This document shows positions 1 through 64,000 of a DNA stretch of 64,000 bases, piece after piece. Each line of letters starts with the position of its first letter. Position 1 is the first letter of the stretch. A program made the translations under genes and the position numbers. The notes under the pieces were generated by a model. The model saw only the letters and a program-made list of their open reading frames with translations, made no database searches and was not told where the DNA came from. The stretch comes from Subsaximicrobium wynnwilliamsii (GTDB lineage Bacteria; Bacteroidota; Bacteroidia; Flavobacteriales; Flavobacteriaceae): contig NZ_VORM01000008.1 of the NCBI RefSeq assembly GCF_007997225.1, positions 62,001-126,000 on the forward strand. Direction: 5' to 3'.

Positions 1-2028
1 AATAATATAAGCTTGGCCAATTTTCTACTAGCTTTGTCTGACATTCATAAAGTGAATATCAACGTCGCTCCAGAATTGAGCCAGGTTACCATTGCCAATA
101 ATTTTTCAAATGTGACTGTGGCAGATCTTCTCATTTTTTTATGTAAGGAATATGATTTGACCATAGACTTTACCGGTAACATTCTTTCCATAAAAAAGTA
201 TGAACCAACCCCACCAAAGATTGAACAACGCATCATCCCCATTGCCTATGACCCTTCGAATAACACGATATCACTCGATGCAAAAGAAGACAAACTTTAT
301 GACGTATTTAAAAAAATCATGGATGAATCAGCGAAAAATATTGTGTTTTCCCCTGGTTTAGAAAATAGATTAATCACCGTCTATATAAATGATACTCCCT
401 TTGAAACCGCAATGGACAACCTCGCTTTTGCGAACAACCTATATATGGAAAAATCAAAGGACGGTTTTTTTGTGTTTGAGGACAACACACCTACAGCGAT
501 ATCATCAACAAACAACCCAAATACAGAGCTCACAAGCCAAAGACCAACGCGACGCAGAAACTCAAATTTCTTTTTTAAGATAAAAGTGCCTGAACAACAG
601 CTTCTGGAAGTTGATTTTGTGAACACGCCTATCGCAGATATTATCAACGATATCGGTAATGAACTTAATATCGACATATTTACTGCCACGCCTTTGGATG
701 AAGCAGGCACCGCAACATTCACGGCGAAATCCATTACGTTTGATGAACTTTTATCTCATCTATTTGAAGTGCAGTCCCAAACGATTTCAAACACTAATAC
801 CCAAAGCAATGAAAACCTAAACAACCTAAATCAAGCAAATTTTTCAAAACGTTTTACATTTAAAAAAGAAAACAATATTTATTTCTTCGGGACAGAGAAT
901 CAATTGAGCGTTCGTAAGGTGGCCATCATACATCTTCAACATCGTTCTGTGGAATTGTTGTCTGATCCAGCAGGCGGGGGCTCAAGTAGCAGGAGCGCAG
1001 GAAGAAACTTTAACTCGAATAATAACTTCAATAATTTTAACGGTATAAGCAATACCCCAATTGGTTCTTATTCCCAAAATCGGAATAGGGAACCAGTTAA
1101 CACCAACAGTAATCAAAACTTCAATAATTTCAGTAATAAGGTAGAAGCCTTGATAAACATTCTTCCGAATGAAATCAAACAGGATTTGGATATTACAGTC
1201 GATTATGAGCTCAATAGTTTTTATGTGACTGGCCCAAGTACTAATGTCGAAAGATTTAAGGATTTTATCAATAGAATTGACAAACCTGTTCCCGTTATAT
1301 TAATTGAAGTCATGTTGATTGAGGTCAACAACACCACTCTTGTTGAAGCAGGCGTTAGTTGGGGAATTGGAGCTGGACCTACGACTACTCAAGGTGGTAT
1401 TTTCCCTGAAACTAATTTAACTTTAGGCGCTAAGACCATCAATAAAGTTATTGGAGGGTTTGACGGTTTTGGATCTTTCAACCTGGGGAAGGTCGTTCCC
1501 AACTTTTTCGCCACCATCAAGGCTATGGAAAGTAACGGAAATCTAAAAATCAGGTCAACCCCCAAACTTTCAACTTTAAATGGGCATAGGGCTACATTTT
1601 CCAACGGACAAACATCTTATTATGCTGTGACCCAGCAAGCTATTATTGGTTCAGATAATCCAGTGACTCAAACCGCCGTGAACTATGTGCCAATAGATGC
1701 TGAATTGGGTTTGACCATCAAGCCTTTGGTTTCTGGAGATGGTCAGGTTACTTTAGACATTTTTGTTGTGCAGTCTACATTTGGCGCTCGAATCTCACAA
1801 GATGCTCCGCCAGACATTAGTTCTCGTGAGTTCAGTTCGATTATAAGGGTAAAAGATCAGGATATTGTCGTGCTCGGCGGCCTTGAAGAGCAGATGAAGA
1901 ACAATTCTGGGTCTGGAGTACCTTTTTTAGCGAGAATTCCAATTATCAAATGGCTATTCAGTAAACGAAAGCGAGAAGCAAAAAAAGCCAAATTGACCGT
2001 CTTGATTAAACCTACTATCATAAATTAA
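1..2028 (+). CDS. Secretin (GspD/PilQ-like), 5'-truncated by window edge
   Basis: Outer-membrane secretin that forms the exit ring of a type II secretion or type IV pilus-like machine. The reading frame is open to base 1 with no stop, so the N-terminus, including any signal peptide, lies outside the window. The visible part starts with an N0/STN-like segment, then N1-type repeats, an Asn/Ser-rich low-complexity linker around residues 315-380, and a C-terminal secretin domain. That domain begins near VPVILIEVMLIEV, contains RSTPKLSTLNG, and ends with VVLGGLEEQ and VPFLARIPIIKWLFS, the usual secretin signature. The stop overlaps the next start by one base (TAATG), so translation is probably coupled to the inner-membrane genes. 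The family is firmly seen; the exact system (T2SS or T4P) cannot be decided from this part. Confidence 0.9.
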   Translation, partial: NNISLANFLLALSDIHKVNINVAPELSQVTIANNFSNVTVADLLIFLCKEYDLTIDFTGNILSIKKYEPTPPKIEQRIIPIAYDPSNNTISLDAKEDKLYDVFKKIMDESAKNIVFSPGLENRLITVYINDTPFETAMDNLAFANNLYMEKSKDGFFVFEDNTPTAISSTNNPNTELTSQRPTRRRNSNFFFKIKVPEQQLLEVDFVNTPIADIINDIGNELNIDIFTATPLDEAGTATFTAKSITFDELLSHLFEVQSQTISNTNTQSNENLNNLNQANFSKRFTFKKENNIYFFGTENQLSVRKVAIIHLQHRSVELLSDPAGGGSSSRSAGRNFNSNNNFNNFNGISNTPIGSYSQNRNREPVNTNSNQNFNNFSNKVEALINILPNEIKQDLDITVDYELNSFYVTGPSTNVERFKDFINRIDKPVPVILIEVMLIEVNNTTLVEAGVSWGIGAGPTTTQGGIFPETNLTLGAKTINKVIGGFDGFGSFNLGKVVPNFFATIKAMESNGNLKIRSTPKLSTLNGHRATFSNGQTSYYAVTQQAIIGSDNPVTQTAVNYVPIDAELGLTIKPLVSGDGQVTLDIFVVQSTFGARISQDAPPDISSREFSSIIRVKDQDIVVLGGLEEQMKNNSGSGVPFLARIPIIKWLFSKRKREAKKAKLTVLIKPTIIN

Positions 2029-3230
2029 TGCTTCAAAACATCTGGACATATCTCAAGTATGGAAATCGCTTCTGTGGCATGGAGCACACCTCCACTAATG
2101 GCAAAGACCAAATAAACTGCATCGTCTTAAAAAGGACTAAAAAGGAACTAGTTGTGGCTGACTTATGTCAAACTGATTCCTTTGAGGAAGTATCTAAAAA
2201 ACTTTCCAGAAATCAACATGCCGTGCTAACAGTTAACAATGATCAGGTCTTATTTAAATCTATCAATAGCAATGAAAGCGAAGCCTCAAAATTAGTCTAT
2301 AAGGCATTTCCCAATATTCAGATGGAAGCTTTTTATTATGAGGTCATTTCTGAGGGGTCGCAGCATTTTGTGTCTATTTGTCGAAAGACATTTTTGGATT
2401 CCTTAATTGACATCTACGCCAGGAACCATGTTTATGTTATCGATATCTCTATAGGAAACGCCATGATTTCCAACATAAAATCGTTTCTAAAAGTTGATAC
2501 CGTTAGAACCTCAAACGCTATTATCGCAATTGAGAACAATGTGATAAAAAGCATCGAGAAGTCAGATACGGAAAATGAATTATATAATGTGAATGGTTTA
2601 GAAGTTTCAAATAAAGAGATCCTGTCATTGGCAGGCGCACTAAAACCTATATTAAATAGTGACACCAGTATCTCAAATTTCAATGATAAACGAAAGGCAA
2701 TCTTGGCAGATTTTGGTCAAGTTCGATTTTTTAACCAGTTTTTTAAATTTTCAGGCCTGTTCCTACTTTCCATACTTTTGATTAACTTTTTTATTTTCAA
2801 CCATTATTTCAATAAAGTAAATGAGCTAAAACAGATCTCCCAGATCAATCAATCAACCAAAGAACAAATTCTTGGACTTAATGAGACCGTTACCAAGAAA
2901 CAAAAGACTGTCGATGACCTACTAAACGGAAACGCCTCACAGACATCATTTTACACTAATGTAGTTATGCAGAGTTTGCCAAATTCAATTCTGCTGTCTG
3001 AATTTAATTACCAGCCATTAAAAAAAAGAATAAAAGCAGATAAGGATATAGAGTTAGAGTATCATATTGTTCAACTCTCTGGCACTTCTACAAATAGCGA
3101 TGTATTCTCTAAATGGATTGGAGAGATGGAGCAATTGGATTGGATAACCAGTATTGAAATACTAGAGTATGGTCTCAAAAATTCCACAAGCTCTAATTTT
3201 AAAATTAAAGCATTCATTGCACATGACTAA
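2028..3230 (+). CDS. GspL/PilN-like inner-membrane assembly protein
   Basis: A 400-residue bitopic protein. Residues 1-230 form a cytoplasmic part resembling a degenerate GspL/PilM actin-like fold. One membrane segment lies at about 238-258 (FSGLFLLSILLINFFIF), followed by a short coiled coil (about 268-300) and a periplasmic alpha/beta domain with the pattern seen in PilN/GspL. It overlaps the secretin stop by one base and the next gene by eight bases, so the three are one operon. Role by family: it couples the cytoplasmic ATPase to the periplasmic platform. Function is inferred from topology and gene order because sequence similarity to named families is weak. Confidence 0.6.
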   Translation: MLQNIWTYLKYGNRFCGMEHTSTNGKDQINCIVLKRTKKELVVADLCQTDSFEEVSKKLSRNQHAVLTVNNDQVLFKSINSNESEASKLVYKAFPNIQMEAFYYEVISEGSQHFVSICRKTFLDSLIDIYARNHVYVIDISIGNAMISNIKSFLKVDTVRTSNAIIAIENNVIKSIEKSDTENELYNVNGLEVSNKEILSLAGALKPILNSDTSISNFNDKRKAILADFGQVRFFNQFFKFSGLFLLSILLINFFIFNHYFNKVNELKQISQINQSTKEQILGLNETVTKKQKTVDDLLNGNASQTSFYTNVVMQSLPNSILLSEFNYQPLKKRIKADKDIELEYHIVQLSGTSTNSDVFSKWIGEMEQLDWITSIEILEYGLKNSTSSNFKIKAFIAHD

Positions 3231-3735
3231 AAAGCAAAAAAATATGGCGTTGATTGCTGGTTTTATATTGGCGTTGATTCTGTGTTATCAATTGGCCATA
3301 AATAAAACCTTCGATCAAAAAAGAGAATTTACGAGTCTAAACAATGAAGCCGCTTTGCTTAAGAACGCTCCAAAGCAATTGTCATTGTTGAAATTAAAGC
3401 AACGGTATTATGACTCCATTTTGAATAAATATCAATTAGATGGCTCTTCCATTCAGAACAATTTATTATCATCAATCAATGACTTTTCCAATAGTAATGA
3501 TCTCAAAGTAATCCATTTTTTAGAACCTCATATAATCAATAAAAATGATTTAGCAATTAAAACTTATGATTTCACTATTGAAGGTCCTTTCGATGCCATA
3601 AACCGACTCATTTATAAACTTGAACAGGAAACCAAGTTTGGCGAGGTTGTAAGTATACATTATGAAAAGAAAAAAAACTTTAGGAGTGGGAAATCTTATT
3701 TACAAGTTAGGGTCTTATTGAAAAGTTTTGGGTAA
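3223..3735 (+). CDS. GspM/PilO-like inner-membrane protein
   Basis: A 170-residue bitopic protein. The ATG at 3223 is chosen because it overlaps the preceding stop (coupled translation) and places a membrane helix at residues 7-24 (MALIAGFILALILCYQLAI). A coiled-coil stretch (about 30-60) follows, then a ferredoxin-like domain with a PilO-type pattern (YDFTIEGPFDAINRLIYKLE). A longer reading from 3169 lies inside the upstream gene and is unlikely. Third gene of the secretin operon. No ATPase, prepilin or platform gene follows; the cluster ends here, near an integration scar. Family call by topology, size and position. Confidence 0.6.
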   Translation: MTKKQKNMALIAGFILALILCYQLAINKTFDQKREFTSLNNEAALLKNAPKQLSLLKLKQRYYDSILNKYQLDGSSIQNNLLSSINDFSNSNDLKVIHFLEPHIINKNDLAIKTYDFTIEGPFDAINRLIYKLEQETKFGEVVSIHYEKKKNFRSGKSYLQVRVLLKSFG

Positions 3736-3760
3736 AAATTTCACATATTCCAATCGATTT

Positions 3761-3892
3761 ATGGATCAAGATTCAGCAATCCTAAACAATGAATTAAATT
3801 ACAGAACAGTAAAAGTCAAATCCTTTTTTAAAACAAGAAAAAATCGTAAAGGGTTATTGCTTTTGCTATCAAATACAAAAGACATAAGTTGA
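3761..3892 (+). CDS. Possible 43-aa ORF, perhaps a gene remnant
   Basis: An ATG-started ORF of 43 codons lies 25 bp after the GspM-like gene on the same strand. It is Lys-rich and ends in a Leu run. No family is recognised. The stretch VKVKSF resembles the start of flavobacterial prepilin leaders, so it might be the stub of a prepilin gene cut near the integration site, but this is weak. It may be non-coding. Confidence 0.2.
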   Translation: MDQDSAILNNELNYRTVKVKSFFKTRKNRKGLLLLLSNTKDIS

Positions 3893-3938
3893 AACATAAA
3901 CCAAGCCAAAAGCTTATGCCTATGTTGTACGCAAACCA

Positions 3939-3969
3939 TAAAAAAGGCTTTCGATTTCTTCAAAGCCTT
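3939..3969 (-). terminator. Rho-independent terminator behind the tRNA fragment
   Basis: On the minus strand an 8-bp stem (AAGGCTTT / AAAGCCTT, 10-nt loop) is followed by a T tract. It sits nine bases beyond the 3' end of the tRNA fragment, as a native tRNA terminator would, which suggests the flank to its left is the original chromosomal context of that tRNA. Confidence 0.75.
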
Positions 3970-3977
3970 GTCTTTGC

Positions 3978-4024
3978 TATCGGGAACTGGTCTTGAACCA
4001 GTGACCCTCGGATTATGAGCCCAA
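3978..4024 (-). pseudogene. tRNA 3' fragment with CAT anticodon (Met or Ile2)
   Basis: On the minus strand this is a tRNA from the anticodon arm to the discriminator base: anticodon stem-loop with loop CTCATAA (anticodon CAT), variable region, T arm ACTGG-TTCAAGA-CCAGT, the 3' acceptor strand TCCCGAT and discriminator A. The D arm and the 5' acceptor strand are absent; the bases to the right do not fit a tRNA. A 3' tRNA fragment next to an integrase is the usual mark of an attachment site. Met and Ile2 tRNAs share this anticodon, so the identity is open. Confidence 0.8.
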
Positions 4025-4072
4025 TAAATGGTTTGAAGTATATTATCCTGCAAAATAAGTACAAACCCTAAT

Positions 4073-5317
4073 TCATTCCCTTTTCAGTTCATCCTTAGCA
4101 TTCAAGGTTTTTTGTAAATCAATCATATCCTTACTCAGCTTCTCTTCCAATACACGTGCATAAATTTGAGTCGTCGCTACTTTTGTATGTCCTAATAATT
4201 TTGAGACTGTTTCAATGGGAACACCGTTGCTCAATGTTACAGTTGTCGCAAAAGTATGTCGAGCCATATGAAAAGTGAGGTTCTTTCTAATTCCCACAGC
4301 GCTTGCAATTTCTTTGAGATACAGATTTGTCTTTTCATTACTTAAAATTGGAAATAAGGTTTCTGAAATGAGTGCCATAGGATGATTCTCATATTTCTCC
4401 AATAGTAATTTGGCCTTGTCCAGTAAAGGCACTTTCACTTTTGTTTTGGTTTTTTGCCGATGGGTAATAATCCAATTATTGCCGTCCATGCCTTCTAAGA
4501 TGTGTTTTGGTTTGAGGTTTTTAACATCCACATAGCTAATACCCGTATAGCAGCTGAAAAGAAATAAATCACGTACTCTTTCCAGACGCTCGATTGGAAA
4601 GTCGTAAGTTTCGAGATTGGAAAGCTCATTGGTTGTTAAGAAATCTCGTTCCTTTTTTTCAAAGGTCATTTTCCAGCGTATAAATGGATCTTTGTCCAAC
4701 CATTCCAAATGATAAGCAAGGGTAACCATTTTGCGAAGCCTTTGGATGTGTTTCATTACCGTGTTATGGGTCATCTCCCTCTTATGTCCTTTTGGATAGT
4801 AAGCGTGGAGAAAACGTTCAAAATCACAGATGAACTTATAGTCCATTTGCTTCAGGAAGACGTCTGAAGTCTTCCTATCCGCTAACATGAATTTTTTGAT
4901 ATAGCCCTCAGTAACCACAAAATTTCTAATGGATCCTGCAGCGTGTGTGTTTTCTATTTTATTGCCGTGGTAATTAATTAGTTCAATCAAGGTTTTCGAA
5001 CTTTCGTTATCGCCACAATAAGCAGATTTAATTTTCTGCGCTGTAATTAATTCGTTCTTGAACTTCAAGTCTTGGTAGATTTGAAAAAGACGAGTTCGAA
5101 CTTCTTGAAAATACTGATTAATTTCTTTTGCCTCACTGGAGTTTCCTCGAAGTCTTTGACTTTTTGCATCCCATAAATCAAGAGGCAATCGTCTTTTTAG
5201 ACTTAAACTAAGTCGTTTTTGGTTTACTGTGAGCCTTGCATAAACTAAAGCAATGTTGTTGTTTGCATTTTGAGCATCTGCCCAAAATCGAATTGAAAAT
5301 GTTTTTGTAGTCCGCAT
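4073..5317 (-). CDS. Tyrosine recombinase/integrase, CTnDOT-like
   Basis: A 414-residue site-specific integrase. The ATG at 5317 gives the usual start MRTTKTFSIRFWADAQ; a longer in-frame reading to 5365 adds 16 residues without homology. Order: N-terminal Arm-DNA-binding domain, SAM-like core-binding domain (about 95-200), and catalytic domain. Catalytic residues seen: beta-hairpin Lys (QKTKTKVKVPLL), HMARH box (HxxR), LGH and Tyr in TTQIYARV. The box that normally holds Arg I reads TGISYVDV, with Ser in that position, as known for the Bacteroides CTnDOT integrase. It lies between a tRNA fragment and an intact tRNA-Arg, so it probably moved an island now reduced or extending out of the window. 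No excisionase or cargo gene is visible beside it. Confidence 0.9.
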   Translation of the reverse strand: MRTTKTFSIRFWADAQNANNNIALVYARLTVNQKRLSLSLKRRLPLDLWDAKSQRLRGNSSEAKEINQYFQEVRTRLFQIYQDLKFKNELITAQKIKSAYCGDNESSKTLIELINYHGNKIENTHAAGSIRNFVVTEGYIKKFMLADRKTSDVFLKQMDYKFICDFERFLHAYYPKGHKREMTHNTVMKHIQRLRKMVTLAYHLEWLDKDPFIRWKMTFEKKERDFLTTNELSNLETYDFPIERLERVRDLFLFSCYTGISYVDVKNLKPKHILEGMDGNNWIITHRQKTKTKVKVPLLDKAKLLLEKYENHPMALISETLFPILSNEKTNLYLKEIASAVGIRKNLTFHMARHTFATTVTLSNGVPIETVSKLLGHTKVATTQIYARVLEEKLSKDMIDLQKTLNAKDELKRE

Positions 5318-5385
5318 AATAATCGTCTTTAAATGAAACAATGTTTTAAGACGAAAGTCAATCAATGCAAATGTAAGTTACATCA

Positions 5386-5435
5386 TAAATGGTAGTTGAG
5401 CTACCATTTATAAAAATAGCTACCGTTTAGCTACC
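5386..5435. repeat. Inverted and direct repeats upstream of the integrase
   Basis: A perfect 10-bp inverted repeat (TAAATGGTAG, 5-nt loop, CTACCATTTA) at 5386-5410 is followed by two more copies of GCTACC at 5419 and 5430. The sequence ATCAATGCAAA also occurs on both sides (about 5350 and 5438). Their position just upstream of the recombinase suits recombinase arm sites or an operator; the function is inferred. Confidence 0.5.
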
Positions 5436-5481
5436 ATATCAATGCAAAACATATCAAATTAAATGAACCCATAAAAACCTA

Positions 5482-5515
5482 AAAACCAAGCAAATCCTAA
5501 AATTTGCTTGGTTTT
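5482..5515 (-). terminator. Terminator of tRNA-Arg
   Basis: A 14-bp stem (AAAACCAAGCAAAT with its complement, 6-nt loop) is followed by a T run on the minus strand, 25-58 bp past the tRNA-Arg 3' end. A smaller hairpin (TACCATC-TGTA-GATGGTA, 5518-5535) lies between them. The stem also carries A/T tracts on the other side, so it could act in both directions. Confidence 0.7.
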
Positions 5516-5539
5516 GATACCATCTGTAGATGGTAAAAG

Positions 5540-5613
5540 TGACCGCGAAGGGATTCAAACCCCCAACCCTCAGAGCCGAAATCTGATGCGCTATTCAGTT
5601 GCGCCACGCGGCC
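5540..5613 (-). tRNA. tRNA-Arg (TCG)
   Basis: A complete cloverleaf on the minus strand: acceptor GGCCGCG pairs with CGCGGTC (one G-U), D arm GCGC...GCGC, anticodon stem TCAGA/TCTGA with loop TTTCGGC giving anticodon TCG, and T arm GGGGG-TTTGAAT-CCCTT with two G-U pairs. No CCA is encoded. It lies head-on to the integrase leader and may be the real attachment target. Confidence 0.88.
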
Positions 5614-5619
5614 TTAATT

Positions 5620-5696
5620 AATGTTCAATGTTCAATGTTCAATGTTCAATGTTCAATGTTCAATGTTCAATGTTCAATGTTCAATGTTCAATGTTC
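5620..5696. repeat. Heptamer tandem repeat (AATGTTC)x11
   Basis: Eleven perfect copies of the 7-bp unit AATGTTC with no interruption, seven bases from the 5' end of tRNA-Arg. Perfect identity points to recent or continuing slippage. The reverse complement GAACATT belongs to the same TTGAACnTT word family found at 31.57, 44.4 and 48.06 kb. A tRNA-Arg promoter would have to lie within or beyond it. Confidence 0.97.
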
Positions 5697-5780
5697 AAAA
5701 ATATTCTTTTTAGATTCAATTTCCCTGTGTCGATGAAAAACTTATAAATTATTCTTGACAATTTGAGAATCCAATTCCAA

Positions 5781-6230
5781 TTATGATAATTTGCTTTTTA
5801 CGATCGTACTTATGGTCTTGCCATCTGCTTTTCCAGCCAATTCCTGGCTTACCATGCCCATGACCTTGCCCATATCTTTCATACCAGATGCACCCACTTT
5901 GGCTATGGTGGCTTCAACAACGTTCTCAATTTCTGCTTCACTCAATTGTGCCGGCAAAAACTGACTGATGATTTCGGCTTGTGCCAATTCTGGGGCTGCT
6001 AAATCATTTCGGTTTTGATCGCTGTAAATTGTGGCGCTGTCTTTACGCTGCTTTACCAATTTAGATAAGATCTTGATCTCTTGCTCCTCGGTAATCTCTT
6101 CTTTTGTGCCTGTTTCGGTTTGGGCCAAAAGCAATTCCGACTTGACAGCTCGCAAAGCTGCCAATGCGGTTTGATCTTTTGCTTTCATCGCTGCCTTAAT
6201 CGCAGTCATCACGTCTTCCTGTAAACCCAT
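5781..6230 (-). CDS. GatB/YqeY domain-containing protein
   Basis: A 149-residue soluble protein of the YqeY family, which is related to the C-terminal tRNA-binding region of GatB but acts apart from the amidotransferase; its role is not well defined. Full family length. Typical features: helical N-terminus MGLQEDVMTAIKAAMKAKD, a central QEIKILSKLVKQRKDSATIY segment, and a small C-terminal bundle ending in MGKVMGMVSQELAGKADGKTISTIVK. It lies downstream of ftsZ on the same strand, but a terminator intervenes at 6304-6338, so it is probably a separate unit. Confidence 0.92.
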   Translation of the reverse strand: MGLQEDVMTAIKAAMKAKDQTALAALRAVKSELLLAQTETGTKEEITEEQEIKILSKLVKQRKDSATIYSDQNRNDLAAPELAQAEIISQFLPAQLSEAEIENVVEATIAKVGASGMKDMGKVMGMVSQELAGKADGKTISTIVKSKLS

Positions 6231-6303
6231 GGTCTTTTAATTTTGAACTGCGAAGGTAGTAAAAATTGTTTCCTTTTTTAAGTTCGATTTTCGTCAATTT
6301 CAA

Positions 6304-6338
6304 AGAAAAACCCGAAACCTTGAAATCAAAGTTTCGGG
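6304..6338 (-). terminator. Terminator of the dcw operon after ftsZ
   Basis: On the minus strand an 8-bp stem (CCCGAAAC / GTTTCGGG) is followed by TTTTTC. It starts 26 bp beyond the ftsZ stop and ends the division cluster before yqeY. Confidence 0.85.
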
Positions 6339-6363
6339 ACCTTCCAATGGATTAGATTTGCTA

Positions 6364-8310
6364 TTAATCTACATTGTCGTGAAGAAAAGAGTTATTGCTC
6401 CTCAATTGCACGTCGTCATTATCATCGGTACCTATTGATGTTCTTGAGGCAGATGTTTCTGAAGATGGACGCGAATTCTCAATGTTCACACCTTTTCTCT
6501 TATAAGCTGGCTCGCGCTCAATCTCATCGATCTTGGCATTGCTGAATTTGTAATTAAACTCCTTCATATTGCGTCTTCGCTCATCGGCGCGTTCTTTCAA
6601 CAAGTCTGAAATAGGACTGGTCATGGGATCCACTTCTGGCGTTTGCTCTGTCGCTAAAGCTTCTGGTTGTATGGTTTTTTTCTCAAAAACAACATCTTCC
6701 TCTACCTCTGGCTTCTCCTTTGTTTTACTTGCATTTTTACTTGCATTGATGGACGACTCATAGGTCGTGAAATCATCGAGAGCATAACGCTTCTCACCAG
6801 TTTCATTCGCTTCAGTCACTGGAATAATCTCAACATGCTCGTTAACCTTGATGTCATTTACGTCATCTTCAAGACCATAAACTTTAGGTTTTTCAGTTTC
6901 TGAAGCCTTAGGTTCCTCGACTTTATTTCTTTTATCTGGCAAAGGCATATCGAACATTAAGGTAACCTGCTCTTCTTCCTTGGTGTCTACAATTTTAGTG
7001 GGCTCTATCTTTGCCGGTGTAATCACAAAATCCTCTTCTTTAAATTTGTGGTCCAGTACTTCGTCATGAACCACACTGATATTTTTAATGATATCGGTGG
7101 TCTTAACAAATTGGGGGTCTGCGGATCTATTCGATTTAGGCGAATCTGGAACCACATCGTCGATAAGTTTGTGCACAACCACATCTGGCTTTTTAGGCGC
7201 TTCTTCTGAAACTGTATTGGCTGGATTAATGTTTCTTTTTTGTCTCAAAAAAGGAGTTTCCTCTTTTTCATCTTCAAGCGCATGCACCACTTTAACGGCT
7301 TCGGTATTTGAGATCTCATTTTGCTGATCAATATCAAAACCTGTAGCAATTATGGTTACCGAAATAGATTCCTGCAAAGACTCATCTTCCCCTACACCCA
7401 TAATAATGTTGGCGCCATGGCCTGCCTGGTTTTGAATGTGATCGTTGATCTCCCCAATTTCATCAATGGTAATTTCCTGCGCGCCAGACACGATGAGCAA
7501 CAATACGTTTTTAGCGCCAGTAATCTTATTATCATTTAAAAGTGGTGAATCCAATGCCTTCATGATGGCTTCTTGCGCTCTGGTTTTACCAGAAGCTGTT
7601 GCAGATCCCATAATCGCAGTCCCGCTATTGCTTAACACCGTTTTAGCATCGCGTAAATCAATGTTTTGCGTGTAGTGATGGGTAATCACTTCGGCAATAC
7701 CTCTGGAAGCAGTTGCCAAAACCTCATCTGCTTTTGAGAATCCTGCCTTAAAACCAAGGTTACCATAAACCTCACGTAGCTTATTGTTGTTGATAACAAC
7801 CAAAGAATCCACATGAGAACGTAACGTCTCTATCCCCTTCTGGGCTTGTTCATTTCTTGTTTTGCCTTCAAACTGAAAAGGCATGGTTACAATCCCAACC
7901 GTCAAAATATCCAATTCCTTGGCTAATTTTGCAATTACTGGAGCAGCACCTGTACCAGTGCCACCACCCATACCCGCAGTGATAAACACCATTTTGGTGT
8001 TGGTATCCATCATGCGCTTCAAGTCTTCCAAACTCTCTATGGCAGCCTGTTCGCCTACTTCTGGATTGGCACCTGCGCCCAATCCCTCCGTTAGATTAAC
8101 CCCCAATTGGATTTTGTTTGGCACACCACTACTGTGCAAAGCTTGCGAATCTGTATTACAGATCACAAAATCAACGCCTTTAATGCCTTGTAAAAACATG
8201 TGGTTGATGGCGTTGCTTCCGCCGCCTCCTACGCCAATAACCTTGATGACGTTGGATTGGTTCTTGGGTAAATCGAATGCTATATTCCCGATATCATTGT
8301 TATTGCTCAT
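6364..8310 (-). CDS. ftsZ: Cell division protein FtsZ
   Basis: Tubulin-like GTPase that assembles the division ring. The 648-residue protein has a normal core (about residues 1-330): IKVIGVGGGGSNAINHM at the N-terminus, the tubulin signature GMGGGTGTGAAP near residue 113, and a following catalytic-loop region. A long acidic, repeat-poor tail of roughly 300 residues follows, rich in Glu, Lys and Pro, ending in a short conserved tail (NNSFLHDNVD), presumably the docking peptide for FtsA. Long linkers are common in flavobacterial FtsZ. The 198-bp gap to ftsA carries a large palindrome and decamer repeats, so ftsZ may have its own promoter or mRNA processing site there. Confidence 0.98.
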   Translation of the reverse strand: MSNNNDIGNIAFDLPKNQSNVIKVIGVGGGGSNAINHMFLQGIKGVDFVICNTDSQALHSSGVPNKIQLGVNLTEGLGAGANPEVGEQAAIESLEDLKRMMDTNTKMVFITAGMGGGTGTGAAPVIAKLAKELDILTVGIVTMPFQFEGKTRNEQAQKGIETLRSHVDSLVVINNNKLREVYGNLGFKAGFSKADEVLATASRGIAEVITHHYTQNIDLRDAKTVLSNSGTAIMGSATASGKTRAQEAIMKALDSPLLNDNKITGAKNVLLLIVSGAQEITIDEIGEINDHIQNQAGHGANIIMGVGEDESLQESISVTIIATGFDIDQQNEISNTEAVKVVHALEDEKEETPFLRQKRNINPANTVSEEAPKKPDVVVHKLIDDVVPDSPKSNRSADPQFVKTTDIIKNISVVHDEVLDHKFKEEDFVITPAKIEPTKIVDTKEEEQVTLMFDMPLPDKRNKVEEPKASETEKPKVYGLEDDVNDIKVNEHVEIIPVTEANETGEKRYALDDFTTYESSINASKNASKTKEKPEVEEDVVFEKKTIQPEALATEQTPEVDPMTSPISDLLKERADERRRNMKEFNYKFSNAKIDEIEREPAYKRKGVNIENSRPSSETSASRTSIGTDDNDDVQLRSNNSFLHDNVD

Positions 8311-8413
8311 AGATATTGAATTTAATATTTATATTTTTTTTGAATTGCGAATCGCAATCCAAAATTTCTGATTTTAATATTTTATTTTTTATGCAATTTT
8401 CAAATTGCGCGCC

Positions 8414-8441
8414 GTACGGACAAGTCGCGACTTGTCCGTAC
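8414..8441. repeat. Perfect 28-bp palindrome between ftsA and ftsZ
   Basis: The half-site GTACGGACAAGTCG is followed directly by its exact reverse complement, giving 14 bp per arm with no spacer. It has no T tract, so it is not a classical terminator. It lies about 100 bp upstream of the ftsZ start. Confidence 0.95.
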
Positions 8442-8444
8442 TAC

Positions 8445-8525
8445 GCAATGATTCGCAATGATTGCGCATCCATGCGCATCATCCAGCATCATTCTGCATC
8501 ATCCCGCATCATTCCGCATTATCCA
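8445..8525. repeat. Degenerate 10-bp repeat overlapping the ftsA stop
   Basis: Units such as GCATCATCCA, GCATCATTCT, GCATCATCCC, GCATCATTCC and GCATTATCCA follow one another at exactly 10 bp from 8476 to 8525. More diverged units (GCAATGATTC, GCAATGATTG) extend the phase back to 8445. The ftsA stop codon (8509-8511) lies inside, so the array looks like an expansion of the native 3' end of ftsA. Confidence 0.85.
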
Positions 8526-9846
8526 AAAAATCCTTGACCCGCTCGGTGAGCTTATCCAAAAAGGATTTCCGCTCTCTTTTTTGCACTGGTGCCACATCTT
8601 CTTCCAGTTCCAACGGCACTTCATCTTTTAACTCTTCTTCAGAAGCCGCATCTATTTCCTCTTGCTTCTCTATACGCTTGCGCTCTTGACGCTTTAGGCC
8701 ATCCATGACCAAGCCTACTGCTGTGGCATACAAGGGGCTCGCAATTTCATCGTCACTATCACCTGCCATGTGCTCATTGGGGAAACCGATTCTGGTATCC
8801 ATACCTGTAATGTATTCTACCAATTGCTTTAGGTGTTTGAGTTGGCTTCCGCCACCTGTAAGCACGATCCCAGCTATTAGTTTCTTCTTTTGTTCCTCGT
8901 GGCCATAATTCTTTATTTCAACATAGACCTGCTCAATAATCTCCACGACCCGCGCGTGGATGATTTTAGACAAATTCTTCAGCGTGATCTCTTTAGGCTC
9001 ACGACCTCGCAAACCAGGAATGGAAACAATTTCATTGTCCTTATTTTCGCCTGGCCAAGCCGAGCCAAACTTGATCTTCAATAATTCTGCCTGTTTTTCA
9101 ATGATGGAACAGCCTTCCTTGATGTCTTCAGTAACCACATTTCCGCCGAAAGGAATCACCGCGGTATGACGAATGATCCCGTCTTTAAAAACTGCCAAAT
9201 CGGTAGTGCCACCACCAATATCTATCAAGGCCACACCAGCTTCTTTTTCTTCTTGACTCAATACGGCATTGGCCGATGCTAAAGGTTCTAGTGTGATATT
9301 TTCCAATTCCAAACCAGAACTTTTGACGCAACGCCCCACATTTCTTATGGACGACACTTGCCCAACGACCACATGGAAATTAGCTTCCAAACGACCGCCG
9401 TACATCCCAATGGGTTCCTTGATTTCTGCCTGCCCGTCAATTTTGAACTCTTGTGGCAAGACATGAATGATCTCCTCGCCGGGAAGCATGACCAACTTAT
9501 GAACTTGATTGATCAACCTATCAATATCGGCCTCATCAATTACGGTTTCTGGGTTTGGTCTTGTTATATAATCACTATGCTGCAAACTGCGAATGTGCTG
9601 GCCTGCGATACCCACTGTGATTCTTTCAATTTTTATACCTGCTTCGGCCTCTGCTTCTTGCGCTGCTTGCTGGATGGACTGAATGGTTTGCGTAATGTTA
9701 TTGACCACACCCCTGTGCACACCCAGACTTTTGGCTTTACCAATCCCTAAAATTTCGGCTTTGCCATACTCATTCTTCCTCCCAATCATCACAACTATTT
9801 TTGTGGTGCCGAGATCCAGTCCAACTGAAATTTTATTATCCTCCAT
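8509..9846 (-). CDS. ftsA: Cell division protein FtsA
   Basis: Actin-like membrane tether of the Z-ring. 445 residues, usual length. Phosphate-1 motif ISVGLDLGTTKIVVMIG at the N-terminus, SHS2/1C domain (about 85-165), phosphate-2 motif ALIDIGGGTTDLAVF near 210, adenosine motif IVLTGGGSQLKHL near 330, and a C-terminal amphipathic helix (KSFLDKLTERVKDFLDNAE) for membrane binding. Starts three bases after the ftsQ stop, so the two are probably translated together. The last codons lie in a decamer repeat. Confidence 0.98.
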   Translation of the reverse strand: MEDNKISVGLDLGTTKIVVMIGRKNEYGKAEILGIGKAKSLGVHRGVVNNITQTIQSIQQAAQEAEAEAGIKIERITVGIAGQHIRSLQHSDYITRPNPETVIDEADIDRLINQVHKLVMLPGEEIIHVLPQEFKIDGQAEIKEPIGMYGGRLEANFHVVVGQVSSIRNVGRCVKSSGLELENITLEPLASANAVLSQEEKEAGVALIDIGGGTTDLAVFKDGIIRHTAVIPFGGNVVTEDIKEGCSIIEKQAELLKIKFGSAWPGENKDNEIVSIPGLRGREPKEITLKNLSKIIHARVVEIIEQVYVEIKNYGHEEQKKKLIAGIVLTGGGSQLKHLKQLVEYITGMDTRIGFPNEHMAGDSDDEIASPLYATAVGLVMDGLKRQERKRIEKQEEIDAASEEELKDEVPLELEEDVAPVQKRERKSFLDKLTERVKDFLDNAE

Positions 9847-9849
9847 TGC

Positions 9850-10569
9850 TTACTTTTTGGTGCAAATCACTTGCTTGTCAAATTTTAAGTTTATCAGACT
9901 GTATGCGTCCAACATGCTATCTTTCATCGCTTTTTTATAAAACGCTTTAAGATTATTTATCTTTTTGTCCATAAGGTTGGTTCGCCCTAAATGAATCGTA
10001 AAATCATGCCCCCTAAACTTCAAGTCTATGGTGCCATTTTGGTTTTGATGGATTTCCACGACATTCCTGGTCAAAAATGCATCTGACTGCACTTTCATGG
10101 CAACCTCATAAACAGCGGACAATTTATTTTTCTCAATAAAACCCGTCACCAATGGCACGCGAGCTGTATAGTTTGAAGATAAAGGCATATAATTGCCTTC
10201 ATCATCGATGTAGTAGGAAGCATTTGTACTGATACGAGCAATAGGTTTTTTTTGCTCTATCTCAGCGGTAATCAAGCCATCAACATTCATAAACACTTGT
10301 GCATTCTTGATCATCTCGTTAGAATTTAGGGCAACTTCTAACAAGTTCAAATCTATAATTTCTTTGGGCGTATTTGCCACACTGGCGTTATTTACTATTA
10401 ACAATTTACTAACAGTGGTATGCGTCACAAAAAGATTATCATCTCCAATAAATTTTATTTCTGGGTCACTCACTTTCCTAGCCGAATTGCGTTCATAAGA
10501 GAAAGCGCACAGAAACACCACCAAAAGCAATAATGCCCCAACCTTTATGTAGTTATAATTAATGCGCAT
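9850..10569 (-). CDS. ftsQ: Cell division protein FtsQ/DivIB
   Basis: Bitopic divisome protein. 239 residues: a short cytoplasmic end, membrane helix at about 9-25 (VGALLLLVVFLCAFSY), then an extracytoplasmic POTRA-like domain (VSDPEIKFIGDDNLFVT...) and a beta domain (about 100-230). Typical flavobacterial length. Its ATG lies 11 bases inside the end of murC, so translation is coupled. By family it links the early and late divisome with FtsL. Confidence 0.9.
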   Translation of the reverse strand: MRINYNYIKVGALLLLVVFLCAFSYERNSARKVSDPEIKFIGDDNLFVTHTTVSKLLIVNNASVANTPKEIIDLNLLEVALNSNEMIKNAQVFMNVDGLITAEIEQKKPIARISTNASYYIDDEGNYMPLSSNYTARVPLVTGFIEKNKLSAVYEVAMKVQSDAFLTRNVVEIHQNQNGTIDLKFRGHDFTIHLGRTNLMDKKINNLKAFYKKAMKDSMLDAYSLINLKFDKQVICTKK

Positions 10570-11959
10570 GGCTCAAAGCTGTTTTAATGGATTTCACTTC
10601 CTCGCCAATATCTCCTGCGCCAAGGGTTAGAATAACGCTTGCTTCGGAAGACTTTACGACCTCAATCAACTGGGATTTCTCAATCAATGATTTGTTTTCA
10701 TTATCAATTTTATCCAACAGGTATTGTGAATTCACGCCTTCTATTGGCAATTCTCTGGCTGGGTAGATTTCTAAAAGCGCGATGTCATCAAATTGGGATA
10801 GGCTTTTCGCAAACTCATCGGCAAAATCACGGGTTCTACTGTATAAATGCGGTTGAAAAATGACCAACACCTTTTGCCCTGGATACATTTCCCTTACCGC
10901 TTGATGTACGGCATTGATTTCTTCAGGATGATGTGCATAATCGTCGATATAAACCAAGGTATCGGTCTTGATTTGGTATGAAAATCGACGTTTAACCCCT
11001 TTGTAAGACAATAAAGCCCCGGCGAGCTGCTGGTGAGGGATGCCATATTCTATAGACATCGCCAGGGCAATTAATGCATTAGACAAGTTATGTCTTCCAG
11101 GTAGGTTAAATTTGAAATCTTTAAGCAGCGCATTTGGTGTTTTCACATCAAATAGATAGCTACCATTTTCTATTTTTATATTTTTTACTGAATAATCTGA
11201 ATCGTCCTCAATCCCATAAGTGATGCCCTGTATTGGCAACCCGTTCTTTATAAAGAGTTTCCCATTAGGCTTGACTTTTTCTGAAAATGCCACAAACGAT
11301 TTTTGTAATTCTGAAGCATCGCCATAAATATCCAGGTGATCGGCATCCATGGAAGTGATGCAGGCAAAATCTGGGGAAAGCGTTAAAAAGGAGCGATCAA
11401 ATTCATCGGCTTCCACAACACTTACTTTGGTGCCACTGCTAATAAAGTTTGAATTGTAATTTTCACTGATGCCGCCTAAAAAGGCAGTGACTTCCACCCC
11501 ACATTGGTAGAGTAAATGCCCCAAGATACTGGTGGTGGTGGTTTTTCCGTGGGTGCCTGCCACCGCAAGACAGAAGCTTTGCTTGGTGATTTCGCCCAAT
11601 ACCACAGAACGCTTCATCAAGTGAAAGCCTTCGTCTTTGAAATAATTGAATTGCTTATGATGCTTCGGAATGGCGGGCGTATACACCACCAAGGTGTTCT
11701 CTTCATTCAAAAAGCTCGTGTCAACACTAGATATGTCATCCTCGAAATTCACGGAAACACCCAAGTCCACCAGTGCTGTAATAACATCGCTATTGGTCTT
11801 GTCATAACCCGCAACTTTTAAATCTTTTGCCACAAAATAGCGCGCCAGAGCAGACATACCTATGCCACCGATGCCGATGAAATAGATATGGGAAGCCCAT
11901 CCCTCCCCAAGGGGAAGGACTTGCTTATTGTTGTCTATTTTGTTTTCGCTATTCTTCAT
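10559..11959 (-). CDS. murC: UDP-N-acetylmuramate-L-alanine ligase MurC
   Basis: Cytoplasmic ATP-dependent ligase adding L-Ala to UDP-MurNAc. 466 residues. N-terminal Rossmann domain with [20 protein letters not shown] site [11 protein letters not shown] near 135, central Mur-ligase motif ([19 protein letters not shown]), and C-terminal domain with [12 protein letters not shown] and [10 protein letters not shown]. The first 30 or so residues are longer than usual. They include [10 protein letters not shown], encoded by a palindromic repeat (TCCCCAAGGGGA on the plus strand), and no ATG lies between the repeat and the core, so the repeat is translated. Overlaps the murG stop by four bases and ftsQ by eleven. 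Confidence 0.97.
11895..11920. repeat. Short palindromic repeat inside murC 5' coding region
   Basis: The core TCCCCAAGGGGA at 11904-11915 lies in frame within murC codons 15-25. The extended sequence, read on the minus strand (CCCCTTGGGGA then GGATGGGCTT), matches the copy at the murD start and resembles those before mraY, ftsW and murG. Confidence 0.85.
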
Positions 11960-13101
11960 AATCTATTAGTTTCTTCCGTTTGGGAAGACGGCAGATGGTT
12001 CCCTAATAATTTTTCGACCACATCTGCAATATCATTTGTGGCATTTGCCAAAGCCAATTTTTTTATATTTTTTGATAAGTGTTGTCTTCTTTCCGAAGAA
12101 GCAATCACTTCAGAAAACTGGGCTTTAAAATTGGCATCTAGCTCAGATTCCTTAATCATGATGGCTGCATCTTTACTGGCAATTGCCATCGCGTTCTTGC
12201 TTTGGTGGTCTTCGGCTACATTTGGCGACGGGATAAAAATCACGGGTTTCCCAACAACACACAACTCTGAAACCGAACTTGCGCCAGCTCTCGAAATAAT
12301 CACATCGGCCGCGGCATAAGCCAAATCCATTCTGTTTAGAAAAGGAAAAACCTCCACGTGCTCCAAGGCATTGTGCTTTTTATACTCCTCGTAATAGAGC
12401 TTGCCGCATTGCCAGATCATTTGGATATTGTTGGTCTCTAAAAAGACCAGTTCGTTTTCAATCAATTGGTTGATGCGCCTTGATCCCAAGCTTCCGCCCA
12501 AAACCAATAGAATCTGTTTGTTGGGCTTTAGCGTAAAAGCATCCTTGGCATCGGCTGTTTTTTCAGCTAAATCCAAAAGGTCCTTACGTATCGGATTTCC
12601 CGTAAGCACTAGCTTTTCCTTCGGAAAAAATCGCTCAAGACCTTCATAAGCGACACATATTTTATCTACTTTTTTACCCAATAGTTTATTGGTAATGCCC
12701 GGAAACGAATTTTGTTCCTGTATCAAACTCGGCACCTTTTTGGCTGTCGCCATTTGCAATAAGGGTCCGCTAGCGAAACCGCCAGTACCAATGGCAACAT
12801 CTGGTTTAAATGCTTTAATAATCTGTCTCGAACGCCATAAGCTCGAAATCAATTTGAATGGAAACGCAAGGTTTCTCAACGTCAGTTTTCGCTGAATCCC
12901 CGATATCCACAGGCCTTCAATCTCATAGCCTGCCTGCGGTACTTTCTCCATTTCCATACGGTCTTTCGCGCCCACAAACAGAAACTTCGCATTGGGAAAA
13001 CGCGATTTCAGCTCATCGGCAATAGCGATGGCAGGATAGATATGACCTCCTGTGCCGCCTCCGGAGAGGATGATTCTATATGGATGTTGCTTACTGATAA
13101 T
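11956..13101 (-). CDS. murG: MurG UDP-GlcNAc transferase, start codon unclear
   Basis: Peripheral membrane glycosyltransferase that converts lipid I to lipid II. The conserved N-terminal loop [19 protein letters not shown] lies upstream of the first GTG (12975), so translation must begin earlier. The frame is open back to a TAA at 13117-13119 with no ATG, GTG or TTG after it. The only candidates are ATT (13099-13101, used here, 381 aa) and ATC codons. An ATG with an A-rich leader lies at 13127-13129, but three copies of a 7-bp repeat put it out of frame. Other motifs: GTGGFASGP near 102, [14 protein letters not shown] near 128, and a C-terminal donor domain with [12 protein letters not shown] and [11 protein letters not shown]. 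Overlaps murC by four bases. Confidence 0.93.
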
Positions 13102-13121
13102 TTTAGATTTTAGATTTTAGA
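13101..13121. repeat. Heptamer repeat (TTTTAGA)x3 at the murG start
   Basis: Three perfect 7-bp copies lie between a plausible ATG (13127-13129) and the murG reading frame. With three copies the ATG frame stops after eight codons; with two copies it would run into murG with no stop. See the finding on murG. Confidence 0.95.
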
Positions 13122-13190
13122 TTACGCATTGTTTTTATTGATGCCACTACAATAGATAGCAACTCATTTGCTTCAGCCCATAGCCCCTTT

Positions 13191-13220
13191 TGTCCTACGG
13201 ACATTTCCCCAAAGGGGAAA
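13191..13220. repeat. Double hairpin repeat between ftsW and murG
   Basis: Two adjacent hairpins: TGTCC-TAC-GGACA (13191-13203) and TTTCCCC-AAA-GGGGAAA (13204-13220). They belong to the CCCC-TT(T)-GGGG repeat family seen at other junctions of this cluster. The rest of the 168-bp gap holds the heptamer repeat at 13101-13121. Confidence 0.85.
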
Positions 13221-13269
13221 ATATTTTCTATTTTAAAACTTCCAATATATAATATCAAACTTTTTACTT

Positions 13270-14469
13270 TCACAAAGCTTCACTCAAAACAGCCAATGGG
13301 TTATCGTCAAAGCTTTCCGCCTCCTTATCTTTATCTGCTTCACGTTTGGCACTCACACTTAAAACAATGCCAATGGCGAGGCAGGTCATCCAAATGGAGG
13401 TACCACCACTACTTATCAATGGCAGGGTTTGGCCAGTCACTGGAAACAATTCTACCGCAACAGCCATATTGATCAAGGCCTGAAATACAATGGGTAAACC
13501 AACGCCCAAAACCAATAACTTTCCAAAAACGGTATCCGATTTTTGGGACACAATCACAATCCTAAAGAGCAGCCAACAATACATAGCCAATAAGATGAGA
13601 CCGCCAACGAGCCCATACTCCTCAATGATAATTGCGAAAATGAAATCGGAAGACGATTGTGGCAAAAAGTTCTTTTGCTGACTCTTGCCTGGCCCGCGCC
13701 CAAAGATATCTCCTGAGGCAATCGCAATTTTGGCTTTCTCAATTTGGTAGTCGGCTTCCGTATCCACACCATTTGAGAAATTCTCAATTCGGCTCATCCA
13801 AGTATCAATACGGTTATCAATAGCCCCCGGAAACGCCTTCGCCACCAAGACAAACAAAGCCAAACTCAAAATGCCAATACCAATGATCACTGCTAAATAC
13901 CGTAAGGGATACCCCCCTATAAAGGCTAAAATCATGACCATCAAAAACATGATTGCCGTTGTTGAAAAATTTGCCGGCAAAATCAAGATTAACGTAAAGA
14001 ACACAGGCGCCCATAAAGGCAACAAGGTTTCAGTAAAGGTCACTTCCCGGTCTTGGATTTTAGACAAATAACGCGCTACATACACCATGAGCACCACCGC
14101 TGCCAAGGTGGAGGTTTGAAAAGACATCCCTACGAAAGGGATTTGAATCCATCTACTGGCATTGGCACCGTCAATTGTAGTGCCTTGAAGCATTGTCACC
14201 ACTAAAAGCACCAACACAATGGGCACCATAATCATAGACAAGCCCCTGAAATAGCGATATGGCACTTTATGCACACCATAGATGATTGCGAACCCCAAGA
14301 ACAAATGCATAAAATGCTTGACAAAAAAAGTAAAGGTATTATCTGAGCCACCCACGTAGGCCAAATTACTGGCGGCACTGTACACAGGTAGAAACGAGAA
14401 GATCGCCAGCAATGCTGCAATCGCCCAAATCAATCGATCTCCTTTTATATTTCTGAATATTTGCCCCAT
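13270..14469 (-). CDS. ftsW: Lipid II polymerase FtsW (SEDS family)
   Basis: Septal peptidoglycan glycosyltransferase. About ten membrane helices and the SEDS signature in the C-terminal half: FAIIIEEYGLVGGLILLAMY, NMAVAVELFPVTGQTLPLISSGGTSIWM. The ATG at 14469 (399 aa) is chosen; a GTG four codons upstream (14481) lies in a palindromic repeat. The TTG and GTG options upstream have no better leader. Partner by family: FtsI encoded at 18.9-20.9 kb in the same cluster. Confidence 0.96.
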   Translation of the reverse strand: MGQIFRNIKGDRLIWAIAALLAIFSFLPVYSAASNLAYVGGSDNTFTFFVKHFMHLFLGFAIIYGVHKVPYRYFRGLSMIMVPIVLVLLVVTMLQGTTIDGANASRWIQIPFVGMSFQTSTLAAVVLMVYVARYLSKIQDREVTFTETLLPLWAPVFFTLILILPANFSTTAIMFLMVMILAFIGGYPLRYLAVIIGIGILSLALFVLVAKAFPGAIDNRIDTWMSRIENFSNGVDTEADYQIEKAKIAIASGDIFGRGPGKSQQKNFLPQSSSDFIFAIIIEEYGLVGGLILLAMYCWLLFRIVIVSQKSDTVFGKLLVLGVGLPIVFQALINMAVAVELFPVTGQTLPLISSGGTSIWMTCLAIGIVLSVSAKREADKDKEAESFDDNPLAVLSEAL

Positions 14470-14479
14470 TGTCCTACGC

Positions 14480-14497
14480 ACATTTAATTCTAAATGT
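14480..14497. repeat. Palindrome just upstream of ftsW
   Basis: ACATTTA-ATTC-TAAATGT forms a 7-bp stem 11 bases upstream of the ftsW ATG. Together with the adjoining GTCCTACGCACA it matches the hairpin repeat at 13191-13220 (GTCCTACGGACA), so the ftsW start lies at the edge of a repeat copy. Confidence 0.8.
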
Positions 14498-14571
14498 CCA
14501 TTTAATTTATTGGTTTATTGAATACTTCGTTTTGTTCTAATTTGTTAGCGTATGCTCCTTCCCTTTGGGAG

Positions 14572-14589
14572 TCACGATAGCTATAGGGA
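14572..14589. repeat. Imperfect TCCCGATAGCTATCGGGA-type palindrome
   Basis: TCACGATAGCTATAGGGA in the murD-ftsW gap is a two-mismatch-per-arm relative of the perfect 18-bp palindrome at 44260-44277. It is preceded by CCCTTTGGGA. Confidence 0.7.
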
Positions 14590-14601
14590 GGTATGGGCTC
14601 T

Positions 14602-16026
14602 TTACAAATTCCTTACCGCATCCTTAAATTGACGCCCTCTATCTTCATAATTCTCAAACAGGTCGAAGCTTGCACAGGCTGGCGATAACAATACGCTGTC
14701 TCCGCTTTCAGCAATTTTGTAGGCTATTTTTACCGCTTCGCTCATGAATTGCGTTTCCACAATGGTATCTACCATATTGCCGAAATTCTCCATGAGTTTC
14801 TGGTTGTCTACGCCCAAACAAATGATCGCTTTTACCTTTTCATTCACAAACTGAAACAACTCTTGGTAATTATTGCCTTTATCTTGCCCACCAACGATCC
14901 ATACGGTTGGGCCATCCATACTATCAAGAGCGTAATACGTTGCATTGACGTTTGTTGCCTTAGAGTCGTTGATATACTGTACTTTATTGATTTTAAGCAC
15001 GTTTTCCAAACGATGTTCAACACCCTGAAAATTCTCAAGGCTCTCTCTAATGGTTTGCTTTCTTATTTTGAGCAAATGCGCCACCGTTGACGCAGCCATT
15101 GCATTTTTAATATTGTGTTTCCCTTCTAAGGCTAAATTTGCTGCTGACATAGTTATTTGATTATTATCTACTGTTATAATTATAGTGTTATTGTTATCTA
15201 AAAACGCTCCGTTCTCAATGGTCTTCTTCAATGAAAACGGGATCAATGTGGACTGAACCGGATGTGCTTCCAACCATGTTGTGATGACCTCATCATCGGC
15301 ATCATAAATAAGATAGTCCTCTGCGGTTTGGTTCTCTGCAATCCTGAATTTTGAGGCGATATAATTTTCAAATTGATAGTCATATCGATCCAAATGATCT
15401 GGGGTAATATTGAGCAAAACGGCTATGTGTGGCTTAAATGACTCTATATCGTCCAACTGAAAACTGCTAATCTCCAACACGTAATTTGGATAATCCTTAT
15501 CCAAAATCTGTTTGGCAAAACTCTCCCCAATATTACCCGCCAAACCCACTTCCAACTCTTGTTTTAAGAGGTGGTGTGTGAGACTTGCGGTTGTTGTTTT
15601 TCCGTTACTACCCGTTATGCCCACCAAAATTGCATTGGTGAATCGTGAGGCAAATTCAATTTCTGAAATGACCGGAATACCTTTGGCTCTGATTTGTTTC
15701 ACCAAATCGGCCTTATCTGGAATCCCAGGGCTTTTCATGATCAAATTGGCATTCAGAATTTTTTCTTCGGAATGTTTGCCTTCCTCAAATTCAATCTCAT
15801 GTTGTATAAGAACTTGCTTATATTTTTCTTTGATGCTGCCTTTATCTGAAACAAAAACTTCGTAACCATTGGCCTTGGCTAAAAGCGCGGTGCCGATACC
15901 GCTTTCTCCTGCGCCTAGAATCCCTAAATAAAAGCCCATTCCTAAATCCTTCCCCAAGGGGGACGGACTTTTCACTCTGCCGGGATTTATTGAGCTGCTC
16001 ATGTTTTCAATACTGTTCGATGACAT
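14602..16026 (-). CDS. murD: UDP-MurNAc-L-alanine-D-glutamate ligase MurD
   Basis: Cytoplasmic ATP-dependent ligase adding D-Glu. 474 residues from the first ATG. LGILGAGESGIGTALLAK begins the N-terminal domain, ITGSNGKTTTASL is the ATP site, followed by NITPDHLDRYDYQFENYIASK, YINDSKATNVNATYYAL and LSPACASFDLFENYEDRG. The family normally starts just before the LGAGESG motif, and an ATG at 15939 (reading MGFYLGILGAGESG) would fit. The 29 residues upstream of it include SPSPLGKDLG, encoded by a palindromic repeat. Either the repeat is translated or the start is 15939. The second option has an AAGGATTTAGGA leader and is slightly preferred. Confidence 0.96.
   Translation of the reverse strand: MSSNSIENMSSSINPGRVKSPSPLGKDLGMGFYLGILGAGESGIGTALLAKANGYEVFVSDKGSIKEKYKQVLIQHEIEFEEGKHSEEKILNANLIMKSPGIPDKADLVKQIRAKGIPVISEIEFASRFTNAILVGITGSNGKTTTASLTHHLLKQELEVGLAGNIGESFAKQILDKDYPNYVLEISSFQLDDIESFKPHIAVLLNITPDHLDRYDYQFENYIASKFRIAENQTAEDYLIYDADDEVITTWLEAHPVQSTLIPFSLKKTIENGAFLDNNNTIIITVDNNQITMSAANLALEGKHNIKNAMAASTVAHLLKIRKQTIRESLENFQGVEHRLENVLKINKVQYINDSKATNVNATYYALDSMDGPTVWIVGGQDKGNNYQELFQFVNEKVKAIICLGVDNQKLMENFGNMVDTIVETQFMSEAVKIAYKIAESGDSVLLSPACASFDLFENYEDRGRQFKDAVRNL
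15945..15965. repeat. Short palindromic repeat at the murD start
   Basis: TCCCCAAGGGGGA at 15951-15963, six bases or more upstream of the alternative ATG and inside the longer reading of murD. On the minus strand it reads CCCCTTGGGGAAGGATTTAGG then ATGGGCTT, closely matching the murC copy. Confidence 0.85.
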
Positions 16027-16064
16027 TAAAATGCCAGTTTTACTTTAGTTTCTATTTTCTTTCA

Positions 16065-16095
16065 GACCTACAAGGTCTTTGAGACCTTGCAGGTC
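16065..16095. repeat. Long inverted repeat between mraY and murD
   Basis: GACCTACAAGGTCT and AGACCTTGCAGGTC form a 14-bp stem with one mismatch and a three-base loop. It has no T tract. This GACCTGCAAGGTC word is of a type often dispersed in flavobacterial intergenic DNA. Confidence 0.9.
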
Positions 16096-16116
16096 GCGTT
16101 CAATTTCAATTTTAGC

Positions 16117-17352
16117 TTACCTTAGTTTGAGCGTCACTATGGAAATGATGGCGAGAAAAATGCCAACAATCCAAAATCGTGTGACGATCTTACTTTCGTG
16201 ATATCCCGATTTCTGATAATGGTGGTGCAAAGGCGACATTTTGAAAATGCGCCTGCCTTCGCCATATTTTCTTCGGGTATATTTAAACCAGCTCACTTGG
16301 AAAATTACCGAGAGCGATTCTGCGAAAAATATTCCGCAGAGCACTGGGATCAATAATTCCTTCCGCACCGCGATGGCAATGACCGCAATAATCCCACCTA
16401 TGGTCAAGCTCCCAGTGTCACCCATAAAAACTTGGGCTGGATACGTGTTATACCATAAAAAGCCAATTAGCGCGCCTACAAACGCCGCGATGAAAACCAC
16501 GAGTTCGCCTAGCCTAGGTATGAACATGACATTGAGATAATCAGACAGCATGATGTTACCCGATACAAAGGCAAAAATTGCCAGTGCAAACACAATAATT
16601 GCGCTGCTTCCCGCTGCCAAACCATCAATCCCATCGGTTAAATTGGCACCGTTGGATACTGCGGTTACAATAAATATCACAATTGGTATAAAAATCAACC
16701 AGGCGTAATCCTCATAATCATCACCCAGCCAAATCAATAATTTGGCATAATCAAATTCGTTATCCTTGACGAAAGGAATGGTGGTTTTCATAGACCCCGA
16801 TTCTTCACCGTAAAACTCTTGGGATGAATCTTGGCCAATCGCTTCAATAGAATTTTCAGTATTTACTTTCTCATATTTTACGGTAACTCCTGGATGAAAA
16901 TACATGACCGCTCCAACAAAAATACCCAAACCCACTTGGCCCAGTACTTTGAATTTTCCGCTTAAGCCCTCTTTATCTTTCTTAAACACTTTGATGTAAT
17001 CGTCAATAAAGCCAATCATTCCCATCCAAATAGTGGTCACGATAAGCATAATGACATAAATATTATCCAAACGTGAAAGCAATAAAACTGGCACTAAGGT
17101 TCCCAAAATAATGATGATCCCACCCATAGTTGGGGTACCTGCTTTTTCTACCTGGCCTGCCAAACCTAAGTCTCTAACCGTTTCGCCCACTTGTTGTTTT
17201 TGCAAGTAGTTGATGATTTTCTTTCCGAAGATTGTAGAAAACAACAAAGAGAATAAAATAGCCAGAGCAGCACGAAAAGTGGTGTATTGAAACACTCCTG
17301 TGCCAGGCAAATCAAATTGTTGATCTAAATATTCGAATAAGTAATACAGCAT
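16117..17352 (-). CDS. mraY: Phospho-MurNAc-pentapeptide transferase MraY
   Basis: Integral membrane enzyme that makes lipid I on undecaprenyl phosphate. 411 residues with about ten helices. Motifs: [20 protein letters not shown] near 74, [15 protein letters not shown] near 112 (catalytic Asp pair), [15 protein letters not shown] near 235, [20 protein letters not shown] near 297, and the histidine loop [15 protein letters not shown] near 373. An extra hydrophilic loop of about 60 residues (about 155-210) is typical of Bacteroidota MraY. ATG at 17352; a CCCCT-A-AGGGG palindrome lies 27 bases upstream. Confidence 0.97.
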
Positions 17353-17378
17353 ATTTTAGATGTTGTTTGTTCCCTAAA

Positions 17379-17391
17379 TCCCCTAAGGGGA
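17379..17391. repeat. Short palindrome upstream of mraY
   Basis: TCCCCTAAGGGGA, flanked by TCCCTAAA, in the 127-bp murE-mraY gap. It belongs to the same family as the repeats at murC, murD, murG and ftsW, in the same orientation to transcription. Confidence 0.8.
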
Positions 17392-17479
17392 CTTTTATTT
17401 AGGTGTTCTTTATTGCTTATTTAAAAACTATTTCTTTTCATTTTATATGGATTAAAACTGCGACTGAAACTGTAAACTT

Positions 17480-18943
17480 TCATTTCTCCATTTGTTTTAA
17501 AAATTCGGTCACAAGTTTATAATCATCAAAATCAAAGCGTTCACCTTTAATTTCCTGATAGGTCTCATGGCCTTTGCCCGCAATCAATATGATGTCTTTG
17601 GAATTCGCCATTTGGCAAGCGGTTTTTATGGCTTGTTTGCGATCTGTAATGGAAATTATTTTTTTAAAATTTTGAGGCTCCACGCCTTTTTCAATCGCTT
17701 CGATTATGGTTTCTGGCACTTCATTTCTGGGATTGTCACTTGTAAAAATCACTTTGGTACTCAAAGCGGAAGCGATCTGCCCCATTGTAGGACGTTTGGT
17801 CTTATCCCGATTACCACCACAACCTACCACCGTTATCAATTCCTCATTTTTGGTGCGGATACTATTGATGGTTTCCAACACGTTCTTAAGCGCATCTGGC
17901 GTATGGGCATAATCTACAATGGCAGTGATTCTTCCTTCAGAAATAACATATTGAAAACGCCCACTAACCGATTCCAACTCACTAATCAATCTCAGGATTT
18001 CTACTTTTTCCAGTCCCAATAGGTCCGCCACACCGTAAATTGCTGTGATATTATAAGCGTTAAAGCTTCCTATGAGTTTAGACCACAATTCGTTGTCGTT
18101 CAGTTTAAGCAATAAGCCGCTAAATTCATTTTCCAACACTTGCGCTTTATAATCGGCATAAGTTTTTAAGGCATAAGTATAGGTTTTGGCCTGGGTGTTT
18201 TGCAGCATGACCAATCCGTTTTTATCGTCGATATTAACTAAGGCAAAAGCCTGTTTTGGTAAATGGTCAAAGAAGGATTTCTTGACATCACGATACTCAG
18301 CAAAACTGCTGTGATAATCCAAATGATCGTGCGACAGATTGGTAAATACGCCACCTTCAAATTGCAAACCGAAGGTCCTGTTTTGATGGATGCCGTGTGA
18401 ACTGACTTCCATAAAACAAAACTCAACGCCCTCATCATTCATCAATTTGAGATACTTATTGATGGTCAAGGAATCTGGCGTGGTATGCGTGGCCTTGTAC
18501 TCCTTATTGTCGACCATGACCCGAACCGTAGACAAAAGCCCAACCTTAAAGCCTGCTTTTTTGAATAAATCGTAAAGTAAAGTCGTAACTGTTGTTTTTC
18601 CGTTGGTACCGGTGACACCTATCAATTTTAAGTTTTCCGAAGGATTTCCATAAAAATTAGCTGCCATAAACGCCAAGGCCTTGCTTGTACTTTCCACCTC
18701 AATGTAAGTGATGCCATCTGCCAATTCTAAGGGAAGCGTTTCGCAAACCACGGCTTTCGCCCCATTTTTGATGGCCACCTCCACAAAATCATGACCATCT
18801 ACAGTAGTGCCTTTGATAGCCACAAATACATCGTTGTCTTTGATGTTGCGCGAATCAAAATCGATATTATTGACGTCAATACTAGTGCTGCCAGTAACCG
18901 CATTGATGGTGACCTTGTACAATATGTCTTTGAGTTGTGCCAT
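17480..18943 (-). CDS. murE: UDP-MurNAc-tripeptide synthetase MurE
   Basis: Cytoplasmic ligase adding the third residue of the stem peptide. 487 residues. ATP site IGVTGTNGKTTVTTLLYDL near 108, then TTPDSLTI, MEVSSHGIHQNR, NLSHDHLDYH and IVDYAHTPDALKNVL. The motif DNPRNEVP (near 404) is the DNPR signature for meso-diaminopimelate, so the substrate is inferred to be meso-DAP. Its start overlaps the ftsI stop by one base. Confidence 0.97.
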   Translation of the reverse strand: MAQLKDILYKVTINAVTGSTSIDVNNIDFDSRNIKDNDVFVAIKGTTVDGHDFVEVAIKNGAKAVVCETLPLELADGITYIEVESTSKALAFMAANFYGNPSENLKLIGVTGTNGKTTVTTLLYDLFKKAGFKVGLLSTVRVMVDNKEYKATHTTPDSLTINKYLKLMNDEGVEFCFMEVSSHGIHQNRTFGLQFEGGVFTNLSHDHLDYHSSFAEYRDVKKSFFDHLPKQAFALVNIDDKNGLVMLQNTQAKTYTYALKTYADYKAQVLENEFSGLLLKLNDNELWSKLIGSFNAYNITAIYGVADLLGLEKVEILRLISELESVSGRFQYVISEGRITAIVDYAHTPDALKNVLETINSIRTKNEELITVVGCGGNRDKTKRPTMGQIASALSTKVIFTSDNPRNEVPETIIEAIEKGVEPQNFKKIISITDRKQAIKTACQMANSKDIILIAGKGHETYQEIKGERFDFDDYKLVTEFLKQMEK

Positions 18944-20946
18944 TAACTATTGAGTATGATGATTTGATTACGTTCTACTTTCACGCCCTTATTTATAGAT
19001 TGGGATTTGACTTTGCCAACCCCCTGCATCTTCACTTTCAAGCCCATGTTCTCTAACAAAGCCAGCGCATCCATGGTTGGTAACCCAACTACATTTGGCA
19101 TGATGGTTTTATAGGTTTGGGCTGTGGTGTAATAGGATTGGAATTCTTTTTCGACGTCTGAATTAGCGATTTCCAAAGTTTCTAGATCATATATCAAAGG
19201 CGTGTCTGTGAATATTTTTTGGGCGATGCGTTTAAATACAGGTCCGGAAACATCGGCGCCATAAAATCCTTTTTTGATGCTCGGTCTATGAATAACCACG
19301 ATGCAGGAATACTTTGGGTTTTCCGCAGGAAAATAACCTGCAAAAGAAGACACGTATCGCTTGTTATCTTTCCAATCTTTCATCCAATATTCAGTCTGGG
19401 CGGTTCCTGTTTTTCCTGCCATTGAAAAGTTTTCAGAATACAATTTAGACCCTGTCCCCCTTTCAACCGTGTTTTTTAAAATCTCACGAATCACATTTAA
19501 GGTATTGTCAGAACAAATCTTAGGATTGATAACTTCCTTTTCGAATACCTTTATGTATTTATCAAATTCCTTAACCGATTTAATAAACCTCGGTTTCACC
19601 AATTCCCCATCGTTGGCAATCGCATTGTAAAAAGCGAGTACCTGCAAAGGTGTCATCCTCAAATTGTAACCATAGGCCATGGAAGGCAAAGCGTTTTTAC
19701 TCCATAGTTTGTCTCCTGGTTCTGGAATTACCGGCTTGCCTTCGCCAATAATGGCCACTCCTAATTTTTTATCGAGATGCCATTCCTTAAAACGGTCGAT
19801 CAATTTATTTGGGTCTTTGGAGTAATTATCATCAATGATTGTCGCCAAGCCAATATTAGAAGACACCTCCAAGGCACGTGCTGCGGAAATCTTTCCGTAG
19901 CCACCATGATGGGAGTCGTAGATATTTCTTTTGTAGAAGCGTTTGACGCCATTTTTGGTATCTACAATGGTTGAAGAATCAATAACCTTATCTTCAAGCG
20001 CCGCCATTAAAGCCATTACCTTAAAGGTTGAGCCAGGCTCATGGCTTTCTCCCACCGCATAATTAAGACGTTCATAGTAGTTTCCGTTTTCATTACGCCC
20101 CAGATTTGAAATGGCTTTGATCTCGCCAGTCTTTACATCCATGACGATGGCACAGCCATGTTCTGCTTCGTAATATTCCAATTGCCCCAAAAGTGAGTGG
20201 TGCGCGATATCCTGAATGTTGACGTCAATGGTTGTATACACATCGTAACCATCTTTAGGTTCGACTTGGTCATAATCTACGATGGGTTTCCATTGGCCAT
20301 TGCCAATTTTTTGGCTGAGCCGTTTGCCATTGACACCGCTTAAATATTTTACGCCGAAAGCACCATCAATTCCAGGTCGGGTCACGTTGCCATCTTCATC
20401 GGTACGTTCGTAACCAATGGTGCGCTCTGCAACGCCACCCATGGGATGTTCCCGTCTGGTGGTTTGCTCAACGATAAGCCCTCCTTTAATGGCTCCCAAT
20501 TCTAACATCGGAAAATTGCGCAGCCTTATATAATTGGAGTAGCTTATGTTTCGTGCCAATAAGAAATAGCGGTTTTTATTGTTCCGTGCTTTTTTGATGC
20601 TATTTTGGTGGTAACTGGAACTTCTTCCTGTATATTTTGCCAACGAATCGCCCAGAGGTTTTATCAAGGCGTTAAAGGTTTTCTGACTGGGCTGAATGGC
20701 ATCCAACCGAATGTCATATTTAGGGATCGACGTTGCCAAGAGGCTACCGTCGGCCGAATACACATTGCCTCTATTTGCCGGAATTTCAATGTTCTTAACG
20801 ATACGACCCTCTGCCAGCTCCCGATATTTATCGCCGTGCACAAATTGAATCGTACAAAGTTTAAACACCACAGCAAGCGCAAAGACAAAGAGGATGCCTG
20901 CGACAAAATACAATCGGTTTAATATGTTCTTTTCGGTTATAGCCAC
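18943..20946 (-). CDS. ftsI: Septal transpeptidase FtsI (PBP3-like) with PASTA domain
   Basis: Class B penicillin-binding protein crosslinking septal wall. 667 residues, GTG start. Membrane helix at about 12-30, dimerisation/pedestal domain, then transpeptidase with the active serine in EPGSTFKVM (Ser about 306), SSN (about 363) and AGKTGTAQ (about 512). A single PASTA domain closes the protein (MPNVVGLPTMDALALLENMGLK...). Presence of PASTA in division PBPs is usual in Bacteroidota. Overlaps murE by one base and follows ftsL by four bases. Confidence 0.96.
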   Translation of the reverse strand: MAITEKNILNRLYFVAGILFVFALAVVFKLCTIQFVHGDKYRELAEGRIVKNIEIPANRGNVYSADGSLLATSIPKYDIRLDAIQPSQKTFNALIKPLGDSLAKYTGRSSSYHQNSIKKARNNKNRYFLLARNISYSNYIRLRNFPMLELGAIKGGLIVEQTTRREHPMGGVAERTIGYERTDEDGNVTRPGIDGAFGVKYLSGVNGKRLSQKIGNGQWKPIVDYDQVEPKDGYDVYTTIDVNIQDIAHHSLLGQLEYYEAEHGCAIVMDVKTGEIKAISNLGRNENGNYYERLNYAVGESHEPGSTFKVMALMAALEDKVIDSSTIVDTKNGVKRFYKRNIYDSHHGGYGKISAARALEVSSNIGLATIIDDNYSKDPNKLIDRFKEWHLDKKLGVAIIGEGKPVIPEPGDKLWSKNALPSMAYGYNLRMTPLQVLAFYNAIANDGELVKPRFIKSVKEFDKYIKVFEKEVINPKICSDNTLNVIREILKNTVERGTGSKLYSENFSMAGKTGTAQTEYWMKDWKDNKRYVSSFAGYFPAENPKYSCIVVIHRPSIKKGFYGADVSGPVFKRIAQKIFTDTPLIYDLETLEIANSDVEKEFQSYYTTAQTYKTIMPNVVGLPTMDALALLENMGLKVKMQGVGKVKSQSINKGVKVERNQIIILNS

Positions 20947-20950
20947 TTCT

Positions 20951-21274
20951 TTAATCGGGTATACTTGATTTAACTTTTATTTTTCTAGGCGGAATTTCGG
21001 AAATCACAATCCCATCTTCGGCCACTTTCTCAATGATTGAAGATTCCATTTTTAATCGCATCAATTTGGAACGACCATCCACAAATGCGGAACGCAACTC
21101 CTTAACCTCATTTTTCATCTTCGCAATCTCATATACTTTTTGATCGGCGCTGTGCGAACTCGCAATCATGACTATCGCCAACACAGAAATAAAGATGATG
21201 ACGCGCCAGTTTTTAAAGGCGTCGTCGCTTACCAAAAATTTACCTCTCAATATGCTGTATATGTTATTTCTCAT
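20951..21274 (-). CDS. ftsL: FtsL-like division protein
   Basis: A 107-residue bitopic protein with one membrane helix at about 23-40 (WRVIIFISVLAIVMIASS), then a short helical coiled-coil (YEIAKMKNEVKELRSAFVDGRSKLMRLKMESSI) as in FtsL/DivIC. Sequence identity in this family is always low; the call rests on size, topology and its place between rsmH and ftsI. Four bases separate it from ftsI. Confidence 0.85.
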   Translation of the reverse strand: MRNNIYSILRGKFLVSDDAFKNWRVIIFISVLAIVMIASSHSADQKVYEIAKMKNEVKELRSAFVDGRSKLMRLKMESSIIEKVAEDGIVISEIPPRKIKVKSSIPD

Positions 21275-21337
21275 GTTGTTTACTGCGAAAGCAGGAATCT
21301 TTTGTTATTTGTAACACATTTGTCTTTGCCACGAACT

Positions 21338-21357
21338 TGCCTGCCGACTGGTAGGCA
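21338..21357. repeat. Hairpin repeat upstream of ftsL
   Basis: TGCCTGCC-GACT-GGTAGGCA, an 8-bp stem with one G-U pair, in the 131-bp rsmH-ftsL gap. A related word (CTACCTG...CAGGTAGGCA) appears at 42598-42620. Confidence 0.8.
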
Positions 21358-21405
21358 CAGGTATTTGTGTTTAATCCTGTACTGCTAATTTGAAAACCCC
21401 AACTC

Positions 21406-22308
21406 CTATAGTTTCTTTGCGATGCGTAATTTGGCGCTTCGGGCCCTGCTGTTTGCTGCTATTTCGGCTTTGCTTGGGACTATCAAGCCGCCTACTTTTT
21501 TAAGCGGAACTTCAAAATTGCCGAAGACATCCCGTTCTGGCTCGCCTTCAAACAAACCGTTTCTTATAAAGCGCTTTACCAAGCGGTCTTCCAAAGAGTG
21601 GTATGAAATCATGCTCAATCGTCCGCCTTTGACCAGTATGTCTGGTGTTTGTTGTAAAAATTCCTTGAGCGCCTCAATTTCCTGGTTAACCTCAATGCGA
21701 ATGGCTTGATAGATTTGCGCCAAGACCTTATTTTCTTTTTGATGATTCAAAAAACTGCTCAAAGCCGCTTTGAACTGCTCGCTGGTTTTGAGTTCCCCAT
21801 TTTTTCGTTCAGCTACAATGGCACTGGCCATTGCTGGCGCCTGCCTGAGCTCTCCATATTGGGCCAGCACGTCTTTCAAACGTTCTTCACTATAATGATT
21901 GACCACGTTAAAGGCCGAAATTTTATCAGCTTGATTCATGCGCATGTCCAAATCGGCTTCAAAGCGGGTTGAGAATCCGCGTGCTGCGACATCAAATTGG
22001 TGTGAGGACACTCCAAAATCTGCCAAAACCCCATGAACTTCCTTGACGCCATAAAAGCGCAAAAAGCGCTTGACAAACCGAAAATTCTCATTGATCAATG
22101 TGAAACGCTCATCATCGATTGTATTTGAAAGCGCATCTTTATCTTGATCAAAGGCATAGAGTTTGCCCTTAGAGCCCAATCGTTTTAAAATTTCCTTACT
22201 ATGCCCACCGCCTCCAAAAGTGACATCAACATAGACTCCGTCGGGCTTAATAGTTAAGCCATCCACAGTTTCCTCAAGTAATACGGGGTTATGATAATTC
22301 ATCGTCAT
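21406..22308 (-). CDS. rsmH: 16S rRNA (cytosine-1402-N4)-methyltransferase RsmH
   Basis: SAM-dependent methyltransferase (MraW) acting on 16S rRNA C1402. 300 residues, family length. N-terminal YHNPVLLEETVDGL, SAM-binding VDVTFGGGGHSKEIL near 29, ADFGVSSHQFD near 97, RFEADLDMRMN, and the C-terminal MISYHSLEDRLVKRFI and RSAKLRIAKK. Its first 20 bases overlap the end of mraZ, so the two are coupled. Confidence 0.97.
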   Translation of the reverse strand: MTMNYHNPVLLEETVDGLTIKPDGVYVDVTFGGGGHSKEILKRLGSKGKLYAFDQDKDALSNTIDDERFTLINENFRFVKRFLRFYGVKEVHGVLADFGVSSHQFDVAARGFSTRFEADLDMRMNQADKISAFNVVNHYSEERLKDVLAQYGELRQAPAMASAIVAERKNGELKTSEQFKAALSSFLNHQKENKVLAQIYQAIRIEVNQEIEALKEFLQQTPDILVKGGRLSMISYHSLEDRLVKRFIRNGLFEGEPERDVFGNFEVPLKKVGGLIVPSKAEIAANSRARSAKLRIAKKL

Positions 22309-22756
22309 CGTCTTGTCCCATCACTTCTTCCGCTAAATCAGCAAAATCGCCGGTAGCGTCATCGATGGCTTGTTCATATTTATCCTTGTCCCAAATCTCT
22401 ATGATATTTATGGCAGAGGAAATCACGATTTCCTTGGAGATGCCAGAGAATGCCACCAAATCTTTAGGAATAAGCAAACGTCCTGCAGCATCTATCTCCA
22501 CCATCTTCAGCCCAGCAGTAAATCTTCGGATGAAATCGTTGTTTTTTTTCTTGAAACGATTCAGCTTATTCATTTTCTGCATTAGCACATCCCATTCGCT
22601 CATTGGGTACAACTCCAAACAGGATTGAAAGACGGCACGTTTCAACACAAAACCATTTTGCAAGGCAGGCAGCAACTGCTTTTTGATGGCAGCAGGCAGC
22701 ATGAGCCTTCCTTTGGCATCCACTTTGCACTCGTATGTTCCTATTAATGGGTTCAA
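22289..22756 (-). CDS. mraZ: Transcriptional regulator / division protein MraZ
   Basis: Small AbrB-like DNA-binding protein, first gene of the dcw operon and by family its repressor. 155 residues with two swapped-hairpin repeats: GTYECKVDAKGRLMLPAAIK near 5 and VEIDAAGRLLIPKDLVAF near 86. The start is TTG at 22754-22756; no ATG lies nearby in frame. A TATATTTG -7 box and three GTGG repeats lie upstream, consistent with autoregulation. Confidence 0.95.
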   Translation of the reverse strand: MNPLIGTYECKVDAKGRLMLPAAIKKQLLPALQNGFVLKRAVFQSCLELYPMSEWDVLMQKMNKLNRFKKKNNDFIRRFTAGLKMVEIDAAGRLLIPKDLVAFSGISKEIVISSAINIIEIWDKDKYEQAIDDATGDFADLAEEVMGQDDDDELS

Positions 22757-22790
22757 ACTGATGGTTTTACTATTAGTAACGATTGAGTTT

Positions 22791-22834
22791 CAAATATATT
22801 GAAAATTTTACCACTATTTACCACTCTCCTCCAC
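22791..22834 (-). promoter_or_regulatory. mraZ promoter with putative MraZ operator
   Basis: On the minus strand TATATTTG (plus 22791-22798) matches the flavobacterial -7 box TAnnTTTG. Upstream are three GTGG repeats: GTGGT (22810-22814), GTGGT (22820-22824) and GTGGA (22830-22834). They are exactly 10 bp apart, the geometry of known MraZ operators (TGGGN repeats with 5-bp spacers), and they cover the -33 region where a bound repressor would block sigma factor. Confidence 0.7.
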
Positions 22835-23007
22835 ATTTGTTAACAAATTACCCTTTTCCTGACTTAATTTGAGCCATTTTTTCAGAAGTCATTTTCACAA
22901 AAACCTAAAAATCAAGCTTCTAAAAAAAATTAAAAGCCGCCCATTTTGATTGTTAACATCTTGGTTATACTATTTAGTTGCTTTAGAACTTTTATAGCAG
23001 ATTTTTA

Positions 23008-23817
23008 ATGGAAATACCTATATTTGTTTTCGACGAAAATCATCAACAATTAATGGCACACCGTTTAAAAAAGGAACGAGATTACAGTTACATTGAAGTG
23101 GGAGAAGGTAAGCCAATCGTTGTGCTTCACGGACTTATGGGAGGTTTGAGCAACTTTGATGCTGTGACCAATTATTTTAGCAGTAGGGGTTATAAAGTGC
23201 TCATCCCAGAACTTCCTATCTACGGCATGTCACTTTTAAAAACCAATGTGAAAAGTTTCGCCAAATACTTGCGTGACTTTATCGAACACAAAGGCTTGGA
23301 AGACGTGATTTTACTTGGTAATTCCCTTGGAGGCCATATTGGCCTTTACCATACTAAACTCTACCCAGAAAAGGTTAAAGCACTCATCATTACTGGAAGT
23401 TCAGGACTATATGAAAGTGCCATGGGTGGCGGTTATACCAAACGTGGCGATTATGAAGTCATTAAGAAAAAAGCCCAAGATGTGTTTTACGATCCAAAAG
23501 TGGCCACCAAAGCCATTGTGGACGAGGTTTATGAAACCGTAAACGACCGCAACAAACTTATCAAGACTTTGGCCATTGCCAAGAGTGCGATTCGCCACAA
23601 CATGGCAAAGGACTTACCAAATATGGACTTACCCGTTTGTATTATTTGGGGTAGAAATGACACGGTCACACCTCCTGAGGTTGCGGTTGAGTTTGATGAA
23701 CTTTTGCCGGATTCTGAACTGTATTGGATCGATAAATGCGGTCACGCTGCGATGATGGAACATCCAGACGAATTCAATACCATTTTGAGTGGATGGTTTG
23801 AGAAACGGAAACTCTAA
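23008..23817 (+). CDS. Alpha/beta-fold hydrolase
   Basis: A 269-residue soluble hydrolase. Oxyanion region VVLHGLMGG near 37, nucleophile elbow LGNSLGGH near 105 (Ser), acid in IIWGRNDTVTPP near 215, and His in DKCGHAAMMEHP near 244, so the triad is complete. The substrate cannot be told. It is the divergent neighbour of mraZ; this pairing is frequent in flavobacteria. The 251-bp shared gap holds the mraZ promoter; no clear -7 box was found for this gene. Confidence 0.9.
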   Translation: MEIPIFVFDENHQQLMAHRLKKERDYSYIEVGEGKPIVVLHGLMGGLSNFDAVTNYFSSRGYKVLIPELPIYGMSLLKTNVKSFAKYLRDFIEHKGLEDVILLGNSLGGHIGLYHTKLYPEKVKALIITGSSGLYESAMGGGYTKRGDYEVIKKKAQDVFYDPKVATKAIVDEVYETVNDRNKLIKTLAIAKSAIRHNMAKDLPNMDLPVCIIWGRNDTVTPPEVAVEFDELLPDSELYWIDKCGHAAMMEHPDEFNTILSGWFEKRKL

Positions 23818-24145
23818 AAGTAGAACTAAGACCGCTTCGCTTCTAGAATTAAGAATCAAGACGTTCTCATAAATCATAATTTTAGGAACAAAAAGTAATG
23901 ACTATTTTAGTTGCTGTCAAAACATTAGTTTAAAACCGGAGTTCGATATCTGAAGACATCCCAATTGAAATGCACTGCATTTATTAGAATATGATTTTTT
24001 TCTGAAACGCTTTTCCAACGAAAAAAAAAAAATAGTCCAATCAGATTTCCACTTGCGTGGCAGCTATTATGGTTACAGACATTGCAGAATTTTAAATTTT
24101 TTCGTACTATTTACTAAGAGATTCGTAAATTGATAATTTAGTATC
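23818..24145. other. Intergenic stretch, no gene seen
   Basis: 328 bp, AT-rich, with an A13-type run near 24025. No ORF with family features and no tRNA. TATCTTG at 24141-24147 resembles a weak -7 box for the toxin gene that follows. Confidence 0.5.
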
Positions 24146-24712
24146 TTGCGGGCAAGATCTGTGCTATTGGAAATAATACAGACAATAATAAGGCCCGCCA
24201 AAAATATCTATATAATCGCTGGATGTAACGGGGCAGGAAAAACAACTGCTTCTTACACTATTTTACCGGAAATAATTAATTGTAAGGAGTTTGTAAATGC
24301 TGATGAAATAGCTAAAGGTCTCTCGCCGTTTCAACCCGAAACTTTTGCTTTTGAAACGACACTATCGACAAAAAGCTACAAGAATAAAATTTTGAAGGCT
24401 AAACAACAAGGTTACATGGTCACGCTGCTTTTCTTTTGGCTTAATAATATAGATTTAGCCAAAGAGCGAGTAAAAACTAGGGTTTTTGAGGGTGGCCACA
24501 ATATTCCTGAAAAGATTATTGAACGTCGTTATTTAAGAGGTATTCACAATCTCTTCGATATTTACCTACCATTAATGCATGCTGCATTGGTTTTTGACAA
24601 CTCCTTTGGAAAGCATGAGTTAATTGCGCATAAAATGACGGAAGATGATCTCATTATTTATGACCAAGATAAGTTTCAACAGCTAAAACGAATCCATGAC
24701 AACAAAAGATAA
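24146..24712 (+). CDS. Zeta-toxin-like P-loop kinase
   Basis: About 180 residues. Walker A IAGCNGAGKTTASYTI (near 25-40), then FVNADEIAKGLSPF, FETTLSTKSY (substrate-side Thr/Ser loop) and a C-terminal Arg region (RVKTRVFEGGHNIPEKIIERRYLRG). This pattern fits the zeta/PezT family, which phosphorylates UDP-GlcNAc and blocks wall synthesis, though many Bacteroidota members are uncharacterised. The start is uncertain: the frame opens at a TTG (24146), with GTG 24161 and TTG 24167 as other options and no ATG. The expected start is just before NIYIIAG. A 50-aa ORF overlaps its 3' end by 17 bases. Confidence 0.75.
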   Translation: MRARSVLLEIIQTIIRPAKNIYIIAGCNGAGKTTASYTILPEIINCKEFVNADEIAKGLSPFQPETFAFETTLSTKSYKNKILKAKQQGYMVTLLFFWLNNIDLAKERVKTRVFEGGHNIPEKIIERRYLRGIHNLFDIYLPLMHAALVFDNSFGKHELIAHKMTEDDLIIYDQDKFQQLKRIHDNKR

Positions 24713-24848
24713 ACAAATAGAATTTAAAGATAAGATTTTGAAAGGCCTGGATAAGGTTTATGATAGACTTATCGAATTCAAAAAAGAAAAAAATAGCGAG
24801 CTTGTTTTAATGAGAGGAACTAAAATTGTAAAAATAAAACCGAAATAA
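24696..24848 (+). CDS. Small Lys-rich ORF overlapping the toxin gene (50 aa)
   Basis: ATG at 24696 in a different frame, 17-base overlap with the Zeta-like gene, stop at 24846-24848. The protein starts MTTKDKQIEFKDKILKGL, is highly charged, and ends in GTKIVKIKPK. No family is recognised. Overlap and gene order suggest co-translation and a possible antitoxin or accessory role; this is inference only. Confidence 0.5.
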   Translation: MTTKDKQIEFKDKILKGLDKVYDRLIEFKKEKNSELVLMRGTKIVKIKPK

Positions 24849-25024
24849 TTGGCAAGTTGAGCCAATAGCGAAAAAAATGATCGAAAATAGATTTTCGCTT
24901 TGAAAGGTATGTTGAAATGATTAAATAATCGCAAAAGCATTCTTTGACGCGTTTCCTCCATTACAATCACTTAAAACTTCTTTCTCGAAGAAATTAAAAC
25001 TTACCGCTTTTGCGGAATTTGACA

Positions 25025-25633
25025 ATGATTATAAAAACTGCTGAATTTTTAATGAGTAACTCTGATGTGGATAAATGTCCGAAAAATCAGATTCCTGAAT
25101 ACGCCTTTATTGGCCGAAGCAACGTGGGCAAATCTTCGCTCATCAACATGATTACCAATCATAAAAATTTGGCAAAGACCTCTGGCAGACCAGGAAAAAC
25201 ACAGTTGATCAATCATTTCTTGATCAACAAGGAATGGTTTTTAGTGGATTTACCAGGTTACGGTTACGCTCGGGTTTCGAAAACGGCTAAGCAGAAGTTT
25301 CAGAGCTTCATAACCGATTATTTTGAGAAACGACAACAGCTCATTTCCGCGTTTGTCTTGATTGATATTCGCCACACGCCGCAGCCAATCGATTTGGAAT
25401 TCATGGAATATATGGGGGTTAGCGGGATCCCGTTCTCCATCATTTTTACCAAAGCCGATAAATTGAAACCCATGGCCATAGAGCGCAATGTAAACGCTTA
25501 CACAGAGGAATTGCTAAAAACCTGGGAAGAAACACCAAATTATTTCGTGACCTCCTCTTCAAAAAACATAGGGCGTGACGCTGTTTTGGAGTTTATTGCT
25601 GCAACAAATACCGAAATTGAATCCATGCGTTGA
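25025..25633 (+). CDS. engB: Ribosome-biogenesis GTPase EngB (YihA/YsxC)
   Basis: GTPase for 50S assembly. 202 residues from ATG 25025; a TTG five codons upstream is less likely. G1 GRSNVGKSSLIN near 32, G2 GRPGKTQ near 58, G3 DLPGYGYA near 78, G4 TKAD near 145, G5 TSSSK near 178. Stands alone; the small toxin-linked ORF ends 176 bp upstream. The 226-bp gap after it holds a GC hairpin (ACCCTC-TG-GAGGGGT around 25786-25800). Confidence 0.95.
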   Translation: MIIKTAEFLMSNSDVDKCPKNQIPEYAFIGRSNVGKSSLINMITNHKNLAKTSGRPGKTQLINHFLINKEWFLVDLPGYGYARVSKTAKQKFQSFITDYFEKRQQLISAFVLIDIRHTPQPIDLEFMEYMGVSGIPFSIIFTKADKLKPMAIERNVNAYTEELLKTWEETPNYFVTSSSKNIGRDAVLEFIAATNTEIESMR

Positions 25634-25859
25634 AGTTTCCAGTTCACGGTTTAAAATCTAGTTGGTTCAATGAAATTTTCGTTTACCATCTTTTGATCTT
25701 GAGAAATCAGTACACTCGGGGCAAGCCCACAAGGTATGGTTTGAAAGATGTTCTTTGTTTTTCGAGGCACGCCTTGGGGAATAAAACCCTCTGGAGGGGT
25801 TCCCGAATTCAATGTCTGTTTTTTTTAATCAAAAACGCTCGACATGACCAACATTCTGG

Positions 25860-26954
25860 CTACCCCTTCACATCCAAAGCATCTCTAAGCGCATTGCCAA
25901 TCAACATAAAGGCCATGACCAAAAGCATGATGCAAAAACCGGGGATCAAAGCCAAATAGGGCTTGCCCAGAATAATATAATTATAATGATCCTTGATCAT
26001 CGCGCCCCAACTGGCCATAGGTGGCTGTGCGCCAATGCCCAAAAAACTAAGTCCGCTTTCTATCAAGATAGCGGCTGCAAAATTGGCTGCCGAAATCACA
26101 ATGATAGGCGCCATGATATTGGGTAAGATGTGTTTGGTAATGATTCTATAATTATCATAGCCCAAGGCCCGAGCTGCAGTCACGTATTGCATCTCTTTGG
26201 CACTAATGATCTGCCCTCTTACCACACGTGCGACCTCAACCCACATGGTCAAACCCACCGCAATGAACACTTGCCAAAAGCCCTTGCCCAAAGCCAAGGT
26301 AATGGCTATGACCAATAATAAGGTTGGGATGGACCAGGTCACATTGATGATCCACATGATGATGGCGTCTATTTTTCCACCGAAATAACCTGCGAGACTG
26401 CCCATAAATATCCCAATGACCAAGGATATAAAAACCGCCACAAAACCAATAAAAAAGGAGATGCGCGACCCAATCAAAACCCTACTCAGCAAATCTCTTC
26501 CGTATTTATCAGTACCAAAAAGAAAGGTTTTTTCTGAAATATACTTTTCGTAATCTTGCTTCGGAAAAACCTGCAAATCCAACGATTTCTCACTGCCTTG
26601 GAGTCCGTCGGCCGCATATTCCGTGTAAACCAATTGATTTTCTTGAATGCTGTATTTTGAAATGGGCACTTCGGTATCCGCAGTTTTTATTCCGAAAAAT
26701 ACTTTTGAGAACCAATCTTGATTGGCATTCATTTCCGAAGGAATCTTCAGCATTGTCACTTTAAACCCCGGGCGTTCAGAATGAATAGCTAAATGCATTT
26801 GATTGGCAAATTGCGAATCGTCTGGCGCCAACACATAAGCAAAGATGGAAATACCGCCAATAGCCACGATCAACCAAAAACTTAAAACGCCCCAAAAATT
26901 CTTTTTGAATTTTTGGAGCGCTAATTGTGATAATGAGCTACTGGTATTGGCCAT
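25860..26954 (-). CDS. ABC transporter permease, DppC/OppC-like
   Basis: Inner-membrane permease of the peptide/nickel transporter class. 364 residues: one N-terminal helix (about 18-40), an extracytoplasmic segment of about 100 residues, then five helices with the EAA loop (AARALGYDNYRIITKHILPN) and GLSFLGIGAQPPMASWG. No ATPase, DppB-like partner or binding protein is beside it. Its start lies one base after the prc stop, so it is co-expressed with the protease. The partner subunits must be elsewhere. Confidence 0.88.
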   Translation of the reverse strand: MANTSSSLSQLALQKFKKNFWGVLSFWLIVAIGGISIFAYVLAPDDSQFANQMHLAIHSERPGFKVTMLKIPSEMNANQDWFSKVFFGIKTADTEVPISKYSIQENQLVYTEYAADGLQGSEKSLDLQVFPKQDYEKYISEKTFLFGTDKYGRDLLSRVLIGSRISFFIGFVAVFISLVIGIFMGSLAGYFGGKIDAIIMWIINVTWSIPTLLLVIAITLALGKGFWQVFIAVGLTMWVEVARVVRGQIISAKEMQYVTAARALGYDNYRIITKHILPNIMAPIIVISAANFAAAILIESGLSFLGIGAQPPMASWGAMIKDHYNYIILGKPYLALIPGFCIMLLVMAFMLIGNALRDALDVKG

Positions 26955-26955
26955 T

Positions 26956-29184
26956 CTAGTTTTTTACCGCGTTCGCCACATTATTCTTGATTTTGTAATT
27001 GCTATTGATATCGTTTAGCACATTGATAGCTTCTTCCATATAAACATCACTACTTAAACTGCTGTGCCAGCGATCACGCTTTTCCTTAAGAATTGAATCT
27101 TGAATCATCAATTCATTTTCATAGGGTAAGGATTTAAAGGTAAGATTTGTATTATAGTCTGAAATTTGCTCAAATCGCTTAGACTCCTCTTCATTTACGT
27201 CCATTTCTGAGCTGTAGGTGTAATAATTCAAGGAGTAGATTTCCCGATCTCGAATTTTCTTGACCCATTGCGCATTGGCATCAATAAGTTTGAGCTGTTC
27301 GTTATTTTTCATGCGCTCTTTACTCTTGGCTATGGTGCTATCATAATCGTAATAATTTTCCCATGGCTGAAAAGTAACTGCATCTATTTTATCCCATGGC
27401 AAGGGATTTTCCTGATCTTTCTCGCCTATGTTGATGTAGCTGTAACGGTCTGGAACAACGACATCACTTTTAACGCCTTCCAATTGGGTTGAACCGCCAT
27501 TGATACGGTAGAATTTTTGGGTTGTGAATTTCAATGCTCCCATATCGCCATTGTCATTTTGTTTTACCATTCGGTTTAAATCCAGTACGTTTTGCACGGT
27601 TCCTTTTCCGTAGGTTTGCTTGCTACCAATAATAATGGCACGTTTATAATCTTGCATGGCAGCTGCTAAAATCTCTGAAGCAGAGGCCGACAGCTCATTA
27701 ACCAAAATTACCAGTGGCCCTTCCCAAACAATGGATTTATCCTTGTCATTCAAAACCTCTTTGGGCTCTCCTGCCGTTTTTACCTGCACTATTGGCCCTT
27801 CCTCGATAAACAAGCCACCCATATCCACAACGGTTTGCAAAGAACCGCCGCCATTATTTCTCAAATCGAGCACTATGCCTTCAACACCAGCCTGTTTCAA
27901 TCTTTCAATTTCCTGTTTGATATCTGACGCTGCATTTCGCTTCTTGTAATCATCGAAATCAACATAAAATTTAGGCAAGTTGATCACACCAAAGGTTCTA
28001 TTATCTTTATCAACAGTGGATGACTTGGCATAGGTTTCTTCAAGCTCCACTACATCTCGGGTAATGGTAATGTCTTCAATAGTGCCGTCCACACGTTTTA
28101 AGGTAAGCATTACAACGGTACCTTTTGGGCCCTTTATAAATTTAATGGCATCTTCCAAACGCATGCCAACAATGTTTACCGATTCGGCTTCATTCTCTTG
28201 TTTAACCTTCATGATTTGATCACCCACTTCAAGCTCATTGTCTCTCCAAGCAGGGCCACCACTAATGATTTCGGTTACCGTGATGGCATCCATTTTTTTC
28301 TGAAGTCTGGCACCAATGCCTTCAAAGTTTCCAGACATGGCGACGTCAAAACGGTCTTTATCCTCTGGTGCGAAATAATAGGTATGTGGATCAAATTCTT
28401 CAACGATGGCATTGATGTATACGCCAAACCAATCTTTTCGTTGACGATCATCAATAAAATCGTAGAGCTCATCCAAAGAGCGCTCGGTGGTTTCCCTAGC
28501 TTCCTTTTCATACTCTGCATCTGATTTTCTCTCTTCGGAAGACGTCTCAGCAAGCGTATTGTCCATAGATTCTTCTATAGCGCCATTGAGGTCATTCTGG
28601 GTTTGCTGATTTTGTTTTTTAGTCGCAGCGTTTTTGCCTTGGGACAACAAGTCGTCATAATTGGCAATGGTAGAAAACTTGAGCTGCTGCCTCCATCGAT
28701 TAGTCATTTCCTTTTTAGAACTCACATAGCTCAACTTCTCATAGTCTGTAGAAAAGTCCTCATCCATTGAAAAATCAAACGGGCGCGATAATACGTCTTT
28801 GTAAATCGCCTTTGATTCTTCGATACGCTTCAATAAACGCTCATGGGTTATATTGAAAAAGGATACATCGTAATCATTGATCTGGTCGTCGATTTTATCT
28901 TTATACGCATCAAATTCCTTGATGTCTGAAGCATAGAAATACCTCTTAAAGGGGTCTAATTGCTTCAAATAATCATTGTACACGTTTTTGGAAAAATCGT
29001 CGTTGATATCTTGCGGACTGAAATGCCCCTGTTCTAAGACATACTTTATAAGCTGGATCAATAGCTTATCCTTATTGGGATCCTGAAACTTTTTAGTTGT
29101 GAAACTGCATGAAGCAAATGCCAATAACAGTCCCACGAGCAAAAGCTTATAATTCCTCTTCATCATATTTTTCATAGTTTTCAA
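26956..29184 (-). CDS. prc: Tail-specific protease Prc (S41 family)
   Basis: Periplasmic C-terminal processing protease. 742 residues. Lipoprotein-type signal with LAFASC at the N-terminus, an N-terminal helical domain (about 40-230), a PDZ domain (about 250-350, with ISGGPAWRDNELEVGDQI), and the S41 core with DLRNNGGGSL, catalytic Ser in NELSASASEILA and Lys in YGKGTVQ. A C-terminal Prc-specific domain follows. By family it trims envelope proteins, including lipoproteins and wall hydrolases. Shares an operon with the permease gene. Confidence 0.95.
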   Translation of the reverse strand: MKTMKNMMKRNYKLLLVGLLLAFASCSFTTKKFQDPNKDKLLIQLIKYVLEQGHFSPQDINDDFSKNVYNDYLKQLDPFKRYFYASDIKEFDAYKDKIDDQINDYDVSFFNITHERLLKRIEESKAIYKDVLSRPFDFSMDEDFSTDYEKLSYVSSKKEMTNRWRQQLKFSTIANYDDLLSQGKNAATKKQNQQTQNDLNGAIEESMDNTLAETSSEERKSDAEYEKEARETTERSLDELYDFIDDRQRKDWFGVYINAIVEEFDPHTYYFAPEDKDRFDVAMSGNFEGIGARLQKKMDAITVTEIISGGPAWRDNELEVGDQIMKVKQENEAESVNIVGMRLEDAIKFIKGPKGTVVMLTLKRVDGTIEDITITRDVVELEETYAKSSTVDKDNRTFGVINLPKFYVDFDDYKKRNAASDIKQEIERLKQAGVEGIVLDLRNNGGGSLQTVVDMGGLFIEEGPIVQVKTAGEPKEVLNDKDKSIVWEGPLVILVNELSASASEILAAAMQDYKRAIIIGSKQTYGKGTVQNVLDLNRMVKQNDNGDMGALKFTTQKFYRINGGSTQLEGVKSDVVVPDRYSYINIGEKDQENPLPWDKIDAVTFQPWENYYDYDSTIAKSKERMKNNEQLKLIDANAQWVKKIRDREIYSLNYYTYSSEMDVNEEESKRFEQISDYNTNLTFKSLPYENELMIQDSILKEKRDRWHSSLSSDVYMEEAINVLNDINSNYKIKNNVANAVKN

Positions 29185-29337
29185 AGATAACGTTGTTTTG
29201 GCTCAAAATGGAGATAGCACAAAAAACGTTTGGGGTTTAATTTCTACTAAAGTAAAAGAAAAAACCATGCCAATAAAATCGCGCGCCTATAAATTTTTGT
29301 TAAACCCTTATTTATAGGAAATCCGAAGCTGTTTACC

Positions 29338-29345
29338 TACTTTTG
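29338..29345 (+). promoter_or_regulatory. Putative -7 box of surE
   Basis: TACTTTTG matches TAnnTTTG, 22 bp upstream of the surE ATG. No clear TTG at the -33 position. Confidence 0.45.
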
Positions 29346-29366
29346 TAAGCACTAAAATATTGATTT

Positions 29367-30146
29367 ATGTCCAAGAAACCGCTTATACTTGTCATTAATG
29401 ATGACGGCATTACCGCCCCAGGAATACGAACTTTAATCAAGGTCATGAACAGTATTGGCGACGTTGTTGTTGTGGCGCCCGATGGCCCTCAAAGCGGCAT
29501 GGGCCATGCGATTACTGTCAACTCCACCCTATTCATTGAAAAAATCACTGTAGATGATGGCCCTCAACAAGAATACAGTTGTTCTGGTACTCCAGCCGAT
29601 TGCGTGAAATTGGCCATTCGTGAGATATTGGACCGTAAACCAGATATATGCGTGTCTGGCATCAATCACGGCTCCAATGCCTCGATCAATGTGATTTACT
29701 CAGGCACCATGAGTGCTGCTTTAGAAGCTGGTATTGAAGGGATTCCCGCCATTGGCTTTTCACTTTGCAACTACAATTGGAACGCTAATTTTGAAGCCTG
29801 CAAGGCCGCAGTAAAAACCATTACCGAACAGGTGCTCAAAAATGGTTTGAATGAAGGTGTTGTGCTCAATGTAAACATCCCTAATCTCGAAGAAAAAGAC
29901 CTGAAAGGCATTAAAGTGTGCAGACAAGCCCGCGCCAATTGGGAAGAGGAATTTGACAAACGCCAGACCCCTTTTGGCAAGGATTATTACTGGCTTACGG
30001 GCAAATTTGTAAATCTTGATAAAGGCGAAGATACCGATCAGTGGGCTTTGGATCATGGCTATGTTTCCGTTGTTCCTGTTCAATTTGATTTGACTGCGCA
30101 CTCGAGTATTCAGCAGCTGAATTCTTGGGAATTGAATGGGAAATGA
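29367..30146 (+). CDS. surE: 5'/3'-nucleotidase SurE
   Basis: Metal-dependent nucleoside monophosphatase. 259 residues, family length. NDDGITAPGI at the N-terminus gives the metal-binding Asp pair, APDGPQSGMGHAIT near 38 holds the Ser/metal loop, SGTPADCVKLA near 73, and SGINHGSNASINVIYSGTMSAA near 96 supplies the conserved Asn. Divergent from prc. Directly followed by tandem repeats; no terminator is visible. Confidence 0.96.
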   Translation: MSKKPLILVINDDGITAPGIRTLIKVMNSIGDVVVVAPDGPQSGMGHAITVNSTLFIEKITVDDGPQQEYSCSGTPADCVKLAIREILDRKPDICVSGINHGSNASINVIYSGTMSAALEAGIEGIPAIGFSLCNYNWNANFEACKAAVKTITEQVLKNGLNEGVVLNVNIPNLEEKDLKGIKVCRQARANWEEEFDKRQTPFGKDYYWLTGKFVNLDKGEDTDQWALDHGYVSVVPVQFDLTAHSSIQQLNSWELNGK

Positions 30147-30205
30147 GGTTGAAGTTGAAGTTGAATTTGAAGTTGAATTTGAATTTGAACTTGAACTTGA
30201 ACTTG
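30147..30205. repeat. Hexamer repeat (TTGAAN) after surE
   Basis: About ten 6-bp units of the type GTTGAA, TTTGAA or CTTGAA begin immediately after the surE stop and lead into the large array. Confidence 0.9.
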
Positions 30206-31505
30206 AAAAAAGAATATAGAGGCTAGAGACTAGAATCTAGATGCTTTTGGATTTATAAGAACGTTTTTCAACTCGAATATGAAGTCTGTGGAAGTGTTTA
30301 TTCTGAAGGATTAGTTCTTGACATCATGATTGATTTTGAATTTAAAAAAAAGAACATAGAGACTAGAGACTAGAGTATAGATGCTTATGGATCAATAAAA
30401 GCCTTTTTTCTTTTAACTGAAAAATAAAGACTCTTAAAGTATTTATTCTGAAGGATTCGCACTTGACAACATTATTGAATTTGAACTTGAAAAAAGAATA
30501 TAGAGGCTAGAGACTAGAATCTAGATGCTTTTGGATTTATAAGAACGTTTTTCAACTCGAATATGAAGTCTGTGGAAGTGTTTATTCTGAAGGATTAGTT
30601 CTTGACATCATGATTGAATTTGAATTTGAAAAAAGAATATAGAGACTAGAGGCTAGAGGCTAGAGGCTAGAATATAGATGCTTATGGATCAATAAAAGCC
30701 TTTTTTCTCTTAACTGAAAAATAAAGACTATTGAAGTATTTATTCTGAAGGATTCGCACTTAACATCATTATTGAATTTGAACTTGAAAAAAGAATATAG
30801 AGACTAGAGGCTAGAATCTAGATGCTTTTGGATTTATAAGAACGTTTTTTCAACTCGAATATGAAGTCTGTGGAAGTGTTTATTCTGAAGGATTAGTTCT
30901 TGACATCATGATTGAATTTGAATTTGAAAAAAGAATATAGAGGCTAGGGACTAGAAGCTAGAGGCTAGAGGCTAGAGGCTAGAATATAGAATATAGATGC
31001 TTATGGATCAATAAAAGCCTTTTTCTTTTAATTGAAAAATAAAGACTCTTAAAGTATTTATTCTGAAGGATTCGCACTTAACATCATTATTGAATTTGAA
31101 CTTGAAAAAAGAATATAGAGACTAGAGGCTAGAATCTAGATGCTTTTGGATTTATAAGAACGTTTTTCAACTCGAATATGAAGTCTGTGGAAGTGTTTAT
31201 TCTGAAGGATTAGTTCTTGACATCATGATTGATTTTGAATTTGAATTTGAATTTGAAAAAAAATATAGAGGCTAGAGACTAGAATCTAGATGCTTTTGGA
31301 TTTATAAGAACGTTTTTCAACTCGAATATGAAGTCTGTGGAATTGCTTATTCTGAAGGATTAGTTCTTAACATCATGATTGAACTTGAATTTGAAAAAAG
31401 AACATAGAGAGGCTAGAGACTAGAACATAGAGGCTTTTGCATTAATAAGAACGTCTTAGTATCAATTGAAATATGAAGTCTTTGGAAGTGTTTTATTCTA
31501 AAGCG
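30205..31505. repeat. Higher-order tandem array, nine 138-178 bp units
   Basis: Two related unit types alternate as A-B-A-B-A-B-A-A-A. Starts are near 30205 (A), 30344 (B), 30489 (A), 30628 (B), 30786 (A), 30926 (B), 31104 (A), 31255 (A) and 31393 (A, diverged). Each unit begins GAAAAAAGAATATAGAG, then holds heptamers (GGCTAGA/GACTAGA), then GATGCTT..GGAT, a unique middle, TTTATTCTGAAGGATT, TGACATCAT and a hexamer tail (TTTGAA). Length differences come from the copy number of the heptamers and hexamers. No ORF of note and no spacers. Confidence 0.95.
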
Positions 31506-31570
31506 AAAATAGGGACTATCACCGGTTGACCGCTTAGTAGTGACCTAAGACAACGAAAATGAAACCACAA

Positions 31571-31637
31571 CTCGAATCCTGAACCTTGAATTTTGAACCT
31601 TGAACTTCAAACCTTGAATAACAACAACAACAACAAC
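31571..31637. repeat. TTGAACC-type and (AAC)6 repeats before lpxB
   Basis: Degenerate heptamers (GAACCTTGAA, TTTTGAACC, TTGAACTT, AACCTTGAA) run to 31619, then six AAC triplets (31620-31637) end six bases before the lpxB ATG and replace a normal ribosome-binding region. Confidence 0.85.
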
Positions 31638-31642
31638 GACGC

Positions 31643-32761
31643 ATGAAATACTACCTTATCGCTGGCGAGGCCTCTGGAGATTTACATGGATCCAATTTAA
31701 TGAAGGCATTACAACAAGAAGATGTGAATGCCGAATTTAGATTTTGGGGTGGTGATTTGATGGCATCGGTTGGCGGTACATTGGTGACGCACTATAAGGA
31801 ACGCTCATTCATGGGTTTTGCCGAAGTGCTGTTCAACCTGCGTGCGATTTTGGGTTTTATCAAATTCTGCAAACAGGATATCCAAAACTATCATCCAGAT
31901 GTGATTGTGTTTATAGATAATTCCGGATTCAACCTGCGCATTGCCAAGTGGGCAAAACAGCGGCATTACAGAACCCATTACTACATTTCGCCACAAGTTT
32001 GGGCATCTCGCGCCAGCAGGGTTACAGCCATCAAACGTGACATTGATGCCATGCATGTGATTCTTCCGTTTGAGAAGGCGTTCTATGAAAAATATGATTA
32101 TGAGGTCAATTTTGTTGGTCATCCGCTCATCGATGCCATTGCCAACAGAACCCAAATTGGCGAACATGCCTTCAGAAAAAAATATGGTCTCAACGACAAA
32201 CCCATCATCGCTTTATTGCCAGGAAGCAGAAAACAGGAAATCACCAAGATGCTGGGTGTGATGTTGAGCGTGGTCAATGATTTTAGGGATTACCAATTCG
32301 TGATTGCTGGTGCGCCAAGTCAGGATTATGAATTTTACAAACCCTTTATCAAGGAAAACAAGGTCTCCTATATCCCCAATAAAACCTATGATTTATTGAG
32401 CGTATCATTTGCAGCCTTGGTAACCTCGGGCACCGCAACTTTAGAGACTGCCTTGTTTAAAGTGCCTCAAGTGGTTTGCTACAAAGCCAATGCCATATCC
32501 TATCAAATAGCCAAACGCATCATTACCTTAAAATACATCTCATTGGTCAACTTGATCATGGATCGTGAAGTGGTTACCGAATTGATACAAAGCGATCTCA
32601 ACAGCGAAGGTCTTAAGAAGGAACTACGTAAAATTTTAGACGATGAAGAGCGTGATCGCTTATTCCTGGAGTATTATGAATTGGAGAAAAAACTCGGCGG
32701 AAAAGGTGCCAGTGCAAAAGCAGCAAAATTTATATTTGACGATGCTAAATCTTCTACCTAA
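31643..32761 (+). CDS. lpxB: Lipid-A-disaccharide synthase LpxB
   Basis: Membrane-associated glycosyltransferase joining UDP-2,3-diacyl-GlcN and lipid X. 372 residues. MKYYLIAGEASGDLHGSNLM at the N-terminus, FIDNSGFNLRIAK near 90, YYISPQVWASR near 114, LLPGSRKQEI near 190 and SGTATLETALF near 260 are family signatures. The ATG at 31643 follows an AAC repeat leader. In many flavobacteria surE and lpxB are neighbours, so the 1.5 kb of repeats has expanded a normally short gap. Confidence 0.97.
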   Translation: MKYYLIAGEASGDLHGSNLMKALQQEDVNAEFRFWGGDLMASVGGTLVTHYKERSFMGFAEVLFNLRAILGFIKFCKQDIQNYHPDVIVFIDNSGFNLRIAKWAKQRHYRTHYYISPQVWASRASRVTAIKRDIDAMHVILPFEKAFYEKYDYEVNFVGHPLIDAIANRTQIGEHAFRKKYGLNDKPIIALLPGSRKQEITKMLGVMLSVVNDFRDYQFVIAGAPSQDYEFYKPFIKENKVSYIPNKTYDLLSVSFAALVTSGTATLETALFKVPQVVCYKANAISYQIAKRIITLKYISLVNLIMDREVVTELIQSDLNSEGLKKELRKILDDEERDRLFLEYYELEKKLGGKGASAKAAKFIFDDAKSST

Positions 32762-32899
32762 ATGTAGCAGATTGGTGGTGTTGCCAGCTTTTTTGGCAAG
32801 CAATTTATACCAAACTGTTGAAAACCCTGTTAATTAAAATAAGACATACTGCGCAATGCGTTAATGAAACCTGTATTTTTAGAAAAAATTTCCCCCCGA

Positions 32900-33421
32900 A
32901 TGAGATTATTTGCCTTTATACTATTACTCTGTTTTTGTTTGAGCAGCTGTAAATCCAAAAGCAACGTGGTGACAAAGAAACACCGCAGCACAAAAACGGT
33001 AGCCAATAACCGCACTTCGCCATCTGCCGATACACCAAAAAACATCGCAAACATCATCGATTACGCCAAGACTTTTGAGGGCACCCGCTATAAATATGGC
33101 GGCACCACCAAAAGAGGCATGGATTGCTCGGGTTTGATCTATACCACATTTCAAAAGGAAAACATCTACATGCCACGAACAACGGACGGTCTCTCCAAAG
33201 AAGGCGATTGGGTAGATGTCAATGATGTCAAAGAAGGAGACCTCTTATTTTTTGCGACCAGCAAAAACAGCAGAAGCGTAAACCATGTAGGCATTGTTAC
33301 GGCAACACGACCCGGTTTTGTTGAATTCATCCATTCTTCTAGCAGCAGAGGCGTTATGAGATCAACACTGTCTGAACGCTATTGGTATTTGGCTTATGTG
33401 CAGGCGAGACGGGTTCTATGA
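32900..33421 (+). CDS. NlpC/P60 family lipoprotein (cell-wall peptidase)
   Basis: A 173-residue protein from ATG 32900; an in-frame ATG at 32864 is possible but breaks the signal peptide pattern. Lipoprotein signal with lipobox LSSC, a Lys/Thr-rich linker, then NlpC/P60 with Cys in RGMDCSGLIYTTF, His in VNHVGIVT and a third polar residue His in FIHSSSSRG. By family it cleaves peptide stems of peptidoglycan. It follows lpxB by 138 bp on the same strand. Confidence 0.92.
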   Translation: MRLFAFILLLCFCLSSCKSKSNVVTKKHRSTKTVANNRTSPSADTPKNIANIIDYAKTFEGTRYKYGGTTKRGMDCSGLIYTTFQKENIYMPRTTDGLSKEGDWVDVNDVKEGDLLFFATSKNSRSVNHVGIVTATRPGFVEFIHSSSSRGVMRSTLSERYWYLAYVQARRVL

Positions 33422-33665
33422 CGCTTAGAACCTAACCACTACGCTACCAGGAATTAGAACCAAGATTTGAGTGTGACTTAAAGACAGGCTTTGGTCTTTT
33501 TCTATTTTTATTCCAGATTGGATATTCCCTTTAGCATTGAGCAAGCGTTCAAATCCTAACTATAAGATGGACGCTTAGAAAAGCGCAATTTATTCAAGAA
33601 CCAAAATTTCTCAGGGACAAACAGATTTCTACGTTTTGAACCTTTATTTTCAGTACTTTAGACTT

Positions 33666-35702
33666 ATGAAGTTACTGAATTTTACCATCATAAAACTCAC
33701 AGTTTGCCTAGTCTTGGGCATTTTGTTGGCGGAATTCTTAAAAATTTCCGTTGCCACTTCACTGTATCTTGCAGCAAGTTTGATGCTTGGTGTTGGCATT
33801 TTATATGTTTTAGGAAGGTTTCAGAATCGTTCTAAGGTCTGGTTTGGAGCACTCGTATTACTGGCAACGATTAGTTTGGGTATATTGAGCTACAATCTTC
33901 ATAACCAATCAAATTTCGAGGCGCATTATGGTCGGTTTATTTCCGAAGACCCTTCAGCAGAACACGCCTTGCAACTGAAGATTAGGCAACGTTTAAAACC
34001 CAGTGTTTATCACGACAAATATGTGGCAACTGTTCTAAAAGTAGGCCGCAATGACACCAAGGGAAAAATCTTGGTGAATATTGAGAAAGATACGCTTAGC
34101 CTGAGACTCAAGGTTGACGACGTGTTGCTAGTGTCTTCAGGGTTTACACCCTTGACCAGCCCATTGAATCCCAACCAATTTGATTACAAAGATTTTCTTC
34201 GGAAGCAATACATCGACCATCAACTTTTTACGGAAGCCGCTCATATCCTACCCATTTCCTCAAAACGAAACACAATTTACGGCTATGCTGCTGCCATTAG
34301 ATTGCACATCAACCAAAGCCTGAAAACTTATGATTTCTCGCCAGAGGTGCTCGCCATCATCAATGCACTCATCCTTGGGCAGCGACAAGACATGAGTAAG
34401 GCTATTTATGACAGTTATACCAATGCAGGAGCCATACACATTTTGGCAGTTTCTGGCTTGCATGTGGGTTTGATCTTACTGTTGCTTAGCATCGCGTTGA
34501 AGCCCTTGGAGCACCTAAAACATGGAAGGCTCATCAAAGCCATCTTCATCGTGATGCTATTGTGGAGCTTTGCAGTTATCGCAGGACTTTCGGCTTCGGT
34601 AACCAGAGCAGTAACCATGTTTAGTATCGTGGCGATTGCGATGCATTGGAAACGGCCTACCAACATCTACAATACCCTGGCAATCTCCATGTTTTTATTG
34701 TTGCTGTTTAAGCCCACGTTTCTGTTCGATGTTGGTTTCCAGCTTAGCTATACTGCAGTTTTCGCAATCGTTAGCATTCAGCCTTTAGTGTACAGGCTTT
34801 GGCGTCCTAAATGGAAAGTGCTGGATTATCCGTGGCAAATCTTTACAGTAACACTTGCCGCCCAACTTGGGGTGGCACCTTTGAGTATGTATTATTTCCA
34901 TCAATTTCCCAGTTTGTTCTTTATTTCGAACTTGGCCATCATTCCGTTTTTGGGATTTATACTCGGGTTTGGAATACTAGTGATTATTCTGGCAAGCTTA
35001 AAATTCCTTCCGCAGTTTTTAGCCGAATTTTATGGGGGAGTTATTGACCTGATGAATTTCATCGTGGCTTGGGTATCTAAACAAGAAGCCTTTCTGTTTA
35101 AAAACGTTCCATTTGATGGGTTGCAAGTAGTCGCCTGTTACGCACTGCTCATCTGTTTGGTCATTTGGTATAGAGCCCCAAAATTCAAGACCTTGTCTTT
35201 TGCATTGGTTGCCATAGTGGTGCTTCAAATGTCTTGGCTTTATACCAAATACCATCATTCAGAAAATAGCTTGATCGTTTTTCACAAAAGCAGACATACC
35301 CTATTGGGTATAAAAACAGGGTCCCAATTTTCCATAGCACAGGAGTTTGATTCTACAACACTCGCAAAAGATCACATCATCGAAAATTTCAAAGTTGGCA
35401 ATTTCATCAAGTCCAGTACTCGGGATTCGGTTAAAAATGTGTATGCCTTCCGAAGTCGGCATCTTTTAGTTGTAGATAGTACGGGCATTTATGGGGTCCA
35501 GAGATTTAAGCCCGATTATGTCCTGTTGCGCAATTCGCCGCGTATCAATCTAAACCGTCTTATAGATTCTATACAGCCAAAAATGATCATTGCCGATGGC
35601 AGCAACTATAAATCCTATGTGGCCAGATGGAAAGCGACCTGCACCCAACAGAAACTTCCCATCCACATAACCAGTGAACAGGGTGCATTTGTGTTGAAGT
35701 GA
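33666..35702 (+). CDS. ComEC/Rec2 competence channel protein
   Basis: Multi-helix inner-membrane protein, 678 residues from ATG 33666 (a TTG ten codons upstream is less likely). Two N-terminal helices, a DUF4131-type extracytoplasmic OB-like domain (about 90-215), then the Competence domain with ALILGQRQDMSKAIYDSYTNAGAIHILAVSGLHVGLI and about eight helices. The C-terminus (about 520-678) keeps only a remnant of a metallo-beta-lactamase-like domain with no metal-binding HxHxDH, as is common in Bacteroidota. Likely role: passage of single-stranded DNA in natural transformation. Confidence 0.93.
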   Translation: MKLLNFTIIKLTVCLVLGILLAEFLKISVATSLYLAASLMLGVGILYVLGRFQNRSKVWFGALVLLATISLGILSYNLHNQSNFEAHYGRFISEDPSAEHALQLKIRQRLKPSVYHDKYVATVLKVGRNDTKGKILVNIEKDTLSLRLKVDDVLLVSSGFTPLTSPLNPNQFDYKDFLRKQYIDHQLFTEAAHILPISSKRNTIYGYAAAIRLHINQSLKTYDFSPEVLAIINALILGQRQDMSKAIYDSYTNAGAIHILAVSGLHVGLILLLLSIALKPLEHLKHGRLIKAIFIVMLLWSFAVIAGLSASVTRAVTMFSIVAIAMHWKRPTNIYNTLAISMFLLLLFKPTFLFDVGFQLSYTAVFAIVSIQPLVYRLWRPKWKVLDYPWQIFTVTLAAQLGVAPLSMYYFHQFPSLFFISNLAIIPFLGFILGFGILVIILASLKFLPQFLAEFYGGVIDLMNFIVAWVSKQEAFLFKNVPFDGLQVVACYALLICLVIWYRAPKFKTLSFALVAIVVLQMSWLYTKYHHSENSLIVFHKSRHTLLGIKTGSQFSIAQEFDSTTLAKDHIIENFKVGNFIKSSTRDSVKNVYAFRSRHLLVVDSTGIYGVQRFKPDYVLLRNSPRINLNRLIDSIQPKMIIADGSNYKSYVARWKATCTQQKLPIHITSEQGAFVLK

Positions 35703-35914
35703 TGTTTTGGAAGGTGTCTAGGAATTAATACTTAAGACTAGAAAATAGAGCCTAGAGCCTAGACTGATTTTCTAAAATCATAAGTCACGTAGCTAAAGCC
35801 TCATTTCAAGTTTGAATAGAAAAGCAGTCTTGGGAATTCATATTGTAAACAAGCAACCCATTAACCACTCCTCAAACTAGTAAGAAAAAGGAGTTCTAGA
35901 AACCAAAGCGTATA

Positions 35915-36475
35915 TCAGTTCGTGAATTCTGGTGTAAATGCTTTATAGTAGGTATTAAAATCTTCTTGGGTGGTCAAATTCTTATGAGCATCACTACTGA
36001 ACATTTTGAGATAAAGCTCAATCTGTTGCGGTTTTTGATACCCCTTGATAGGTGCGATCACTTCTCCTTTTTCGTCCATATACACAATGGTTGGATAGGC
36101 CGACACTTTAAAATGACGCGCTAATTTATGAACGCTATTTCGCCTGTTCTTCAGTTCTTCCTTATAGTTGGCATTATCAAAAGTTTGGCCTTTGTAAGTC
36201 ACCACATCGTTGCCTTCTGCATTGAACTTTACCGCGTAGAAATTCTCGTTGACATACTTCGCAACATCCTTGTTTTGAAAAGTGTTTTTATCAAGCATTT
36301 TACATGGGCCACACCAGTTGGTATAGACATCCATCATGATTTTTTTGGGCTTCTTTTTTTGAGCTTCCAGCGCCTCTTCAAAGCTCATCCAATTGATTTC
36401 CTGTGCGACTGCAGTGATTGAGGTCATCAATGCCACTGCTATAAATAATATCCGTTTGTTCATGTGTTGATTCAT
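35915..36475 (-). CDS. Exported thioredoxin-like protein
   Basis: A 186-residue protein with a signal peptide (KRILFIAVALMTSITAVAQ) and a thioredoxin fold with TNWCGPCKMLDKNTF near 50 and a cis-Pro region SAYPTIVY. The start at 36475 (MNQHMNKR) or 36463 is preferred over an upstream codon that would spoil the signal peptide. Probably a periplasmic thiol reductase or oxidase. It lies 28 bp downstream of a POT transporter gene when the short start region is ignored, so it may be the last gene of that operon. Confidence 0.88.
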   Translation of the reverse strand: MNQHMNKRILFIAVALMTSITAVAQEINWMSFEEALEAQKKKPKKIMMDVYTNWCGPCKMLDKNTFQNKDVAKYVNENFYAVKFNAEGNDVVTYKGQTFDNANYKEELKNRRNSVHKLARHFKVSAYPTIVYMDEKGEVIAPIKGYQKPQQIELYLKMFSSDAHKNLTTQEDFNTYYKAFTPEFTN

Positions 36476-36551
36476 TTCAAAAGTCGTTCCGAAACTACAA
36501 AAAATGCACCTAAATTGGCGCATTTTGAACTATTTTAACGGTTTTATAAGA

Positions 36552-38339
36552 TTAACGCACGCCGTGCATTAGTTTTTTGAGCAGTGGATTCAATAACATA
36601 GAGATGATGCCTACTCCAATAGGAATCAAGGTGAATATTAAAAAGAAGATACCTAGAGAATACTCTGCAGATATTTTGTCAATCATTCCACCCATGGTAT
36701 TCGCTGCTTTTTGACCAACGGCAATTGCCAGGTACCAAACGCCAAACATAAAACCAATCATTCTCGCTGGAACCAGTTTACTAAGATATGACAGTCCTAA
36801 AGGAGACAAACACAATTCGCCCATCGTATGGAGCAGATAAGCGAGAATCAAGAATATCATACTTACAGAGGCAGTCTTCGCACCTGGAGGTATATCGGCC
36901 GCCCCGAAGGACAAAATACCAAAACCAAGCCCCAACAATACCAAACCAATCCCATATTTCATGGCTGCACTTGGATTGTATTTACTTTCCCACCACCTTG
37001 AAAATATAGGTGCTAAGGTGATTATAAAGAACGAATTTAGAATTCCAAACCAAGTCGCATCCACAATCATTTCTGTTTGACTAAACTTGTCATATAAGCG
37101 GAAGATCACCAATCCCCATACCCCCAAAAATGCAATTGCCAACACAATATTTGAAGCACCAATTTTCGTGAATGTTTTTTTAAATATTAGAGTTATCACA
37201 TAAGTTATGATGATCAAAGGGATCGTCGTTAACAATGCATCAATTATTTTAAATATGATTGCTGAATTCCCCTCTAGACTCCTGTCTGTATAATCATTGG
37301 CGAACAAGGTCATAGATCCTAAGGATTGCTCAAAGAAGGCGAAGAAAAAAACCGTAAAAAGCGCAAATATGGTTACTGCAATAAGTCGATCACGAACGAT
37401 GGGGAGATAGCGCGCAATACGCGTTATCAATAAAACAAGGAACAGCGCTAACGCGGCAAGCACTACGATATTTGTGCCGCTCATTCCCCACAATTCAAAG
37501 GGCATTAACGATTTGGCATATATGGTCTCTAAAGGATCGTTAAAAAGATAGAGCAGGCCACCTACTGAAGAAAGTATGATCAAAACATAATCAAACAGTG
37601 TAAAGGGATTAAGCTTTATCTCGGTCTCTAATTCTTCTTCCACGTTTTCTGAATCGGCATCGCTCGTATTTACAGCTATAACCACATCTTTCTTCCTAGC
37701 TGGTTTATCGCCTATTTTTCCGAAGATTTTATGGGCCAGCATAAATTGGAGCATTCCCAATAACATAAAAATGCCAGCTAAGCCGAAGCCCCAATGCCAA
37801 CCATAGTTTTCGGCTAGATAACCACAGAGCATCATTCCGAAGAACGCACCTGCATTAACACCCATATAAAAAATAGTGTAAGCACCATCTTTTTTGGATT
37901 CTCGGGTCTTATACATTTCAGAAATGATAGATGTTATATTGGGTTTAAAGAAACCTGTTCCAATCACCAATAAAGCAAGACCTATATAAAAGGTAAGCGT
38001 GGTATCAAATGCCATTGCCGCGTGGCCCAAGGTCATTATCAAACACCCAATGATCACCGCAATACGGTACCCTGTAATTTTATCGGCAATCCAACCACCA
38101 ACAATTGGAGTTAGATATAACAGGGAGGCATAAGTACCTATCAATGAGAGTGCATGTTCACGAGGCCAATCCCATCCAGGATTATCGCTTAATAAAGGGG
38201 CGGTTAGAAATAGAATTAAGAGGATTCGCATTCCATAAAAGGAAAATCGCTCCCACATCTCGGTAAAAAAAAGGATAAAAAGTCCAACGGGATGTCCTAA
38301 AACTGTGTCTTTAAATAAATTTTCAATATCCGTTTTCAT
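36552..38339 (-). CDS. POT/PTR family peptide transporter (first of two)
   Basis: Proton-coupled di-/tripeptide symporter of the MFS. 595 residues. Signature EMWERFSFYGMRILLI near 27 and GTGFFKPNITSIISEMY near 126 (PTR2 motif), about 14 helices. It follows its paralogue (38352-40181) by 12 bp, so the two are co-transcribed. A hydrophilic loop of about 40 residues near 215-245 separates the two halves. Confidence 0.95.
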   Translation of the reverse strand: MKTDIENLFKDTVLGHPVGLFILFFTEMWERFSFYGMRILLILFLTAPLLSDNPGWDWPREHALSLIGTYASLLYLTPIVGGWIADKITGYRIAVIIGCLIMTLGHAAMAFDTTLTFYIGLALLVIGTGFFKPNITSIISEMYKTRESKKDGAYTIFYMGVNAGAFFGMMLCGYLAENYGWHWGFGLAGIFMLLGMLQFMLAHKIFGKIGDKPARKKDVVIAVNTSDADSENVEEELETEIKLNPFTLFDYVLIILSSVGGLLYLFNDPLETIYAKSLMPFELWGMSGTNIVVLAALALFLVLLITRIARYLPIVRDRLIAVTIFALFTVFFFAFFEQSLGSMTLFANDYTDRSLEGNSAIIFKIIDALLTTIPLIIITYVITLIFKKTFTKIGASNIVLAIAFLGVWGLVIFRLYDKFSQTEMIVDATWFGILNSFFIITLAPIFSRWWESKYNPSAAMKYGIGLVLLGLGFGILSFGAADIPPGAKTASVSMIFLILAYLLHTMGELCLSPLGLSYLSKLVPARMIGFMFGVWYLAIAVGQKAANTMGGMIDKISAEYSLGIFFLIFTLIPIGVGIISMLLNPLLKKLMHGVR

Positions 38340-38351
38340 AAATACTCAAAA

Positions 38352-40181
38352 TTACTTGTTCAAATCAGGGTTTCCCAGTTCATAAGGCTCTTGCTCCATG
38401 ATCTCATGTTCATTGTCTTCAGCGCCGTGGGTTAATTTCTTGAGCTTTTTAAGAAACAGGAGAACTAGTAATCCGAAGGCAACCGTAAAAACCGTCAACC
38501 ACATAAAGGTGGCGAATTCCTGTTCGCTCTGTTCTTCCTCTAAAACAAACGACACTCCATAATCCTTACCATCACCTTTATTCTCTAAAATCTGTGCCTT
38601 ATCTCCATCTTTCTCAAATATTAATCTCGCGTGGTATGGCTCTGAAGCTGTCACATTATTCTCTCTGAGCGTTGCCAATAATTCTGAAGTACTGCTTTCT
38701 TCTCCCTGTTCGAGCTCAAAGAGCTCATTTAAGGTTTCACCGTTACCCACGCGTTTGTACATCACTTTGCCATTCTCTGGATATACAGTCGCCCTAATCT
38801 CAAAATTCTTGTCTTGATTAATCGGGAAATCATTTATTTCAACAACTTTATTTTGCTCATTCTTAATTTCAATATCGGTTTTAGATAAGTATGGCATTAC
38901 CTCCTCCTTGCTAACAACCATAGTTCCTGAAAAAGATTCCAATTGTGCCGATTCGCCTATTTTTCCGGCCAAGAGGTTACCAAATCCAGTTGCTGCGAAA
39001 TAAACGCCCATCATAATGGAGGCATATTTCAAAGGCGCTAACTTAGTAATAAATGACAATGCTACCGGAGAGGTGCATAATTCACCAATGGTATGAAATA
39101 GGTATGCTAAGAAAATCCAGTACATTGCTGCTTTACCAAAAACTTCGGCACTGGCTTCTTGAGATGCGAACATCATAAATACATAGCCCAGACCCATGAT
39201 AATGGTACCCACTGCCATTTTAAAAAGTGAGGAAGATTCTCTCCCACTCTTTTTCCACCAGATCCAAAAACCACCTACAATGGTACCAAAGATGATGATA
39301 TACCCTGCGTTCAAGGACTGAAATACCGCTGCTGGAATCTCTTCCATCCAGCTCAAACCGGTGGTACGATCTACCTTGGCATCGGTATAAAGGTTCATCA
39401 AACCACCAGCTTGCTCAAAGGCACCCCAAAAAACGACAACGATTAAAAAGGAAATCAACAAAACAATGACCCGATCTTTTTCTACTTTGTTCAACGGTCG
39501 TTTTGATGCAGCCTTTTCAGCTTCGGAAGCGGATTCGCCACCAGTATATTCTCCAATACCTTTTAGAAATTTCTGTCCCCAAATAAAAACGATTTGACCA
39601 AAGAGCATTCCTATACCTGCAAGACCAAATCCGTAATGCCATCCATAATAATATGCTACCAGACCAACGCTTATACTAGCCAAAAATGCACCTACGTTAA
39701 TACCAATATAAAATATAGTAAACCCGCTATCCCTTCTAATATCACCATCCTGATATAGTCCACCAACCATTGTAGAAATATTCGGCTTTAAACCACCAAC
39801 CCCTAAGATAATCAAGATCAAACCTGTAAAAAAGGCCCAGTCTTGGGGAATCGCTAAAATGCCGTGACCACAGCATAATAATAGACCGCCGAGCATTACC
39901 GTTTTTTTCTGGCCCAAAAACTTATCTGCAATCCATCCGCCAGGAATCGACGCCACATAGACCAACATGGTATACCAACCATAAAGCCAAAGTGCATCTT
40001 TATTGGACCATCCCAAGCCTGGATCTATAGCAGTTGCCGATGCAACTATGTAAAGCACCAAGATCCCCCGCATTCCGTAGTAGGAAAATCGCTCCCACAT
40101 TTCAGTAAAAAATAGTATGAATAAGCCTACGGGATGTCCAAATAACTCCTTGCGCTGAATTGGTTTTACTGCAGTTGACAT
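38352..40181 (-). CDS. POT/PTR family peptide transporter with large insert
   Basis: Paralogue of the downstream gene, 609 residues. EMWERFSYYGMRGILVLY near 28 and GVGGLKPNISTMVGGLY near 127. A hydrophilic insert of about 140 residues (roughly 420-565) lies before the last helix and is rich in Glu and Lys; this insert is absent from the other copy and probably faces the periplasm. It follows the S9 peptidase gene by 50 bp. Confidence 0.95.
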   Translation of the reverse strand: MSTAVKPIQRKELFGHPVGLFILFFTEMWERFSYYGMRGILVLYIVASATAIDPGLGWSNKDALWLYGWYTMLVYVASIPGGWIADKFLGQKKTVMLGGLLLCCGHGILAIPQDWAFFTGLILIILGVGGLKPNISTMVGGLYQDGDIRRDSGFTIFYIGINVGAFLASISVGLVAYYYGWHYGFGLAGIGMLFGQIVFIWGQKFLKGIGEYTGGESASEAEKAASKRPLNKVEKDRVIVLLISFLIVVVFWGAFEQAGGLMNLYTDAKVDRTTGLSWMEEIPAAVFQSLNAGYIIIFGTIVGGFWIWWKKSGRESSSLFKMAVGTIIMGLGYVFMMFASQEASAEVFGKAAMYWIFLAYLFHTIGELCTSPVALSFITKLAPLKYASIMMGVYFAATGFGNLLAGKIGESAQLESFSGTMVVSKEEVMPYLSKTDIEIKNEQNKVVEINDFPINQDKNFEIRATVYPENGKVMYKRVGNGETLNELFELEQGEESSTSELLATLRENNVTASEPYHARLIFEKDGDKAQILENKGDGKDYGVSFVLEEEQSEQEFATFMWLTVFTVAFGLLVLLFLKKLKKLTHGAEDNEHEIMEQEPYELGNPDLNK

Positions 40182-40231
40182 GTGTATAAAATTAGTTTAG
40201 TGTTAAATATCGTTGTGAATAACGCGTGCGT

Positions 40232-42433
40232 TTACTGTTCTTTATAGGCTTCTGGTCTTGCCTCTCCTAGTGTTTTGTCAATAAAATTGGTCATTTTTTT
40301 GTACAAGTGCAATCTTGTATTGCCACCATAAATCCCATGGTTGCGATCTGGATAGAGCATCCATTCAAAATCTTTATTGGCCTGAATCAAGGCTTCTACC
40401 AATCGCATGGTGTTTTGAACATGTACATTGTCATCGCCAGTGCCATGCACCAGCAAAAAGTCGCCTTCAAGACCATCTACAAAGTTAATTGGTGAGTTAT
40501 CGTCATATCCACTTGCATTTTCTTGAGGCGTGGTCATGTAGCGTTCGGTATAAATGGTATCGTAAAACCTCCAACTGGTCACCGGCGCTACCGCAATGGC
40601 CATGCTAAATGTATCGTTCCCTTTAAATAAGGCGGCACTGCTCAAATAGCCGCCAAAGCTCCAGCCCCAAATGCCCATATGGTCTGCATCGATAAACTCA
40701 AGTTGACCCAATTTCTTAGCTGCTGCAATTTGATCTTCCAATTCATATTTACCCAATTCATTTTGGGTTACTTTTTTGAAATCGGCACCTTTAAATCCAG
40801 TCCCACGACCATCTATACAGGCCACGATGTAACCTTTTTGAGCCAAAAGCTCATACCAATAATCATTGGCACTGTTCCAACTGTTTGAGACTTCTTGAGA
40901 TCCAGGTCCAGAATATTGATACATAAATAAAGGATAGGTCTTAGTTTCGTCAAAATCGCTAGGCTTGATCATCCACATGTTCAAATCATTACCGTTAATG
41001 GAGATCGTGCTAAACTCTTTAGAGGAGATATTGAAACCCTTCAACTTCTGCTGTAAAGCCTCATTATTTTTGATTGGTTTAATAACCTTGCCTGTCTTGG
41101 CATTATTCAAGGTATATTCTGGCGCTACGGTGGCGCTGGAATAACTATTGATGAAATAGGAGAAATCGGCACTGAAATCGGCCGAATTGGTACCCGTCTT
41201 TTCACTCAGTTTTTGCTTATTCTTGCCATTCAATCCAATGGCATACACGGCTCTATTGATGCTACCATCTTCGGTGGATTGGTAAAAAATGCGTTTGGAT
41301 TTTTCGTCATACCCATAATAATCAGTCACTTCCCAATTGCCTGAAGTGACTTGGTTGATGAGCGTTCCAGTTTTATCGTAGTGGTAAATGTGGTTGTAAC
41401 CGTCCTTTTCGCTGGTCCAAATAAAGCTATTATCCTTTAAAAAGGTTAGATTGAAGGTGACGTCTATGTAAGCCTTATCGGTTTCCGCTAGCACCAAATC
41501 GCCTTTTAAGGTTTCCGCATCAATAAACCAGACATCCAATTCATTTTGATGGCGGTTGGTGTATTGGGCGCTCAAAACATTGGGTTCATTGGTCCACTTG
41601 ATTCTTGGGATGTAAAAATCGGAATAGGTTTTATCTAAACTGACTTCTTTGGTACTTGCCGATTCCAAATCGTAAATATGCAGCGAAACTAAGCTGTTTG
41701 CTTCGCCTGCCTTGGGATATTTGAATACCTGCTGCGTTTGGTAGAGCTCCTGCCCATAAACATCCATGGAAAATTCTGGGACATCAGTTTCATCAAAACG
41801 GATGAACGCAATTTTGTTGCTGGCAGCATTCCACTCAAAGGCTCTTACAAAGGAAAATTCTTCCTCATAAACCCAATCGGTAACGCCATTGATGATTTCA
41901 TTCTTTTTGCCGTCTTTGGTGATCTGGTTGGTCTGCCCAGTGGTCAAATCCTTGACATAAATATCATTATTGAGACCGTATGCCAGTTTTGTCCCATCTG
42001 GAGAAAAAGTGGGTTCTTGTATTTTTTCTTCGGAAACTAAAGTTGTTTGGTTGGTTTTACTATTGAAAATATAGTATTTTCCTAAGGTGGAACGTCTGTA
42101 GATGGATTCCACATCGGTTGCCAAAAGCACCATGCTTTCATCCTCACTAAAGGTGTAGCTCGAAAAATAGCCAATCGAATCAATGTTGGCAGAGTTAACC
42201 AATGTTTTTTGCTTGGTCAAAGTTTTGTAATCGTAAATGTCAATTTGTGAGGTGCCATTTGAAAAGTCGAGCACCGAATATTGCTGGCCATCATTCATAG
42301 AGTGCAGTCCCCCCATGCGTTCGGTTCTAAAGCTACCAGTCCAAATATCTTCTAGTGTAATTTCCTTTTTTTGTGCTGAGGCTAAAGTGCTTACCAATAA
42401 AAAAAGGACGGTGCAGGATTTCAATAATTTCAT
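40232..42433 (-). CDS. S9 family peptidase (dipeptidyl peptidase IV-like)
   Basis: Exported serine peptidase that releases N-terminal dipeptides, often after Pro. 733 residues: signal peptide (LLKSCTVLFLLVSTLASAQ), eight-bladed propeller (about 40-480), and alpha/beta-hydrolase with Ser in GIWGWSFGGYLSS (about 615), Asp in HGTGDDNVH (about 690) and His in PDRNHGI (about 722). The DPP-IV Glu motif DWVYEEEF is present near 190, supporting dipeptidyl activity. First gene of the peptide-use operon. Confidence 0.96.
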   Translation of the reverse strand: MKLLKSCTVLFLLVSTLASAQKKEITLEDIWTGSFRTERMGGLHSMNDGQQYSVLDFSNGTSQIDIYDYKTLTKQKTLVNSANIDSIGYFSSYTFSEDESMVLLATDVESIYRRSTLGKYYIFNSKTNQTTLVSEEKIQEPTFSPDGTKLAYGLNNDIYVKDLTTGQTNQITKDGKKNEIINGVTDWVYEEEFSFVRAFEWNAASNKIAFIRFDETDVPEFSMDVYGQELYQTQQVFKYPKAGEANSLVSLHIYDLESASTKEVSLDKTYSDFYIPRIKWTNEPNVLSAQYTNRHQNELDVWFIDAETLKGDLVLAETDKAYIDVTFNLTFLKDNSFIWTSEKDGYNHIYHYDKTGTLINQVTSGNWEVTDYYGYDEKSKRIFYQSTEDGSINRAVYAIGLNGKNKQKLSEKTGTNSADFSADFSYFINSYSSATVAPEYTLNNAKTGKVIKPIKNNEALQQKLKGFNISSKEFSTISINGNDLNMWMIKPSDFDETKTYPLFMYQYSGPGSQEVSNSWNSANDYWYELLAQKGYIVACIDGRGTGFKGADFKKVTQNELGKYELEDQIAAAKKLGQLEFIDADHMGIWGWSFGGYLSSAALFKGNDTFSMAIAVAPVTSWRFYDTIYTERYMTTPQENASGYDDNSPINFVDGLEGDFLLVHGTGDDNVHVQNTMRLVEALIQANKDFEWMLYPDRNHGIYGGNTRLHLYKKMTNFIDKTLGEARPEAYKEQ

Positions 42434-42552
42434 AAAGATAATTTTTCGCTAAAATATTGTCAAGTTTACTAAAAATAAAGCAAAAAACCCTAAATAATGG
42501 CAGTTAAATCCGCTTTAAAATGCGCACACCTCTTTAATATTACAGAGAATAG

Positions 42553-42560
42553 TATCTTTG
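42553..42560 (+). promoter_or_regulatory. Putative -7 box of the HMG-CoA reductase gene
   Basis: TATCTTTG matches TAnnTTTG, 155 bp upstream of the ATG. A hairpin (CTACCTG-TTTGA-CAGGTAG, 42598-42616) would lie in the leader. Confidence 0.4.
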
Positions 42561-42597
42561 CTTTTTTAACAATGAAGAGCGATTAAGACCTAAGACA

Positions 42598-42616
42598 CTA
42601 CCTGTTTGACAGGTAG
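42598..42616. repeat. Hairpin in the HMG-CoA reductase leader
   Basis: CTACCTG, 5-nt loop, CAGGTAG: a perfect 7-bp stem, similar to the hairpin before ftsL. No T tract follows. Confidence 0.75.
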
Positions 42617-42714
42617 GCATTATTAGCTTGACAAGATCGCAAAAGCTGAACTGGATTTCTATAAAACAAACAGATTGGATTTTTGCATCGAAACCATTTA
42701 TTAAATAACAGCGC

Positions 42715-44031
42715 ATGAGCAAAACCATTAGTGGATTTTCAAAATTATCGAAAACCGAAAAGATCGATTGGCTTACGTCCACCTATTTTTCCAACCCTGA
42801 ACAAGCAAAGTATGTATTAGAGCAATATGCCAATAACGATCAAAAGCTACAGCAATTGCACGATGAGTTCATTGAGAATACCATTTCCAATTATTATTTG
42901 CCTTTTGGCGTTGCGCCAAATTTTGACATCAATGGTAAAACCTACGCCATCCCTATGGCAATAGAAGAAAGCTCGGTGGTTGCCGCGGCCAGTAAGGCTG
43001 CCAAGTTTTGGCAATCGCGTGGCGGATTCAAAGCCACAGTACTTTCCACCGAAAAAATTGGACAGGTCCATTTTATGTTTCAAGGCGACAAAGACCGGCT
43101 TCAAGTTTTTTTCGAACAAATCAAGCCCAAATTGATCGATGCCACCAAAGCACTTACCAAGAACATGGAGCAACGTGGTGGCGGTATTTTAGACATTGAA
43201 CTTCGGGACAAGACCGAAGCCATTGCCAATTACTTTCAGCTTCACGCGACCTTTGAGACTTTGGACGCGATGGGCGCCAATTTTATCAATTCCTGTTTAG
43301 AGCAATTTGCCAAAACCTTGAAAGAAGAAGCTGAACATTATGAGGCTTTTTCTACGGAAGAACGCCAGCTTCAAATCATCATGTCCATTTTATCCAATTA
43401 TGTGCCACAGTGTATCGTTAGGGCTGAAGTGAGCTGCAAGGTGGAGGAACTCAGTGACAATAAAACCATTGCTGCGGAAGACTTTGCGGAAAAATTCATA
43501 CAAGCCGTCCGTATCGCCGAAGTGGAGCCTTATCGCGCAGTAACGCACAACAAAGGCATCATGAACGGTGTTGATGCCGTGGTCTTGGCCACCGGAAATG
43601 ATTTTAGAGCAGTGGAAGCAGGCGTACACGCCTATGCCGCTAGAACAGGAAGCTACAGCAGTTTATCACATGCCAAGGTTGAGCATGGTGTTTTTACATT
43701 TTGGATGGACCTGCCCCTAGCGCTCGGCACCGTTGGCGGACTCACAAAACTGCATCCTTTGGTAAAGGTCGCTTTGGAAATGTTGGGAAATCCTTCCGCC
43801 AAGGAATTGATGCAAATTGTTGCAGTTGCTGGTTTAGCGCAAAATTTTGCGGCCTTACGTTCTTTGACTACCACTGGCATTCAAGAAGGCCATATGAAAA
43901 TGCATTTGATGAACATGTTGAACCAATATGAAGCCACTTCCGAAGAAAAATCAAAACTGATTGAATATTTCAAGACCCATGTGGTGTCCAATGCTTCTGT
44001 GGAGGAAGCGGTTGCTGGGTTGAGAAGATAG
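42715..44031 (+). CDS. Hydroxymethylglutaryl-CoA reductase, class II
   Basis: Makes mevalonate from HMG-CoA (isoprenoid precursors, hence undecaprenyl phosphate and menaquinone). 438 residues. Catalytic Glu in PMAIEESSVVAAASKAAKF near 82, DAMGANFINS near 185, Lys in VTHNKGIMNGVDAV near 278, LGTVGGLTKLHPLV near 342 and His in GIQEGHMKMHLMN near 396. Length and motifs fit class II, the only class expected in this phylum, here in a biosynthetic setting. A GHMP kinase follows after a 423-bp repeat-filled gap. Confidence 0.95.
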   Translation: MSKTISGFSKLSKTEKIDWLTSTYFSNPEQAKYVLEQYANNDQKLQQLHDEFIENTISNYYLPFGVAPNFDINGKTYAIPMAIEESSVVAAASKAAKFWQSRGGFKATVLSTEKIGQVHFMFQGDKDRLQVFFEQIKPKLIDATKALTKNMEQRGGGILDIELRDKTEAIANYFQLHATFETLDAMGANFINSCLEQFAKTLKEEAEHYEAFSTEERQLQIIMSILSNYVPQCIVRAEVSCKVEELSDNKTIAAEDFAEKFIQAVRIAEVEPYRAVTHNKGIMNGVDAVVLATGNDFRAVEAGVHAYAARTGSYSSLSHAKVEHGVFTFWMDLPLALGTVGGLTKLHPLVKVALEMLGNPSAKELMQIVAVAGLAQNFAALRSLTTTGIQEGHMKMHLMNMLNQYEATSEEKSKLIEYFKTHVVSNASVEEAVAGLRR

Positions 44032-44035
44032 ATGA

Positions 44036-44400
44036 ACTTGAAATTGAAATTGAAATTGAAATTGAAATTGAAGCTGAACTGAAGATGAAGATGAAGATGA
44101 AGACGAAGACGAAGACGAAGACGAAGACGAAGATGAACTTGAACTTGAAATTGAAATTGAACTGAAGATGAAGATGAAGACGAAGATGAAGATGAAGATG
44201 AATTGAAATTGAAATTGAAATTGAAGATGAACTGAAGATGAAGATGAAGACGAAGATGATCCCGATAGCTATCGGGAGAACTTGAAATTGAAATTGAAGC
44301 TGGACTGAAGATGAAGACGAAGATGAAGATGAAGATGAAGATGAAGATGAAGATGAAATTGAACTGAAGATGAGGATGAAGATGAAGATGAAGATGAATT
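44036..44400. repeat. Hexamer/trimer microsatellite (GAAATT, GAAGAT, GAAGAC)
   Basis: About 365 bp of blocks such as (GAAATT)n, (GAAGAT)n and (GAAGAC)n follow the HMG-CoA reductase stop, with an 18-bp palindrome embedded at 44260-44277. Purine-rich on the plus strand throughout. No RNA gene or terminator is seen. Confidence 0.93.
44260..44277. repeat. Perfect 18-bp palindrome TCCCGATAGCTATCGGGA
   Basis: Exact inverted repeat inserted in the GAAGAT microsatellite; a degenerate copy lies at 14572-14589. Confidence 0.92.
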
Positions 44401-44404
44401 AAAA

Positions 44405-44470
44405 CTTGAATATTGAACTTTGAACTTTGAACTCGAAACTTTAAACCCGGAACCTTGAACCAAGTACCCG
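44405..44470. repeat. TTGAACT heptamers running into the GHMP kinase start
   Basis: Units TTGAATA, TTGAACT, TTGAACT, then diverged AACCCGGAACCTTGAACC. The motif ACCCGAAACC at 44466-44475 recurs at 48090-48099, next to the same heptamers, so the repeat unit extends into the first codons of the gene. Confidence 0.8.
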
Positions 44471-45379
44471 AAACCTATCGAAGTCACGGCAAATTATTGC
44501 TCACAGGGGAGTACGTTGTGCTTGATGCTGCCATTTCGTTGGCGGTACCTACAACATTCGGACAGACGCTAAACGTGAGACCAATTGCCGAAAGCAGATT
44601 ACTCTGGAAAAGTTTTGATGAGCAAAAGCAGGTTTGGTTTGAAGCTTCTTTTGAATTTCATGAAAACAGCCTCAAATTAGCTTCAACTTCCAATGAAACT
44701 ATTTCAAACAGGCTATTGCAAATCCTATTGACGGCAAAGCATCTCAATCCAGATTTTTTAGATTCAAAATCTGGATTTAGCGTTGAAACACATCTTGAAT
44801 TTCCGAGCAACTGGGGATTGGGTTCCTCCTCCACCTTAATCAATTCGATTGCGCGTTGGGCCGATGTTGACGCCTATAAATTATTGGAAGACACTTTTGG
44901 CGGCAGTGGGTATGACATTGCTTGTGCCAATGCCGGCAGTAGTTTAACCTATCAATTGAATTCCAAAATGGGACGCAAGATAAGCCTGGTGGATTTTAAT
45001 CCAACGTTCAAGTCGCAGCTGTATTTTGTGCACCTCAACCAAAAGCAAAATAGTAGAGAAGGAATTGCGCAATATCGCAACAACACTTCAGACAAAACAG
45101 CTTCGATCGAACGCATCAATGCCATTACCCGTGAGATGGTTGGCTGTAAAACCCTGAATCACTTTCAAAAGTTGATGGAGGAGCATGAGCAAATCATTTC
45201 AGATTTGATAAAAATGCCTCCTGTTAAGGAACGTTTGTTCGCCGATTTTAATGGCGCCATCAAAAGTTTGGGCGCCTGGGGTGGCGATTTCGTGATGGTC
45301 GCTTCGGAAACTGATCCAAGCGCTTATTTTAAGTCTAATGGATACCACACAATGCTACGCTATTCTGAAATGGTAACGA

Positions 45380-45396
<17 letters not shown>
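44455..45396 (+). CDS. GYDIA family GHMP kinase (mevalonate-kinase-like)
   Basis: Small-molecule kinase of the GHMP fold, 313 residues. HGKLLLTGEYVVLDAAISLAVP at the N-terminus, ATP loop EFPSNWGLGSSSTLINS near 120, FGGSGYDIACANAGSSL near 155 giving the GYDIA signature, and a C-terminal glycine loop SLGAWGGDFVMV. By context (HMG-CoA reductase next door) it probably phosphorylates a mevalonate-pathway intermediate; the exact substrate is open. The start is TTG at 44455, inside a TTGAACC repeat; no ATG is available between the repeat and the conserved core. Confidence 0.9.
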
Positions 45397-45547
<151 letters not shown>

Positions 45548-45553
45548 AAACTA

Positions 45554-45582
45554 AAAAAGCCCCGCAAATCGCGAGGCTTTTC
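45554..45582. terminator. Bidirectional terminator between converging genes
   Basis: AAAAAAGCCCCGC, loop AAAT, CGCGAGGCTTTTC: a GC-rich stem flanked by A and T tracts, suited to ending both the GHMP kinase (+) and the PpiD-like gene (-). Confidence 0.8.
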
Positions 45583-45601
45583 TTTATCTAAACACAGATT
45601 T

Positions 45602-47761
45602 TTAGTAGAATCTTGCTCGGTTATCATCAATTTCAGCAGTTTCCTTTAAGGCATTGTACACTTTGGATTGTGCTGCGTTTGCTCTGGTTCTGCTCAATCT
45701 GTTGGCGACACCTTGGTAGTTCTCCAATTCTGAAGTCGGCTCGATTTTAAGAACCGAAACCACATACACACCGCTATTACCATCAATCAATCCAGAAGTT
45801 TCACCCTCTTTCAATCCAAAGGCAACACCTACCACTTTAGGTTCCAAACCTGCACCAGCCAAGGTTGGATTTTTCATGTTAACCGCAGAGGCTGTATTGG
45901 TTTTAGCACTTGGTGTTTTTGCAACCTCTTCAAGTGTGGTTCCTGAGATTTTCTCACGAATCATTTTTGCTTTCTTTCCTTTTCTTATTTCAGATAAGGC
46001 TGAAGCTGAAGCGTTTTCAGGATTCATTAAACCTTTTTTGGTTTTGTTGGTCACTTGAACTACTGCATAACCACCACCAGGGATGGAAAAACGCTTGTAA
46101 TCCCCTACGCTAGTACCTTCTTCAAAAGCCCAACGTACAATTGGCCTTTGACTGCCTAAGCCTGGAATGTTTTCATCCAATACCTTGATACCATTTACGG
46201 GTTTAATCGCCATGTCACGTTCTTTTGCTGCGTCTTGTAAATCGGCTTCTTGCAAGGCCATTTCAAACTTGGAGGCCTCTGTAAAAACATTGTCAATGGT
46301 CTCTGTTGATGGCTCAACCTTTTTAGCGATGGTTGCTGTTTTCACTGCTCTAGATTCTCCCTTTTGACCTAAGATCTCAATCACATGGAAACCAAACTGC
46401 GTTTGCACCACATCAATATCTCCGGTTTTATTTTGGAACTCAAAGTCACTAAACGGCTTTACCATTTGCGTACTTGGGTGATAATCGTATTCGCCGCCAT
46501 TTTCAACACTGCCTTGATCTGATGACAACGCGGTTACCAATTCTGGAAATTTTGAAGGATACGCTTTAACAACCGTCAAAACGCTGTCTGCAGTGGCTTT
46601 GGCCTGTGCTTCAGATCTGGTCACATCTGGACCTGCACTACTCGCTCCTATAAAAGGTATTAAGATATGACGTACTTTAGCGGAATCTGGCATTTGCTTT
46701 TCTGCAACAATTTTGGTAAGTTTCATCATCCCATCATCCTTGTAAGGCCCATAGACATCGCCTACATTAAGTTTATAGAGCGTATCTGCAACCACGTCTG
46801 GCAAACCAGATTTTTTAATAAAACTATCTGTATATTTTTCTTCAGAATTTGCGGTAAAATTGACGTAATTCTCAATATTGGAGTCCTCAACCTTCGCAAA
46901 TGCCTGGATGGTATCATTTTTACCATTTTCAAAAAGCACTTTGCCGTTAGAATACATATCAAATTCAGAACTTAAATTTTTCTCATCCTCCAAACTTGGT
47001 TCTTCATTGAATTGTACAAACGCGATATCGCGAGATGCTTCAACTTCGTATTTCTTTTTGTTCTTTTCAATGTAATCCTTGATATCAGATTTAGAAACCG
47101 CTACCAAACTGTCATTGATAGAACTGTAAGGCACTTGTACATACTTAAGGTTTCTATTTGAGTTTTCTAGATTGTGTTCTATTTCTGCTTCATTCAGGGT
47201 TGCATTCACACCCGCCTTGACCATATTGTAATAAGAGCGTTCTTGCGCACCAATGGCAATATTGGTTTCATTGTTTACCCAATCGTTATAAGTGATTCTA
47301 AAGTTACCCAAAATAGAAGGCTCTGGAGCTATGGCTTTTAAATTAGCGACAAACTCATTCAATTTGTTTTCATCAAACAAACCTGCTTCATTTTGAAATT
47401 CTGGATAGCTGGTGAAATTCTGTTTAAGCAAATCCCGCATTTCATCCTCTTCAACGCTCATCCCCAATTCATCAAATTGTGTGCTCATCACTGCGCGACG
47501 CACTTCTTGATCGTAAACACGGTTCATAACCTGAGTTGAAGTTGCCTGTGGCCCCATTTGTTGTTGGAGACTCTCCACTTGCCCCATAAATTGGTTACGA
47601 TCTATTTTATTGCCATTTACGGTTGCCACAACATCTTGTGAATCGCCAAACAGCGCATCACTATTTCTGAACAAATCAGTAAGTACAAATGAAAATAACG
47701 CTAATGCGATGATTAAAATCAAAAACAATGAACGTTGTCTAATCTTATTTAAAACTGCCAT
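45602..47761 (-). CDS. PpiD-like membrane-anchored peptidyl-prolyl isomerase
   Basis: Periplasmic folding factor. 719 residues: N-terminal membrane helix (LFLILIIALALFSFVLTDLF, about 12-31), SurA-N-like helical domain (about 45-260), a parvulin domain with KVRHILIPFIGAS near 360 and FGFHVIEILGQKG near 470, and a second degenerate parvulin-like segment towards the end. This is the SurA_N-3/PPIC layout common in Bacteroidota. It is the last gene of the minus-strand block, 340 bp after the CNNM gene. Confidence 0.92.
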   Translation of the reverse strand: MAVLNKIRQRSLFLILIIALALFSFVLTDLFRNSDALFGDSQDVVATVNGNKIDRNQFMGQVESLQQQMGPQATSTQVMNRVYDQEVRRAVMSTQFDELGMSVEEDEMRDLLKQNFTSYPEFQNEAGLFDENKLNEFVANLKAIAPEPSILGNFRITYNDWVNNETNIAIGAQERSYYNMVKAGVNATLNEAEIEHNLENSNRNLKYVQVPYSSINDSLVAVSKSDIKDYIEKNKKKYEVEASRDIAFVQFNEEPSLEDEKNLSSEFDMYSNGKVLFENGKNDTIQAFAKVEDSNIENYVNFTANSEEKYTDSFIKKSGLPDVVADTLYKLNVGDVYGPYKDDGMMKLTKIVAEKQMPDSAKVRHILIPFIGASSAGPDVTRSEAQAKATADSVLTVVKAYPSKFPELVTALSSDQGSVENGGEYDYHPSTQMVKPFSDFEFQNKTGDIDVVQTQFGFHVIEILGQKGESRAVKTATIAKKVEPSTETIDNVFTEASKFEMALQEADLQDAAKERDMAIKPVNGIKVLDENIPGLGSQRPIVRWAFEEGTSVGDYKRFSIPGGGYAVVQVTNKTKKGLMNPENASASALSEIRKGKKAKMIREKISGTTLEEVAKTPSAKTNTASAVNMKNPTLAGAGLEPKVVGVAFGLKEGETSGLIDGNSGVYVVSVLKIEPTSELENYQGVANRLSRTRANAAQSKVYNALKETAEIDDNRARFY

Positions 47762-48101
47762 TTTTATGTATTATTTATCATGTAATAAGTGGGCGAAAAT
47801 ACCATTTTCTATCAAATTATGAAAGGAGATTGTCTTTTTTATTAGCTATAATAAATTCTATTGAAAATACTGACAAATAAAGACTTGCTTCTTGTGGATT
47901 TGTTGCGTTGTTCGATGTGGATGTGTTGGAATTAAGGTTAGAGGTCTGCCTTATTGAAAAAGCCATCACAGAACATATCATTAAACTGAGGCAAAAAACC
48001 AAATAGCCCAATCCTCATAAACGAAGTCGCTACTTTTTGAACTTCAAATTCGCAAGCCAAAACCTTGAACATTGAACCTTGAATTTATAACCCGAAACCA
48101 C
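47762..48101. other. Intergenic stretch with TTGAAC repeats
   Basis: 340 bp. Its right end (48036-48100) contains TTGAACTT, CCTTGAACATTGAACCTTGAA and ACCCGAAACC, members of the TTGAAC family, up to the stop of the CNNM gene. A minus ORF of 64 codons (47817-48011) has a hydrophobic start but no recognisable family and is not called. TATTTTCG near 47795-47802 (minus) may be a weak -7 box of the PpiD-like gene. Confidence 0.55.
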
Positions 48102-49391
48102 TCAGTCTTCCCCAATAACCTGCAGCTCCAGCAAATCTATTTTAGTGGAGGACACCTCTAAAATCTTAAATTTATAGGTGGCCATGATCACTGTATCGTT
48201 AACCTGTGGAATCCCTTCCGTCGCGTGAACTATAAGGCCGCCGAGGGTTTCATAATTTTCGCTTTCCGGCAAATTAAGTTTATAGGTCTCATTGATATAG
48301 TCAACTTCCAATCGTGCTGAAAACTTAAAATGATGTACGCCCAATTTCTCCTCGATCAATGCCACACTATCGTGCTCATCCTCAATTTCGCCAAAAAGTT
48401 CCTCCACGATATCTTCAATGGTCATAATCCCTGCGGTACCGCCATATTCATCTATGACCACTGCCATACTTTTTCGCTTTTTGGTAAGGATACTCAGCAC
48501 GTCCTTGACCAGCATCGTTGCTGGCACAAACACCACTGGCATAGTAATGGCCTTGAGTGATTTTGGTTTTTTAAAAAGTTCAAAAGAATGCACGTAGCCC
48601 AAGATATCATCAATATTTTCCTTATAAACCAGTATTTTAGACAGGCCAGACTCGATGAACAAGTTGCTGATGGTCTTAAGGGACTCACTCACTTCTACCG
48701 CAACGATCTCGGTACGTGGCACCATCACTTCACGCGCCTTTACTTCGGAAAATTCAAGCGCATTTTGAAAAATCTGGATCTCACTATCCACCTCATCGTG
48801 CTCTTCAACCGATTCCATTTGCTCGCTAATGTAGTTTCCCAGCTCAATCTTCGTCATGGCGAGCTGCACGTTATCGCCTTCAGTTTTGAAGAAACGTCTT
48901 AAGATGCTATTTGAAATCCACATGATGAATGAGGACATAAACCAAAACAAGAGATAAAACAGGTACGCTGGGAATGCGAAGATCTTTAAGAAGGAATTCG
49001 CATAGATCTGGAAAAACACCTTCGGAAGGAATTCTGCGGTAATCAAAATTACTATGGTAGATATGATGGTTTGACTCAGCAGGCTAAAATCGTAAAGTAG
49101 GTAATGCACCATTGGATATTGTGAAGGCAGCATCGATTGGAACCAGGCTACAAGCACATCTCCCATTAAAAAACCGTAGATGACCAGTGCAATATTGTTA
49201 CCAATAAGCATGGTGGCAATAAATTTTGAGGGCTTTGCGGTGAGCTTCGTAAGAATACTGGCCAAAAAATCACCCTGTTTTTTTTCGATCTCTATATGGA
49301 TCTTGTTGGAGGAAATATAGGCGATCTCCATTCCGGAGAAAAACGCCGAAAGCAACAACATTAAAATGATGATCAATATGCTAAGATCCAT
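48102..49391 (-). CDS. CNNM/CorC (hemolysin) family membrane protein
   Basis: A 429-residue protein: DUF21/CNNM membrane domain with three to four helices (about 1-175, starting SILIIILMLLLSAFFSGMEIAYIS), two CBS domains (about 200-320, with REVMVPRTEIVAV and DEYGGTAGIMTIEDIVEELFGEI), and a C-terminal CorC_HlyC domain (about 345-425). Family members move or sense Mg2+ and other ions; GldE of gliding bacteria is a related protein, but no gld gene is adjacent, so that name is not used. Two bases separate it from the small membrane protein gene upstream. Confidence 0.9.
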   Translation of the reverse strand: MDLSILIIILMLLLSAFFSGMEIAYISSNKIHIEIEKKQGDFLASILTKLTAKPSKFIATMLIGNNIALVIYGFLMGDVLVAWFQSMLPSQYPMVHYLLYDFSLLSQTIISTIVILITAEFLPKVFFQIYANSFLKIFAFPAYLFYLLFWFMSSFIMWISNSILRRFFKTEGDNVQLAMTKIELGNYISEQMESVEEHDEVDSEIQIFQNALEFSEVKAREVMVPRTEIVAVEVSESLKTISNLFIESGLSKILVYKENIDDILGYVHSFELFKKPKSLKAITMPVVFVPATMLVKDVLSILTKKRKSMAVVIDEYGGTAGIMTIEDIVEELFGEIEDEHDSVALIEEKLGVHHFKFSARLEVDYINETYKLNLPESENYETLGGLIVHATEGIPQVNDTVIMATYKFKILEVSSTKIDLLELQVIGED

Positions 49392-49393
49392 AC

Positions 49394-49585
49394 TTAGGAA
49401 TCTTTTCTGTTTTCAAACTTTTTCTTGAAACGCCTTCTGAAGAAAAACATAAAAATGGCCAACCCTGCAAAAATAAAGGAAATGATGGCCCTGCTACCAT
49501 CTGATCCCAAACTATAGAATCCATCAACAATGAAGAGAATGGCAAAAATTAAATAAACGTATTGAAAAAAATTTAGGAGTTTCAT
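49394..49585 (-). CDS. Small two-helix membrane protein (63 aa)
   Basis: Two hydrophobic segments (about 7-22 and 33-48) separated by GSDGSR, and a basic tail FRRRFKKKFENRKDS. Conserved in this position in flavobacteria as far as recalled; function unknown. It sits between lptC and the CNNM gene with two-base spacing to the latter, so it is likely a real, co-translated gene. Confidence 0.75.
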   Translation of the reverse strand: MKLLNFFQYVYLIFAILFIVDGFYSLGSDGSRAIISFIFAGLAIFMFFFRRRFKKKFENRKDS

Positions 49586-49645
49586 TTATGGCTCTAATAA
49601 TTAAGGTACAAAGATAAAGATGTTTTAACAACTGAAGCGCCCGTA

Positions 49646-50215
49646 TCAATCTTTTACGATCATATCGCCTCTGCCTTCTAAAATTGTGTAGTTCTTGAAC
49701 TTGGTATCGCTATCAAAAATATCGCCATGGCCACTGTTGGAAGTCGCCGATTTCAAACTCACAGGCAGGTTGCTGAACAGCCATTCCTGTTTTTGGTCGT
49801 AATACATTTGCTCGGCAAATAGACTGTCTTTTTGTGGGGTAATCAAGATAACGTTGCCTTGCATGTCGATAAGATCGGTCTCGCCATAGACGATGGCATA
49901 ATCTGCCAAAACCACATTTTTCTGACCTTTCTCATCAAAGAGCGATAAGACTACCCCTTCAGGAAACTCTTGAAAAGCAAATTCACGATTAGAATAATCC
50001 AACATTTTAGGACTTTTCAAATTGGCAATCAAGCGGCCAATGGAATCTTCAGCTTCAGTATATTTCAAATTGATATTCTTGGCAACACCTATGGGCTGAT
50101 TTTGAAGCACACCAATTTGCTGCACCTCCTTAAAGTTGTTTTTGCATGAAAAAAGCATAGTCACAACAAATGTTGTGACTATGCAAGTATTAAAATATAA
50201 ACAAGATTTCTTCAT
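49646..50215 (-). CDS. lptC: LPS export protein LptC
   Basis: Periplasmic bridge component of the LPS transporter. 189 residues. Here it has a lipoprotein-type signal (VVTMLFSC) in place of the plain N-terminal helix, as in other Bacteroidota. Beta-jellyroll pattern with DYSNREFAFQEFPEGVVLSLFDEKG and ADYAIVYGETDLIDMQGNVIL. It lies 23 bp after the TPR gene. Fits with LpxB and TamB/TamL as part of outer-membrane building. Confidence 0.9.
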   Translation of the reverse strand: MKKSCLYFNTCIVTTFVVTMLFSCKNNFKEVQQIGVLQNQPIGVAKNINLKYTEAEDSIGRLIANLKSPKMLDYSNREFAFQEFPEGVVLSLFDEKGQKNVVLADYAIVYGETDLIDMQGNVILITPQKDSLFAEQMYYDQKQEWLFSNLPVSLKSATSNSGHGDIFDSDTKFKNYTILEGRGDMIVKD

Positions 50216-50238
50216 TGAAATAAAAGGTACTAGTGATA

Positions 50239-51627
50239 TTAGTCCACTTTAGGAACCACGACACTTCCGCCGATCCAGCACCCGATATTGATGGTTGAGC
50301 CACCATTACCTTTGGTAAAGATCTCACTTCTGGTTGGCGCATTGGCCTCGTAAGATGCAGCCGCTTGACTTGAGTTCGATCTCAAGTTGGGATCAACTTG
50401 ACCTGCTTTTCTAGCCTCTTGTGCTGCATACCAGAACACCGCTCTCTTATTGAAGTTGTCGTCACCACAGCTGTTTGCGCTTTTGGCATACATGCTTGCA
50501 ATGTGCAAGTGAGGCGTCCCATCTGATGGGTTAAGTTCTAAAGCGTCTCTATAATAGTTTCTTGCCGTACTATAGTCGCCTCTATTTTTAAAGCCAGCCG
50601 CGATTCTCTTGGCCAACCTCGCTTTTTTGAACTTATCGGTCTGCAAATCAAAAGACTGTCTCACATATTGATCTGCTTCCTTGATTTTTCCTTGCTCACG
50701 CAATATTGTGGATACAAAATATTTAGTATCTGCGGAAGGATCAACTTCGTCATATTTTTTGACCAATTCAATGTACAATGGATCTTCAGTACACTCTTTG
50801 TTGTACATTCTGCTCACTGCACGCTTCAACCAAACCGCATCATTATACTTTTCCTCATATTGTTTTTTATACAATGGGATCAAGTTCTCGCAATTTGCCA
50901 ATTGGCCTAAATAGCTATCCAAGCTACCAGAGATCTTTCCGTTGGCCTCCAATTTATCCAAATAGTATTTTTTGTAGAGCGCTTCTTTATCTTTCAAAGC
51001 TGTACCAGCTTCCTCTTTTTCAATTAATTCATTGACAGACTTGGTATAGCCTTCATTTAAATTCTCCAATTGCTCAGAGACATCATCGTATTTATCAAAT
51101 ACTTGTTGCAATTCAATTTCCTTAGCTTTGAAAAGATCCACCGTTTTAGTGAAATACACATATAAGCCCTTAGTGCTTGTGAAATTCTTTAAATCTTGTT
51201 TGAAGGCATTGTCAAACGCGTTATACACATCCATATCGCTCTTATTGAGGAGCTCTTGGTTATCATAAAGCAAGATACCAATTCCTTCAAGCACTTCTCC
51301 CTTAGCGTATTTGCTTGGGAAATGCTCTCCAGCTTCATTTAAAAGTGCAATATAATCTTCAATAAACGCCTCTTTCTCAGCACCTGATGAGTTATCTATT
51401 TTATGATTTAGAACTTTCTCACCAAATTTATAAATGATAAGATTAAACTTAGGGCATTCCTTTCTTACAGACATGAATGGTTCATATGCCTGATCATATT
51501 TTTTATTCTTAACGTAGTCGTTCATTAATGTTAAGTTCAACATGCAGTTTTCATTTTGTTGCGCAAAACTAAAGTTGGTCGCCATCAACAAAGCTGCAAT
51601 GATTACTGTTATTTTTGTCTTCATCTT
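50239..51627 (-). CDS. Exported TPR protein, function unknown
   Basis: A 462-residue protein from ATG 51627, which gives a clean signal peptide (ITVIIAALLMATNFSFAQ). The reading can be extended to 51690, but those 21 codons overlap the previous gene and are repeat-derived (NVNITNVNITN). Tetratricopeptide-like helical repeats are visible, best at GDYSTARNYYRDALELNPSDGTPHLHIASMYAKS near 375, with coiled-coil stretches near 175-220. Conserved next to LptC and the barrel gene in flavobacteria; probably part of an envelope complex. Confidence 0.85.
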   Translation of the reverse strand, partial: KMKTKITVIIAALLMATNFSFAQQNENCMLNLTLMNDYVKNKKYDQAYEPFMSVRKECPKFNLIIYKFGEKVLNHKIDNSSGAEKEAFIEDYIALLNEAGEHFPSKYAKGEVLEGIGILLYDNQELLNKSDMDVYNAFDNAFKQDLKNFTSTKGLYVYFTKTVDLFKAKEIELQQVFDKYDDVSEQLENLNEGYTKSVNELIEKEEAGTALKDKEALYKKYYLDKLEANGKISGSLDSYLGQLANCENLIPLYKKQYEEKYNDAVWLKRAVSRMYNKECTEDPLYIELVKKYDEVDPSADTKYFVSTILREQGKIKEADQYVRQSFDLQTDKFKKARLAKRIAAGFKNRGDYSTARNYYRDALELNPSDGTPHLHIASMYAKSANSCGDDNFNKRAVFWYAAQEARKAGQVDPNLRSNSSQAAASYEANAPTRSEIFTKGNGGSTINIGCWIGGSVVVPKVD

Positions 51628-51640
51628 GTTTCTATTTATG

Positions 51641-51670
51641 TTAGTTATATTTACGTTAGTTATATTTACG
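51641..51670. repeat. 15-bp tandem duplication at a gene end
   Basis: TTAGTTATATTTACG twice in a row. The second copy encodes the last residues and stop (RKYN) of the barrel protein; the first copy lies after the stop and before the TPR gene ATG. Confidence 0.9.
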
Positions 51671-52957
51671 TTTTTCAAACCATCTGTCATTCAACGACAA
51701 ACTAATTTGCAAGTTAAAGAAGTTCTCCTGGATCAAATTTAGATCTTTGGTGCCTCTTCTGCCAATCTCTGCCCCGAGATTAGTATTAGAGAATATCCCT
51801 CCCACTGGCAACCCTACTCCAAAAGATATGCCAAACTCGTTAATGCTTTGCTCATTGATCTCCAAACCTGTGTTCTCATAATGCACACCAGCCCTATAGG
51901 TCACTCGTTTCCAATAGCTTGAGAATGAATTGTAGTCTGGAACAAAAAAACCACCAAGTGCAACACTTGAGGCATTTACAAAATTAGCATTATTTATTGA
52001 AACTATTGGGTTCGCAAATTCACTTGTGTTCTGTCTTGAATATTCCAATCCTGCAAACCAATTTCTTGGCGCACCTATACCCGCACCTATAGAGAATCGG
52101 GATGGCAAGGTTAAATCGGTCTCTTCCAAACCAAGACTTGCCAGATCGGCGTCAAAACCATTGACCAAAAATTCTTGACCAGCAGTATTTACAGAAATGG
52201 TAGAAAAGGCTCTTTGGTTTTTGGAAGTGATATTGCTTTTTGGTGAGTAAGTCAAGCCAGCTTGCATTTCCAACTTTTCATTGATCATGGTTTTATAAGT
52301 CAAACCAAGATTGAAATTGATGCCACTTAAATCGGATCTGTTATTCTCTCTGGTTTGGTATTGTACCAGTCTACCCTCGCCATCATATACAAATTCGATT
52401 GCGCTGTTTTGTATGTTTCCGAAGTTATAATTGACGTCAATACCAGCACTCAACTTATCGGTTATGCGATAACCCAAACCTAGAAATGCCCTGTTGACGC
52501 CCCCTTCTCCTTTATAACGGTTGCGCAATGCACTATCATCAAAATCCTCTAGTTTATAACCTACCGAAGTGTAGGGCACCAGTCCAAAACCGACTCCAAA
52601 ATCTCCCAAAGGCAATGAAAGCGCCATATAATCAAAAGTGGTCGTGCTTACCTTTGCCTCGCCAGAGTTGGCTTTCAAGTTGATACTGCTTTGGCTTCCA
52701 GCGATGGAGAATTTCACGGGTCTGGCCTCGTTATTCCAGATTTTAAGATTTGGCCCTACGTAGGCTGCCGGGTTTTTCAGGTTGACATGAATGCTATCTG
52801 TATAGATGCTAAGACCACCCATACTCCTGTTTTCTACCGTACCCTTAAATTTTAAACTTCCAATTCCGTAGAAGGAATATGGAGACGCAGTTCCTTCTTG
52901 AGCGTGTGTTTGCACGGCGTAACAGGCAATTAAAACTATTACAAGTTTTCTTATCAT
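51656..52957 (-). CDS. Outer-membrane beta-barrel protein, FadL-like fold
   Basis: A 433-residue exported protein with signal peptide (KLVIVLIACYAVQTHAQ). It begins SPYSFYGIGSLKFKGTVENRSMGGLS, has many alternating amphipathic strands and Gly-aromatic turns (LGLGYRITDKLSAGIDVNYNFG), and resembles the FadL/PorV-type barrels of Bacteroidota. Substrate unknown. Its stop is followed after 28 bp by the TPR gene, and it overlaps the coaX stop by one base, so the three are one operon. Confidence 0.82.
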   Translation of the reverse strand: MIRKLVIVLIACYAVQTHAQEGTASPYSFYGIGSLKFKGTVENRSMGGLSIYTDSIHVNLKNPAAYVGPNLKIWNNEARPVKFSIAGSQSSINLKANSGEAKVSTTTFDYMALSLPLGDFGVGFGLVPYTSVGYKLEDFDDSALRNRYKGEGGVNRAFLGLGYRITDKLSAGIDVNYNFGNIQNSAIEFVYDGEGRLVQYQTRENNRSDLSGINFNLGLTYKTMINEKLEMQAGLTYSPKSNITSKNQRAFSTISVNTAGQEFLVNGFDADLASLGLEETDLTLPSRFSIGAGIGAPRNWFAGLEYSRQNTSEFANPIVSINNANFVNASSVALGGFFVPDYNSFSSYWKRVTYRAGVHYENTGLEINEQSINEFGISFGVGLPVGGIFSNTNLGAEIGRRGTKDLNLIQENFFNLQISLSLNDRWFEKRKYN

Positions 52958-53697
52958 TAGTTTGTATTATATTCTAAAATAAAATTCAAACCTTCGAGAA
53001 GAAAATTTGAAGTGGCAAATATGCCATTTTTTAATTGGTTTGACAAAAATTCGGCATCACCACCTGTTAAAATAACTGTTAAATCTGAATAATTATTATG
53101 GTAATCGTTGAGGATACCATCAATTTCCATTGAAATCCCATTCACTACGCCAGAATGTATTGCGCTATTGGTCGCATTACCTATGAGTGCCACTGGTCTG
53201 GTGGTTGGCAGTAAAGGTAATTTGGCAGTGTGGTTATGAAGTGATTCATAACGCAATCTAATGCCCGGGGAAATGGCGCCACCCAGATATTGGTTTTGGG
53301 CATTGATGAAATCATAGGTAATACAGGTGCCTGCATCTATAATCAATACATTTTTATTCGGAAATTTAAAAACAGAGGCACTTACCAAAGCGATACGATC
53401 CACACCCAAGCTGTGGGGTGTTTTATATAAATTGGTAAATGGAAAATTTAGATCTTGCGAAAGCTCTAAGGCGGTAAGTCTAGCTTTTACAAGCGCGACT
53501 TGAGATGCTGCAAGCTTCCCTACGGAAGCAATGATCGCCTTCTTGAGCGCCGGATAGGCTTTTAAAGTCGCCTCCAGCTCAAACTCAAACTCCTTGAGTA
53601 ATATAGCTTGTTGGAAAAGCAGCGCATTTTGACTGAAAACGGCCAGCTTAACGCGGGTATTACCAACATCGATAATTAAATTCATAGTGTTTGACAA
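52957..53697 (-). CDS. coaX: Type III pantothenate kinase CoaX
   Basis: First step of coenzyme A synthesis. 246 residues of the ASKHA fold. Phosphate-1 DVGNTRVKLAVF at the N-terminus, HSLGVDRIALVSA near 93, IDAGTCITYDFI near 116, GGAISPGIRLRYESL near 134 and ILTGGDAEFL near 205. First gene of the minus block, divergent from tRNA-Phe. Confidence 0.96.
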   Translation of the reverse strand: MSNTMNLIIDVGNTRVKLAVFSQNALLFQQAILLKEFEFELEATLKAYPALKKAIIASVGKLAASQVALVKARLTALELSQDLNFPFTNLYKTPHSLGVDRIALVSASVFKFPNKNVLIIDAGTCITYDFINAQNQYLGGAISPGIRLRYESLHNHTAKLPLLPTTRPVALIGNATNSAIHSGVVNGISMEIDGILNDYHNNYSDLTVILTGGDAEFLSNQLKNGIFATSNFLLEGLNFILEYNTN

Positions 53698-53825
53698 AGT
53701 GCTAAATCTACAAAACGATGCTTTAGGTTAGGTTGTACCTTAACCAAATTATAACATTGTATCATGAATTCAAGCCAGTTAGGGGCGCGCTGGGTAAACA
53801 TTCCTAAATTTTTTAAAGTTTCTTT

Positions 53826-53855
53826 TTGCGAATCTCAAAAATGCGTATATATTTG
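53826..53855 (+). promoter_or_regulatory. Promoter of tRNA-Phe
   Basis: TTG at 53826-53828 and TATATTTG at 53848-53855 with 19 bp between them, a full match to the flavobacterial consensus (TTG, 17-23 bp, TAnnTTTG), ending 20 bp before the tRNA. Confidence 0.8.
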
Positions 53856-53875
53856 CAGTCTCGTTTTAAACGACT

Positions 53876-53951
53876 GGTGCCTTAGCTCAGTTGGTAGAGC
53901 AAAGGACTGAAAATCCTTGTGTCCCTGGTTCGATTCCTGGAGGCACCACCA
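53876..53951 (+). tRNA. tRNA-Phe (GAA)
   Basis: Complete cloverleaf: acceptor GGTGCCT / AGGCACC, D arm GCTCAGTTGGTAGAGC, anticodon stem AAGGA/TCCTT with loop CTGAAAA (anticodon GAA), T arm CCTGG-TTCGATT-CCTGG, and an encoded CCA end. Confidence 0.97.
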
Positions 53952-53954
53952 GAA

Positions 53955-53984
53955 AAGCCCGATCTATTTTAGATCGGGTTTTTT
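53955..53984 (+). terminator. Terminator of tRNA-Phe
   Basis: GCCCGATCTA, short loop, TAGATCGGG followed by TTTTTT, directly after the tRNA. Confidence 0.9.
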
Positions 53985-54086
53985 GGTTATGTCAAGTCAT
54001 GCCCGGGTTCCCTCCGAAACTTCGGAGTTGAAGGCGGTAGCATCAATCTCAATATTTCAAGGCAATCTTTTTTAAATTGGCTTCAG

Positions 54087-54094
54087 TATTTTTG
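54087..54094 (+). promoter_or_regulatory. Putative -7 box of the hydrolase-cREC gene
   Basis: TATTTTTG matches TAnnTTTG, 43 bp upstream of the ATG at 54137; no clear -33 element. A hairpin CTCCGAAACTTCGGAG lies at about 54013-54029. Confidence 0.45.
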
Positions 54095-54136
54095 TAAATT
54101 GTTGGGGCTATAAAAATTGAAGACGATTAAAAGACA

Positions 54137-54985
54137 ATGAACATACTTTATCTCCACGGATTGAACAGTAGCCTAAGCCCCGAAAAAAGGAAGGCTTTAG
54201 AACGCTACGGAAACGTAGAAGCCCCAACCATTGATTATGAAAATAATCCCGATAGTATCAGTAGCTTGTTCGATCAATTTGAAGATGCCAACATAGACTT
54301 GGTCATTGGCAGTAGTATGGGTGGTTTCGCAGGCTATTATCTATCTAAATTATTTCAATTGCCCGCTTTATTATTTAATCCAGCATTGGCTAATAGAAGC
54401 GTGTTTCAAAATATACCTAACGCACCAGAAACCAATGCCAATAGCATTCATTTAGTACTAGGCTCAAAAGACTCTGTTGTCATAACAGAAGACACTTTAG
54501 ACTTTTTAGCTAATTTATTAATGCAACCACAAAATTACAGCATCCAGATTCGACCTGAATTGGAACATCGGATACCAGTTGAAATTTTTGAAGAGGAAGT
54601 CAGCTCGTTATTTGAGCGTCTGCCTCCAGGTCATTTGAAACCGAAAAGACTCTTCTTAGACGACATTAGAACCGTCAACATGGTTTATGACACTACCTTT
54701 GAACCCGAGTTTGACATCGTGAGAACTTATGATGCCTTTGTAGACTATATCAAAAAAAACGGTCTCCCCGATTTTATTAGTTTCGATAACGATCTTGGCC
54801 TTGGCACAGATGGAAAAGTGGCACCCGACGGATTAGCTGCAGCCAAATGGCTGGTTTATGAATCTGGACTCGACTTAAGAAACCTACACTATAAGGTGCA
54901 TTCTGCAAACCCTGTTGCCGCGCAACAAATACGCGGACTCTTGGGGAATTATATCCGGTTTTTGAATCAACGGAATACGTCCTAA
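54137..54985 (+). CDS. YqiA-like hydrolase fused to a cREC receiver domain
   Basis: A 282-residue protein with two parts. Residues 1-160 are a YqiA/YcfP-type alpha/beta hydrolase: MNILYLHGLNSSLSPEKRKAL, nucleophile elbow VIGSSMGGFAGYYLS (Ser about 59), FNPAL, acid in LGSKDSVV and His in LEHRIPVEIF. Residues 170-282 are a cyclic-phosphate-processing receiver (cREC) domain: KRLFLDDIRTVNMVYD and DFISFDNDLGLGTDGK hold the conserved acidic residues. Both halves appear intact. cREC domains are proposed to act on cyclic nucleotide or RNA phosphates; the fusion suggests a joint role, which is inference. Single-gene unit with its own -7 box. Confidence 0.85.
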   Translation: MNILYLHGLNSSLSPEKRKALERYGNVEAPTIDYENNPDSISSLFDQFEDANIDLVIGSSMGGFAGYYLSKLFQLPALLFNPALANRSVFQNIPNAPETNANSIHLVLGSKDSVVITEDTLDFLANLLMQPQNYSIQIRPELEHRIPVEIFEEEVSSLFERLPPGHLKPKRLFLDDIRTVNMVYDTTFEPEFDIVRTYDAFVDYIKKNGLPDFISFDNDLGLGTDGKVAPDGLAAAKWLVYESGLDLRNLHYKVHSANPVAAQQIRGLLGNYIRFLNQRNTS

Positions 54986-55003
54986 TTATAGGTTCCGCCA
55001 GCC

Positions 55004-55774
55004 CTACCCTTTCAACCCAAAACACAAATTAAGCATCTTATAAACTTTAGGATGCTTCCGTTTCATAAGTTTTGGTCTTTCAAAAAAATATTCGGAAGCA
55101 ACTGCAAAAAATTCGGCTTGCGAGGTACCGCCATAAGCGCGAATGTCTGATTGGTTGTTGTTGATGGCCTCCATTTCATCGTGTATCATTTTCAACCAAG
55201 GTATGGTGTACACGTTTTGCAGCAATACTTCTGGGACCCCATCTACGCGATCGTCCATTTTATCAATGAGATGAGCAAACTCATGAATAGCGGTATTCCG
55301 TTTGTCCCTGGAGTTTCTAAACCCGTGATGCAAGGCTATTTTGGAGATGATCATCTGTCTTTCCAGGCGACCGCTGCCAACAACACCGGAGATTCGTCGC
55401 TCTTTGCTGGAATCGGAAAATTGGTAATCTTCATTGAAATTATCGGGATAGATCAAGATGCCCGACAAATTTTTATAATGCCATTCCTTAAACCCAAAAA
55501 CGGGAATAACGGCACTTGCGGCCAAGAGGATGCGATCCAAGTCGGTTACTTCCAAATCAACGCCATCCACATACACCTCACTCAAAAACTGCATGGTTCG
55601 CTTTTGAAAACGGGTTTGTTCCTTTGGCTGCAAAGCTTTATAAAAAGCAACCTCCTCCATCATTAATCCATGCCAATGTCCTGGGAAAGGCTCCGCTTTT
55701 CTATCTCGCATCTTATAAAAGCTGTAGCCCACAAAAACCACCAAAAGAATAAAAATAAGTATATAAACCACCAT
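55004..55774 (-). CDS. M90 zinc peptidase, MtfA-like
   Basis: A 256-residue protein: N-terminal membrane helix (VVYILIFILLVVFVGYSFYKM), then the MtfA/DgsA fold with zinc motif NTAIHEFAHLIDKMD (HExxH-like HEFAH, about 165) and a downstream Glu in ASEYFFERP. E. coli MtfA is soluble and binds Mlc; the membrane anchor is usual in Bacteroidota homologues. Substrate unknown. Ends converge with the hydrolase-cREC gene. Confidence 0.9.
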   Translation of the reverse strand: MVVYILIFILLVVFVGYSFYKMRDRKAEPFPGHWHGLMMEEVAFYKALQPKEQTRFQKRTMQFLSEVYVDGVDLEVTDLDRILLAASAVIPVFGFKEWHYKNLSGILIYPDNFNEDYQFSDSSKERRISGVVGSGRLERQMIISKIALHHGFRNSRDKRNTAIHEFAHLIDKMDDRVDGVPEVLLQNVYTIPWLKMIHDEMEAINNNQSDIRAYGGTSQAEFFAVASEYFFERPKLMKRKHPKVYKMLNLCFGLKG

Positions 55775-55932
55775 AACGAATCTTGTTTATTTGCAATTCC
55801 TAAGTTAAGTTTTTCTTGATTAATTTCGGCTTAGGCAAAAAAAAATACCATAACAGTAAAATCTACTTGGGAGATCTCCAAAGTGGCATATTCTAAACTA
55901 ACTGCTTCCGCTAGGTAGCTTCAAATGAAAAC

Positions 55933-55961
55933 AAAAAAAAGCCCAATCTTACGATTGAGCT
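55933..55961 (-). terminator. Terminator after the fasciclin gene
   Basis: On the minus strand AGCTCAATC-GTAA-GATTGGGCT (one G-U) followed by eight T, 25 bp past the stop. Confidence 0.9.
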
Positions 55962-55985
55962 TTTATTTTATTGTTTAAAGATGTT

Positions 55986-56618
55986 TTACGCTTTTGGCAT
56001 AACAACGGTATCTATAATATGAACCACACCATTAGATGCTTGTACATCTGTAGCGATGATGGTAGACTTATTTCCAGAAGCGTCAGTTAAGATTACAGAT
56101 TCTCCACTTAAAGTAGCTGTTAGCTCACCACCATTGGCAGTTTTAACAACATATTTTCCATCAGAATCGTTGATTGCAGCTATTAAAGTATTAGCGTCAA
56201 CCTTACTTGGAACAACGTGATACGTCAAAATTCCTTTCAACTGCTCTTTATTCTCAGGCTTCAAAAGTGTTTCCACTGTTCCTGCTGGTAATTTATCAAA
56301 AGCAGCATTGTTGGGAGCAAATACAGTATAATCACCTGGCTCAGATAACATCGTTGCCAAATCTGCAGCTTTAACAGCAGCAACTAAAGTAGAAAGACTT
56401 TCTGTAGCCATTGCTTTCGAAGCAATACTATTTTCTTGAGCTTCTCTCATTGCTTCTTCTTGCATTGCAGTCTCATTATCTGCATTCTCTTGATCCATTT
56501 TTTCTTGTTCCATCTTAGCTGCTGCCTCTTCTTCTGCTTTGCCGTCTTTACAAGCGGTCATAAATACTAAGGTCAAGCACATCACTGATGTAAAAATTCT
56601 TTTCATTGTAAGTTTCAT
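55986..56618 (-). CDS. Fasciclin-domain lipoprotein
   Basis: A 210-residue exported protein. Lipoprotein signal MKRIFTSVMCLTLVFMTAC (a second ATG four codons in is the better start), then a Glu/Met/Ala-rich helical linker (about 25-65), then one fasciclin (FAS1) domain (about 70-208) with DYTVFAPNNAAFDKLP and NGVVHIIDTVVMP. FAS1 proteins are adhesion or surface proteins; the specific role is unknown. Confidence 0.92.
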   Translation of the reverse strand: MKLTMKRIFTSVMCLTLVFMTACKDGKAEEEAAAKMEQEKMDQENADNETAMQEEAMREAQENSIASKAMATESLSTLVAAVKAADLATMLSEPGDYTVFAPNNAAFDKLPAGTVETLLKPENKEQLKGILTYHVVPSKVDANTLIAAINDSDGKYVVKTANGGELTATLSGESVILTDASGNKSTIIATDVQASNGVVHIIDTVVMPKA

Positions 56619-56862
56619 AATTTGTTTTAGTGTTTATTGGTTTATAGACTAATATACGAAGGTAATCTGCTTTAAGTTTTCCAATGCAATGATTTAGTAT
56701 AAATTTAACAATTTATTTGCAAATTCTTAAATCCAAATCAAAATCTGGCTAAAATCAGACTTTGGAATGGATGCCCTGCTAATACTGCACAAGAAACAAT
56801 TTGCGTTAACAATCTAAGCAATTAAAGCAATTATACTACTTTTATACCCTTATTTTTACAGC

Positions 56863-59800
56863 TTGGAAAACACAGAAACCGATATTGATGAAACAAAGAC
56901 CAAAAACGTGCGAAGTTACCGTTGGTTGAGACGCATCCTTCGCGTTCTTCTTGGGATTCTTGTTTTTTTGTTTTTGATGGTATTATTTGTGAGAAGCCCG
57001 TGGGGACAAGGGATCATCGTAGACAAGGTCGTGAATTTTGTCTCCGATAAAACGAACACTAAAGTGGCTATTGATCGCTTATTCATCACTTTTGATGGCG
57101 ATGTGCAGCTTGACGGTCTTTATTTGGAAGACACCAAAGGCGATACACTCATTTATTCTAAATCGCTCGAAGCCAACATCCCTCTTTGGGCAACGATCAA
57201 TGGCGAAGCTGTTGGCGTTGAAGCACTGGATTGGGAGGGTTTGCGCGCCAATATCATTAGGAAGGATTCGGTAAATGGCTATAATTTTCAATTTTTGATC
57301 GATGCTTTTGTTGCTGCCGATACCACCTCGGTTGCCACAGATACCACCTCGACCCCTCTCAATTTGATCCTTAAAAACCTGAACCTTAAGGACATCGACA
57401 TTGTTTTTAATGATGCGGTTATAGGCATTGCATCCAAATATAAGATTGGCGAACTCAAGGCAGGTATGGAAACTATTGATTTGGAACAGATGATCTTCAA
57501 TGCTTCGGAATTGGAACTGACCAATGCCAACATCCAATTTATCCAGAATCCTGCGGTTACTGATACCACATCAACCGATGTCCCACTGCCAAAACTATCT
57601 GCGGAAAGCCTTAAGCTCCAAAATGTCAAGGCGTATTATCAATCAAAACCCAACCAAGTGATCGCCGATTTGGACATAGGTCAGTTTTATACTGAAATCC
57701 CTCAGATCAACCTGGCAAACAGCGAATTCATTTTAGACCAGATCCTGCTGAAGGATTCCAAGATCCTCTTCCATACTGAGACCGAAACGAAACTTGCCGA
57801 TAAAAAACCGAAGCCAGAAAACCAAAGCAAAACAGAAGGCTCAAAAGCTTTTGAATGGCCTGCCATAGAAGTGAGTGTCGCCGATATCGATTTTGAGAAT
57901 AATAAGCTTACCTATTTGGTGGGTGATGCCAGGCCTGTTTCTGGGGAATTCAACCCCAATGCGGTTGCTATTGAAGATTTAAGTCTTCAGGCAAAAGACC
58001 TCTATTTAAGAGACGAAGCGGCTGGATTGGAGCTGAATCAATTTGATTTCAAGGAATTTTCCGGATTCAACCTGAAGCAACTCGCGTTTAAGTTCGAATT
58101 GACGAACCAGCAATTGCATTTTGAGGATTTAAAGTTTCAGCTTAACGATAATAGCATCCAAGGCTACGTAGAACTCAATTACAGCTCGATTTCCAAATTA
58201 ATGCAACAGCCAGAAAACACAAAAGTGCAGCTTAACCTGCCATCCTTCAGCTTGTCCTTAAAGGAACTTTTCAAGTTTCAACCTTCCTTAGAAGAAAACG
58301 AATACCTAAAAACGCTCAGCAAAAAACAAATACGTGGCAACATCAATGCTGCGGGCACCTTGGCCGCCATCAATTTCCCTAACATCAACATCAATTGGGG
58401 TAAAAACACAAAAATCTCAGCTTCCGGAAAGGTCTTCAACCCAACCAATCCTAAAAAATTAGCCTTTGATATTCCGCAGTTTTCCGCAGAAACAACGCGC
58501 GAAACCGCTCAATTATTTCTGAATGAACAGGACATGGGCATCACCTTCCCCAAAAACGTACGTTTAGCAGGAACTGCCAAAGGCAATTTGGAAGACCTTT
58601 CTGCGGAAGCAAAATTGACCACCACACAAGGCGTTGCCACAATTGGAGGCGATTTTAAAAACGCAGCAAACATCGCCTTTGATCTCAATTTGACCATCGA
58701 TGATTATAAGGTCAACGAACTGCTCAACAATCCGCAATTTGGTGCGCTCACTTTAAATGTCAAGGCTGAAGGCAGCGGAAAAACCATAAACACCTTAGAT
58801 GCCACTTTAGATGCGAACATCACGTCTTTCCAGCTCAAGGGGTATGCCATCAACGACCTCAACATCAACGGTAAGCTCAAAAACGGACAAGGGCATGTGC
58901 GTTCTAATTATAAGGACGACAACCTCAACGCCAATTTAGATGCCTTAGTCGTTCTAGATTCCATCGCTCCTGAAGCCACTTTAGAATTGGATGTGGTTGG
59001 AGCCAACCTTCAAGCTTTAGGTCTTATGAATCGCGACGTTAGAGCTGGTCTTAAGCTGTATGCAGATTTCAAAGGCAATGCGAAAAATTACGACGTCTCG
59101 GCCATTATTGAAGACGGGGTTGTGGTGTACGACAACAAGTCTTATTTATTAGGGGCATTTGATGCGTTGGCGCATGTGACCCAAGACACCACCTCGGTTT
59201 CCATACGCAACAAGATGCTTGACTTAAAGTTAGAATCCAATACAGATCCGCAAACCTTCAGCAAAGCCTTGCAGTTGCATGTTTCTAGTTATTTCAGTAG
59301 AAAAACGAAACGACTTGACACCCTAAAAAACCCGGTCAATCTCAAGATTGAGGCCAAAATTGCCGAATCTCCCTTATTGAATGATGTCTTTTTAGTGAAT
59401 GTAAAGGAATTGGACACCATTAATGTAGCTGTTGATTTCAATCAAAAGGCCAGAAAACTCAAAGCCAATATCACTGCGCCGCACATCAATTACAGCGGTA
59501 ATAAATTAGACAGTTTGGTATTTGCTATGGATACTGATGAAGATAATTTCAAATTCGATTTTGGTTTCAAGAACCTCTCTGCCGGCCCCTTAGACATCCC
59601 GTCAACCAGAATTTCGGGCAACCAAACCAATAATGAGCTCTCATTGAATATCTCTGGCAGCAATAAAGGCACTCAGCTCATGAATGTCAATTCAAAGATT
59701 ACAGGTAATTCCGAACGCTTGCGTTTTCATGTGAGTCCAGACAGTCTGATTCTGAATAAAAAAAAATGGACTATCCCAGAGGATAACGAGGTCATCATCA

Positions 59801-61956
59801 CGCAAAGTAAGCTGGAGTTCAATGCGTTTGAGATTTCTAGAGACAACCAATCCATCAATATAACCAATAAGCTTGCTGGGATTGACAAGAATCACATCGC
59901 CATTGAATTCTCCAATTTCAACATCCAAGAGGTCTTCAATTATCTCAACCCAGACTCCCAATTGGCAAAAGGAGAACTCAATGGTAACTTTGTGATAGAA
60001 GCACCTTTCAAGGAAACTGGGATTGTTGCCGATTTGAATATCCAAGAATTCCAAGTCCTAAAAAGCGATTTGGGCACCTTGAGTTTGGATGCCAAATCCT
60101 TAGGAAATAATAGTTATGACTTTGAGGCCGATATGAAAGGTGGCGACGTTGACCTGGATCTAAAAGGAGATTATATAGCCAGTACGGGTGGTGGCAATCT
60201 GGATCTTGATCTCAAGATCAACAAATTTAAAATGGAAGCCCTCAACGATCTCTCCATGGGCGAGATCAAAAACGCCAGCGGTAATTTTTCCGGACAATTC
60301 AAGCTTACAGGAGAAACATCAGATTTGCAATACCAGGGCAGTCTCAACTTTAATGAGGCGAAATTCAATGTCGCGAAACTCAATACCGATTTTCTTCTGA
60401 AGGATGAAACGCTCAACATCGACAATGCCGGACTTTCGATGTCTAATTTCACTGTATTGGATGCCAATAATAATGCTTTGGTGGTCTCTGGAGAAATCGG
60501 GACAGAGCGCTTTATCAACCCCACGTTCAATCTGGATTTAAAAGCCACTAATTTTCAGGTATTAGATGCCACCAAGGAAGATAACGAGATGATCTATGGC
60601 AAGGCCGCTTTTGATGTCAACGCCAAATTGACCGGCGATTTGCAGCTTCCAAAACTAAATGCCAAACTCTCATTGAACTCCAGTACCGATGTAACCTATG
60701 TGTTGCCGTCTTCTGTTGCTAATGTAGAAACGCGGGATGGCGTTGTTGTTTTTGTGAACCGTGAAAACCCAGATGCAATTCTTACCCAAACCAAAGAAGA
60801 AACTGCCACCGTAAGGGGATTTGATGTAAGCGCACTTATCAAGATCAACAAAAATGCTACAGCCACCATTATTATTGATGAGGATACAGGTGACAATTTC
60901 AAAATCAAGGGCGAAGGCGATCTCAATCTCACCATGAGCCCGAACGGACGCATTAATTTAACTGGTGCGTATGAAATTTCAGATGGGCATTATGAGTTGA
61001 CGCTTTATAACTTAGTAAACCGGAAATTCAATATTGCACCTGGAAGCAGGGTTACCTGGTCTGGCGACCCGTTTGATGCCAAACTGGATGTGCGGGCGAT
61101 TTACAATATAGAAACCTCGGCCTCGCCACTTATGGCTGCAGGGATTTCTGGGTCTGATGCCACCGTGAAGAGCAAATTCCGTCAAGTGCTTCCTTTTAAT
61201 GTCTATCTCAATATTGATGGCGACTTGATGCAACCAAAAATTTCATTTCAATTAGACATGCCAGAGGAAGAACAAGGCGCCGTAGGCGGCCAGGTTTATA
61301 GCCGAGTGCAGCAAGTGAATCAACAGGAGAGCGAGCTCAATCAACAAGTATTCTCATTGTTGGTGCTCAATAAATTCTACCCCAACTCGGGCAGTGACGG
61401 CAGCTCGGGAGGTTTCGCAAATGTGGCGAGAGACAATCTCAACGATGCCGTATCAGATCAATTGAACACTTTTTCAGATCAGGTTTTGGGCAGTTCGGGG
61501 ATTGATTTGGATTTTGGTCTAGACAGCTATACCGATTATCAAGGCGAGTCCCCAACCCAGCGTACCCAATTGGATGTCGCTGCCCAAAAGAAATTATTTG
61601 ACGATCGCTTGATTGTTCGCGTGGGAAGCCAACTAGACATTCAAGGCAGCGGTGCGCCAGGTGAGCAAGCACCGCTTGTTGGCAACGTGAGTTTAGAGTA
61701 TTTATTGACCGAAAATGGACGCTACCGACTCAAAGGTTTCAGAAAAAGTGAATTTGAGAATGTCATTGACGGACAAACCATTGTAAGTGGTATTGCGTTG
61801 ATCTTTACCCAAGAATTCAACCAATTCAAAGACCTTTGGGATGCCATGTTGCGCTCACAAAGCAAAAAGGATGAGGCTGAAGCTGAACAGGCCAAGCAAG
61901 AGATTGAAAAAAAACAGGAGGCCACGGAAAAAAGTATGGAAAATAAAAAAAATTAA
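56863..61956 (+). CDS. tamB: Translocation and assembly module protein TamB
   Basis: Large inner-membrane-anchored envelope protein (1697 residues) of the AsmA/TamB family, thought to move phospholipid or help insert outer-membrane proteins with TamA/TamL. Membrane helix at about 25-45 (ILRVLLGILVFLFLMVLFV), a long beta-taco of repeated short strands, and the C-terminal DUF490 domain (about 1330-1680) with NGRINLTGAYEISDGHYELTLYN and FQLDMPEEEQ. The end is Lys/Glu/Gln-rich. The start is TTG 56863, matching the topology; no better ATG. TamL follows after three bases. Confidence 0.93.
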   Translation: MENTETDIDETKTKNVRSYRWLRRILRVLLGILVFLFLMVLFVRSPWGQGIIVDKVVNFVSDKTNTKVAIDRLFITFDGDVQLDGLYLEDTKGDTLIYSKSLEANIPLWATINGEAVGVEALDWEGLRANIIRKDSVNGYNFQFLIDAFVAADTTSVATDTTSTPLNLILKNLNLKDIDIVFNDAVIGIASKYKIGELKAGMETIDLEQMIFNASELELTNANIQFIQNPAVTDTTSTDVPLPKLSAESLKLQNVKAYYQSKPNQVIADLDIGQFYTEIPQINLANSEFILDQILLKDSKILFHTETETKLADKKPKPENQSKTEGSKAFEWPAIEVSVADIDFENNKLTYLVGDARPVSGEFNPNAVAIEDLSLQAKDLYLRDEAAGLELNQFDFKEFSGFNLKQLAFKFELTNQQLHFEDLKFQLNDNSIQGYVELNYSSISKLMQQPENTKVQLNLPSFSLSLKELFKFQPSLEENEYLKTLSKKQIRGNINAAGTLAAINFPNININWGKNTKISASGKVFNPTNPKKLAFDIPQFSAETTRETAQLFLNEQDMGITFPKNVRLAGTAKGNLEDLSAEAKLTTTQGVATIGGDFKNAANIAFDLNLTIDDYKVNELLNNPQFGALTLNVKAEGSGKTINTLDATLDANITSFQLKGYAINDLNINGKLKNGQGHVRSNYKDDNLNANLDALVVLDSIAPEATLELDVVGANLQALGLMNRDVRAGLKLYADFKGNAKNYDVSAIIEDGVVVYDNKSYLLGAFDALAHVTQDTTSVSIRNKMLDLKLESNTDPQTFSKALQLHVSSYFSRKTKRLDTLKNPVNLKIEAKIAESPLLNDVFLVNVKELDTINVAVDFNQKARKLKANITAPHINYSGNKLDSLVFAMDTDEDNFKFDFGFKNLSAGPLDIPSTRISGNQTNNELSLNISGSNKGTQLMNVNSKITGNSERLRFHVSPDSLILNKKKWTIPEDNEVIITQSKLEFNAFEISRDNQSINITNKLAGIDKNHIAIEFSNFNIQEVFNYLNPDSQLAKGELNGNFVIEAPFKETGIVADLNIQEFQVLKSDLGTLSLDAKSLGNNSYDFEADMKGGDVDLDLKGDYIASTGGGNLDLDLKINKFKMEALNDLSMGEIKNASGNFSGQFKLTGETSDLQYQGSLNFNEAKFNVAKLNTDFLLKDETLNIDNAGLSMSNFTVLDANNNALVVSGEIGTERFINPTFNLDLKATNFQVLDATKEDNEMIYGKAAFDVNAKLTGDLQLPKLNAKLSLNSSTDVTYVLPSSVANVETRDGVVVFVNRENPDAILTQTKEETATVRGFDVSALIKINKNATATIIIDEDTGDNFKIKGEGDLNLTMSPNGRINLTGAYEISDGHYELTLYNLVNRKFNIAPGSRVTWSGDPFDAKLDVRAIYNIETSASPLMAAGISGSDATVKSKFRQVLPFNVYLNIDGDLMQPKISFQLDMPEEEQGAVGGQVYSRVQQVNQQESELNQQVFSLLVLNKFYPNSGSDGSSGGFANVARDNLNDAVSDQLNTFSDQVLGSSGIDLDFGLDSYTDYQGESPTQRTQLDVAAQKKLFDDRLIVRVGSQLDIQGSGAPGEQAPLVGNVSLEYLLTENGRYRLKGFRKSEFENVIDGQTIVSGIALIFTQEFNQFKDLWDAMLRSQSKKDEAEAEQAKQEIEKKQEATEKSMENKKN

Positions 61957-61959
61957 GAT

Positions 61960-64000
61960 TTGAATAATACCATAAAATATAGCATCATACTTTTTTGCTT
62001 CGGAATGGGTTTGTACTCCTGTAGTGTCAAAAAATTCATTCCAGAAGGCCAACGTCTTTACACAGGCGCCACAATAGAAATTGAGGCAGATTCTTCCATC
62101 ACAGAGGTAGACGAACTCAAGGAACGATTACAAACCGTACTGCGACCAGAACCAAATTCCAAATTTCTTGGGATGCAACCTGGTTTGTATTTTTATTACA
62201 AGGCGCAACGTAAAAAACCGGGTTTCATCAACCGTTTCCTCAATAAAAAAATTGGCGAGGAACCTGTGTACCAAATCGATGTAGCACCTCTTGAAGTTGA
62301 GGATGTCTTACTAAACCGATTGGAAAATAGCGGATTTTTTTACAGTGCCTCTTCATCCTCTTTTACTGAAGATTCTCTAGAAGCGTCTTTGACCTATCGT
62401 TTGAAAGTGCCCAAACCTTACAAGATGGCAAATTTCAAGCTAGATTCCATGCCAAGTCCAATTTATAAGGATGTGCAAGAGTTGACCGCCAATACGCCCT
62501 TAAGAGAAACTAATCGGTTTAGCCTCAATAACATGAAATTGGAGCGTGAACGTATTGAACAAGGACTAAAATCAAGAGGCTACTATAATTTCAATCCGGA
62601 TTTTTTCATTTTTGAAGCCGATACCAATCAATATAACAATAAGCAATTTGATTTGTTCATGAAGCTCAAAGCTGAAGTGCCAAAGAAATCATTGGTGCCT
62701 TATCAAATCAAACAGATCAACGTCTATCCAAATTACGATTTAAACGATTCAACCCAAATCGAAGTCAACCGTTTCAAGAGTAAAAACTTTTATCAAGACA
62801 CTTTATTCTTCAAACCAAAGTATCTCAATAAATACATCACACTTGAGGAAGGTCAATATTTCAATCCGAAAACCTCCAAAAACACTGCCAGACGCCTATC
62901 CACCATTGGTGCCTACAAATTTGTGAATGTGCAGTACAAGGAGATCGACTCCTCCATGACCGATAGTTTGGGTGCTTTGGAAGCCAATATATATTTGTCG
63001 CCTTTAACTAAACGGGCGCTGCGTGCCGAATTACAAGCGGTTACCAAATCCAATGGTTTTACAGGGCCTAACTTAGCGCTTACCTATAGTAACCGAAATT
63101 TGTTTCAAGGCGGTGAGACCATGAACATAAGCACCACTGTTGGTTATGAAACACAAATTGCGAGCGGCGACAACAGAGGTTTGAGCAGTTTGGAACTGGG
63201 TCTTAAAGGCGAACTGATTTTTCCACGAGTGATCTCACCATTTAACATTGGTGACGATTTCTTTGAATACTCCATACCAAAGACCAAAACGAGTTTGGGC
63301 CTAAAGTATCTAAATCGCAGTCAATTATATACCCTGCTTTCTGGTAGCGCACTTTTTGGCTACCTCTGGGATGCCAATAAATATGTGACCTATGAGCTTA
63401 ACCCCATTTCGATAAATTACACAAGCCTTAGCAATACCACGCCAGAATTTCAAACGATTTTAGATGAAAATCCATTTTTACAGCGCAGCTTTGATCAACA
63501 ATTCATATCAGGACTTACGCTATCTTTTACTTATAATGGCATGGTCGATGCCAACGATCCCAATCAGTTTTATGTGAATTCAACCTTGGATGTGGCTGGA
63601 AATTCCATCAGTCTCTTGGGCAAAGAAAATAGCGAGACTGGGGTCAAGGAGTTTTTGGGCTTGGAATACGCGCAATATGCCAAAGCCGATGTCGATTTAA
63701 GATTTCATCTCAACTTCGGCAAAGACAGGCAGCAAACCTTGGCCACACGATTATTTGCTGGTTATGGTCTCCCCTATGGAAATTCTGACGTTGTTCCCTT
63801 TGTGAAACAATATTTTTCTGGAGGCCCATATAGTGTTAGGGCTTTTAGAAACCGTTCCCTTGGCCCTGGTGTCTATAATGAAGATAATGACACTGGCAAC
63901 AACGGTGGATTCTTTGACCGTACCGGAAACATTCGTTTGGAAGCCAACATAGAGTATCGCTTCCCAATCGTTTCCTTTTTTAAAGGAGCTGTTTTTGCAG
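61960..64000 (+). CDS. tamL: TamL, lipidated TamA/BamA-family barrel (3'-truncated)
   Basis: Reads from TTG 61960 to the window end, about 680 residues seen. Lipoprotein signal ending GLYSC (lipobox), then FIPEGQRLYTG and POTRA-type domains (about 30-370, with GLKSRGYYNFNPDFFIF), and the start of the BamA-like barrel (about 380 onward) including PFVKQYFSGGPYSVRAFRNRSLGPG, the conserved L6-type RGF region read here as VRAFR. It follows tamB after three bases, the usual tamB-tamL pair of Bacteroidota. The C-terminal strands lie outside the window. Confidence 0.92.
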   Translation, partial: MNNTIKYSIILFCFGMGLYSCSVKKFIPEGQRLYTGATIEIEADSSITEVDELKERLQTVLRPEPNSKFLGMQPGLYFYYKAQRKKPGFINRFLNKKIGEEPVYQIDVAPLEVEDVLLNRLENSGFFYSASSSSFTEDSLEASLTYRLKVPKPYKMANFKLDSMPSPIYKDVQELTANTPLRETNRFSLNNMKLERERIEQGLKSRGYYNFNPDFFIFEADTNQYNNKQFDLFMKLKAEVPKKSLVPYQIKQINVYPNYDLNDSTQIEVNRFKSKNFYQDTLFFKPKYLNKYITLEEGQYFNPKTSKNTARRLSTIGAYKFVNVQYKEIDSSMTDSLGALEANIYLSPLTKRALRAELQAVTKSNGFTGPNLALTYSNRNLFQGGETMNISTTVGYETQIASGDNRGLSSLELGLKGELIFPRVISPFNIGDDFFEYSIPKTKTSLGLKYLNRSQLYTLLSGSALFGYLWDANKYVTYELNPISINYTSLSNTTPEFQTILDENPFLQRSFDQQFISGLTLSFTYNGMVDANDPNQFYVNSTLDVAGNSISLLGKENSETGVKEFLGLEYAQYAKADVDLRFHLNFGKDRQQTLATRLFAGYGLPYGNSDVVPFVKQYFSGGPYSVRAFRNRSLGPGVYNEDNDTGNNGGFFDRTGNIRLEANIEYRFPIVSFFKGAVFA

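Follow-up and report, generated by a model that had tools for sequence, protein, structure and literature searches.

Two described systems come close in sequence layout. The intervening sequences of 23S rRNA can carry an S23p/IVP gene, as is known for example in Coxiella, and their complementary ends can form a closing stem (passages of PMC4990558). Tandem repeats of the heptamer TAACTGA occur in Beggiatoaceae, Cyanobacteria and some Bacteroidetes, where they stand just upstream of start codons (passages of PMC4679880); the words intervening, four helix and S23 are absent from its main text. No description of IVP genes joined with heptamer arrays, nor of a murG gene starting at AUU, was found in the open-licence PMC literature, among the matches listed. 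How then does a heptamer array come to stand directly ahead of murG, and where does murG begin?

The DNA analysed, hereafter the window, is the whole stretch of 64,000 nucleotides from Subsaximicrobium wynnwilliamsii. In the region of interest the genes are read on the minus strand, where ftsW ends at 13270 and is followed by murG. The features are as follows.

11956..13101, minus strand: murG, read from ATT 13101-13099 to its stop, with ATC 13098-13096 as the alternative start (sequence, TIGR01133)
13096..13101, minus strand: ATT ATC, the codons proposed as starts, which precede the GGTGGH motif by 14 and 13 codons (comparison with relatives)
13100..13123, minus strand: heptamer array with AATCTAA units on the sense strand, probably the right arm left by an IVP cassette that has decayed (repeat scan, layout in relatives)
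13103..13273, minus strand: open frame of 56 codons, its GTG overlapping the ftsW stop (GTGA) and its TAA 1 base before ATT (scripted translation)
13112..13189, minus strand: remnant of the C-terminus of a PF05635-type IVP, sharing 22 of 26 residues with the IVP at locus L049 (alignment)
13127..13129, minus strand: the ATG of a preliminary description of this DNA, which codes the Met within SIKTMRN of the IVP tail (alignment)
13182..13221, no strand assigned: palindrome-rich stretch in the place expected for the IVP gene body, with limits set by eye (letters)
13270..13272, minus strand: stop codon of ftsW (ORF list)

The product of the downstream gene is MurG by profile match: for TIGR01133 it scores 296.8 bits, the cut-off being 250.25. 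It is the only murG match in the source genome, G000, at E <= 0.001, and a second copy was therefore rejected as a candidate. Read 5' to 3', the murG frame runs TAA (13119-13117), AAT CTA AAA TCT AAA, ATT, ATC, AGT AAG CAA CAT CCA TAT. The preliminary description had stated that no in-frame ATG, GTG or TTG lies ahead of the MurG N-terminus, and this is borne out up to the GGTGGH motif; the five sense codons between the in-frame TAA and ATT had been omitted there. It had also pointed to an ATG at 13129-13127 that is out of the murG frame and runs into a TAA (13105-13103) after eight codons, and to the removal of one 7-bp unit as a change that would join the frame of this ATG to murG. On both counts reading of the letters gives the same answer. 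The ORF list puts murG at GTG 12975, a start that was rejected because the GGTGGH motif would be dropped; gene callers limited to ATG, GTG and TTG would misplace starts of the kind proposed here. A search of 12800-13500 for known RNA families found none at E up to 1.

The array at 13100-13123 has a period of 7 and 3.4 copies with a 100% match. It is beyond chance expectation, as 100 shuffles of the window gave 0 matches to it with up to 3 mismatches allowed. Its 21-base sequence has one exact copy in the genome, in addition to two places with 2 mismatches. The search for a left arm in the window gave none: the best score was 14, and 12900-13400 has 0 inverted pairs. For this reason we infer, rather than observe, that the array is a right arm. 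The other heptamer arrays of the window gave 0 inverted pairs in four further regions and 2 pairs in 30000-32500. Since arrays in the window can stand without an inverted partner, an array alone is no proof of an IVP cassette. Several further arrays of the window may be described here. At 44033-44461, hexamer and heptamer arrays run up to a likely GHMP-type kinase gene (named from the letters), the frame of which, judged by eye, seems to begin at a TTG that lies within the last heptamers. Tandem units of about 150 bases, with TAGANNN heptamers and TTGAANN repeats, occupy 30120-31637 upstream of a likely lpxB (also named from the letters). The heptamer AATGTTC is repeated in 11.3 perfect copies at 5620-5698, adjoining what by eye is a likely tRNA gene, and an array of the AGACTGG type with about 20 copies (45402-45546) is followed by a terminator-like hairpin, again by eye.

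Is the lack of a canonical start peculiar to this murG? To this end 253 murG loci were examined, from relatives (30), named genomes (80), relatives of genome G024 (23 new) and family genomes (120 of 155; of the 35 remaining, 22 were already in the sample and 13 were left out). After 16 duplicates were removed, 237 unique loci remained. A canonical codon stands 6-25 codons before GGTGGH in 233 of them, the nearest one being ATG in 113, GTG in 100 and TTG in 20, and in relatives it is mostly found 10, 11, 13 or 14 codons before the motif. The four loci without ATG, GTG or TTG are that of the window (L004) and L031, L264 and L268. All four have ATT 12, 13 or 14 codons before GGTGGH, while ATT is present at 11-14 codons in 23 of the 233 others; the chance of meeting it in four of four is about 1.4e-4 by a hand calculation in which the positions were chosen after seeing the data. 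By eye, no heptamer array is seen in the 90 bases before murG of L031, L264 and L268. As a control, murC was taken at every unique locus that contained its motif preceded by sufficient sequence, and 0 of 130 lack a canonical start; the difference between 4/237 and 0/130 is not significant by itself. In the window's murG the stretch from the upstream stop to the conserved N-terminus has no canonical start, and ATT and ATC stand where relatives start. The weak non-canonical start that the preliminary description had listed among its possibilities is thus supported, both by this position and by the three other genomes. AUU serves as the start of infC in other organisms. In G000 the infC frame (L206) has no ATG, GTG or TTG from the upstream stop to the family match, and ATA codons are present there.

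The spacer between ftsW and murG keeps a trace of another gene. Residues 29-54 of the 56-codon frame align with the tail of the L049 IVP at 22 of 26 identical positions (E 5e-12), with a local score of 94, where the best of 2000 shuffles reached 46; a Pfam scan of a 33-residue form of the remnant gave no match. What is missing in the window compared with relatives is most of the IVP gene. The 56-codon frame itself may well be translated in the cell. A 32-base part of the palindrome-rich stretch recurs, 94% alike, at another place in the genome. As this partial copy is the one further match at E <= 0.001, the stretch was rejected as a high-copy repeat. Another palindrome of the window, CCCC-AAGGGG at 11885-11925, codes part of the murC N-terminal extension (VLPLGEGW), and a similar stretch, SPSPLGKDLGMG, is seen by eye near the murD start at about 15930-15980.

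In some relatives the gene is whole. An IVP gene lies between ftsW and murG in 6 of the 237 unique murG loci (L038, L049, L054, L085, L091 and L227), as found by a core pattern in the 480 bases before the GGTGGH motif, a search by which others could be missed. In the first five, the spacer gene has 117-118 residues and ends in ASIKTMRNRKS or ASIKTMRKRKS, and the order in the spacer is IVP gene, then heptamers, then murG start. The spacers of these five IVP-bearing relatives were examined in full, and in 5/5 the murG start follows the last heptamer or falls within it; in L227, by eye, the in-frame GTG lies inside the array. Both of the two IVP proteins of this site that were scanned score above the PF05635 (23S_rRNA_IVP) cut-off, and the five IVP proteins are 81-95% identical with dN/dS of 0.056-0.096. 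The arms at this site exceed the best of 500 shuffles in L049, L085 and L091 but not in L038 and L054; the lowest-energy fold of each of the latter two cassettes pairs its two ends (by eye). Other long ftsW-murG spacers, such as L055 and L071, have no IVP gene. We also met L064, with paired arms (score 31 against a shuffle maximum of 28) and no IVP gene; L037, with right-arm-like heptamers whose halves are unpaired (score 10 against a shuffle maximum of 20); and L005 of genome G003, which has a TTG start and, by eye, heptamers like those of a left arm. We read these three as other stages of cassette decay.

Is the arrangement particular to the ftsW-murG site? Matches to PF05635 were found in 21 of 37 relatives and in 48 of 60 class-wide genomes, with G000 counted in both sets. 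G000 itself has 10 such genes, and four of them (L140, L141, L145 and L146) lie within about 14 kb at C45:48755-62460, beside genes that, by their first residues, may be a phenylacetate (paa) operon. By eye, the flanks of IVP genes often have short tandem arrays, and the downstream array resembles the reverse complement of the upstream array. This was quantified by locally aligning the 220 bases ahead of the IVP gene with the 220 bases that follow it, the latter in reverse complement. In a first set, 37 of 38 loci were used (L168 was dropped at a contig end), and the median score is 27 for matched flanks against 18 for mismatched ones; matched scores are at 20 or near, the background level, in 6 of the 37, and L149, L152, L167 and L174 are examples of background. 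For the class-wide set, 27 of 29 loci were used (L177 and L178 were dropped at contig ends), and the matched median is 39 against 17.5 for mismatched flanks and 17 in 108 same-locus windows, with 24 of the 27 above the 95th percentile of the control. Over all 64 loci the matched scores sum to 2081, compared with 1191 under permutation (sd 30.6, maximum 1361 of 20,000 permutations), and the matched pair ranks first in 34. Inverted similarity of the flanks is above direct similarity in 54 loci and below it in 8. In G000 alone (10 loci, the complete set), the matched sum was reached by 0 of 100,000 permutations. At a lag of 7 the flanks have a mean identity of 0.401 and control windows one of 0.251, and the array sequences differ from locus to locus. 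It should be noticed that the loci are those which each search returned, mostly the best-scoring and not random, and that the controls come from IVP loci only, the same-locus windows being mostly coding. Arm complementarity is thereby established for the 64 IVP loci of Bacteroidia taken together.

Folds with 15 or more end pairs are obtained for 48 of 64 matched loci, and for 28 of 64 when the right flank is swapped. The mean duplex energy of the 37 matched flanks is -39.3 against -30.9 for mismatched ones and beats all 20,000 permutations, but it is not below that of 148 same-locus windows (-41.7). Because equally low energies are reached in other parts of these loci, duplex energy is a weak test of the arms. 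As to orientation, with neighbours taken as the longest open frames on either side and not as annotated genes, both neighbours run in the direction of the IVP gene in 34 of 37 loci of the first set and 19 of 27 class-wide, 53 of 64 in all; one IVP gene is antisense to both neighbours and ten are mixed. The intact cassette is an IVP gene, usually in sense between co-directional genes, with a period-7 array on either side, the one array being the reverse complement of the other, and it is found class-wide.

One explanation for the matching arms is a DNA-level process, such as template switching or inverted duplication of the arrays, with no role of the RNA. We regard this as possible though somewhat doubtful. 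In its favour, the arms have no excess of G.U over A.C mismatches (90 vs 102, p 0.43, counted in the 50 of 64 elements with a score of 30 or more), so that the asymmetry which would have pointed to selection acting on the sense RNA was not seen. The G.U share is nevertheless above its permuted value (0.181 vs 0.136, sd 0.015), the A.C share less so (0.206 vs 0.191, sd 0.017), and the preference for the sense orientation also argues against a process confined to DNA, although the need for a host promoter would explain that preference as well.

Taken together, the comparisons make it likely that an IVP cassette has decayed in the window and left the array as its right arm, and that murG probably starts at AUU or AUC, probably by reinitiation. 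An IVP cassette would once have stood between ftsW and murG in an ancestor and decayed from the intact state. Most of the IVP gene and the left arm would have been lost, the last 26 codons being kept inside the 56-codon frame, and the array would be the surviving right arm. Ribosomes ending the remnant frame may then start again at once at AUU (13101) or AUC (13098). For Bacteroidia at large we propose, tentatively, a class-wide family of messenger-borne IVP cassettes in operons, with arrays that are locus-specific yet complementary. The right arm would supply or hide the start of the next gene, and decay could leave an AUU or AUC start, as at murG; we give this wider scenario a little less than an even chance. 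These cassettes resemble 23S rRNA intervening sequences moved into messenger RNA, and one may guess that the paired arms are processed in the RNA.

Then could the start of murG be explained otherwise? The preliminary description had suggested that the copy number varies and that slippage tunes the gene. In this explanation, whether MurG is switched or tuned, one unit less would let the ATG at 13129 open murG, so that copy number sets the output. A 7-bp unit does shift the frame, and the array has 3.4 perfect copies. However, this ATG codes an internal Met in an IVP tail that is conserved in relatives, and the five IVP-bearing relatives start murG downstream of the array or inside its end; for these two reasons slippage is not supported. 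By comparison with the same five, the repeat would not lie between the start in use and the gene, the start in the window being taken as the proposed ATT or ATC. Nor was such an array seen by eye at the other three murG loci without a canonical start. MurG is essential, and the off state would therefore be costly. We consider slippage highly improbable, the least credible of the explanations weighed here.

Two other explanations fare little better. A sequencing or assembly error, in which a wrong base or unit conceals an ordinary start, seems unlikely to us; a surplus unit was the third possibility named in the preliminary description. The genome is a draft of 132 contigs, ATC is one base from ATG, and several relatives start with ATG AGT; on the other side, a 24-base array is short relative to a read, the same kind of start is found in four genomes, and no murC start fails the same kind of test. 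Less probable than an error, though slightly more probable than slippage, is a +1 frameshift that takes ribosomes from the 56-codon frame into murG. The remnant frame is indeed open as far as the TAA beside murG, but by eye no known slippery motif is seen, and the IVP-bearing relatives have a plain murG start after or at the IVP stop.

If a near-cognate start following decay of the cassette is the right reading, it suggests that an essential gene can run on such a codon. The cassettes also give PF05635, a poorly understood family, a consistent genomic setting outside rRNA and a candidate RNA structure. How do they compare with the systems already known? Like phase-variable simple repeats at gene starts, the murG locus has, close to a start codon, a repeat unit whose length is no multiple of three; unlike there, the upstream ATG belongs to the remnant of another gene. 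Like infC started at AUU, it would have a near-cognate start in an essential gene, but the gene is murG and such loci number 4 of 237. With the TAACTGA repeats, as presented in passages of PMC4679880, it shares tandem heptamers just ahead of start codons, while the unit is another one and the IVP arrays are inverted pairs around a gene. With the 23S rRNA intervening sequences, as far as passages of PMC4990558 describe them, the cassettes share an S23p/IVP-type gene, bordered by complementary ends over the 64 loci as a whole and, at the ftsW-murG site, in three of the five relatives scored; the IVP (PF05635) gene is present in relatives, and the window keeps its 26-residue tail only. Unlike those sequences, the cassettes stand between protein genes, here ftsW and murG, and their ends are locus-specific period-7 arrays.
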